Origin: a virus
Length of the DNA: 32,610 bases
IMG/VR virus record: IMGVR_UViG_3300037247_001698
Location: 1-32,610 of that record
Direction: 5' to 3' (one strand)
Part shown: piece after piece, positions 1 to 32,610 of the stretch
Layout: each line of letters begins with the position of its first letter
Numbering within the stretch: the first letter of the stretch is position 1
Made by a program: the position numbers and the translations under genes
Notes under the pieces: model-generated
Database searches by the model: none
The model's input: the letters and a program-made list of their open reading frames with translations, nothing else
Told to the model about the DNA's origin: nothing

Positions 1-127
1 AATCATGCAAGTCTATTGATTAAAGGTGAGAAGAAACAAATTATTAAATCTAAAAAGGAAGGAAAAGAAATTGAAAAGTATATTGGGAAAGAAACTTATC
101 TTGTTGAAGACGGAAAAAAATTAGCTG
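1..127. repeat. Terminal direct repeat, left copy (circular-assembly overlap)
   Basis: Bases 1-127 are identical to 32484-32610, and the portal reading frame passes through the join without a break. The length of exactly 127 equals a common maximum assembly k-mer, so this is most likely the overlap left when a circular (or circularly permuted) genome is assembled, not a biological terminal repeat. Removing one copy gives 32,483 bp. Confidence 0.95.
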
Positions 128-291
128 TAATTAAATTGAGAGAGCCAAGAGAAATAGGTATTAATGAGTTTGTACATTTAGAATATGCTCATCAAATTTC
201 TGACGAAGAAAGAAATAACTTCTGGCCAGAAGAAAAAACATTTTATGCCTACGAGTTTGATCTAATTAGAAAGATGAAAGAGGAAGATTGA
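1..291 (+). CDS. Portal protein, C-terminal part (continues from 31146)
   Basis: This is the 3' end of the portal gene that begins at 31146. Shifting by 32,483 puts both pieces in the same frame, and the joined gene encodes 542 aa ending with TGA at 289-291. The tail is charged and helical, rich in Lys and Glu, then has a short segment with aromatic residues near the end (FWPEEKTFYAYEFD). Taken alone, an apparent start inside this stretch would be false. The next gene starts one base after the stop, so they are co-transcribed. Confidence 0.85.
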   Translation, partial: NHASLLIKGEKKQIIKSKKEGKEIEKYIGKETYLVEDGKKLAVIKLREPREIGINEFVHLEYAHQISDEERNNFWPEEKTFYAYEFDLIRKMKEED

Positions 292-292
292 A

Positions 293-655
293 ATGGGATT
301 CAAAATGTTCACAGTCGCTGAAGCAATTTCAAAAGCTTTCAGAGAAAATACAGATAAACAATCTGGACAAATTTCTGTAAATATTGTTAGCTCTTCAGGA
401 GTCTCATTAAAAATTTCTCAACAAGTAGAAGATAGATTAGGATCTGAATGCTCTGGAGGAGATGGAGATCAAGGAAGAGTTTTGACTTTACAAAATACAA
501 GTGAATCTGGCGCTCCAGTTGCAGTTTGGGTTGAAGATCAATTAATTGATCCAGCAGATTATACTGTTTCTCATCTAAGCGCTTCATCTACAGTTACATT
601 CGATAATATAAATATTTTTAACGCTGATACAATTAGAGTTAATTACTACATTTAA
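293..655 (+). CDS. Small beta-rich virion protein, possible fibre-attachment or neck protein
   Basis: A 120-aa protein of unknown family. The second half (residues about 75-120) has a pattern common in phage virion proteins: VWVEDQLIDPADYTVS followed by alternating hydrophobic strands and ADTIRVNYYI at the very end, as in small beta-sandwich domains of tail or fibre proteins. No signal peptide or membrane segment. It lies one base after the portal stop and one base before the giant fibre gene, which suggests a structural role at the portal-fibre junction. A start at 305 (MFTVAEA) is also possible. Function is inferred from context only. Confidence 0.7.
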   Translation: MGFKMFTVAEAISKAFRENTDKQSGQISVNIVSSSGVSLKISQQVEDRLGSECSGGDGDQGRVLTLQNTSESGAPVAVWVEDQLIDPADYTVSHLSASSTVTFDNINIFNADTIRVNYYI

Positions 656-656
656 G

Positions 657-3600
657 ATGAAAGATATAAAAGAAAGTACATTTTACATATCAATTATAGT
701 ATGGTTATTATTAATTCTTAGTTTGGCTTTTGTTTCAGCAGATAATCATAGGAGAGAAACTTATAATTACACTGGTTCTTATGATGGATATTCTCGAGAG
801 AAAGTAAACTATTCTCTTTTTGATGCAGAAAGATTTACTGGAGTTAGGGCAGACTTTTCTGAAAATGTTAGTGCAGAATCTTTTTTAGGTGATGGAAGTT
901 ACTTAACTGGAATATCTACAGCAAATTTTTCTAATTTTTCAGATAACTGGATTACAAATATAGGTAACTTAGATGATGTTAATGACACAGAGTTTGATAA
1001 TGTAGGAGGCATATTGACACATTCTATTAGTTGGTTAACAGGAGTATTTAATTCTTTAATTTCTATAGCAGAACCTTTGCTTAATGTAAACTCTTCTAAT
1101 TTTTGGGATTCAATAGATGAACCTAATTCTACATTTTTTGATGTAATAAATAGCCAGCTAACAATTAACCCTGAATGGTTTCAATCTGCTTGGAATTCTG
1201 AATTGGATATGACTACAACAGATCAATTAACTGAAGGAAGTATAAATAAATATGATAATAAAAGTTTTAATCAAACATTTACCGATGAAAAATATGTTAA
1301 TATTGATGGAGACACAATGACAGGTATACTTGATATGGGTAATAATAATTTAACTAATGTAGATAATCTAACGGTTAATCAAAATATTATAGCAGATACT
1401 TTGTTCGCACTTAATGACGTAGAAATAGATGATCGTCTTTATGTTGGATTTGATTCTGATGAATGTGATGCAGTTACTCCTGGGGGTATTTGTGTTAGGG
1501 GGACTAGCTCATTTAATAGTTCTGTTGGTATTTTTTCTAGTCCAATAGGGTTAGCATTTTCTGTACTTAATTCTTTTGAACAATCAGAAGTAGAAGATTT
1601 TTTTAATTTCTCTGGAACTTTTGATGTAGATAATAATATTTTTTGTGATCCAACTAATTTCTTTGATGAAGAAGATCTTGGTGATGGATTTGGTGTTGTT
1701 TTCTCAATCCCATCATTTTTTGGATATGTTTTTGAAATTAGAGAAATTATTAATTCAACGTGTGTTTTAGCAATTCCAGTAGGATTAGGTGTTACAACAG
1801 TTGATAATTTTAATACAGCCTCATATATAAAAGTTAACTCTCCAATACTTTATATAACTAATGGGGATGAGGGTGGAGGAGTAAAATTCAATATAGGAAA
1901 AAATGAGGGAGATACTTTTTTAATAGATATTTTAAATTCAACAAGGACAGATAATATAATCACCAGATTAATTGCTGGAGTTAATAATGTAATAACATCT
2001 GTAATAAATACAGATGCAAATGGTTTCACTGGTTTGATTAATTTTATTTCTAGGATGGAATCAACAAGTCAGGTTAATGGTTCTGTAACTACAAATACTA
2101 TCTTACAGGCAGATTTGGGTAATCATATTGGAGGAGAATATACTGGTTTAGATGTTAGCTTAGTTGATCCAGGAACTAATGTAACTAAAACAGGAATTAA
2201 AATATCCTCTTTATTTGATTCTTTGATTACTGTTGGCCAAAATGAAGATGTTGAAAAATCTTTTTATGATGATACAAGCACAGTCACAAACATAACAAAT
2301 AAAATTAATGATTCTTCTGTTGGAACAGAATTATGGCAAGATGATCAGTCAATAGTTTATATAGGAAATTCAATAAACTTTACTGAGATTACTTTTTCTT
2401 TATCAGTAAATCCATCAGTTTCAATAGATCCATTATATTTTTATTGTAATAATACAGGAGGATATGAATTATTAATAGTTACTGATACAACAAATGGTTT
2501 CTCTAATTCAGGAACAATAAGTTTTATTAGTCCATCTGATAGAGGAACTTGTAATACTCAAATAGATGGAACCCCTTTTTCTGGTGGAGAAAGTTTTACA
2601 TATATTGCAATACAAAGAAATGAAAGTTTTATTCTAACACCTCCAACAATAAACTTAATTCAATTATTTTTAAAGAGCATAGAATTAAAAGTTGGCAAAG
2701 ATATAACTATCGGTGAGGATGGAGGATTTATAATTGAAAATACAGATCAAGAAAGAGCTGGAGGATTAGTATATGGAGTAAGTGGTTTTGTTGAAGGAAT
2801 AAAAGAACATTTTTTTGGAATCCAAACTGGTCTAAATGATTCAGCAACTTTTGTTAGGAATTCATTTTGTGTAATGAGTTCTAGAAATGTTTCAATTCTT
2901 AATAGAAATAATTGGACCTATTTATTTAATTGTGAGCAAAGAGTAAAGGATATGGGAATAGCAGTTAAACAAGATTTTGATTCAATGGGTGTTGGTGCAA
3001 GCGGATTCTTTGAATTTGATTTAGGTACTCAGAAAATGTATCTTTATAATGATCTAGGAAATGGTGGTTTAGATGGAGCAGGAACTTTTGATTTTTCTTT
3101 ATCTGGAAATGATGCTAATTTTATTAATGGTTCAATACACAGTTTGATTCCAGTAACATTTGAGCAAGGATTCAATGAAGGAGACACAGTAAATATTGCA
3201 CAAGAATCATTTCCTGGAAGCTTAGGAATTTTTACAAACGATCCAGGGAATATACTTGATTGGTTTGTTAGTGCTAATGCTCTCTGTGATGATGGGCAGT
3301 GTGCAATAGCACAAGGAAATGGTGGAGCTGTAATTATGGAAACAAGTTTTAGTACAACAGATACAAACATAACAGCAGTTCATTTTGTTTATAGTCTTAC
3401 AAATTTAATTGGTTTAGATACTTTTAATGTTTTTGCTAATAACAATATTGGTTCTGGAGATGTTTTGATATTCACAGATGCTGGGACAGATATTTTAGTT
3501 CCAGTTTCAATTGATCTAGATCCTGAGTTTTGGGATGCTGCACAAGTTAACATTACAGTTGAATGTGATGCTTCTGGTGTAACTAGATTCTGTTACTTTG

Positions 3601-4331
3601 ATACATTCAAAGTTAATGGAACTGCCACAACAACTACAAATGTTAATGTATCTGGATTTGATTCAGAGATTTGTTTTGGTGAGGGAATTAGAGATTCAGC
3701 AGGAATGTGTAATAATGGGATTTATTATAATGCAAGTCAAAATAAGATATTTACAAATGGTGATTGGAATCTTACTGGTGGTGGGGGAGAAGGAACAACA
3801 TCTCACCCAGCCTTAACAAATTTAGAATGGGCAAGTGCTGGACATACATTTGCTTCAGCAGATCAAACAATGGATATAGGAAGTTATGATTTAACAACTA
3901 CAGGGAATATAACAGCAGAATCTTATTTAGGTGATGGACAATATTTAACTGGAATAACTGTATCAATAGCAAATCAATCAGACTTTTGGAATGATTATGA
4001 TGACTTTAATCAAACACAAACAGATCAAGTTGGAAATATTTTAACAATCTCAATTAGTTGGTTAACAGGAGTATTGGATTCATGGTTTAGTGGAAAAGAC
4101 ACTGATGATCTTACTGAAGGTTCTACAAATAAATATAATAATGATTCATTCAATCAAATATTTACTAATACTCTTTATCCTCAATTAGGTGATACAGATT
4201 ATTTAAATAATTTATCTCAGAACCCTTTTGATCAGATACTAAATACTACAAGCGACGTCCAATTTAATAATATCACAAGTATAGATTGTATAACATTCGA
4301 TTCAGGAGGACAAATCTGTTCGGGAAGTTAG
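657..4331 (+). CDS. Giant exported fibre/adhesin-like protein (1224 aa)
   Basis: The N-terminus has a clear hydrophobic segment at about residues 9-27 ending in a signal-peptidase-like VSA, so it looks exported or membrane-anchored. The body has well over 30 N-X-S/T sequons. Phage fibre motifs occur twice: an AESFLGDGSYLTGIS-type block at about 73-87 and again at about 1087, a SISWLTGV block at about 123 and again near 1130, and DxLTEGSxNKYxN at about 188 and 1149. GDTMTGILDMGNNNLTNV near 220 is a classic tail-fibre repeat. The C-terminus carries ILNTTSDVQFNNITS and ends in Cys-containing strands. The centre is probably beta-rich. Likely role: host adhesion or a surface-displayed viral protein. 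A signal peptide is unusual for a tail fibre assembled in the cytoplasm. Fibre-like character is fairly sure; export is inferred from the N-terminus. Confidence 0.8.
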   Translation: MKDIKESTFYISIIVWLLLILSLAFVSADNHRRETYNYTGSYDGYSREKVNYSLFDAERFTGVRADFSENVSAESFLGDGSYLTGISTANFSNFSDNWITNIGNLDDVNDTEFDNVGGILTHSISWLTGVFNSLISIAEPLLNVNSSNFWDSIDEPNSTFFDVINSQLTINPEWFQSAWNSELDMTTTDQLTEGSINKYDNKSFNQTFTDEKYVNIDGDTMTGILDMGNNNLTNVDNLTVNQNIIADTLFALNDVEIDDRLYVGFDSDECDAVTPGGICVRGTSSFNSSVGIFSSPIGLAFSVLNSFEQSEVEDFFNFSGTFDVDNNIFCDPTNFFDEEDLGDGFGVVFSIPSFFGYVFEIREIINSTCVLAIPVGLGVTTVDNFNTASYIKVNSPILYITNGDEGGGVKFNIGKNEGDTFLIDILNSTRTDNIITRLIAGVNNVITSVINTDANGFTGLINFISRMESTSQVNGSVTTNTILQADLGNHIGGEYTGLDVSLVDPGTNVTKTGIKISSLFDSLITVGQNEDVEKSFYDDTSTVTNITNKINDSSVGTELWQDDQSIVYIGNSINFTEITFSLSVNPSVSIDPLYFYCNNTGGYELLIVTDTTNGFSNSGTISFISPSDRGTCNTQIDGTPFSGGESFTYIAIQRNESFILTPPTINLIQLFLKSIELKVGKDITIGEDGGFIIENTDQERAGGLVYGVSGFVEGIKEHFFGIQTGLNDSATFVRNSFCVMSSRNVSILNRNNWTYLFNCEQRVKDMGIAVKQDFDSMGVGASGFFEFDLGTQKMYLYNDLGNGGLDGAGTFDFSLSGNDANFINGSIHSLIPVTFEQGFNEGDTVNIAQESFPGSLGIFTNDPGNILDWFVSANALCDDGQCAIAQGNGGAVIMETSFSTTDTNITAVHFVYSLTNLIGLDTFNVFANNNIGSGDVLIFTDAGTDILVPVSIDLDPEFWDAAQVNITVECDASGVTRFCYFDTFKVNGTATTTTNVNVSGFDSEICFGEGIRDSAGMCNNGIYYNASQNKIFTNGDWNLTGGGGEGTTSHPALTNLEWASAGHTFASADQTMDIGSYDLTTTGNITAESYLGDGQYLTGITVSIANQSDFWNDYDDFNQTQTDQVGNILTISISWLTGVLDSWFSGKDTDDLTEGSTNKYNNDSFNQIFTNTLYPQLGDTDYLNNLSQNPFDQILNTTSDVQFNNITSIDCITFDSGGQICSGS

Positions 4332-4337
4332 AATGAA

Positions 4338-7300
4338 ATGGCAAAAAGAATTTATAGTGAGAGCGTCAAGAAGTGGGCAAGGAATTTAGGGATTAGTGGG
4401 TTCACTTTAATTGGGTTGACATTTATGTATTTGATGGCTGTTGGTACTATTTCTAATGTTGAATATTCTGGAGATTCAATCTGTGCAGGAACAATAGAAG
4501 ATCCTTGTTATGCTTATATTAATTTTACTGCTGAGGAGGACATATTTATATATCCTTTTGAAGGAACTCCGGATCCATGGGGACGTGACACTTTATTTAA
4601 TTTTGATCCAAATGTTAAGTCATGGAAATTGGAAAGAAGCTGGGGAAAAGGTTGGTGGGAATATAATTTATCTGAACCATGTGCTACAGGAAATCCTAGG
4701 TGTGGTGCAAAAAAGACAGGAGAACCTTCTTATGCTTTAGCTTGGAGAGATGGGAAAGATTATGAGATTAGAATTACTGCTTATAAAAATAGTCCGTATG
4801 ATGAAATTAAATGGGGTGCATTCTCTGGCGTTGATGAGATTGATCCAACTTGGCTTGGAATAGAAAAAGAAAAATCAAAAGAAGAAATAATCTATACTAA
4901 ATCTAGTGATAAAATTTGTAAAGATGGGAAGTGTAATTTAATCTTGTATTCAGGAATTAGAAATGTTCAAGAAGATGATAAATGGAAAAGAGTTGAAAAT
5001 GCTAGAAGTTTAAAAAATAAGGGTTTCGATGTGATTATAAATTCAGATGGCGTGCATAATGTTGAGGTTCTTGATTTCAATATGACTTTTATTGAGTTCG
5101 ATTTGTCTTTTGATGAGAATAATCTTGGAGAGTATGAGTATGGGGTTGAAGATGGAAAAATGAAAACAAAATATAAGATTAAATTTAATGAAACTTATGA
5201 AGAAGAATTTGAGATTGAAATTGAAGAAGAAAAAAAAGAAAACATTAAATATTATGGAAATCCTTTTGGAAAAGAATTTCATTTAGGAGAAAATTCTACA
5301 ACAATACAATTACAAGAGGCAGATACTGAAAATGTTGCAGATGTTACTGCACGGAAAGCTACTGGAGGAGTTTTTCCAAATTGGGTTCAAATGAGGTGGA
5401 ATATTTCTTCTTTGTATGATTTAGGGAGTATTTCCATTGAAGATGCAACTTTTTGTGGATTTATCCATCAGAACTTTGGTTCTCCATTATCTGAATTGGA
5501 ATCGATTAATTTATCCAGAATAACAAACCAAACATGGACAGAATCAATATCTGTTGCAGGTTTTATTGCAAATACATTAGATACAAATTCTTTGGTAACT
5601 TTAAATAGTACGGATGAAGATACTTGGGGTTGTTTTGATACTCTTAGTGTAATTAATGCGGATTTTTCTGAAACTAATAATTTTTCTTCGATAAGGTTTG
5701 CGGCCCAAGATCATCGTGAAGTATTAACAGATATTGGTTTAATTGAAGATATTAATGAACTTGGAATAGGAGAAATTGGAAATGGACCTGATTTGTTTTT
5801 TAGAAGTAAAGAATCTACACCTACTTCGGAAAGACCAATTTTATCTATAACTTTTGTATTAGAAGCAGATCCACCAACATTTTCAGATAATGCGCATAAT
5901 AATACTTTAGTTGGATTATTAACAGAATTTTCTATTTTGTGGGATGATGATACTGCGTTAAACCCAGCAGGACAATATATTTTCTCAACAAATAATACTG
6001 GTGTTTGGGTTAATGATTCTGCAGTTAATTTTACAGCTACACCAAGTTCAGCAAATGTAACAAAGGTTTTAAATTCAACTCCTGGAGAGACAATAGGTTA
6101 TAGATGGTATGCCACCGACAATTCAGGTAAGGATAATATAACAGAAATATTCACATTAACAACAACTGCTCCACCAGTTTTTTCATTAGATATAACAGAT
6201 CCAACAACATCTGATCCAGAGAGTGTTAATTCTGGAGATAATATTACAATAACATTTGATTTTCAAGAAGATGGAGTAAATCAAACAAGTTTAGTTACTA
6301 TGAATAATGTAACAATTGGTGGAGAGTTTGCAACAATTATTGAGGGTGGAGAAGAAGAAAGTGTCTGGGAATTTATTGGTATGGTTAATGATTCAGTTCC
6401 AGTAGTTACAGTAAAAGAAATAGATTTACCAATAGGAACAGATACTAATCATATTGTAATAATAGCAGGAGCTCAAGATTATAACGTTGATGATTGTAGA
6501 ATTAATACTGCAGGTTATACTTTTATCCATGATGGTTCAGGGGCAGTTCCTTCTGATTTTGTTTCTTATAAAGTAATGGGTGAAACACCTGATACATTAG
6601 TTGAAATAGAAACTTTAGATGCTGGTTCAAATGATCGACCTTGTGCTATTACTATTCAAACATGGAGTGGAGTAAATATAACTGATCCAATAGATGTAAC
6701 TAGAACATTAGCATCTGGTAGTTCTGGAATGCCAAATTCACCAGCTTATGAACCTGATTTTAATGGAGCATTAATATTTTCAGTTGGAATGTTAGATGAT
6801 GATAATCCTGTTGATGTTACAGCCCCATCAGGTTTTAGTACACTCTCATTTTCAAATGATGGAGCTGCACCAAATGGAGCTACAGTAATGATGGCCTCAT
6901 TAGTTCAAGAAACAGCAGCATCAGTTAATCCCACAGCTTTTGGTGGATCAGGTAATGATGAATGGGAAGCTATTACATTTGCACTTAGAATATCTGGAGG
7001 TGGAGCACCATCTCAAGAATTTGATTTTGTTTCAGGAGTTGGTTGGCAAGTTAATGTAACCGTTCCAACATTTGCAAGTGGTTTAAAAAATTTATTTCTT
7101 AATGCAACATTTAGTGGAAATACAAGAAATGATACTCAGACAAATGCAATTAATTATGGTGGAGTTGATACTTGTACTTGTGCTGGATTGAATAATAATT
7201 GGGAAGTTTCGATGGCAGACTTTTGTATTATAACAGAGGATTGTGATTTGGGAATAGGTAAATTAAGTTTTATAGATTCAGGAAACTTTACTTGTGATGC

Positions 7301-7388
7301 TCAAATTGATACAACTAATATGGGTGATCCTGGAAGTGGAAATATCTTTTGGGTAAATGATGAATGTAGGGGTTTTATAGACACATAA
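4338..7388 (+). CDS. Giant membrane-anchored surface-type protein (1016 aa)
   Basis: A positively charged N-terminus precedes a transmembrane or signal-anchor segment at about residues 19-37. Then comes a Cys/Trp-rich domain (about 45-175, with CAGTIEDPCYAYINFTA and DPWGRD) of a type I associate with uncultured DPANN archaeal surface proteins, a charged stretch (about 180-310), a DNRLRE-like domain (about 310-510), Ig-like or fibronectin-like beta segments, and a C-terminal Cys-rich block (DTCTCAGLNNNWEVSMADFC ... GNFTCDAQIDTTNMG). Many N-glycosylation sequons. It follows the previous gene by 6 bp and probably shares its job. It could be a second fibre, a spike, or a host-surface-modifying protein. 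The domain names are from memory of the families and are the weak point. Confidence 0.75.
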   Translation: MAKRIYSESVKKWARNLGISGFTLIGLTFMYLMAVGTISNVEYSGDSICAGTIEDPCYAYINFTAEEDIFIYPFEGTPDPWGRDTLFNFDPNVKSWKLERSWGKGWWEYNLSEPCATGNPRCGAKKTGEPSYALAWRDGKDYEIRITAYKNSPYDEIKWGAFSGVDEIDPTWLGIEKEKSKEEIIYTKSSDKICKDGKCNLILYSGIRNVQEDDKWKRVENARSLKNKGFDVIINSDGVHNVEVLDFNMTFIEFDLSFDENNLGEYEYGVEDGKMKTKYKIKFNETYEEEFEIEIEEEKKENIKYYGNPFGKEFHLGENSTTIQLQEADTENVADVTARKATGGVFPNWVQMRWNISSLYDLGSISIEDATFCGFIHQNFGSPLSELESINLSRITNQTWTESISVAGFIANTLDTNSLVTLNSTDEDTWGCFDTLSVINADFSETNNFSSIRFAAQDHREVLTDIGLIEDINELGIGEIGNGPDLFFRSKESTPTSERPILSITFVLEADPPTFSDNAHNNTLVGLLTEFSILWDDDTALNPAGQYIFSTNNTGVWVNDSAVNFTATPSSANVTKVLNSTPGETIGYRWYATDNSGKDNITEIFTLTTTAPPVFSLDITDPTTSDPESVNSGDNITITFDFQEDGVNQTSLVTMNNVTIGGEFATIIEGGEEESVWEFIGMVNDSVPVVTVKEIDLPIGTDTNHIVIIAGAQDYNVDDCRINTAGYTFIHDGSGAVPSDFVSYKVMGETPDTLVEIETLDAGSNDRPCAITIQTWSGVNITDPIDVTRTLASGSSGMPNSPAYEPDFNGALIFSVGMLDDDNPVDVTAPSGFSTLSFSNDGAAPNGATVMMASLVQETAASVNPTAFGGSGNDEWEAITFALRISGGGAPSQEFDFVSGVGWQVNVTVPTFASGLKNLFLNATFSGNTRNDTQTNAINYGGVDTCTCAGLNNNWEVSMADFCIITEDCDLGIGKLSFIDSGNFTCDAQIDTTNMGDPGSGNIFWVNDECRGFIDT

Positions 7389-7395
7389 AAAACAT

Positions 7396-7409
7396 AAATT
7401 AAATAAACT
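7396..7409 (+). promoter_or_regulatory. Possible archaeal TATA box for the head operon
   Basis: AAATTAAATAAACT lies about 27-40 bp before the ATG at 7436, in a 47-bp AT-rich gap after the fibre gene. The spacing would give a very short leader. The region is generally AT-rich, so this is a weak call. Confidence 0.35.
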
Positions 7410-7435
7410 AAAGCAACTTAATAATAACATAAAAA

Positions 7436-7642
7436 ATGGAAATTAGTGAAAGAAAAGGATTAGAAATTGGTTTAGATTCATTTAAGAAAATGAAAGCACA
7501 GGATAGAGATATTTTAATCTATCAAAATGTTTTAGAGATTAGAGGAAAATTTGATGATTACAAGTTCCATAGAAAAATTACTTATACTTGGTTATTTATA
7601 TTAACATCATTCATGGGAATTAAAAAGGTCATTGGATTTTAA
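7436..7642 (+). CDS. Small protein with C-terminal hydrophobic segment
   Basis: 68 aa. The N-terminal 45 residues are charged and helical (MEISERKGLEIGLDSFKKMK). The last 20 (TWLFILTSFMGIKKVIGF) are hydrophobic enough for one membrane anchor. It overlaps no earlier gene, and its stop TAA at 7640-7642 lies just before the next ATG. Family not recognised. Possibly a membrane-tethered accessory of the head module. Confidence 0.55.
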   Translation: MEISERKGLEIGLDSFKKMKAQDRDILIYQNVLEIRGKFDDYKFHRKITYTWLFILTSFMGIKKVIGF

Positions 7643-7643
7643 A

Positions 7644-8378
7644 ATGAAAATAGATATTTCAAAAATAGGAACTTTGAAAGCAGAAGAACTTGAATATATG
7701 CACGATGAAACTCATGTTATGTTTAATAAATTACTTAGCGGAGAAAAGATAGAGTATACTTTAAGAGAATTACATTATTACCATGAAATAATCTTTAATG
7801 AATTAATAAGATGTGGTGGAAAACATATCTCACCTATTGATCAATTAGATAAAATACTTATGCTTGAAGAAGATTCTAAGATAAAGAAGAAAGATAAAAA
7901 AGAAGAATTGAAAGAAGAATTTATCTTGTTAGAATATTTCAAAAAAGAAAGAGGAATCAAAAACTTATGGGCCTTACAGATTGGTAAGAAAATATTTGAG
8001 TTTGAATCTAATCCAAAAACTAAGGATATTCTATCTTCAATAAAAAAGTATGTTGATGCTAAGGGAACTATTTTAGATAGAGGAGAATTTAAGATTTTAG
8101 AAGATAATGAAAACTCATTGAGTGTTGAATTCATGGGAGAAAATTTCAATGGAATTTATAATTTTAAAAGAAATCGTGAAAACTCAGATGTATGGAAATT
8201 ATCAAAAGAGGGAGCAATAGTTGAAGGATTGAATGAAAATTATGGAGCTTCTTTATCTAATAATGAAATTAAAGAAATTCATTTCCTCAGTGAGAATCGC
8301 GTGGGAGCTTCTGAAATTGCGAATATTTTATCCAGACCTGTACGAACTGTTTATACGTGGATAGAGAAATTAAAATAA
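7644..8378 (+). CDS. HTH-containing head-module protein, family unknown
   Basis: 244 aa from the ATG at 7644. An upstream in-frame TTG at 7632 lies within the previous gene and is less likely. Residues about 10-60 form a His/Glu-rich helical segment (EYMHDETHVMFNKLL, LHYYHEIIFNELIRCGGKH), reminiscent of helical segments linked to XkdF-type proteins. The middle is Lys/Glu-rich. The last 40 residues (SNNEIKEIHFLSENRVGASE followed by ILSRPVRTVYTWIEKL) form a convincing helix-turn-helix of the transposase/terminase-small-subunit kind. No other small terminase candidate is obvious, so it could be one, but its position between portal/fibres and protease argues as well for a morphogenesis role. Confidence 0.6.
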   Translation: MKIDISKIGTLKAEELEYMHDETHVMFNKLLSGEKIEYTLRELHYYHEIIFNELIRCGGKHISPIDQLDKILMLEEDSKIKKKDKKEELKEEFILLEYFKKERGIKNLWALQIGKKIFEFESNPKTKDILSSIKKYVDAKGTILDRGEFKILEDNENSLSVEFMGENFNGIYNFKRNRENSDVWKLSKEGAIVEGLNENYGASLSNNEIKEIHFLSENRVGASEIANILSRPVRTVYTWIEKLK

Positions 8379-8384
8379 AAACCT

Positions 8385-8392
8385 ATTTATAT
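8385..8392 (+). promoter_or_regulatory. TATA box, leaderless promoter of protease-capsid genes
   Basis: ATTTATAT is centred about 25 bp before the ATG at 8413, preceded by A-rich BRE-like sequence (AAAACC). Archaeal transcription starts about 25 bp past the TATA box, so the mRNA would begin at or next to the start codon. No Shine-Dalgarno sequence is seen. It drives the most abundant virion proteins. Confidence 0.65.
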
Positions 8393-8412
8393 GAGGGTTA
8401 CTTAATATAACA

Positions 8413-9582
8413 ATGGCTTTACAAGAATTGTCACTGGGTTCTAAGAGGGAAGAGTTAATTGTTATGCCTTCAAATAAAGAATTTGAAGAGCTTTCTGAAC
8501 ACAAGGAAAAATATAAATTAGAAAATGATGGGACATTAATTCTAAAAAATAAATTAGTTATGAGGGAAGGTAAGCATAACGAAGTGAATTATACTTGGGA
8601 AGAATTGAAGGCAAGTTATATGACTGGTGAAGGCGCAGGTTTGTTTTATGATCACGATGATTCTGTTAAAAATTATACTGGGTTAGTTAAGAACCTAAGA
8701 GCTGATGAAGATGCAAAAGAAATCCTGGGAGATATTCATGTTACAAATAAACAAGCTGCATTAGATATTTCATTAGGAGCAAAGTGGGGAATTTCCCCAA
8801 CAATTGAAGCTGAAAAGATTTTAGTAGATGGTGAAAAATATGCAAAGGATTCTTTATTCTTATCATACGCATTAGTATTAAGGCCCGCAGTAAGGGAAAC
8901 AATGTTGAATAGTGAGAAGGATGTTTACACAGGTGAAAGGAGGTTTATGAAAGTGGAAAAAAACGAGAGAGAATTAGAAATGTTGGCTGAGAAAGATAAA
9001 AGAATACTTAAGTTAGAAGAAGAAAAAGAAACTGCTGAAAAGAAGATTGAAGAATCTGAAAAGAAAGTTGAGGAAGCTGAGAAAAAAGCTGAGGATGCTG
9101 AAAAGAAGATTGAAGAATCTGAAAAGAAAGAAGTTGAAAAAGAATCTGAAGACTTATGTGCAATGGAATGTTCTATTGGATTTACTTCGGAAGCTAATAA
9201 GAACTCTCGTCTTGAAGAACTGAAGAGTTTATCTTCTGAGTCTCGTAATCTTTTAAAGTCAACACATGAGAAGTATGTTAAGACTTTGAAATTAGGAGAA
9301 GATGGTGATGATGGTGAAGCTGATGCTGAAAAGTTAAAGGATGATTTCCTAACATTTAGAAAGAAATATATGGAAAGTAATCCTGATGCAACTTCTGAGG
9401 AAGTTAAAGCAGCATTCGCAAAATTATCTGATAATGAAGGTGAAGATGGTAATGATAATGAAGACTTGAAGTCAAACGATCCTCAGGTAAGAATGAGGGC
9501 TGAACTTGCTTCTGGTAATAAAAGATCATCTAAGGTAAACTCTGATATTTTAGCTTACATGAAGGAGCAAGAAAGAAAATGA
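8413..9582 (+). CDS. Prohead maturation protease fused to scaffold-like coiled coil
   Basis: 389 aa. The N-terminal 170 residues resemble herpesvirus/HK97-type prohead serine proteases: a His in FYDHDDSVKNYTGLV (His about 80) and the nucleophile Ser in KWGISPTIEAEKI (about 127), with NSEKDVYTGER at the domain end. Residues about 180-245 are an uninterrupted Glu/Lys/Ala coiled coil (EKKIEESEKKVEEAEKKAED), followed by an acidic linker and a helical tail, as in protease-scaffold fusions. It would process and scaffold the procapsid from inside. The stop overlaps the capsid start by ATGA. XkdF-type and S78 proteases are both plausible relatives; the fold call is fairly sure. Confidence 0.8.
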   Translation: MALQELSLGSKREELIVMPSNKEFEELSEHKEKYKLENDGTLILKNKLVMREGKHNEVNYTWEELKASYMTGEGAGLFYDHDDSVKNYTGLVKNLRADEDAKEILGDIHVTNKQAALDISLGAKWGISPTIEAEKILVDGEKYAKDSLFLSYALVLRPAVRETMLNSEKDVYTGERRFMKVEKNERELEMLAEKDKRILKLEEEKETAEKKIEESEKKVEEAEKKAEDAEKKIEESEKKEVEKESEDLCAMECSIGFTSEANKNSRLEELKSLSSESRNLLKSTHEKYVKTLKLGEDGDDGEADAEKLKDDFLTFRKKYMESNPDATSEEVKAAFAKLSDNEGEDGNDNEDLKSNDPQVRMRAELASGNKRSSKVNSDILAYMKEQERK

Positions 9583-10580
9583 GAACTATACAAGAATTAT
9601 CAGGAATGATAAATGCGAAAGGGAATAGACAAATTTTCAATTTAGCTGCTGAGACTGCTGCAACAGATACTGCTTCGACAACTACTGGTACTAATCTAGG
9701 AACTGATTTTCGTTTAACTCAATATACTGAGGAATTAATGAAGATTGGACAAGATTTTAGATTCTTACAGAATACTGTTGAACATAACACAGATCTTGTT
9801 GGGACTTTAGATTTTGGAGTTAGACTATTTTATGAAAACTCTGTATTAGACATTACTCAAACAAAGACAGAAGGAGCTGAAAGAACATTTACTGAGATGA
9901 CAAATCTTGGTTTTGTTGACGCTGCTATTGTTTTCTATCAAGGAGCTATAGTTATTTCAAAAGAGATCGCATCTACTTCGCATACTAATCTAGTTGATTA
10001 CGCGAAATATGCAATCGTTCAGGCAACTGAAAAAGACATTGAAGGAACTATTGTTACTGAGACTGAGACTGCTTCTAATAACATTGTTTTCGGTGGAGAT
10101 GCGGTAAGTGTCGCAACTCTTGAAACAGGAGATATTATGACTGCAAATGTTTGGGCTGATGCTAGGACTTCATTAAGAGCAGATAATTTTGAACCTGCTG
10201 TAGGATATATGGCTGCTGAACAAGAGGGCCAATTAACAAAAGACTCACAATTTGTTAATGTTGCTGAATACGGTGGAAGAGAAGTTGTGCTTAATGGAGA
10301 AGTTGGAAAATTCTTAGGAACTAAGATGATTACAACAACTAATGTTAATGCAAAAACTAACTCAGGAGATTCCTGGGGAGTTGACGGACATCTTTGTTTT
10401 ATGTATGGTAAAAACCCTCAAGGGAAATGGCCAATTACTTTAGTCTGGAAAGAAAAACCAGTTTATAGTATGGAGTTCCTGAAGAGATGGAATAACCATT
10501 ACATTTATGTAGATGCTGCATGGGATGTAGAGCTAGTTCAAGACAGTGGAGTCGTTCTAATGGCGGTAACTGACGCGTAA
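9579..10580 (+). CDS. Major capsid protein, HK97-fold
   Basis: 333 aa, overlapping the protease-scaffold gene by 4 bp, the canonical place for the capsid gene. The N-terminal arm is helical and precedes an Ala/Thr-rich stretch. The central part (DIMTANVWADARTSLRADNF, then EGQLTKDSQFVNVAEYGGRE and GEVGKFLGTKMITTTNV) has the 'domain then glycine-rich strand' pattern of HK97-type, N4-gp56-like capsid proteins. The C-terminus ends in strands (YVDAAWDVELVQDSGVVLM). It is followed by a long T-rich tract, as expected for a highly expressed gene with its own terminator. Confidence 0.85.
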   Translation: MRTIQELSGMINAKGNRQIFNLAAETAATDTASTTTGTNLGTDFRLTQYTEELMKIGQDFRFLQNTVEHNTDLVGTLDFGVRLFYENSVLDITQTKTEGAERTFTEMTNLGFVDAAIVFYQGAIVISKEIASTSHTNLVDYAKYAIVQATEKDIEGTIVTETETASNNIVFGGDAVSVATLETGDIMTANVWADARTSLRADNFEPAVGYMAAEQEGQLTKDSQFVNVAEYGGREVVLNGEVGKFLGTKMITTTNVNAKTNSGDSWGVDGHLCFMYGKNPQGKWPITLVWKEKPVYSMEFLKRWNNHYIYVDAAWDVELVQDSGVVLMAVTDA

Positions 10581-10589
10581 TTAGACATC

Positions 10590-10620
10590 AATTTTTTATT
10601 TTTTTTATTTTTTAAATTTT
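10590..10620 (+). terminator. Archaeal-type oligo-T terminator after capsid gene
   Basis: Immediately after the capsid stop lies an almost pure T tract (TTTTTTATTTTTTTTATTTT and onward). Archaeal termination needs a T-rich tract and no hairpin. It would let the capsid message end separately from the downstream structured leader. Confidence 0.65.
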
Positions 10621-10626
10621 AGTTAG

Positions 10627-10704
10627 ATCATAATCATCCATGTCTGGATGGCCCGGGAGAAATCCTGGTAGAGATTCGCCTTAGGCGATGGACCTAGACA
10701 GTTA
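10627..10704 (+). ncRNA. Structured leader RNA with ATCATARTCA box and three hairpins
   Basis: Between the capsid terminator and the next gene are three back-to-back hairpins: CATCCA/TGGATG (10635-10650, loop TGTC), CCGGGA-GAAA-TCCTGG (10653-10668, a GNRA tetraloop) and TCGCC-TTA-GGCGA (10676-10688). The block begins with ATCATAATCATC. Both this box and the 12-mer GGGAGAAATCCT also occur in the RNA at 21321-21747. It ends just before a strong SD (GGGAGGAGAG, 10708). A cis-regulatory leader or a processed small RNA are both possible. Confidence 0.6.
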
Positions 10705-10729
10705 GAAGGGAGGAGAGAGAAAAAAGAAA

Positions 10730-11647
10730 ATGTCAAAAAAATTTAATAGTGGTGGAGGAAGACAAGGTGCACATAGCGGAGGCTATACTTGTACTGATTT
10801 AGAAGCTACTAGAGATTATAAAGGACGAACACATTTAACAATGGGTTGTGGACTTGTGGTTACAGTAAATACTTTTCCATGGGACACTACTGCAAACACT
10901 GAAGCTACTGCTGCTTTTGCAAAAGTTTCAGATGCTGGAGTTTTTCTAAACTTGGCTGGATCTGCGGCTGGAGCAGGATATACTGCAAACTATCAATTAT
11001 TTCCAGATACAGAAGTTATAGGAGATGCTGTTTATTTCGGTAATGCTACAAAATTCGGAGCAATGAGTATGGATATGAGTGCTACGGTACAAACATATAC
11101 TGACGATGCTTTAACTTGGGAGTATTATAATGGAAGTGGATGGGTTGCATTCACACCTTATGATGAGACTGATGGAACTGCTAATGATGGTAAAAGATCA
11201 TTCGGAGCTGATGGATTCATTATTTTGAGTGTTAAAGATGATTGGGCTTTGACTACAATTGATTCACAATCTGCTTACTGGATTAGAGCTAGAGTAACTG
11301 CTGCTGTAATAAACCAAACTGGTTTAACAGATTCTAAAGAACATCTAGTGACTTCATTAACTAATGGGGGAACTATTGTTAACACGTTTGGAAAGATTGG
11401 AAGAGGTATGTTTAGATTCGAGACTGTTTCAGGAGCAAATGCAGATACAAAGATTATCTTAGTTAATATGACTACTGGAGAAAGTTCTGCTGTTAAAACA
11501 CTTACTAAAGCTGTAGCTGATAACGATGTTACAGATTTCGGAGTTAAGGTTAACAGAGGAGATTCTATTGTATTTTATTGTACTCAAGAAGATGGAACAA
11601 CTGAGTTTGCTGGTGGAATGTGTGAGTTGGCAATAAATCATTCTTAG
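10730..11647 (+). CDS. Decoration or head-stabilising-like virion protein
   Basis: 305 aa with its own leader and strong SD. The N-terminus is Gly-rich and basic. The middle has the pattern LTWEYYNGSGWVAFTPYDET ... DSQSAYWIRARVTAA, a beta-sandwich signature seen in phage baseplate and decoration proteins. The C-terminal third has alternating strands (TKIILVNMTTGESSAVKTL). No signal peptide. Its position right after the capsid gene, with an independent high-expression start site, fits a capsid decoration protein, but a tail protein is not excluded. Confidence 0.65.
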   Translation: MSKKFNSGGGRQGAHSGGYTCTDLEATRDYKGRTHLTMGCGLVVTVNTFPWDTTANTEATAAFAKVSDAGVFLNLAGSAAGAGYTANYQLFPDTEVIGDAVYFGNATKFGAMSMDMSATVQTYTDDALTWEYYNGSGWVAFTPYDETDGTANDGKRSFGADGFIILSVKDDWALTTIDSQSAYWIRARVTAAVINQTGLTDSKEHLVTSLTNGGTIVNTFGKIGRGMFRFETVSGANADTKIILVNMTTGESSAVKTLTKAVADNDVTDFGVKVNRGDSIVFYCTQEDGTTEFAGGMCELAINHS

Positions 11648-11654
11648 GATTACA

Positions 11655-11765
11655 ATGGAAAAACAAGAAACAGAAAACGGAGTTGTAATTATTTTAGGTC
11701 CTGGAGAAAGAATGCCAGGATCAAAGAAGAAGAGATCATCTAGTAAGTCTAAAAAAAAAAGTTAA
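11655..11765 (+). CDS. 36-aa lysine-rich tail-like small protein
   Basis: MEKQETENGVVIILGPGERM followed by a Lys/Ser-rich tail ending in KSKKKS. It starts 7 bp after the preceding stop. The half-hydrophobic strand and strongly basic end suggest a nucleic-acid- or virion-associated peptide. No family recognised. Confidence 0.5.
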   Translation: MEKQETENGVVIILGPGERMPGSKKKRSSSKSKKKS

Positions 11766-11785
11766 GTAAGATAGAGATCTTCGCA

Positions 11786-11890
11786 ATGAAGAAATCTGGA
11801 CAATGTAAACTTTTGAAGAAACTTGGAGAAATAAAAATCCCTAGATTAGAATTTCAAAGAGTTGCTAAAATATTAGAACTTCAGAATTGA
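11786..11890 (+). CDS. 34-aa basic small protein
   Basis: A short frame, MKKSGQCKLLKKLGEIKIPR onward, ending at 11890 with TGA, then a TATA-containing gap. Predicted helical and cationic. Coding status rests only on its position, frame and lack of overlap; function unknown. Confidence 0.4.
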   Translation: MKKSGQCKLLKKLGEIKIPRLEFQRVAKILELQN

Positions 11891-11903
11891 TTTCAAATAG
11901 AAA

Positions 11904-11916
11904 CATTTATATATTT
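11904..11916 (+). promoter_or_regulatory. TATA box with SD-bearing leader for the connector operon
   Basis: ATTTATATATTTT, preceded by AGAAAC, predicts transcription near 11936. Unlike the leaderless sites, a leader with a near-perfect Shine-Dalgarno sequence (GAGAGGAGGT, 11947-11956) leads to the ATG at 11964. Confidence 0.6.
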
Positions 11917-11963
11917 TATTATTTTTATTATTGTAATTAAATCCTTGAGAGGAGGTTATCGAG

Positions 11964-12443
11964 ATGATATACGTAAAGCTGAAAATTTCAGCACCATACG
12001 ACAACATAAGAAATAACGGAACAATGTACCTAACTATTGATGGTAAGAGATCAATAGTAAATCAAAACGGAACAAGACCTTTTGCAATCAAGAAGGGTAG
12101 GTTTGTGCCAATCTTTGGCCCAGGAAATATACCCTATGAATGGAAAGGTAGTGAAGAGAAGGACAAAGATGGAAACGTTGTGAGAGTTATTTTAGGACTT
12201 GAAGAAGCAAAGAAAAGGTTTGACCCCGAAGTATTTGAGTTTTTCAAAACTCAACAAGAAGCTTTGGAAGCTGTTAAGAAAGAAGAGAAACTTTTGAAGA
12301 TGCTGCCATTCCAGAAAATGGAAGCAAAAAATGCCAGAGCTAGGGAAAAAGTTTTGAATTCGAGATTCGGACAAAACAGACCAACTATGGATGATGTCGT
12401 AAAGGAAGCTAAAAAAGTAGGCGTTGAATTACCACACTTATAA
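11964..12443 (+). CDS. Conserved-looking virion-module protein, function unknown
   Basis: 159 aa. The N-terminal half is strand-rich with many Gly/Asn turns (MIYVKLKISAPYDNIRNNGT). The C-terminal half is helical and charged (FFKTQQEALEAVKKEEKLL, then RFGQNRPTMDDVVKEAKKVG). It has the strongest ribosome-binding site in the window and its own promoter, so it is probably abundant. No signal peptide or metal-binding motif. It sits between decoration and connector genes, suggesting a head or neck component. Confidence 0.65.
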   Translation: MIYVKLKISAPYDNIRNNGTMYLTIDGKRSIVNQNGTRPFAIKKGRFVPIFGPGNIPYEWKGSEEKDKDGNVVRVILGLEEAKKRFDPEVFEFFKTQQEALEAVKKEEKLLKMLPFQKMEAKNARAREKVLNSRFGQNRPTMDDVVKEAKKVGVELPHL

Positions 12444-12464
12444 TAAGGGAGAAATAAAAAACAA

Positions 12465-12641
12465 ATGGCTTTAGTCGTAACAACTTCAGCAGGAACATCT
12501 GGGAATCCACCATGGGTTCACGTAGCTGGAACCATCCAACAAGTTTTGGATGAATTACAGAATCAAAATGTGAACGCTGAGAAAGGTATTGAGTGGACAA
12601 CTGATTCTGGAAATGCAATCGCAGTATTTTGCAGGAGTTAA
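12465..12641 (+). CDS. 58-aa small virion-module protein
   Basis: MALVVTTSAGTSGNPPWVHV then a helix (TIQQVLDELQNQNV) and a strand ending IAVFCRS. SD GGGAG lies 12-16 bp upstream. Small proteins with this strand-helix-strand outline ending in AVF/AVI are common next to phage connector genes; no function is known to me. Confidence 0.55.
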   Translation: MALVVTTSAGTSGNPPWVHVAGTIQQVLDELQNQNVNAEKGIEWTTDSGNAIAVFCRS

Positions 12642-12654
12642 TTTTAAATAGAGA

Positions 12655-13377
12655 ATGGCATACGCAACTTTGGACCAGTTTAGAAGTGTAACAAATTTTA
12701 CAATTTCAGAAATTTCAGATGCAGAAGTAACTGCTTTAATTGCAGATGCAGATAGAAATGTTGTTAGATTAACGACTACTGAAGTTTATTTAGAAAGACT
12801 TTGGGGAAATGTGGATGGTACAAATGTTGATTTTAAAACAAGGTTTGCACCAATTGCTGATAAGAATGCTGATGGATCTGTAGATGGAGATGATATTACT
12901 GTTTATTATGCAACTTTTGATTCTGTAACTAATTGGAGAGAATTAGGATCTGCTCAAACTGTGACTTCAATTCAAGATAAAGAAGGAATTATAACTATGG
13001 ATACAGCACCTACAAATGTTACTGCTGCTGCTGGGGTATTTGCAATTTATAGATTTGATTCTAGAGGACAAACTTCTATTGATATTTATAAATTAGCTGC
13101 TTGTCAATATTTAGGATATTTAGTTGCTGAGAAATTGAAAGGTAAAACTCCAAATTATAATACAACAGAGATTAGTGTTAGAGAAGATGTTACTAAAACA
13201 GATTGGTTAGGATTGTGTTATGAGACTTTAGAACTTCAAGATAAACTATATTTAAATGCTCCAAGAGGTTTTGGAATTCCACGAATGAATGTAGATGGAA
13301 GCACTCAAGATCAATACTGTGATGCTAAGAGAGGAAGTTGGTGTGGTAATGGCTATAGATACGGAGGATATTACTAA
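12655..13377 (+). CDS. Head-tail connector (gp6-like adaptor) with long insertion
   Basis: 240 aa. The N-terminus (MAYATLDQFRSVTNFTISEI, then SDAEVTALIADADRNVVRLT) is the classic start of gp6-type head-tail connector or adaptor proteins, which bind the portal ring. After it comes a beta insertion (about 50-130, with DKNADGSVDGDDITVYYATF) and then a return to helix (YKLAACQYLGYLVAEKLKGK). The tail is Gly/Tyr/Cys-rich (GSWCGNGYRYGGYY). TAATG overlap with the next gene. A second connector-like protein follows at 13604. Confidence 0.7.
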   Translation: MAYATLDQFRSVTNFTISEISDAEVTALIADADRNVVRLTTTEVYLERLWGNVDGTNVDFKTRFAPIADKNADGSVDGDDITVYYATFDSVTNWRELGSAQTVTSIQDKEGIITMDTAPTNVTAAAGVFAIYRFDSRGQTSIDIYKLAACQYLGYLVAEKLKGKTPNYNTTEISVREDVTKTDWLGLCYETLELQDKLYLNAPRGFGIPRMNVDGSTQDQYCDAKRGSWCGNGYRYGGYY

Positions 13378-13604
13378 TGGTAAAATATATTAAATTAATT
13401 ACAAAACAAACGAGAATAGAAAAAGAAAAGAAAATTGTAAATGGGGAAGAAAAGATAATTGAAAAAGAAATTTTATTGAATAATGTTGTAGATTTTTATG
13501 ATCACAATGGAAGATTGAGGCATATGACTGAAGATGAAATAAGATCAATGTGTAAACATTTTCCAAAAGTTTTAGAAGAGTTAAATAAGGAGTTGAAAAA
13601 ATAA
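13377..13604 (+). CDS. Small charged protein of the connector operon
   Basis: 75 aa, very rich in Lys and Glu: strands at the start (KYIKLITKQTRIEKEKKIV), then DFYDHNGRLRHMTEDEIRSM and a helical end. Start and stop overlap neighbours by single bases (TAATG), so it is translationally coupled between two connector genes. Possibly a neck or tail-completion protein; not recognised. Confidence 0.6.
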   Translation: MVKYIKLITKQTRIEKEKKIVNGEEKIIEKEILLNNVVDFYDHNGRLRHMTEDEIRSMCKHFPKVLEELNKELKK

Positions 13605-13969
13605 TGGTATATACTGGAATTTTTGCTACAGAAGCTGAATTAGATGCTAAGGCAGGAGAGAATGTAGATATTAGTGGATGGACAGAAGCTAATAAGAATG
13701 ATTGGATTGCTCAAGCTGAATCTTTTATTAACATAACAGCAAGAAATAATTTTTCTGATGATTATGCAACACTAAATGTTGATGTGAAGAGAGTTCTATC
13801 CGAAGCTGCATCTAATTTAGTTGCTATTTATGGTATTCAGTTTAACATGGCTGGTTTTAGCACGAGAATTGAAGCAGAAAATATGATAAATATTTTATGG
13901 GCCAAATTACAACAAAATATAGAAATTATGAAAGATGATAGAACAATTAAATTTATGAAGGGTGCTTAA
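13604..13969 (+). CDS. Second gp6-like head-tail connector
   Basis: 121 aa, all-helical: residues 8-45 (ATEAELDAKAGENVDISGWT, KNDWIAQAESFINITARNNF) followed by VKRVLSEAASNLVAIYGIQF and a C-terminal helix. The length and order of helices fit phage head-completion or connector proteins of the gp6/gp15 class. It directly precedes the fibre gene. The two connectors in one operon may form successive rings below the portal. Confidence 0.65.
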   Translation: MVYTGIFATEAELDAKAGENVDISGWTEANKNDWIAQAESFINITARNNFSDDYATLNVDVKRVLSEAASNLVAIYGIQFNMAGFSTRIEAENMINILWAKLQQNIEIMKDDRTIKFMKGA

Positions 13970-15292
13970 ATGGTTTTAGAACTAGCAGGAACAAAAAACC
14001 TATTTGAGCAGAGAGATGTGAGAGAAACTGCTGGAATTTCTGGATCTCCAATAATTACTGATTTTACAAGCTCTCAACATAATCATTCAGACGCAGTAAC
14101 TGGAGGAACTTTAGATCATTTAGCATTAACTTCTATTGGAAGTAATTCTCACTCACAACTTGATTCACACCTAGGAAATACTGCAAATCCCCACTCAGTA
14201 ATATTAACAGATCTTGCGGCTGCTGGAGAAGGAATTAATTTCTCTGGTTCTACAATTGAAGGAGAAAATGCAAGTGATACAAATAAAGGTATGGCAAGTT
14301 TTGCTTTAGATGATTTTACAGTTACAACTGGGGCTGTTGCACTTAAAGCAACTGTTGTAAAATCAATTGATGCAGATTCTGGAACTGCAACACCAAGTAT
14401 TCACAATATTGATATTTTAGGTGGTGATGGAATTTCAACTGCTGGATCATCAAATAATATAATTGTAACAAATGATGGAGTCACTACTGTAGTTGCTGGT
14501 GAAGGTATTGATGTAAGTTCAGCTTCGGGTGATGTTACAATTGATGCTGAGATTGGTACAGCAGGGAATAGAGGAGTTGTTATTATTAGTCCAGGAGAGG
14601 GAATAGATGTTTCTTATTCGTCTGGAACAGCAACGATAACAGGAGAAAACGCAACAACTTCTAATAAAGGAATTGCTAGTTTCAATTCAACAGATTTTAA
14701 TGTGGGCTCAGGGGTTGTAACCCTAGACAACAACAACACAGTAAGAACTGTAGTTGCTGGTGAAGGTATTGATGTAAGTTCAGCTTCGGGAAATCCTATA
14801 ATATCAGGAGAAAATGCCACAACATCAAACAAAGGAATAGCATCTTTTAATTCTAATGATTTCTCAGTGAGTTCAGGAGCTGTAAGTTTAAAGAGTAAGA
14901 CAAGTTATTGGAGTGCTCCAGGAACTCTTTTTGTAGGTCAAAACCCTGACACAGACAGCTTACATTACGCTGAAACAGAACATTCTCTTGTTGCTGATAG
15001 TGGAGTAAACATTTTTTGCCCAGTTCTTTTGCCTCAAGGAGCTGTAGTAACTGCGTGTATAGTTTATGGAAATGCTGGTGCGACAGGAGAATCATGGTTT
15101 CTTGATAGAGCACAATTAACTAATGGAAATATAACTTTAATGGGAAGTGCAAATGTTAATTCATCAGATACATCAATCTCAGTATCAACTATTGATAATA
15201 GTAATTATTCATACGGAATATTTGTTGAAGCTTTAGATTCTACTAACGCAATTTTCGGAGTTAGAATAACTTACACAACTGATTATATTTAA
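13970..15292 (+). CDS. Tail fibre protein with internal repeats
   Basis: 440 aa. The N-terminus is likely the particle-binding end, followed by the His-rich trimeric-fibre motif HNHSDAVTGGTLDHLALTSI (about 39-58). Three copies of ENATTSNKGIASFNS..DF..-type repeats lie at about residues 100-130, 224-250 and 282-308, alternating with VVAGEGIDVSSASG blocks. These glycine-turn beta repeats are typical of phage fibres. The C-terminal 130 residues form a separate non-repetitive domain (YWSAPGTLFVGQNPDTDSLH onward), probably the receptor-binding head. Two 44-bp stretches inside the gene are identical (14486-14529 and 14747-14790), a recent duplication. No signal peptide, unlike the two giant proteins. 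Confidence 0.8.
   Translation: MVLELAGTKNLFEQRDVRETAGISGSPIITDFTSSQHNHSDAVTGGTLDHLALTSIGSNSHSQLDSHLGNTANPHSVILTDLAAAGEGINFSGSTIEGENASDTNKGMASFALDDFTVTTGAVALKATVVKSIDADSGTATPSIHNIDILGGDGISTAGSSNNIIVTNDGVTTVVAGEGIDVSSASGDVTIDAEIGTAGNRGVVIISPGEGIDVSYSSGTATITGENATTSNKGIASFNSTDFNVGSGVVTLDNNNTVRTVVAGEGIDVSSASGNPIISGENATTSNKGIASFNSNDFSVSSGAVSLKSKTSYWSAPGTLFVGQNPDTDSLHYAETEHSLVADSGVNIFCPVLLPQGAVVTACIVYGNAGATGESWFLDRAQLTNGNITLMGSANVNSSDTSISVSTIDNSNYSYGIFVEALDSTNAIFGVRITYTTDYI
14486..14529 (+). repeat. 44-bp exact intragenic repeat, copy 1
   Basis: Identical to 14747-14790, beginning ACTGTAGTTGCTGGTGAAGG and ending AGCTTCGGG. It encodes the VVAGEGIDVSSASG fibre block. Identity at third codon positions implies recent duplication or gene conversion. 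Confidence 0.9.
14747..14790 (+). repeat. 44-bp exact intragenic repeat, copy 2
   Basis: Second copy of the fibre repeat at 14486-14529, 261 bp downstream and in frame. Confidence 0.9.
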
Positions 15293-15293
15293 A

Positions 15294-15464
15294 ATGAAAA
15301 AACAAAACTACAGCCTATGGATTGGATTGTTGAAGACTGCAAAGAATTCTGCAATCTTATTAGTTCCTTTTGTCGTCGCTGTTCTTGGTGGGTTACCACC
15401 TGAATACGCTTGGATAGCAGGACCAGTAATCTATATGCTTAATAACTATAGAAAGAACAGATAA
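15294..15464 (+). CDS. Holin-like small membrane protein
   Basis: 56 aa, starting 1 bp after the fibre stop. A short amphipathic N-terminus (MKKQNYSLWIGLLKTAKNSA) precedes two closely spaced hydrophobic segments (ILLVPFVVAVLGGL and YAWIAGPVIYML) joined by PPEY, ending in a basic tail NNYRKNR. A short two-helix hairpin with a charged end placed after the fibre gene fits small phage holins. No endolysin is seen nearby, which fits a wall-less archaeal host. Alternative: a membrane protein of virion release unrelated to holins. Confidence 0.65.
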   Translation: MKKQNYSLWIGLLKTAKNSAILLVPFVVAVLGGLPPEYAWIAGPVIYMLNNYRKNR

Positions 15465-15476
15465 TAGTATATACTA
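15465..15476. promoter_or_regulatory. Perfect palindrome TAGTATATACTA, candidate operator
   Basis: A 12-bp perfect inverted repeat, centred 32 bp before a second palindrome (15496-15509), the two flanking the TATA box of the AbrB-like regulator gene. Confidence 0.45.
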
Positions 15477-15489
15477 GAGAACACATATC

Positions 15490-15497
15490 TTTATAAA
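15490..15497 (+). promoter_or_regulatory. TATA box of the early operon
   Basis: TTTATAAA is centred about 25 bp before the ATG at 15519, predicting a leaderless message. The same TTTATAAACC core recurs before 25372. Confidence 0.65.
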
Positions 15498-15509
15498 CCT
15501 ATATAGGTT
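15496..15509. promoter_or_regulatory. Perfect palindrome AACCTATATAGGTT, candidate operator
   Basis: A 14-bp perfect inverted repeat lying between the TATA box and the predicted transcription start of a gene whose product looks like a swapped-hairpin DNA-binding protein. A protein bound here would block initiation, so autoregulation is likely. Confidence 0.55.
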
Positions 15510-15518
15510 AAATCACCT

Positions 15519-15653
15519 ATGGGTAAAAAAGATAAAAAAGTTGTAGGTAAGATTTCTAACGATGGTAAACAAAAAAGAATAACAGTTCCTAAACAGAAAG
15601 AAACAAAAGATTGGGAGCAAAATGATTTGATTAAAATGGAGAAGTTAGAATGA
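15519..15653 (+). CDS. AbrB-like swapped-hairpin regulator (44 aa)
   Basis: MGKKDKKVVGKISNDGKQKR continues with ITVPKQKETKDWEQNDLIKM and ends EKLE. The order 'strand with G-K-I-S, G-x-x-R-I-T-V-P, then W-E-x-N-D-x-I-K' matches AbrB/SpoVT/MazE-type DNA-binding hairpins, which are about 45 residues long, so this is the bare domain. It is the first gene of the early operon, with palindromes in its promoter, and probably controls that operon. The stop overlaps the next start (ATGA). Confidence 0.65.
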   Translation: MGKKDKKVVGKISNDGKQKRITVPKQKETKDWEQNDLIKMEKLE

Positions 15654-15895
15654 AAATCCCAGTATATTTAAAGATAGGTAAATCTCCTAAAGGTCCAAGA
15701 GTAGAAGCAAAAACAAAACCAGATTTCAAACCATTTGATAGTGGGCATTACAATAAAAAATATTATCCAACAGTATTAGTTAAATTAAATTTAGACATTC
15801 CAGATAAAGAATTCCTTGCAGCAAAGAATGAACTAAATCTAAAAATTGAATCAACAACTCCAGCAATAGAAATTAAACAAGAGGATTTAAAATGA
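15650..15895 (+). CDS. Small early protein, unknown
   Basis: 81 aa, basic N-terminus (MKIPVYLKIGKSPKGPRVEA) and strand-rich middle (YYPTVLVKLNLDIPDKEF). ATGA overlaps on both sides show tight translational coupling. No recognised domain. Confidence 0.6.
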   Translation: MKIPVYLKIGKSPKGPRVEAKTKPDFKPFDSGHYNKKYYPTVLVKLNLDIPDKEFLAAKNELNLKIESTTPAIEIKQEDLK

Positions 15896-16059
15896 ATTAC
15901 GGATTAATTATTCTTTATTTTTTAGCAGCATTTGATATTGTATATTGTGCTTACAAACATGGAGAACAAAAAGATGATTATAATATTTTTGTTACAATAT
16001 TCACAACAATAATTGTTTTAGTTCTTATTTGGTGGGCTGTTGGATGGAGGTTTATTTAA
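15892..16059 (+). CDS. Two-helix small membrane protein
   Basis: 55 aa: a first hydrophobic segment (GLIILYFLAAFDIVYCA), a charged loop (YKHGEQKDDY) and a second segment (IFVTIFTTIIVLVLIWWAV) ending GWRFI. Overlaps the previous stop by ATGA. Could be an early membrane protein such as a superinfection-exclusion factor, or a second holin; that is inference. Confidence 0.55.
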   Translation: MNYGLIILYFLAAFDIVYCAYKHGEQKDDYNIFVTIFTTIIVLVLIWWAVGWRFI

Positions 16060-16203
16060 ATGAAAATTTTATGTTGTGATGGGAAAGATGATTGTGGTTG
16101 TGGAGGAAGAACATTTACACTTCTAAAATCAGCTACAGGAGAAATTTATACTAAATGTTTAACTTGTGAAAATACTGAAAAATTGGAGGAATCAACAGGA
16201 TGA
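16060..16203 (+). CDS. Cys-rich zinc-ribbon microprotein
   Basis: 47 aa with cysteines in CCDGKDDCGCGG and CLTC, enough for one zinc site. It starts directly at the preceding stop and overlaps the next gene by ATGA. Probably a small nucleic-acid- or protein-binding zinc ribbon; target unknown. Confidence 0.6.
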   Translation: MKILCCDGKDDCGCGGRTFTLLKSATGEIYTKCLTCENTEKLEESTG

Positions 16204-16460
16204 GAGGTAGAAAAATAGATAGAATTATTATTGATGAAGCAACTGAAATTTCAGAAGAAGATTTAAAAAAATTTAGAAAAATGATGAGGGGTTCTTTTGG
16301 TAGAAGAATTTTAAGTTTTATTAAAAAAGTTATTGGAATTAAAGAAACAAAATATTGGATGGGAATTGATTACTCTAGTGTTGGTTCAACTTCTTGTACT
16401 GCACACAAAAATAAAAAAGGAGAAATTGTTATTGATAAAATATTGGAGGAGCAAAAATGA
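16200..16460 (+). CDS. Small protein with ATPase/nuclease-like strand motifs, unknown
   Basis: 86 aa. Two features stand out: DRIIIDEATEISEEDLKK near the start looks like a Walker B strand (hhhDEAT), and YWMGIDYSSVGSTSCTAHKN near residue 55 looks like the first strand of an RNase H-like nuclease, as in the second half of large terminases. There is no P-loop and the rest of both domains is missing. It could be a tiny terminase-derived decoy or regulator, or chance resemblance. Confidence 0.5.
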   Translation: MRGRKIDRIIIDEATEISEEDLKKFRKMMRGSFGRRILSFIKKVIGIKETKYWMGIDYSSVGSTSCTAHKNKKGEIVIDKILEEQK

Positions 16461-16825
16461 GAAATTATCCAGAAGGTTCGTTTATGTGGGCTTACGAACA
16501 AGCTAAAGAAGGAAAGAAAGTTATTTGGGATAAAGAAATTAAAACAGAATTTGATAAAAATCTAGAAAAATTATATTGGGTAGATGGAAAAACTACTGAT
16601 AAAAATCTTGTAACTCTAAATAGAAATACAATAGACGGTTGGGAAATTTTTGAAGAAGAAAATAAGGTTGGAGATTTTAAGGTTCAAGAAAATGGATATA
16701 TATTTTCAGAAACTTTAGGACAATTAAATAAGACAAATAAGATTTTATCTATTTGTGGACCAACTCAACTGGAAGATTTAGAAAAAGCAATTAAAAAAGC
16801 AAAAGAGGTTAGAGATAAAAAATGA
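16457..16825 (+). CDS. DUF2829/Tad2-like small protein (weak)
   Basis: 122 aa. FMWAYEQAKEGKKVIWDKEI at residues 9-28 and NRNTIDGWEIFEEE at about 55-68 resemble the two ends of the DUF2829 domain ('AxxxxxxGKKVxRxxW ... DDWExxE'). Some DUF2829 proteins (Tad2) sequester signalling nucleotides and block Thoeris defence. The C-terminal 50 residues are helical with no known match. The resemblance is by pattern only. Confidence 0.45.
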   Translation: MRNYPEGSFMWAYEQAKEGKKVIWDKEIKTEFDKNLEKLYWVDGKTTDKNLVTLNRNTIDGWEIFEEENKVGDFKVQENGYIFSETLGQLNKTNKILSICGPTQLEDLEKAIKKAKEVRDKK

Positions 16826-16959
16826 TGAAGATGGTGAAGGTATTTATTGAGACAGATGATGATGATGATATTTTGTTAGGAGATCTTGATAATGTCTTGA
16901 CTTGTGATTTCACAGTTAAGAGTATTGAATTAAATGATGCGAAGATTGAATACAAATGA
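16822..16959 (+). CDS. Small acidic protein
   Basis: 45 aa beginning MMKMVKVFIETDDDDDILLG, strand-rich with a run of aspartates. Start overlaps the previous stop and its stop overlaps the next start (ATGA both). Unknown. Confidence 0.5.
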   Translation: MMKMVKVFIETDDDDDILLGDLDNVLTCDFTVKSIELNDAKIEYK

Positions 16960-17294
16960 AAACAGAATATACTAGAGAAGAATTAATAAAATTATGTGAT
17001 GAGGGACAAGTAGATTATAGTAAGTGGTGTGATAGAGATTCATTTTCTGCACAAAGACAACTTCATATAGCAAAGTTAACACTCTTAGGAGGATGCAAAT
17101 TTAGAATAATCACAAATAGAAAAGAGGGTTCTCTTTGGGAAAAAAGAAAAATTGAATCTTCTTGTGTTACAGATGAAGAAACTATTTGGGTTGAAATATT
17201 TTATGATGAATGGGAAGATGGAGAAGATTGGCAAAATCATTTTATCCCAACACCAAAAAAATTAAAAGAAGTTAATAGAGGAGATTGGTATTAG
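16956..17294 (+). CDS. Conserved-looking small phage protein, unknown
   Basis: 112 aa. The N-terminus is helical (YTREELIKLCDEGQVDYSKW), then a basic central part with strands (CKFRIITNRKEG) and an acidic Trp-rich end (VEIFYDEWEDGEDWQNHF). Coupled to its neighbours. No domain recognised. Confidence 0.6.
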   Translation: MKTEYTREELIKLCDEGQVDYSKWCDRDSFSAQRQLHIAKLTLLGGCKFRIITNRKEGSLWEKRKIESSCVTDEETIWVEIFYDEWEDGEDWQNHFIPTPKKLKEVNRGDWY

Positions 17295-17295
17295 A

Positions 17296-17676
17296 ATGAG
17301 GATCGCAATAGCTGGTGTACCTAAATCTGGCAAGACAACTTTTGCAACTGGGATTTGTAGAGATCAAGGAATAAATTGTATGCACACAGATGATTTGATT
17401 AATGAGTGTGAGTGGAGTGAGTTATCTGCGAGAGTAGCTGAATGGTTTGATATCTCGGGTGATTTAATAGTTGAGGGCGTTGCAGTACCAAGAGCACTGA
17501 GAAAGTGGCTCACAGCTCATCCTGAAGGCAAACCGTGCGATGAAGTTATTTGGATGGGAAAACCATTTGAAGAGTTATCTAAGGGTCAAGTGTCTATGGC
17601 CAAAGGTTGCTTAAAAGTTATTGAAGAAATTGAACAAGAATTATTTAAACGTGGGGTTGAAATAAAACAAGAATGA
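17296..17676 (+). CDS. Small P-loop kinase-like NTPase
   Basis: 126 aa. Starts directly with a Walker A motif, GVPKSGKTT (residues 7-15). A possible base/phosphate-binding region is DDLINECEWSEL; GDLIVEGVAVPRALRKWLTA gives a Walker B-like strand and a helix, and a DEVIWMG strand follows. The size is short for adenylate/thymidylate kinases, but similar small P-loop proteins occur in many phages. Likely phosphate-transfer on a nucleotide or nucleic acid; substrate unknown. The stop overlaps the next gene by 4 bp. Confidence 0.65.
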   Translation: MRIAIAGVPKSGKTTFATGICRDQGINCMHTDDLINECEWSELSARVAEWFDISGDLIVEGVAVPRALRKWLTAHPEGKPCDEVIWMGKPFEELSKGQVSMAKGCLKVIEEIEQELFKRGVEIKQE

Positions 17677-17876
17677 AAAGATTAGAATTCGTTAAGTGTG
17701 CTGCGATTAGGAAATGTCTGAAGGAAAAGCAGATGAAGTCTTCAAAACAGTTTGAAGCGAGACTAGACTATGAGGTGCGTCAGTTGCTCGAGAAAGCCAT
17801 TGAGAGGGCATTTTCACAATCAACCGGTAAAATGGTTAAGTCAAGAAGGAGGACTGTCTGGGCGCAGGATTTATGA
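17673..17876 (+). CDS. Histone-fold-like DNA-binding protein
   Basis: 67 aa. Layout: short basic N-terminus, then a long helix (QFEARLDYEVRQLLEKAIER) and a terminal RRTVWAQDL, the 'R-x-T-V-x-x-x-D-L' end typical of archaeal histones and DUF1931-like proteins. Only one histone fold, as expected for dimers. It could compact viral DNA or act on transcription. The basic SRRR before the TVWAQDL supports DNA contact. A histone match is likely but based on pattern. Confidence 0.6.
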   Translation: MKRLEFVKCAAIRKCLKEKQMKSSKQFEARLDYEVRQLLEKAIERAFSQSTGKMVKSRRRTVWAQDL

Positions 17877-18109
17877 TGGGATTGAAAACTGTAAAAGATT
17901 TAATAGACAAAGATCCTGGAAGATATTTTGGACAAGGAATAATTCATCCAGATGAGATAAAACAAGAAGTAATCAAGTGGATTAAGAAAGCCAAAGAATT
18001 AGAATATGGTTGTGTTGAAATTCAAAACTGGCAAGGGGCAAGTTATCATGCAGGATTTTCTAAAGCTTTGAAAATATTTAATAACATCACAGTGGAGGAT
18101 TTGAAATGA
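17873..18109 (+). CDS. Small early protein, unknown
   Basis: 78 aa (start 17873; 17876 also possible). Mixed helices (VKDLIDKDPGRYFGQGIIHP, EIKQEVIKWIKKAKELEYG). ATGA overlap at both ends. No domain recognised. Confidence 0.5.
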   Translation: MMGLKTVKDLIDKDPGRYFGQGIIHPDEIKQEVIKWIKKAKELEYGCVEIQNWQGASYHAGFSKALKIFNNITVEDLK

Positions 18110-18186
18110 AATTTTATAAGGTAATGTGGGGATGGGTATGGAGAACTAAATTTTTTACTATAAGGATTTACTGGAAAAAAAGATAA
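18106..18186 (+). CDS. 26-aa cationic aromatic peptide
   Basis: MKFYKVMWGWVWRTKFFTIR ending IYWKKR: very rich in Trp, Phe and Lys. Starts inside the stop of the previous gene and ends at the start of the next (TAATG). Coupling supports coding. Might interact with membranes; that is inference. Confidence 0.4.
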   Translation: MKFYKVMWGWVWRTKFFTIRIYWKKR

Positions 18187-18446
18187 TGGAAGACATGAAT
18201 AAATTTGATGATGTTGCAGGGCCTGAAGAGAACGAGTTTCCAATGCAGGATAAGATCACTACTAAGATAAATGCTAAGGGTGAGATTCAAGCTGAGGTTA
18301 GGATCGGAGGAGTTCTCTCCACTGTTGAAGACGTGGACAAAGTTGTGGGCCAACATCTTTATGCTTGGGTTCAATTGAGGAAACACTTTCCTAATTTGGT
18401 TAAACCGAAACCAGTAGGAATTTTAAAAGTGGGAGAGAAGGAATAA
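18186..18446 (+). CDS. Small acidic-then-basic protein, unknown
   Basis: 86 aa beginning MEDMNKFDDVAGPEENEFPM, with a strand-rich middle (KITTKINAKGEIQAEVRIGG) and helix (KVVGQHLYAWVQLRKHFPNL). The layout resembles phage SSB-associated or nucleoid-associated small proteins, but I cannot name a family. Coupled to the next gene by TAATG. Confidence 0.5.
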   Translation: MEDMNKFDDVAGPEENEFPMQDKITTKINAKGEIQAEVRIGGVLSTVEDVDKVVGQHLYAWVQLRKHFPNLVKPKPVGILKVGEKE

Positions 18447-18586
18447 TGGTAATCAATAGATGTCCGAAGTGTGACAATAGAATGATCAGAGCTTATCTTA
18501 GTGCTCCTCACAAATGTGTGAAATGTGGTTACATTGACAAACAAACTAAATTAGATTTCGGAGTTGAAGATGGAAACGTTGAGTAA
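18446..18586 (+). CDS. Zinc-ribbon microprotein
   Basis: 46 aa with two CxxC knuckles, CPKC near residue 6 and CVKC near residue 24, spaced like an RPB9/TFIIB-type ribbon. Likely binds Zn2+ and a nucleic-acid or transcription partner. Confidence 0.6.
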   Translation: MVINRCPKCDNRMIRAYLSAPHKCVKCGYIDKQTKLDFGVEDGNVE

Positions 18587-18785
18587 GAAGAGAAAAGAAT
18601 TATTTATACAAAAAGGAGTAAGAATGTTTCCAATAAAAACTTATCCAGAAGAAGATGTCAAGGAAACTATTAAAAAGTTGGATGAAGATTTTTTAGAAGA
18701 TTGGGTTAAAGCAGATGGTAAAACATTTACTCTTGATGAAATTAGAAAAATAATTAAAAGAAGATTTGGGGAGGATTTGATATGA
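18570..18785 (+). CDS. Small helical charged protein
   Basis: 71 aa from ATG 18570, overlapping the end of the zinc-ribbon gene by 17 bp. Helical (VKETIKKLDEDFLEDWVKAD) with FTLDEIRKIIKRRFGEDL at the end. A TTG 6 bp upstream is an alternative start. Function unknown. Confidence 0.55.
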   Translation: METLSKKRKELFIQKGVRMFPIKTYPEEDVKETIKKLDEDFLEDWVKADGKTFTLDEIRKIIKRRFGEDLI

Positions 18786-18961
18786 GTAGAAGTAATACTA
18801 CAGGAAGAACAGTGCACCACATAAAGCCTTTGAAGTGGTTGCCGTGGTGGAGAAGGTGTCCTCTGTTGTGGTGGTTGGAAAAGAAATATTATCCAACACC
18901 TAGAAGTTATGCTTTCAGAACAATTAAAATGGGAGGGGTTTGGTATGATAACAGGAACTGA
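18782..18961 (+). CDS. Trp/Arg-rich small protein
   Basis: 59 aa (MSRSNTTGRTVHHIKPLKWL, then PWWRRCPLLWWLEKKYYPTP). Overlaps the previous gene by ATGA. The Trp/Arg density suggests a DNA- or membrane-binding peptide. Family not recognised. Confidence 0.5.
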   Translation: MSRSNTTGRTVHHIKPLKWLPWWRRCPLLWWLEKKYYPTPRSYAFRTIKMGGVWYDNRN

Positions 18962-19042
18962 TATATTGAAAAATTGTTTGAATGGTTGTATTATGATAGT
19001 TTGTATGATTGGAGATTCAATCCTAGAAGAGGTGAAATTAAT

Positions 19043-19453
19043 ATGAAAGAAGAAACTAAATATAGTTCAGCAAACAAAAAGAGATGGTCTAATCCAGAAT
19101 ATAAAAAAAGAGTGAGTAAAAAAATAAGTAAGACAATGAAAGGTAATAAGAATTTTCTAGGAAAAAAGCACTCGGAAGAAACTAAAAATAAAATAAGGAA
19201 TAGTGAATATCATAAGAATTTTAAAAGAAGAGGAAAGGAAAATTATAATTGGAAAGGAGATAACGCAAAATATGGTTCTATCCATGGATGGATTTTAAAG
19301 AATTTCAAATTACCTGGCGTATGTGAAATATGTAAAAAAATTAGAAAATTAGAATGGTCAAATAAGAATCATAAATATTCAAGAAAAAGAAAAGATTGGC
19401 AAGCAGTTTGTCGTTCTTGTCATAGGAGGTATGACTTTGAAAACAAAAGATAA
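19043..19453 (+). CDS. Free-standing HNH homing endonuclease with NUMOD3 motif
   Basis: 136 aa from the ATG at 19043, which has a good SD (GAGGTGA). An in-frame TTG at 18974 would give a longer product but has no supporting site. N-terminal half is a basic linker with the NUMOD3 DNA-binding repeat GKKHSEETKNKIRNS at about residues 40-54. The C-terminus is a zinc-type HNH: CEIC at about 93, WSNKNHKYSRKRKDWQAVC and CRSCHRRYDFENK. Such genes are selfish elements inserted between phage genes. It overlaps the resolvase gene by 23 bp. Confidence 0.8.
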   Translation: MKEETKYSSANKKRWSNPEYKKRVSKKISKTMKGNKNFLGKKHSEETKNKIRNSEYHKNFKRRGKENYNWKGDNAKYGSIHGWILKNFKLPGVCEICKKIRKLEWSNKNHKYSRKRKDWQAVCRSCHRRYDFENKR

Positions 19454-19976
19454 ATCAAAAAGGGGAAAACTTGCACGTCAATCAGGTGCAGCATTCGAGA
19501 GAAAAGTTCGTGCAGATTTAGAATCAAAAGGTTGGATTGTTGACAAGTGGAGTAACAATGTTGAGTTTGAAAGAAAAATTGAAATGAAGTACAAAGCTAA
19601 TGATCCTAAATTAGGTAAGTGTTTACATAAAACTAAAGATGATGTTATAGGAAAACTTATCCCAGCGAAGAGAAAGTATAATCCTTTTAGTAAAGCTCTC
19701 TCGATAGGAACTGGATTCCCTGACTTTATTGCATTTAGGATTACAGATGAAGATATTATTTTCTCAAAGATTATTAGAGAAGAAGTGTCTGGAAGTTATG
19801 AAGTTATAGCAGTTGAATGTAAAGTTGGAAAGTACCTGGATAAAGTTGAGAAGGAGAAATGTCAATGGCTTTTAGAAAATAATATTTTCTCTAAGATTTT
19901 GATTGCTTACAAAACTAAAGTGAAGAATAAGATTGTGGTTGAGTATCAAGAATTTAAAAAGGAGGTGAAAAAATAA
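19431..19976 (+). CDS. PD-(D/E)XK nuclease, Holliday-junction-resolvase-like
   Basis: 181 aa. Start ATG immediately follows a perfect SD (AGGAGGT). The N-terminus KSKRGKLARQSGAAFERKVR holds the conserved Glu of Hjc-type resolvases, followed by ADLESKGWIVDKWSNNVE. The catalytic centre is FPDFIAF at about 95 and VIAVECKVGKYLDKVEKEKC at about 125, the D...ExK signature. The family's usual length is about 120-140 residues; here a charged insertion (about 50-85) lengthens it. Role: resolve branched replication or recombination intermediates before packaging. VRR-NUC or another PD-(D/E)XK family remains possible. Confidence 0.75.
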   Translation: MTLKTKDKSKRGKLARQSGAAFERKVRADLESKGWIVDKWSNNVEFERKIEMKYKANDPKLGKCLHKTKDDVIGKLIPAKRKYNPFSKALSIGTGFPDFIAFRITDEDIIFSKIIREEVSGSYEVIAVECKVGKYLDKVEKEKCQWLLENNIFSKILIAYKTKVKNKIVVEYQEFKKEVKK

Positions 19977-20188
19977 TGGGAAAAAAATTAACAGAGAAAG
20001 AGCAAAGAGAAAAAGAAGTTAAGAAAGTATTATCTAAGATTAAAAAGTTAGAGAAGTTTCACGAAGAAGATATTGTTAAATCAGCTTGTTATAAATATAA
20101 CATGGCTATTGTAGATAGAAGAAACGCTGAGGCAGATATTAGAGAAGCTGAACAAAGACTTGATAATGCTAATAGGAGATTGAGATGA
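19976..20188 (+). CDS. Small coiled-coil protein
   Basis: 70 aa with heptad-like Lys/Glu content (EKEQREKEVKKVLSKIKKLE) and a second helix (NAEADIREAEQRLDNANRRL). SD GGAGG sits just upstream (GGAGGTGAAAAAATA). Coupled to the nuclease gene before it and the next gene after it. Probably a dimeric adaptor. Confidence 0.6.
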   Translation: MGKKLTEKEQREKEVKKVLSKIKKLEKFHEEDIVKSACYKYNMAIVDRRNAEADIREAEQRLDNANRRLR

Positions 20189-20877
20189 GAAGTGAAATTC
20201 AAAAACAATATTTAACAGAACATGGAATGGATCCTGAAGCAGAAGGACAATTAATTGATGATCTCTTTTTGATGCCAAAGTATTTGGGATATGAGAAAAG
20301 AAAATTAAATGGAGGAAATCAAAAAATGCCACAAGATTTTAATGAAGCAGTTGCGGAGAGTGTTCCAGTTGAAAAGCCAGGACAACCAGCTCCAGCACCA
20401 ACAGCACCAGTACCTGAAGCACCAGTTGCAGAGCAACCGACTGCACCGCAGTCAGATGGGTTTGGAGCTTTAGATGATTCAGGAGAAATTGAGAGACAAG
20501 AGTTTGACCCTACACCACACATCGGTAAGGATTCTTTTATAGAATTTATCGAGGAAAGAAAAGGACAGTATGGTTATTATATTCGATTGTTATCTCAAGC
20601 TATAGATACTGAGAGTATGGAGATTCGAGCTTCTGCTATTTTTGGATTGGAGGAAGATAAGGATGGGAAGTTAGGATGGGCACCAGATTCTAAGTTGTTC
20701 AACTTCTTAAAGAAGTTCAATGTGAATCACTATCGTGAACTACTTGCTAGCCCAGTGATCGCACCTTTGAAAGATGATAAGGGTGAATCTTATCGAAGAA
20801 TTTCTGGAGGAATGAAAACTCAAGTGAAGATTCAAACACGTCAAGCCAAAGATGGAAAAGAGTATTTAACATTCTAA
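20185..20877 (+). CDS. Probable ssDNA-binding/OB-like replication protein with Pro-rich linker
   Basis: 230 aa. Residues 1-47 are a separate helical segment, 60-95 a Pro/Ala-rich linker (PAPAPTAPVPEAPVAEQPTA), and the C-terminal 120 residues form a strand-rich domain (QYGYYIRLLSQAI, then SMEIRASAIFGLEE, LGWAPDSKLFNFLKKF). The 'YGYYxRL ... DSKLxxFL' outline is seen in phage OB-fold DNA-binding proteins. A strong internal SD (GGAGG at 20311-20315) precedes an ATG at 20326, so a shorter form starting MPQDFNEAVA may also be made. The function is inferred from outline and from the neighbouring nuclease. Confidence 0.5.
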   Translation: MRSEIQKQYLTEHGMDPEAEGQLIDDLFLMPKYLGYEKRKLNGGNQKMPQDFNEAVAESVPVEKPGQPAPAPTAPVPEAPVAEQPTAPQSDGFGALDDSGEIERQEFDPTPHIGKDSFIEFIEERKGQYGYYIRLLSQAIDTESMEIRASAIFGLEEDKDGKLGWAPDSKLFNFLKKFNVNHYRELLASPVIAPLKDDKGESYRRISGGMKTQVKIQTRQAKDGKEYLTF

Positions 20878-20884
20878 GCTTAGC

Positions 20885-20916
20885 TTGGATTGTATTTTTT
20901 ATTTTATTATTTTTTT
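20885..20916 (+). terminator. T-rich terminator after the early operon
   Basis: A tract of mostly T (TTTTTTATTTTATTATTTTT) lies right after the TAA at 20875-20877. It is followed by AATTATATAG, which may be the next promoter's TATA element. Confidence 0.5.
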
Positions 20917-20950
20917 AATTATATAGAGGAGAGAAGGAGGAAATTTACAA

Positions 20951-21220
20951 ATGGAAACAGAAGAAAAAAAATCAAATAGAAATAATACACCAGAAGAATC
21001 TAAAGCACCTGGATTGTCGAAGGAACAATATCAAGAACAACTAGATCAGTTTGAAAGTCAGAAGATTCAGTTTGAGCAGGCGAAGATTTTATTAGACTTT
21101 GATCTTAAGAATTATAAGGAAACTCTTGAGAGGAAGATTAGAAACAATGATAGGAATCTTGCTTTGGTTAACTCGAACATAAAAGTGATTCAAGATAATT
21201 TATCCGAGTGGAAAGATTAG
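20951..21220 (+). CDS. Small coiled-coil protein
   Basis: 89 aa, Gln/Glu/Lys-rich throughout: PGLSKEQYQEQLDQFESQKI and long helices to the end, a single predicted coiled coil. The SD GGAGG (20937-20941) is strong, so it is well translated. Stands alone between two non-coding stretches. Function unknown. Confidence 0.65.
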   Translation: METEEKKSNRNNTPEESKAPGLSKEQYQEQLDQFESQKIQFEQAKILLDFDLKNYKETLERKIRNNDRNLALVNSNIKVIQDNLSEWKD

Positions 21221-21243
21221 GGATAAAGTTTAAGCATAAGACA

Positions 21244-21256
21244 TATATACTTTATT
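21244..21256 (+). promoter_or_regulatory. Promoter-like TATATACTTTATT before the structured RNA
   Basis: This 13-mer also occurs at 23154-23166 before another gene block. From here transcription would start near 21272, a few bases before the first hairpin of the non-coding RNA, so the RNA probably has its own promoter. Confidence 0.5.
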
Positions 21257-21470
21257 ACTTTATTTTTATTGTTTGTTTTGCAATAAACACCGGGGGGTTT
21301 TGTTACCTCATTTCCCCCCTATCATAGTCATTTTGGAAAGACGGTGCAAGACCGTCGTCGCTCATGCCGTTGGAGTCCTAGGGTTGAGTAAAGTAATTAG
21401 TACTCTTCATATCCGACAATGACCTGATAGCAAACCTCTAAAGGGAACAGCATTCCAAAATGTCACTTAA

Positions 21471-21555
21471 CCACCCGTAGTTTAATAGAAAAAACAGGAG
21501 GGCGCGCCTATAAATACAGAGCCTCCTAATGTGGGTTAAAGTCCTGCCGGGTGGA
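21471..21555 (+). tRNA. tRNA-like element, degenerate or intron-bearing
   Basis: A perfect 7-bp acceptor-type helix (CCACCCG/CGGGTGG), then TA, a D-stem-like GTTT/AAAC, an anticodon-stem-like GGAGG/CCTCC, variable TAAT, and a T-stem GTGGG/CCTGC directly adjoining the acceptor with loop TTAAAGT. Oddities: the anticodon loop is 20 nt instead of 7 (room for a ~13-nt intron), the T-loop lacks the invariant C56, and the D-loop lacks GG. I cannot assign an anticodon. It may be one domain of the larger RNA. Confidence 0.4.
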
Positions 21556-21616
21556 ATTGGGTCAGTTACCCATTAGGCCTAGTTTAATAACTTGACACCC
21601 AGGAAAGACTGGGACT

Positions 21617-21634
21617 TACTGTTCATGAACAGTA
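21617..21634. repeat. Perfect 18-bp palindrome
   Basis: TACTGTTCATGAACAGTA reads the same on both strands. Within the structured RNA it would form an 8-bp stem or mediate dimerisation; in DNA it could be a protein site. Confidence 0.6.
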
Positions 21635-21833
21635 GAATGTACAGTAAAAAATCATAGTCATCGGACAAAACCAGGAACCTTCGGGAATCTAGGAATGGCT
21701 CTCTCCAAGAGTTCAAATGTTGGAGTGGGAGAAATCCTACCGATGACAATCATAGTCACCGTGTGGGTTGGAGTGATGCCGAAAAGCAGGCGCCACAATT
21801 TGCGGACGGCTCGAAAACGAGACCCACAATCAA

Positions 21834-21905
21834 GACCCCTACGCTGTTCGGTACATTGGAAAGTCTCAGAAATGAGGGGAGCAGGTTCGAATCCTGCAGG
21901 GGTCA
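21834..21905 (+). tRNA. tRNA-like 3' domain with canonical T-arm
   Basis: Acceptor helix GACCCCT/AGGGGTC (21834-21840 with 21898-21904), a fully canonical T-arm GCAGG-TTCGAAT-CCTGC (21881-21897) abutting it, and discriminator A. The length of 72 nt is normal. The 40 nt in the middle do not form ordinary D and anticodon arms. Instead they give a hairpin TCTCA-GAAA-TGAGG. So it is either a divergent tRNA or a tRNA mimic closing the larger RNA. The reverse strand here encodes the well-known false protein start MTPAGFEPA, a hallmark of antisense tRNA sequence. Confidence 0.5.
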
Positions 21906-21918
21906 TTCATAATCAAAA

Positions 21919-22068
21919 ATGGAAAAAGAAATGTATGGAGAGATTTGTCAATGTGGACATTTAAAGGAATGTCATAGTCCACACGAGTTAGATGAACATG
22001 GTGGAAAGTGTTTACATTGTGATTGTACTATCTATACTTGGAAAGCTTTTGTTTGGAGGGATAAATAA
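21919..22068 (+). CDS. Zinc-binding microprotein (CxC...CH...CxxCxC)
   Basis: 49 aa: CQCGHLKECHSPHELDEHGG then CLHCDC and an aromatic tail YTWKAFVWRDK. The Cys/His spacing fits one or two zinc sites. It begins only 13 bp past the tRNA-like element, so it may be transcribed with the RNA. Typical of small phage proteins of unknown role. Confidence 0.6.
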   Translation: MEKEMYGEICQCGHLKECHSPHELDEHGGKCLHCDCTIYTWKAFVWRDK

Positions 22069-22069
22069 A

Positions 22070-22411
22070 GTGGAAAAAGAAATAACAATAAAAGCAGTTA
22101 GAAAAGTTACAGATGCAATAGCAAGACAAGCTCAATTTATAGATATGAAAGAAACAACACTGAGTGATAAGAGAAGTGAAATACTTAAATGGTATGCAGG
22201 AAGAATAAATATAGTTTTTAAGGATAATAAGATTAGGAGAGAAGCTGCTGAAATAGTAGGACAGATTTTAAGAGATGTGGATTTACAAGACAAGGAGTTT
22301 ATTAAGAAGTTGAAAGAGGATTATGATAAATGTGGATTTAGTAAATTAACAAATAGTTTCTTACACGAAAGAATTGACAAACTAGCAGGGAAGGAATTGA
22401 AATGGAACTAA
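22070..22411 (+). CDS. Helical early protein with GTG start, unknown
   Basis: 113 aa from GTG at 22070 with SD GGAGGG 10-15 bp before. A longer reading beginning at 21992 would only retranslate the zinc-protein gene out of frame. All helical (EKEITIKAVRKVTDAIARQA; RREAAEIVGQILRDVDLQDK), no known domain. Overlaps the next gene by 10 bp. Confidence 0.55.
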   Translation: MEKEITIKAVRKVTDAIARQAQFIDMKETTLSDKRSEILKWYAGRINIVFKDNKIRREAAEIVGQILRDVDLQDKEFIKKLKEDYDKCGFSKLTNSFLHERIDKLAGKELKWN

Positions 22412-22788
22412 CAGAAATAATATATAACATTGGAGAGAAGGATTGGCTTTATAGATTTCATGGAGAAGAAAGCGAAGGAGGTATTACATTATTGAATAGG
22501 GAGATTTGGTGGAAGAGACACTTGAGCCATAGATATGAAATTTATTTAGATCGACTTATTCCAAGACCAGTGGAAAATTATATTGGCCCTGAAAATAATT
22601 TAACTATTGGTTGGAGGGTTAGACTATCTCAATTTGTAAGAGGGGAAAGAATCACAAGTGCACCAGCCCAGATAATGGGATTAGATTTTGACTACTCTCC
22701 AAACGTTCCTCCTTATTGTAAAGCTTTAAGAATAGTTTCAGATATCATGGATAACGTAGAATCAATAACACCGGAGAATGAATTATAA
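22402..22788 (+). CDS. Small early protein, unknown
   Basis: 128 aa, mixed fold, Trp/Tyr-rich at the start (EIIYNIGEKDWLYRFHGEES, IWWKRHLSHRYEIYLDRLIP) with an acidic C-terminal helix. Overlaps neighbours at both ends. No domain recognised. Confidence 0.55.
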   Translation: MELTEIIYNIGEKDWLYRFHGEESEGGITLLNREIWWKRHLSHRYEIYLDRLIPRPVENYIGPENNLTIGWRVRLSQFVRGERITSAPAQIMGLDFDYSPNVPPYCKALRIVSDIMDNVESITPENEL

Positions 22789-22993
22789 AATGAGTAGAAG
22801 TAAAAAATCAAAACTTGAAAGAAATGCACAAAAGATAACTTTGATAAAAATGTCAAGAGATAAGCAAGGAAGATATATTAGTTATTGTGATTACGGAAAT
22901 CACTTGGGAGTTATTGGAGAAAAGAAAGCATTAGGATGCAGACAAAGACAATGCAACTATTATATGAGATTAAGGGAAAAAACATATAGTTAA
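22778..22993 (+). CDS. Small basic protein, unknown
   Basis: 71 aa, Lys/Arg-rich (MNYKMSRSKKSKLERNAQKI; RQRQCNYYMRLREKTYS) with cysteines in YCDYGNH and CRQRQCN that could bind one zinc. Overlaps the previous gene by 11 bp. A nucleic-acid-binding role is plausible. The second Met at 22790 is an equally good start. Confidence 0.5.
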   Translation: MNYKMSRSKKSKLERNAQKITLIKMSRDKQGRYISYCDYGNHLGVIGEKKALGCRQRQCNYYMRLREKTYS

Positions 22994-23151
22994 AATAAAG
23001 AGAACTTGACGCTCGGTCTTGGCTTCGCTGAGACTCGCTATTCGTTGGAAGGTTTGATAACGTGAAAAGGAATTCTTGGTAAGGGCGTTTTAGATTAGAT
23101 TGATTGTGTGTAAGTTTTCTAATTTTTTATCCAGGAATTGTAATAACATAG
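22994..23151 (+). other. Non-coding gap with a strong hairpin
   Basis: No gene seen. A 7-bp hairpin with an apical TTCG (23016-23034, GTCTTGG/CTGAGAC) and a T-rich patch (AATTTTTTAT, 23121-23130) lie between two operons. The likely reading is a 3' end of the upstream transcript, but a small RNA is possible. Confidence 0.4.
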
Positions 23152-23153
23152 TT

Positions 23154-23166
23154 ATATACTTTATTC
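23154..23166 (+). promoter_or_regulatory. Promoter-like TATATACTTTATT for the small-gene operon
   Basis: Identical 13-mer to that at 21244-21256. Predicted start near 23180, before the ATG at 23215. Confidence 0.55.
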
Positions 23167-23214
23167 TTAATATAGTTATCAAGGTTGAAGTTACTTCGAC
23201 TTACTAAAAAAAAA

Positions 23215-23367
23215 ATGGAGTGTAAAAAATACATGAAAAAAAATGCGGTAGTTAGAAAGATTGATGAGTTACTCGTCAAGGATGGAATTAAATTTATTGG
23301 GAAGTCTGGAGACAATCTTAAAGCTAAGGTTCGTATCATGCCAAACTTTTCTGTGGTGGTTAGTTAG
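23215..23367 (+). CDS. 50-aa early protein, unknown
   Basis: Starts MECKKYMKKNAVVRKIDELL (the Met at 23233 is an alternative), then a strand-rich end (DNLKAKVRIMPNFSVVVS). It is the first gene of the second small-gene operon. A TTG at 23185 would lie near the predicted transcription start and is less likely. Confidence 0.5.
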   Translation: MECKKYMKKNAVVRKIDELLVKDGIKFIGKSGDNLKAKVRIMPNFSVVVS

Positions 23368-23368
23368 A

Positions 23369-23506
23369 ATGAAAAGTAATATTTACTGGGAAGATTTGAC
23401 TGACGAAGTTAAAGAGGGTTTGGCTAGAGATAGAAAGACCACTCCAGAAAAAATGTTTAGAGATAATAATTTCAAGACCATGCCGATTGCTGAGGCGGAT
23501 TTTTAG
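23369..23506 (+). CDS. 45-aa early protein, unknown
   Basis: MKSNIYWEDLTDEVKEGLAR onward. Starts one base after the previous stop; a longer reading from 23261 is the shadow of the previous gene. Helical, mildly acidic. No domain seen. Confidence 0.5.
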   Translation: MKSNIYWEDLTDEVKEGLARDRKTTPEKMFRDNNFKTMPIAEADF

Positions 23507-23507
23507 A

Positions 23508-23831
23508 ATGGATTTCAAAGAAGCAATGAAACAAAACATAACTATTCACTGGTGGAACTTTGGGACTAAGACTTTGGATTTCAAAGGTACTTATGAAGAA
23601 TGGTTTAAAAAGCAAAACGTTAAGATAAGTAAGATTAATAAATATCAAGGAGAAGAAGTTGAAGGATTGAGATTTAAAGTACCTGTTGGTAGTTGTAGAA
23701 TAACTATGGATTTCTTACATACAAGTTGGTACATCCAAAACTTTGACGCTGTGATAAAAGCTTATGCTTCATATCTCGGAGACAAAACTAAATTCAACTC
23801 TTATAATCAAGAGTATAAAATTAATTGGTAA
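23508..23831 (+). CDS. Small early protein, unknown
   Basis: 107 aa from ATG 23508. Trp-rich with alternating strands (QNITIHWWNFGTKTLDFKGT; GLRFKVPVGSCRITMDFLHT). One base between it and the previous stop. Not recognised; looks like a compact beta-rich enzyme-inhibitor or binding fold. Confidence 0.5.
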   Translation: MDFKEAMKQNITIHWWNFGTKTLDFKGTYEEWFKKQNVKISKINKYQGEEVEGLRFKVPVGSCRITMDFLHTSWYIQNFDAVIKAYASYLGDKTKFNSYNQEYKINW

Positions 23832-23832
23832 G

Positions 23833-23973
23833 ATGACAACTAAAGAATACATGGTTGACTTTGGTACTTGGATGATTGAAGCTCAGGATGAAGACGAAGC
23901 TAGGGAGTTGACTTATCAGAAGTTATCCAATGGTGTAATCCCTTTGATTGATACGGTGATTGAGAATGACTGA
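23833..23973 (+). CDS. DpnD/PcfM-like small protein, first paralogue
   Basis: 46 aa: MTTKEYMVDFGTWMIEAQDE, DEARELTYQKLSNG and PLIDTVIEND. The strand-then-'EAxDEDEAxExA' helix outline matches DpnD/PcfM-type phage microproteins and is shared by the protein at 24513. Overlaps the next gene by 8 bp. Confidence 0.5.
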   Translation: MTTKEYMVDFGTWMIEAQDEDEARELTYQKLSNGVIPLIDTVIEND

Positions 23974-24145
23974 TGAAGATATAAAAGAATGTGCTAAAGT
24001 TGTTGAGGAAACACAATCGTTTAGGATGCTGAAAGATTGTTTGTTCTTTATTAATTCAATAGGCAAACAAGAAGATTTGTTAGACCATATACCAAAGGCA
24101 GATAGAGAACTTTATCTCTCTGTCTGGGAGTTGAAGAATGACTAA
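23966..24145 (+). CDS. Small helical protein, unknown
   Basis: 59 aa (MTDEDIKECAKVVEETQSFR; HIPKADRELYLSVWELKND), overlapping neighbours by 8 bp on both sides. No recognised domain. Confidence 0.5.
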   Translation: MTDEDIKECAKVVEETQSFRMLKDCLFFINSIGKQEDLLDHIPKADRELYLSVWELKND

Positions 24146-24323
24146 TAAAAAGTTTTGTGATAACTGCCCAACTGATGAGGAAGGGGATAAGACTTATTGC
24201 TCTGAGTGTAGTAGTAAACAAATAAATAAGTTGAATGGTTTTAATAGGGGATTCTCTGCTAGGCATAATGATGAAGAAGTTGATGAAGAGAGTAATGGAG
24301 AAATCACGGAGATGTTGGAATGA
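24138..24323 (+). CDS. Zinc-finger-like microprotein
   Basis: 61 aa: FCDNCPTDEEGDKTYCSECS supplies two CxxC pairs for a zinc site near the N-terminus, followed by a basic then acidic tail. Translational coupling on both sides. Confidence 0.55.
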   Translation: MTNKKFCDNCPTDEEGDKTYCSECSSKQINKLNGFNRGFSARHNDEEVDEESNGEITEMLE

Positions 24324-24511
24324 TATTCAATAGAAAGAATAAGTCTAGTAAGATAGTACACCAGTTACACCTCACATTAAAGGAGACGACACTTTTTAAT
24401 AAAGTTATGTCTAAGCTTAGGAGAAGTACAATCGTTGATTACAGGCTGGCTATGGAGTTTGAGGATATGATTTTCAAAGTGATTAAACGTGGAGACTTGA
24501 GGAGGGTTTAA
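24320..24511 (+). CDS. Small basic protein, unknown
   Basis: 63 aa, Arg/Lys-rich (MIFNRKNKSSKIVHQLHLTL; MSKLRRSTIVDYRLAMEFED; KVIKRGDLRRV), helical. Could bind nucleic acid. Overlaps the previous gene by ATGA. Confidence 0.5.
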   Translation: MIFNRKNKSSKIVHQLHLTLKETTLFNKVMSKLRRSTIVDYRLAMEFEDMIFKVIKRGDLRRV

Positions 24512-24512
24512 G

Positions 24513-24668
24513 ATGGGAACTTATAGAGTTGATTGGTGGGAATCTCATAGCTTAGAAGTAGAAGCAGATAATGAAGACGAAGCTATGGAGATTGCTATGG
24601 GTAATAAACAAAACACAATAATTGAGATACCACTAGATAAAGTAATAATAGAAGAGGTTGGAAAGTGA
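24513..24668 (+). CDS. DpnD/PcfM-like small protein, second paralogue
   Basis: 51 aa: MGTYRVDWWESHSLEVEADN, EDEAMEIAMG, then IIEIPLDKVIIEEVGK. Same outline as the protein at 23833-23973, so the pair probably arose by duplication. Overlaps the next gene by GTGA. Confidence 0.5.
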   Translation: MGTYRVDWWESHSLEVEADNEDEAMEIAMGNKQNTIIEIPLDKVIIEEVGK

Positions 24669-24778
24669 GTTATAATTGTATGCAATGCGGAACACCCTGC
24701 GAGTATGATGAGGGAGAATATTCACTAGATATTTTTTATTGTTATGATTGTCTTGAGATAGCGGGAGAGAAATTATAA
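24665..24778 (+). CDS. Zinc-ribbon microprotein, GTG start
   Basis: 37 aa: CMQCGTPC and CYDC give two cysteine knuckles. Starts with GTG inside the stop of the previous gene (GTGA), and its stop overlaps the next ATG (TAATG), so it is coupled on both sides. Confidence 0.5.
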   Translation: MSYNCMQCGTPCEYDEGEYSLDIFYCYDCLEIAGEKL

Positions 24779-24915
24779 TGAGAATAGGAAACGGATTAAA
24801 TCTTAATGAGCAGGGAGAGTTCTCAACTAAGAGAGAGGTTGAGGAGTTGTCCGCAGATCAGGAAGATTTTATTATTGAGAGTGTGATGGAAAGATTGAGG
24901 GAGGAGAGGGAATGA
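24778..24915 (+). CDS. 45-aa acidic helical protein
   Basis: MRIGNGLNLNEQGEFSTKRE then VEELSADQEDFIIESVMERL. Overlaps the next gene by ATGA. Unknown. Confidence 0.45.
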   Translation: MRIGNGLNLNEQGEFSTKREVEELSADQEDFIIESVMERLREERE

Positions 24916-25157
24916 AATTAACAGGAAAAGAATTAATAAAAGAAATGGAGAAATTAGGATTTATGATTAATCCATTTGGAGAGAAATATTGCTCACTTAA
25001 AATTGGGATAAATAATTGTGAAGAAACAACATATTATTTTATTGAAGCAGAAGACCCATTTGAAAAGAAGATTGTTTTATCTGTTGAAGATCTCTGGGCT
25101 ATAATGAATAACGGAAGACTGGACAGGGAAGATTATTTATTTGAGTTGGAGAAATGA
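24912..25157 (+). CDS. Small early protein, unknown
   Basis: 81 aa (MKLTGKELIKEMEKLGFMIN; FEKKIVLSVEDLWAIMNNGR). The start overlaps the previous stop (ATGA). The first half looks helical, the second mixed. No domain seen. Confidence 0.5.
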   Translation: MKLTGKELIKEMEKLGFMINPFGEKYCSLKIGINNCEETTYYFIEAEDPFEKKIVLSVEDLWAIMNNGRLDREDYLFELEK

Positions 25158-25158
25158 A

Positions 25159-25281
25159 ATGAGGAAGTACAAAGAAGCTTACGAATTCTTAATGACATTC
25201 TGGAATAGTTTTCCAGATGAAGAGAAGCAGGAAATTAATTGTGAATTGAATTATATCTTTGGGGAGAAGAGGAGATGTTGA
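25159..25281 (+). CDS. 40-aa helical protein
   Basis: MRKYKEAYEFLMTFWNSFPD then EEKQEINCELNYIFGEKRRC. Similar short 'F-P-D-E-E-K-x-E' helix pairs occur in other phages. Starts one base after the previous stop. Last gene before the helicase-block promoter. Confidence 0.5.
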   Translation: MRKYKEAYEFLMTFWNSFPDEEKQEINCELNYIFGEKRRC

Positions 25282-25343
25282 ATCGTGTGATGTTAGATTG
25301 TGAGTTGAGTAGAGGAGGGAGGATTGTTTGTAATTGCAAAAGA

Positions 25344-25351
25344 TTTATAAA
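25344..25351 (+). promoter_or_regulatory. TATA box, leaderless promoter of helicase operon
   Basis: TTTATAAA centred 25 bp before the ATG at 25372, with a purine-rich BRE-like AAAAGA before it and ACC after it, nearly the same as the site before 15519. Confidence 0.65.
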
Positions 25352-25371
25352 CCAGATATCTATCTTAATTC

Positions 25372-25623
25372 ATGGAAGAAGGATTAAGGAATAAGGTAGA
25401 AGGATTTAGGACAAAGGCAGAATTCTTTAAGGAGAAAAAGTTACGCGCATTCATTAGTGATTTAGGAAAGACATTTTATTTTTGTGAGATATTAGAAGTT
25501 GATGATGTGAGAATTGTTGTTTATAATTTTGCTGGGAAAAGGAAAGGAGAGACTGATAGAATTTTGTTAGTTGATATTTATGAGTTCAAAGAATATGTAG
25601 CACAGGGAGTTGGGCAATGCTAG
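25372..25623 (+). CDS. Small protein preceding helicase, unknown
   Basis: 83 aa (MEEGLRNKVEGFRTKAEFFK, then strand-rich DVRIVVYNFAGKRKGETDRI). The C-terminal half looks like a small beta-barrel. Leaderless by the promoter position. Overlaps the next gene by 7 bp. Confidence 0.55.
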   Translation: MEEGLRNKVEGFRTKAEFFKEKKLRAFISDLGKTFYFCEILEVDDVRIVVYNFAGKRKGETDRILLVDIYEFKEYVAQGVGQC

Positions 25624-25916
25624 ACCCTAGGAATTGTATTCGTGAATGGAGAACTTGCAAAAAATGTAAAGATGTTTTTGCTATAAAGAATATACAGAAT
25701 AATTCTAGGTTTTGTGATAAATGCACAAATACTATATGGCATAGAAAAATAAGTAAGAAGAGAAGAGAGGGATGCTTATGTTTTATTTGTGGGAAGAAAC
25801 CTTCAGTTAAAAAAGTTGTTGAGGGAAAGGATATTTATTTTACTAGGTGTGAGAAATGTAGGATTAAAGGAAATAATAAATCTAAAGAATGGAGGAGACA
25901 GAAAAGTGAGTGCTGA
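25617..25916 (+). CDS. Two-site zinc-finger protein
   Basis: 99 aa with four CxxC knuckles in two pairs: CKKC/CDKC (about 14-40) and CFIC/CEKC (about 54-83), with a very basic character (KISKKRREG; EWRRQKSEC). Likely DNA- or RNA-binding and encoded just upstream of the helicase, so possibly a replication or primase-like partner. Overlaps the helicase gene start by 11 bp. Confidence 0.55.
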   Translation: MLDPRNCIREWRTCKKCKDVFAIKNIQNNSRFCDKCTNTIWHRKISKKRREGCLCFICGKKPSVKKVVEGKDIYFTRCEKCRIKGNNKSKEWRRQKSEC

Positions 25917-27369
25917 ATCCAGGGCGGAGATTAAGAAGAATATGACTGCTGATGATTTGAAACCATTTGAAGATATGGCTGGATTGTTATTGGATTCGGT
26001 TAAGAAGTATGGGGAGATTGATGATGATGGTCAGATGTTTATTGATGATGGAATTCAGAAGCAGAAGATTGGGCAGATAGGAAGGGAGAAAGTAGGAAAA
26101 GTTTTTAATCGTAAAAGCCAAGCCGAACAATTTAATAATTTGCTTCCTTTGTTTTATGATAGGAGTGGAATGTTCTGGTTATGGAACTCGGATTTGTTTT
26201 CCTGGGAATTAACTGACGAGATAGATATCTTGAATATGGTTGAGGAACATACAGGGAAGAATGTTATTAATTCGAGAGATAGAACTGAGATTATTAATTC
26301 ATTGAAACAAGAGGGGCGAAAGAATATACCTAAGGAAATAAAAGAAACATGGATTCAATTTCGGAATAGAATTTATGATGTGCAGACTGGGAAAAGTTTT
26401 GACGCAAGCCCAAAGTATTTCGTAACAAACCCAACGCCTTATGAAGTTAGCGGTGACCCACGAACTCCGACAATAGATAGAATCTTTAATGAATGGGTAG
26501 GAGAAGATTACGTTAAAACTCTGCATGAGATAATGGCGTACTGCTTACTACCTGATTATCCGATTAATAGATTGTTCTGTTTTATTGGGGGAGGATTAAA
26601 CGGTAAGAGTTGCTTTCTTAATTTGCTGCGTAAGTTTGTTGGGGAAGGAAATGTTTGTAGTACAGAATTGGATGTGTTGTTGAATTCAAGGTTCGAGATA
26701 ACAAGACTGCATAAGAAGTCTGTGTGTATGATGGGAGAAACAAACTTCAATGAGATGAATAAGACTTCGATAATAAAGAAACTCACAGGGAAAGATTTAA
26801 TTGGATTTGAATATAAGAATAAGAATCCCTTTGAGGATTATAACTATGCAAAGGTTTTAATCGCCACAAATAATTTGCCAACCACAACAGACAAGACAAT
26901 TGGATTCTACAGGAGATGGTTAATAATAGATTTCCCAAATCAATTCACAGAGGAGAAGGATATCTTGGCAGAGATACCAGAAGAAGAGTTTGGAAATCTT
27001 GCGACTAATTGTTTGTGCGTGCTGAAAGATTTGTTAAGCAGGCGTGCGTTTAGTAATGAAGGAGATGTTGAATCAAGGATGAATAAGTATGAAGATCGAA
27101 GCGACCCAATAGAAAAGTTTATGCGTGAGTTTACTGAAGAAGATTCAGAAGGATATATATTCAAGTGGGCTTTCGAGAAAAGATTAAGTGAGTGGTGCAA
27201 GGAGAATAAGTTTAGAGTCATGGCTAATAACACAATAGGTAAGAAGATGAAGGATAAGGGATTTGAATCCGGGAAACGATACGGGGATTGGTATGTGAAA
27301 GAAGGGGAAGATAAGAAACAATACAGAGCTTGGTTCGGTATGAAGTGGAAGGAAGGTTTAGAAGAATAA
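25906..27369 (+). CDS. SF3 (D5-like) replicative helicase
   Basis: 487 aa from GTG 25906, preceded by a clear SD (GGAGGAGA). A longer reading at 25789 would overlap the zinc-finger gene entirely and has no start support. Walker A GGGLNGKSCF (about 228), Walker B VCMMGETN (about 273), motif C KVLIATNNLP (about 317) and arginine finger FYRRWLIIDFP (about 334) place it in superfamily 3 of the phage P4 alpha/poxvirus D5 family. The N-terminal part holds the D5_N-type region rather than a complete primase, and the C-terminal 110 residues a wing-helix-like end (DPIEKFMREFTEEDS). It would load at and unwind the origin. Confidence 0.85.
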   Translation: MSAESRAEIKKNMTADDLKPFEDMAGLLLDSVKKYGEIDDDGQMFIDDGIQKQKIGQIGREKVGKVFNRKSQAEQFNNLLPLFYDRSGMFWLWNSDLFSWELTDEIDILNMVEEHTGKNVINSRDRTEIINSLKQEGRKNIPKEIKETWIQFRNRIYDVQTGKSFDASPKYFVTNPTPYEVSGDPRTPTIDRIFNEWVGEDYVKTLHEIMAYCLLPDYPINRLFCFIGGGLNGKSCFLNLLRKFVGEGNVCSTELDVLLNSRFEITRLHKKSVCMMGETNFNEMNKTSIIKKLTGKDLIGFEYKNKNPFEDYNYAKVLIATNNLPTTTDKTIGFYRRWLIIDFPNQFTEEKDILAEIPEEEFGNLATNCLCVLKDLLSRRAFSNEGDVESRMNKYEDRSDPIEKFMREFTEEDSEGYIFKWAFEKRLSEWCKENKFRVMANNTIGKKMKDKGFESGKRYGDWYVKEGEDKKQYRAWFGMKWKEGLEE

Positions 27370-27545
27370 TCCCTGTTAGTTAAGTTATCCATGTAGTTCA
27401 TACTATATCCCTATAGAGAGATAAGCGAACATTGTATGGCTAACCGGGATAAGGTGGATTATCCCTTTGAGAATCGTGAAAAAGTACAAGACAAAAAGGC
27501 AGGGAGTTTTTTGATACGATAAAGAAAAGTACACTCTTAGGAAAT
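27370..27545 (+). other. Non-coding gap with TATCCCT repeats and hairpin, origin candidate
   Basis: No gene. GGGATA-AGGTGGAT-TATCCC forms a 6-bp hairpin (27447-27466). ATCCCT recurs three times: after AAT at about 27367, and in TATCCCT at about 27402 and 27461. Such repeats next to an SF3 helicase gene could be replication-origin elements, but the number is small. Confidence 0.35.
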
Positions 27546-27554
27546 AAACAGAAA

Positions 27555-27563
27555 AATATAAAA
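27555..27563 (+). promoter_or_regulatory. TATA box, leaderless promoter
   Basis: AATATAAAA centred 27 bp before the ATG at 27586, followed by AC, the same AATATAAAAAC core as before the terminase gene. Confidence 0.6.
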
Positions 27564-27585
27564 ACAATGGAGAACTAAAAAAACA

Positions 27586-27870
27586 ATGGTATTGAATTCT
27601 AATGGATACAAGTACGCGAGGAAATCACAGAAAGATTTAACCTTCAAGATTAAGAGATTAAAATTATTACATCTTAGAATATTAACAAGGATTGAGAAAA
27701 TAAATATCTATTTAGGTAATGAAGGTTTAGGAGATAAAGAACTTAAAACAAAGTTATCTTTATTATCCCAACTAATCGGAGTAAAGAAACAAGTGGCTGC
27801 GGAGATTAAGGAGTTAGGCACGGGGAATGTAAAAGGTGAATCTTCTATTGGTGACATTCTTAATAACTAA
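27586..27870 (+). CDS. Small helical protein, possible terminase small-subunit candidate
   Basis: 94 aa, basic and helical (MVLNSNGYKYARKSQKDLTF; IKRLKLLHLRILTRIEKINI; LSQLIGVKKQVAAEIKELG). It is the only gene of real size between the helicase and the terminase block, and has its own strong promoter. A DNA-binding packaging accessory is possible but no HTH is clear. Leaderless start at 27586; a second ATG 19 bp upstream (27567) is in another frame. Confidence 0.55.
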   Translation: MVLNSNGYKYARKSQKDLTFKIKRLKLLHLRILTRIEKINIYLGNEGLGDKELKTKLSLLSQLIGVKKQVAAEIKELGTGNVKGESSIGDILNN

Positions 27871-27938
27871 CTCCCGTGTCTCAGGTTCCCGTGTCCCCCC
27901 TATCCTCTGTACCGAATAACTATTCACGTGACTATTTC

Positions 27939-28013
27939 CCTAAGCCGAAACGCATATCGATCCGCGTGAAGAGAAGGAAGATTCCACGCGTCTGCGTAAG
28001 CGTGTCGGCTAGG
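27939..28013 (+). ncRNA. GC-rich nested hairpin RNA, element 1
   Basis: Outer helix CCTA(A)GCCGA with TCGGCTAGG (27939-27948 with 28005-28013), middle ACGCA/TGCGT (27950-27954 with 27993-27997) and inner CGCGTG/CACGCG (27963-27968 with 27985-27990). The block is much richer in G+C than the AT-rich genome and has no reading frame, so it is likely RNA. It nests like a single long hairpin. Confidence 0.6.
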
Positions 28014-28014
28014 T

Positions 28015-28123
28015 GTTCCGTGTGAGCACGCTGCCACGCGTCTATTTTAAATCAGTCGGCCAGGGGGAAGGGGGATGGGCCGAAGGATTTAAAAGACGGT
28101 GGAGCGCCACGCCCACACGGAAC
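28015..28123 (+). ncRNA. GC-rich long hairpin RNA, element 2
   Basis: Closed by 10 perfect pairs (GTTCCGTGTG 28015-28024 with CACACGGAAC 28114-28123). Inside: CCAC/GTGG, then GTC(TA)TTTTAAATC with GATTTAAAAGAC, and TCGGCC with GGCCGA (28056-28061 with 28078-28083). The apical loop is purine-only, AGGGGGAAGGGGGAT (28062-28076), able to pair with CCCCCC at 27895-27900 in a long-range contact. Immediately after element 1. Could be a regulatory, packaging or replication RNA. Confidence 0.6.
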
Positions 28124-28133
28124 CAATGGAATC

Positions 28134-28162
28134 GGTAGCCCCTCTGTAAACGTGGGGCTACC
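28134..28162 (+). ncRNA. 9-bp hairpin closing the GC-rich block
   Basis: GGTAGCCCC (28134-28142) pairs perfectly with GGGGCTACC (28154-28162), loop TCTGTAAACGT. Not followed by a T-run, so not a typical bacterial terminator. Confidence 0.6.
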
Positions 28163-28194
28163 TCACTTGAATAAATAAACTGGAGTGATTGAAT

Positions 28195-28413
28195 ATGGAT
28201 GATAAGAATAAGAAAACTATAATTGTTCTAAAGGGGATAGGATTGTTCTTAATTGTATTGAGCCTTTTTCTTTATGGTGTTATAATTGAAACAGATACTG
28301 ATGGAGAATCTAAGAAGATAGGGAGTAGAGAAACTAAATGCGTAAAGGATTACTATCATGGATTGAACGAGGAAGGAGACTGGGTTCTAAAGGAATATCA
28401 ACTTTGCCATTAA
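28195..28413 (+). CDS. Single-pass membrane protein, unknown
   Basis: 72 aa from ATG 28195 (a TTG 6 bp earlier is the same frame). A transmembrane segment at about residues 10-30 (IVLKGIGLFLIVLSLFLYGV) is followed by an acidic then Cys-containing outside part (KCVKDYYHGLNEEGDWVLKE, ending CH). SD TGGAG is 10 bp upstream. Lone gene between two non-coding blocks. Might be a release or exclusion factor; not recognised. Confidence 0.5.
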   Translation: MDDKNKKTIIVLKGIGLFLIVLSLFLYGVIIETDTDGESKKIGSRETKCVKDYYHGLNEEGDWVLKEYQLCH

Positions 28414-28433
28414 TTTTTTTTGCTGCGTTCTTC
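28414..28433 (+). terminator. T-rich terminator
   Basis: TTTTTTTT follows the membrane-protein stop within a few bases, then TTCTTTT. Typical archaeal oligo-T end. Confidence 0.45.
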
Positions 28434-28437
28434 TTTT

Positions 28438-28454
28438 AATAGGGTACCTAAAAT
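28438..28454 (+). repeat. AATAGGGTACCTAAAAT repeat, copy 1
   Basis: 17 bp, identical to 28475-28491, in which TTTTA and TAAAA can pair to place AGGGTACC in the loop. Confidence 0.7.
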
Positions 28455-28474
28455 ATACCATATATTTCTAGTAA

Positions 28475-28491
28475 AATAGGGTACCTAAAAT
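28475..28491 (+). repeat. AATAGGGTACCTAAAAT repeat, copy 2
   Basis: Second exact copy, 37 bp after the first. GTAAA (28471) and TTTAC (28491) flank it and can pair. Confidence 0.7.
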
Positions 28492-28528
28492 TTACAGTAA
28501 AAAATCTACGAATCGAACAACATAAAAA

Positions 28529-28561
28529 CTTTAACAAGGGGTACCAAGAATCGTGTTAAAG
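28529..28561 (+). repeat. G-rich-loop hairpin CTTTAAC/GTTAAAG, loop GGGGTACCAA
   Basis: A 7-bp perfect stem encloses AAGGGGTACCAAGAATCGT, a third copy of the AGGGNNACC motif, in its loop. Its stem sequence differs from that of the hairpin at 28858, yet the loop core matches, as expected for a selected structure. It continues outward with AAA/TTT pairing past one mismatch. Confidence 0.55.
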
Positions 28562-28590
28562 ATTTTAAGTAATTCGTTTCTCCGATACTC

Positions 28591-28663
28591 GGATAGGAAA
28601 TAATAAAAAACCCAGCCACGTGAAAAGGGGAAGCGTGTCTGGGTATTTTAAAATTCCCTATCC
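28591..28663 (+). ncRNA. Long composite hairpin
   Basis: Pairs GGATAGG/CCTATCC (28591-28597 with 28657-28663), AAAA/TTTT, ACCCAG/CTGGGT (28610-28615 with 28639-28644) and CACG/CGTG (28617-28620 with 28634-28637). Apex TGAAAAGGGGAAG again displays a G-run. Confidence 0.5.
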
Positions 28664-28857
28664 TAATCTGTATTGTGATTCTTCGTGAATCCCCCTCCCA
28701 AAACGTTGCTCGTTCCTCGCAACCCCGCCCCCCCTAAAATGCAAACTCATTATAAAGAAAACAATCAACACTCGTTTCAATTTTAGGGGGATAAAAGATT
28801 CATCCATTTATAGGGGGAACCTATAAAGCGATGAAGGACCACGTAACAAATAAATAT
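28664..28857 (+). other. Non-coding block with inverted repeats
   Basis: No gene seen. Contains GTTGC-TCGTTCCTC-GCAAC (28705-28723), an 11-bp inverted repeat CCCCCTAAAAT/ATTTTAGGGGG (28730-28740 with 28780-28790) and a nested hairpin TTCATC/GATGAA with ATAGG/CCTAT inside (28799-28835) that carries AGGGGGAACC, another relative of the loop motif. Confidence 0.5.
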
Positions 28858-28884
28858 TTCAAAGGGGGCACCAAAAACTTTGAA
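28858..28884 (+). repeat. G-rich-loop hairpin TTCAAAG/CTTTGAA, loop GGGGCACCAA
   Basis: A 7-bp perfect stem (TTCAAAG 28858-28864 with CTTTGAA 28878-28884) with loop GGGGCACCAAAAA. The core GGGGYACCAA equals that at 28538-28547 while stem bases differ, an apparent case of compensatory change. A further relative, AGGGGCACC, lies at 28913-28921 without a clear stem. Confidence 0.55.
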
Positions 28885-28924
28885 GCTATTTAATTATTAC
28901 TTCCCACCAAGAAGGGGCACCCCA

Positions 28925-29314
28925 CCCCCAAATCTAAAAACAAATACCTGGCAAAAAAATATTGATTAAAATCTAGATAAAAAGTTAAGTAAAAATAATA
29001 GATTAAGATTTAATATGGGGGATTAAAATAAGAAGGAAAAATCTATAGAAAAAGGGTGGGCTAAAAAAAAGAGATATATTTTATTAGAGAAGGAGATAAA
29101 AAATTATATGTGATGGATTATATTATGGAGGAGATAAAAAAATTAGTAGTGAGAAAAATAAAGAGAAAGAAAAATAGAAAGAGAAAGATAAAGGGAGATA
29201 GGGGGGTGGGGCCAGTTTTAAGGGGGGTGTATTTTTGTAACCTACCACCCTCCCGCGCGCCCACGCAATTTTCCAAAACCGAAAAACCGTCAATGCGGAA
29301 AATCGAAAACACGA
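28925..29314 (+). other. Purine-biased, G-tract non-coding stretch upstream of terminase
   Basis: About 390 bp with no convincing gene. From about 29033 to 29211 the + strand is almost all A and G, ending in G-tracts GGG, GGGGGG, GGGG and later GGGGGG (29193-29227), then a C-rich patch (CCTACCACCCTCCCGCGCGC). It could form a G-quadruplex or a purine-strand triplex, and sits where a packaging or origin site might be. A TATA-like ATATATTTTATT at about 29073 is present. Confidence 0.4.
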
Positions 29315-29324
29315 AAATATAAAA
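29315..29324 (+). promoter_or_regulatory. TATA box, leaderless promoter of terminase gene
   Basis: AAATATAAAA, centred 27 bp before the ATG at 29347, followed by ACC as at 15519 and 27586. No SD sequence before the ATG. Confidence 0.6.
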
Positions 29325-29346
29325 ACCTCCATTCCCTGAAATTAGA

Positions 29347-30834
29347 ATGGATTTCTCAAAGTTACCAAAGGAAAAAATCAAGGAGATTCTTATAGACCCA
29401 GTCTTGTTTTCAGAACACGTAATCGGGATGCCATGTGTTTCAAAGAACGAAGAGAAATTCCTCAGAAGCAAAGCAAAGAGAAAGATAATCAAAGCAGGAA
29501 GACGGTGGGGGAAGACCACGATGTTTGCTATTGATGATATGCATGATATAGCAGTAATGTTCCCAGAGATTCAAAAGACTAAACCTTGGGTAAATGAGAT
29601 AATAATGTTTGGTCCGAGTTGGGAACAATGCGAGATCTATATTGATGCAGTCAGAGATGTTTATAATTCAATCCATCCTTTCTGGAAACCATTCTTTAAG
29701 ATGACTACTAATCAGGTGCATCAAGTTGTAATTAATGGAATAAAAATTATTGCACTATCTGCCACAAAAAACTCAAGAGCAATAAGAGGTCATGGGAGAA
29801 ATGTTGGGAAAGTTAATAGAGATGAAGATGCTTTTATTCCGGATGAAATTATGAAAATAATAAGGCCAGTAAGAATTTCAAATTCAGCCAAGGAAAACGT
29901 GGGTTCCACAACAGCGGGCCATAATCATTTCTACAAAGACTATCATAGTAAAGTTTACGAATCATACACAGTTACAAGTTACGATAATAAATTCATAGAT
30001 ACAAATGATCTAGATGAAGAAAAAGAATTGTTAACAGAAATGGAATTCAATCAAGAGTATATGGCTGAGTTTATGGATGATCGTTATTCAGTATTCTCTC
30101 AGAAGTTAATTGATGATGCAACTGAATTCAATAACAAATTTATTCTTAAACCAAATCCAGATCATGAATATTTTATGGGTGTTGATCTCGGAAAGAAAAG
30201 AGATTCAACTGTAATAATGATTGGTCATGCAGAAGATAATCATATCTACGTAGATCTGGCAAAGGAAGTAAAATATCCTATTGATGGATTATTCTGGGTG
30301 AACACATTAAGAGAAATTGAAAACTACATCAAGCTTTTCAATCCAACTTCTGTTTTTATTGATCAGACTGGGATTGGGGATAAGCCAACTGAAGATCTGA
30401 GGAACACATTAATCAAGCAAAACAATATGTCTTTCATAAAAGGGATTGATTTCACAAGAAGAGTAAAGAATGGGAGGCAAGGATTAGTAAACTCACTTCT
30501 TCTAAAATTTGAACGTAATGAAATTCACTTCCCTTTCTGTGAAAAGTTAATTAGGCAACTAAAAAACATCCGTTTCGAAGCAAGTGATGCTCCGGATAAA
30601 GCTAGCGGAACTTATGGAAGATTTACACATATTGGCCATGATGATTTTGTAATGGCTTTCACATTAATGGTGTCAGCTATTCCTGACACAGTTAGAGAAA
30701 CCTTACACACAGTTTCAAACTCCAGGAATCCCGGTGAAAGTTTACAAAACTTTTCGATGGGAGTTCAAAGAGAATTCCCAGCAATGATCATTACAAATAA
30801 AATGGATCAATCACAACTTCAGGGCCAATGGTAG
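29347..30834 (+). CDS. Terminase large subunit
   Basis: 495 aa, typical length. ATPase: Walker A KAGRRWGKTT (about 49-58, the arginine-rich form seen in terminases), Walker B in VNRDEDAFIPDE (about 157-168), coupling motif GSTTAG (about 187). Nuclease, RNase H fold: MGVDLGKKRDSTV (about 277-289), VFIDQTGIGD (about 335-344) and GHDDFVMAF (about 430-438) supply the metal-binding acids. It packages viral DNA through the portal. Promoted by a leaderless TATA site; the next gene starts 7 bp before its stop. No separate small terminase is obvious next to it. Confidence 0.92.
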   Translation: MDFSKLPKEKIKEILIDPVLFSEHVIGMPCVSKNEEKFLRSKAKRKIIKAGRRWGKTTMFAIDDMHDIAVMFPEIQKTKPWVNEIIMFGPSWEQCEIYIDAVRDVYNSIHPFWKPFFKMTTNQVHQVVINGIKIIALSATKNSRAIRGHGRNVGKVNRDEDAFIPDEIMKIIRPVRISNSAKENVGSTTAGHNHFYKDYHSKVYESYTVTSYDNKFIDTNDLDEEKELLTEMEFNQEYMAEFMDDRYSVFSQKLIDDATEFNNKFILKPNPDHEYFMGVDLGKKRDSTVIMIGHAEDNHIYVDLAKEVKYPIDGLFWVNTLREIENYIKLFNPTSVFIDQTGIGDKPTEDLRNTLIKQNNMSFIKGIDFTRRVKNGRQGLVNSLLLKFERNEIHFPFCEKLIRQLKNIRFEASDAPDKASGTYGRFTHIGHDDFVMAFTLMVSAIPDTVRETLHTVSNSRNPGESLQNFSMGVQREFPAMIITNKMDQSQLQGQW

Positions 30835-30983
30835 AAAAAGAAAAGTTTGAAAAATTAATAAATATTTTAGAGATATCTTTAAGAGGAGAATCTTTTGATC
30901 AGGAACAAGCAGATTTATTAATGAAATTAATAATACCTACAATGATAATAAATTCTAGTTGGAAATTTAAAAATGGTAGTTAA
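30828..30983 (+). CDS. 51-aa helical protein
   Basis: MVEKEKFEKLINILEISLRG followed by a second helix (DQEQADLLMKLIIPTMIINS). Overlaps the terminase stop, and the next gene starts inside its end. Located exactly between terminase and portal; possibly a packaging adaptor. Confidence 0.5.
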   Translation: MVEKEKFEKLINILEISLRGESFDQEQADLLMKLIIPTMIINSSWKFKNGS

Positions 30984-31107
30984 TCAAGGTAAGAAGAGGG
31001 CGAAGGAAAAAAGAAAATTAGCAAGGCGTAAGGAAAGAGCTAAGGCAAAAGTCTTTGGAACTTTTGTTACTGATAAGGCTGGGAACAAAAGAATCTCTTT
31101 GGATTAA
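30973..31107 (+). CDS. 44-aa highly basic protein
   Basis: MVVNQGKKRAKEKRKLARRK onward, with more than a third Lys/Arg, ending VTDKAGNKRISLD. Likely nucleic-acid-binding, coupled to the previous gene by overlap. It lies before the portal promoter. Confidence 0.5.
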   Translation: MVVNQGKKRAKEKRKLARRKERAKAKVFGTFVTDKAGNKRISLD

Positions 31108-31116
31108 ACAACAAAG

Positions 31117-31127
31117 TATTTAAATAT
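31117..31127 (+). promoter_or_regulatory. TATA box, leaderless promoter of portal
   Basis: TATTTAAATAT centred about 24 bp before the ATG at 31146, preceded by ACAAAG. Confidence 0.6.
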
Positions 31128-31145
31128 GAGGAACTTTGAATAATA

Positions 31146-32610
31146 ATGAATCCTGAAAATAGAATAGCAGAGCAATTAACTATGGATCCGGCAAAGCCAA
31201 TTAATGAGCAGAAAGCAAAACCAAAAGATACATTATTCAGATCATTACTTCAGAAAATTTATCCTAGTAAACCAGAATCTTTACCATCAAGTCAGGCATT
31301 AGAATCTTTCAAATTTAATGAATTAAATTTCCAGACAGAGAAGGGAAAGAAAATGCTTTATACAATTCTAAGAAGGCATGGATTAATATTTAGATCTGTG
31401 AAATTAAAAGGGGCATTTGCGATTCCAACAATAGATTTTAAATTTCACAGTGATGAAGAAAAAAAAGTAATTGAAATATTTTTAAAGAATTTACATCCAA
31501 CTTCAGGACTTCTTCAACTTGAATCTATTATTAGGGATTGGTATATCGATACAGTAGGATTTGGTACAGGATATCTTGATCCAGTATGGGATAATAAAAA
31601 AATGATGATTACTGCATTAAAAAAGATTCATCCAATTGAAATTGATTTAATTAGGGATTCAGGATTTGGTGAAGGAGGAAAAGTTAAATTAGATAAAGAT
31701 GGAAATCCTGAGGGATGGATTCAGAAAGTTGATGATACATTAACAAAGACAGCACCATTCCTTAGATATGCTTATTTAACTTTCAATACTTTTGGTGATG
31801 AATGGTTGGGAGTTTCAGATCTTGAGCCTATCTATCAAACTACTTGGAGATTAATGAATATTGAAGAAGGAGTTGCTACAGCAATTTATAGACATGGATT
31901 TCCATTATATGATGTTCAGGTTTCAGGAGGAGTAGATGGAAGGCCTCCAACAAAAGAGCAATTAGATAATGCAGCAGCAGAAGTTATGGGATTAAATTAT
32001 AAATCAGAATTTATTCATGGCCCTAATTATAAAATATCTTTATTGGAATCTTTTTCAATTGGGAAGTCATCAGATTATATGGATCCTTTTATTGATCAAA
32101 TAGCTGCTGCTTCAGGAATTCCAAAGTTTATTTTATTGGGAAGTGCAAAAGATTTATCAAAGGCAAGCGCTCCAGAATTATTGAAAATAATTAATCCTTC
32201 ATTAAAACCATCTAGAGATAAATTAAAATTAGTGTTTGAAGAACAAATATTAAAACCATTGATGGAAGCAAATCATATTGATACAACTCCTGAATTAATT
32301 ATTAATGATATTCCATTATTAGATGTTAAGATAGAAGAACAAATTACAAAAAAGGCTGAAGAAGATGTTTCACCACTGGAAGAAAAAGAAGAATTACAAA
32401 AAGAAATAAAAGAATTACAAAGAAAAAAAGAAGAAATTAAAAAAGAAGAATCAACTAATCTTTATGAAATATCTTTACTAGAAAATCATGCAAGTCTATT
32501 GATTAAAGGTGAGAAGAAACAAATTATTAAATCTAAAAAGGAAGGAAAAGAAATTGAAAAGTATATTGGGAAAGAAACTTATCTTGTTGAAGACGGAAAA
32601 AAATTAGCTG
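31146..32610 (+). CDS. Portal protein (continues at base 1, ends 291)
   Basis: The gene runs off the right edge and joins base 1 in frame; the whole product is 542 aa. Helix-strand pattern of phage portals: RDWYIDTVGFGTGYLDPVWD (about 135-155), then WIQKVDDTLTKTAPFLRYAY and LTFNTFGDEWLGVSDLEPIY (about 218-237), the stem region IYRHGFPLYDVQVSGG and ILLGSAKDLSKASAPELLKI (about 337-356). The C-terminal 100 residues are a Lys/Glu coiled coil. It makes the dodecameric ring for DNA entry. It lies after the terminase, the classic order. Confidence 0.85.
   Translation, partial: MNPENRIAEQLTMDPAKPINEQKAKPKDTLFRSLLQKIYPSKPESLPSSQALESFKFNELNFQTEKGKKMLYTILRRHGLIFRSVKLKGAFAIPTIDFKFHSDEEKKVIEIFLKNLHPTSGLLQLESIIRDWYIDTVGFGTGYLDPVWDNKKMMITALKKIHPIEIDLIRDSGFGEGGKVKLDKDGNPEGWIQKVDDTLTKTAPFLRYAYLTFNTFGDEWLGVSDLEPIYQTTWRLMNIEEGVATAIYRHGFPLYDVQVSGGVDGRPPTKEQLDNAAAEVMGLNYKSEFIHGPNYKISLLESFSIGKSSDYMDPFIDQIAAASGIPKFILLGSAKDLSKASAPELLKIINPSLKPSRDKLKLVFEEQILKPLMEANHIDTTPELIINDIPLLDVKIEEQITKKAEEDVSPLEEKEELQKEIKELQRKKEEIKKEESTNLYEISLLENHASLLIKGEKKQIIKSKKEGKEIEKYIGKETYLVEDGKKLA
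32484..32610. repeat. Terminal direct repeat, right copy
   Basis: Identical to bases 1-127; see the left copy. Lies inside the portal gene. Confidence 0.95.

Follow-up and report, generated by a model that had tools for sequence, protein, structure and literature searches.

A non-coding stretch with tRNA-like domains that lack a usable anticodon in a probable archaeal virus

The window analyzed here, a virus record of 32,610 bases taken at its full length, contains a non-coding stretch of approximately 620 bases composed of consecutive folded domains. Two of these domains, denoted D2 and D5, are tRNA-like as judged by model matches and predicted folds, and two others, D3 and D4, are possibly so in their outer geometry only. 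Since neither D2 nor D5 contains a usable anticodon as the sequences stand, their role is probably in RNA processing, or in some other function that does not involve reading of the genetic code. The stretch is best read as a putative non-coding viral transcript, or as the structured leader of a downstream operon. We tentatively favor an explanation in which the tRNA-like structures are kept for the processing of this RNA or leader by RNase P and tRNase Z.

The virus and its probable host

The window encodes an HK97-type capsid protein (phrog_1357), a terminase, a portal protein (weak match) and a D5-type primase, and appears to represent a small head-tailed virus, the host of which is probably an archaeon. 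Since the best named relative of the capsid protein belongs to an Altiarchaeum virus (E 4e-21) and TATA-like elements lie 5' of likely transcription units in the window, the host is likely archaeal, perhaps a member of the DPANN. The capsid relationship is consistent with an earlier note on this DNA, which had assigned it to an archaeal virus. The terminase likeness extends to Thermus phages, and a related primase is present in contigs binned as bacterial, for which misbinning is possible. Approximately 2 kb upstream of the RNA, an ORF at 18974–19453 carries a NUMOD3 motif and matches a homing endonuclease (phrog_314, E 6e-7).

Architecture of the non-coding stretch

The local G+C content is 0.465, compared with 0.33 window-wide. 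Two ORFs overlap the stretch, one on the plus strand (21695–21964) and one on the minus strand (21906–21658), with codon log-odds of −0.39 and −0.17, while all 14 genes scored, five of which had played no part in training, gave positive values. These values bear out the earlier note in its claims that the G+C content is locally raised and that no credible gene is present. The stretch is preceded by a TATA-like putative promoter element, TATATACTTTATT (21244–21256, plus strand). This 13-mer, already described as promoter-like, has just two exact occurrences, at 21244 and at 23153, in each case upstream of a likely transcription unit, and a copy with one mismatch at 11908 precedes the ORF at 11964. 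Transcription would be expected to start approximately 25–30 nt 3' of the element at 21244. At the other end, a small Cys/His-rich ORF of 49 aa (21919–22068, plus strand; codon score 0.12) begins 13 nt 3' of the end of D5 and is likely the downstream message.

The domains follow one another on the plus strand, and the six closing helices listed in the earlier note are all present in the sequence. D0 (21292–21319) is a G6/C6 hairpin with the helix 21292–21297/21314–21319. D1 (21329–21462) is multi-branched and not tRNA-like, and is closed by a 10-bp stem formed by the inverted repeat 21329–21338/21453–21462 (local z −2.4). D2 (21471–21555) adopts a full cloverleaf as its MFE structure, with the stem 21471–21477/21548–21554. 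The adjoining region, D2b (21556–21650), comprises predicted hairpins that include an 18-nt palindrome, TACTGTTCATGAACAGTA (21617–21634), and has TAGTTTAATA in common with the D-arm region of D2. D3 (21657–21747) combines a 7-bp (8-bp) closing stem, 21657–21663/21741–21747, with a hairpin set directly against the 3' strand, and D4 (21762–21828) similarly combines a 7-bp closing stem, 21762–21768/21822–21828, with an abutting 4-bp hairpin. The 3' domain, D5 (21834–21905), is closed by the stem 21834–21840/21898–21904.

A 9-nt separator, TCATAGTCA, occurs in three exact copies in the window, all within the RNA stretch. The first (21322–21330) precedes D1, the second (21652–21660) overlaps the 5' end of D3, and the third (21750–21758) precedes D4. 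A version with one mismatch, TCATAATCA, is located at 21907, just 3' of D5. The separator and the stronger internal tRNA-like domain, D2, were absent from the earlier description. Regarding the loops that it reported, a GNRA loop is found as GAAA at 21869–21872, while the UUCG loops are weak, one being placed on a 2-bp stem and the other being better read as the D-loop of D5.

tRNA-like domains and loss of the anticodon

A search of the whole window with the Rfam tRNA model (RF00005; gathering cut-off 29 bits) yielded two matches, both in the RNA stretch. D2 scored 41.3 bits (E 3e-9), above the cut-off, and D5 scored 23.8 bits (E 2e-4), below it; D3 and D4 gave no match to the tRNA model even at E 10. 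A fast Rfam gathering scan missed D2, which was recovered by the permissive search. The stretch had previously been proposed to end in a tRNA-like domain, and D5 indeed occupies this position, but the proposal understated the likeness, as the better tRNA match, D2, lies inside.

A strict acceptor-plus-T-arm motif, defined as a 7-bp stem and, immediately before its 3' strand, a 5-bp hairpin with a loop of 6–8 nt, occurs three times in the RNA stretch and nowhere else on the plus strand of the window. At least two such units were found in 0 of 400 dinucleotide shuffles and in 0 of 102 window tiles, and when a 4-bp hairpin is allowed, 21762–21828 becomes a fourth unit. Since the motif was defined after the sequence had been viewed, the shuffle counts lend support but do not amount to a clean test, a weakness from which the Rfam tRNA result is free. 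Across the four units, 28 of 28 acceptor-stem pairs are Watson–Crick. An A, the commonest discriminator base, lies directly 3' of every unit, and none encodes CCA. The acceptor stem is stacked directly on the T-arm in the predicted folds of D2 and D5, and in D3 and D4 by geometry only. Every cloverleaf helix is paired in D2, in which the T-loop is an odd TTAAAGT and GG, C56 and G19 are absent. D5 has the length of a tRNA, and its acceptor stem and T-arm are both perfect; the T-arm carries TTCGAAT (UUCGAAU) and the D-loop carries GG.

The anticodon regions of both domains are altered. In D2, the anticodon loop consists of 20 nt (21502–21521), GCGCGCCUAUAAAUACAGAG, instead of 7 nt with U33. A palindrome, GGCGCGCC (21501–21508), is followed in this loop by a TATA-box-like octamer, TATAAATA (together 21501–21516), and one might speculate that the pair is an internal promoter or takes part in a kissing loop. 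In D5, the anticodon arm is replaced by a 5-bp GAAA-capped hairpin, TCTCA-GAAA-TGAGG. ARAGORN at default settings, with or without introns, detected no ordinary tRNA.

Folding of the full-length RNA

The folding energy of the stretch is only modestly beyond chance, with z of about −2.1 over 635 nt and −2.16 over 663 nt, and the minus strand is nearly equal to the plus strand (z −2.05). Folding energy by itself would therefore not single out this stretch. Single domains gave z values of −1.6 to −2.5, with boundaries picked post hoc. When the full-length sequence is folded as an ensemble, the stems that close D2, D3 and D5 (at 21471, 21657 and 21834) form with near certainty (0.81–1.0). The closing stem of D3 has a probability of 0.97 and its T-arm-like hairpin only 0.01–0.05, while the closing stems of D1 (21329) and D4 (21762) have probabilities of 0.2–0.28 and approximately 0.07, respectively.

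Search for related RNAs

Two related genomes, G001 and G002, have the capsid protein in common with the window (71% and about 62%), as well as the terminase and a protein encoded at 20185–20877, one small ORF upstream of the RNA. A distantly related virus, G003, has the primase in common (60%) and carries, close to the primase gene, a compact array of tRNA genes, which makes the origin of the RNA from such an array plausible. No homologue of the RNA was found in these three genomes by blastn, and a plasmid search gave no match to it. Scans with the neighboring protein, capsid, terminase and primase retrieved only the same three genomes, two bacterial-binned contigs and remote terminases, none of which showed the RNA.

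Several candidates were considered and rejected. The region upstream of the tRNA array in G003 contains, in an order that matches the RNA, GTCGCTCATG, CCGACAA and CCTGATA, but the local alignment scored 51 and shuffles reached up to 62. In G002, a candidate homologue of D1 at 11.2–11.4 kb has its 5' stem strand inside an ORF and aligns no better than shuffles. A two-separator pattern matched viral contigs 22 times; all of the matches overlap open frames of at least 117 codons and none resembles the RNA. A blastn match in a Salinibacter phage is antisense within an annotated protein gene and was taken as chance; the same search also returned two Listeria matches.

Proposed processing by tRNA enzymes and alternative explanations

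RNase P and RNase Z recognize the elbow and the T-arm/acceptor stack, not the anticodon (PMC4810234). The features kept in the viral RNA are those that these enzymes read, and those lost are the ones needed for decoding, which is the basis of our tentative preference for processing. D2 and D5 retain what the end-processing enzymes measure, namely the acceptor stem on the T-arm and, in D5, also the elbow loops. The most likely course is cleavage at these two domains by RNase P and tRNase Z of the host, which would give D1 and the D2b–D4 block defined ends. Since the downstream ORF starts so close to D5, cleavage at the D5 3' end would also free an almost leaderless mRNA for it. By analogy, the 3' ends of MALAT1 and NEAT1 and mitochondrial tRNA punctuation likewise place tRNA-like domains at the ends of non-coding RNAs, in a form suited to RNase P and RNase Z, although those systems are eukaryotic or organellar and processing of the viral RNA is only predicted. 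Several findings count against the processing explanation: no homologue was found in the searches above; D3 and D4 show no sequence signals of a tRNA, and the full-length ensemble does not favor a tRNA-like fold for either; D2 lacks C56 and G19 and has an odd T-loop; and the fold energy of the whole region is modest.

The main rival, which we consider possible but less probable, is a degenerating tRNA array, that is, a former small viral tRNA cluster like that of G003, now reduced to decayed, functionless tRNA genes. The viral RNA resembles tRNAs and phage tRNA arrays in its acceptor stems, T-arms and overall length, in the full cloverleaf of D2, in the clustering of its domains on one strand of a head-tailed virus, and in not encoding CCA. 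It differs from them in that its two tRNA-like domains have no usable anticodon, D3 and D4 share the outer geometry only, and structured non-tRNA domains and a separator repeat lie in between. The array near the primase of G003, the graded tRNA scores (41.3, 23.8 and none) and the missing conserved tRNA bases are all in keeping with decay. However, random decay should break helices, while the acceptor stems are fully paired and all D2 helices are intact. Furthermore, the separators are repeated between domains, and simple decay would rarely create a hairpin such as the GAAA-capped one in the anticodon-arm place of D5. Owing to the fully Watson–Crick acceptor stems and this new hairpin, non-decoding structures kept for processing are favored over decay.

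Should these domains prove to be maintained, they would show the tRNA fold being put to non-decoding use by a virus that probably infects an archaeon, a case relevant to the question of why viral genomes include tRNA genes, and the stretch would offer a concrete test case for the processing of archaeal non-coding RNA by tRNA enzymes. A stronger proposal, which we regard as rather unlikely, is that the stretch represents a new archaeal-virus RNA class, in which tRNA-like domains lacking an anticodon are maintained in tandem, together with a separator repeat, and are processed by host tRNA enzymes into stable RNAs acting during infection.

Less probable again is a role as decoys or resistant mimics, in which tRNA-like RNAs without a cleavable anticodon loop would tie up tRNA-binding or tRNA-cutting proteins of the infected host. 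The domains retain the tRNA body, and their altered anticodon regions recall a feature that has been proposed for phage tRNAs escaping defences directed at tRNAs (PMC10264068); the evasive phage tRNAs on record, however, still decode.

The odds appear slightly lower for a new ornate RNA, in which one large, perhaps oligomeric structure would use the tRNA-like domains architecturally. GOLLD and ROOL, the kind to which the earlier note had compared the stretch, lie near tRNA islands and oligomerize through kissing loops (PMC12286853). The viral RNA is likewise a large multi-domain non-coding RNA in a phage context tied to tRNA-like elements, and the self-complementary palindrome exposed in the D2 loop could kiss. 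In contrast to GOLLD and ROOL, its tRNA-like modules are part of the RNA itself and its host is probably archaeal. No Rfam ornate RNA family, GOLLD and ROOL included, was matched at gathering thresholds or at E 10, so the comparison does not hold at the level of family membership; the fold energy is modest, and no homologue supports a single architecture. A tmRNA also joins a tRNA-like domain to a large structured RNA, but the 5' and 3' ends of the viral RNA form no single tRNA-like domain. Candidate tmRNAs with unidentified tags came from ARAGORN only once its threshold had been lowered, and were rejected, there being no tmRNA match in Rfam or with default ARAGORN. By the tests applied to its sequence, the RNA is not GOLLD, ROOL or tmRNA, and we rate it as a kind of viral tRNA-like element.

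A functional tRNA gene in D2, interrupted by an unusual anticodon-loop intron and with the rest of the stretch as spacer, is very improbable. D2 lies above the RF00005 cut-off, and ARAGORN with a lowered threshold and introns allowed suggests Leu(CAG) with a 13-nt intron. This suggestion is unconvincing because no single excision in the 20-nt loop yields a 7-nt loop with U33; moreover, no bulge-helix-bulge or Leu-type long variable arm is seen and default ARAGORN returned nothing. As D2 passes the tRNA model but could not decode as it stands, it is not filed as a tRNA.

Fragments of tRNA genes from viral integration occur in archaea (PMC9897764) and the 3' half of D5 is its most canonical part, but D5 is scarcely credible as the attachment-site fragment of a host tRNA gene, as a 3' fragment should have neither a matching 7-bp 5' acceptor strand nor a GG-bearing D-loop, and no integrase was found among the window proteins scanned.

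Other structured stretches in the window and its relatives

The 200-nt tile with the lowest z in the window lies elsewhere, at 28.0–28.2 kb (tile 28001, z −4.45). It belongs to a second G+C-rich, strongly folded non-coding stretch (27870–28175; z −3.8 for 300 nt), located between a small ORF (27586–27870) and the terminase gene. G002 contains a longer strongly folded stretch (L031 2680–3560, minus strand; z −3.2 and −5.7) at an apparently equivalent position. Local alignment of this second stretch or its G002 counterpart to the RNA at 21.3–21.9 kb was unsuccessful. The stretch at 27870–28175 is possibly the better structured-RNA candidate of the two. In G003, approximately 400 nt of structured non-coding sequence (L026 11800–12230, z −2.8) precedes the tRNA array (12230–13107), and in G001, an intergenic region on the minus strand (L029 7272–7737) forms very strong hairpins (z −6.7). 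G002 also has a sequence repeated near both of its ends (L031 11–83 and near 32997), of which the copy at 11–83 matches the tRNA model weakly (15.4 bits) and is possibly an attachment site or a tRNA fragment.
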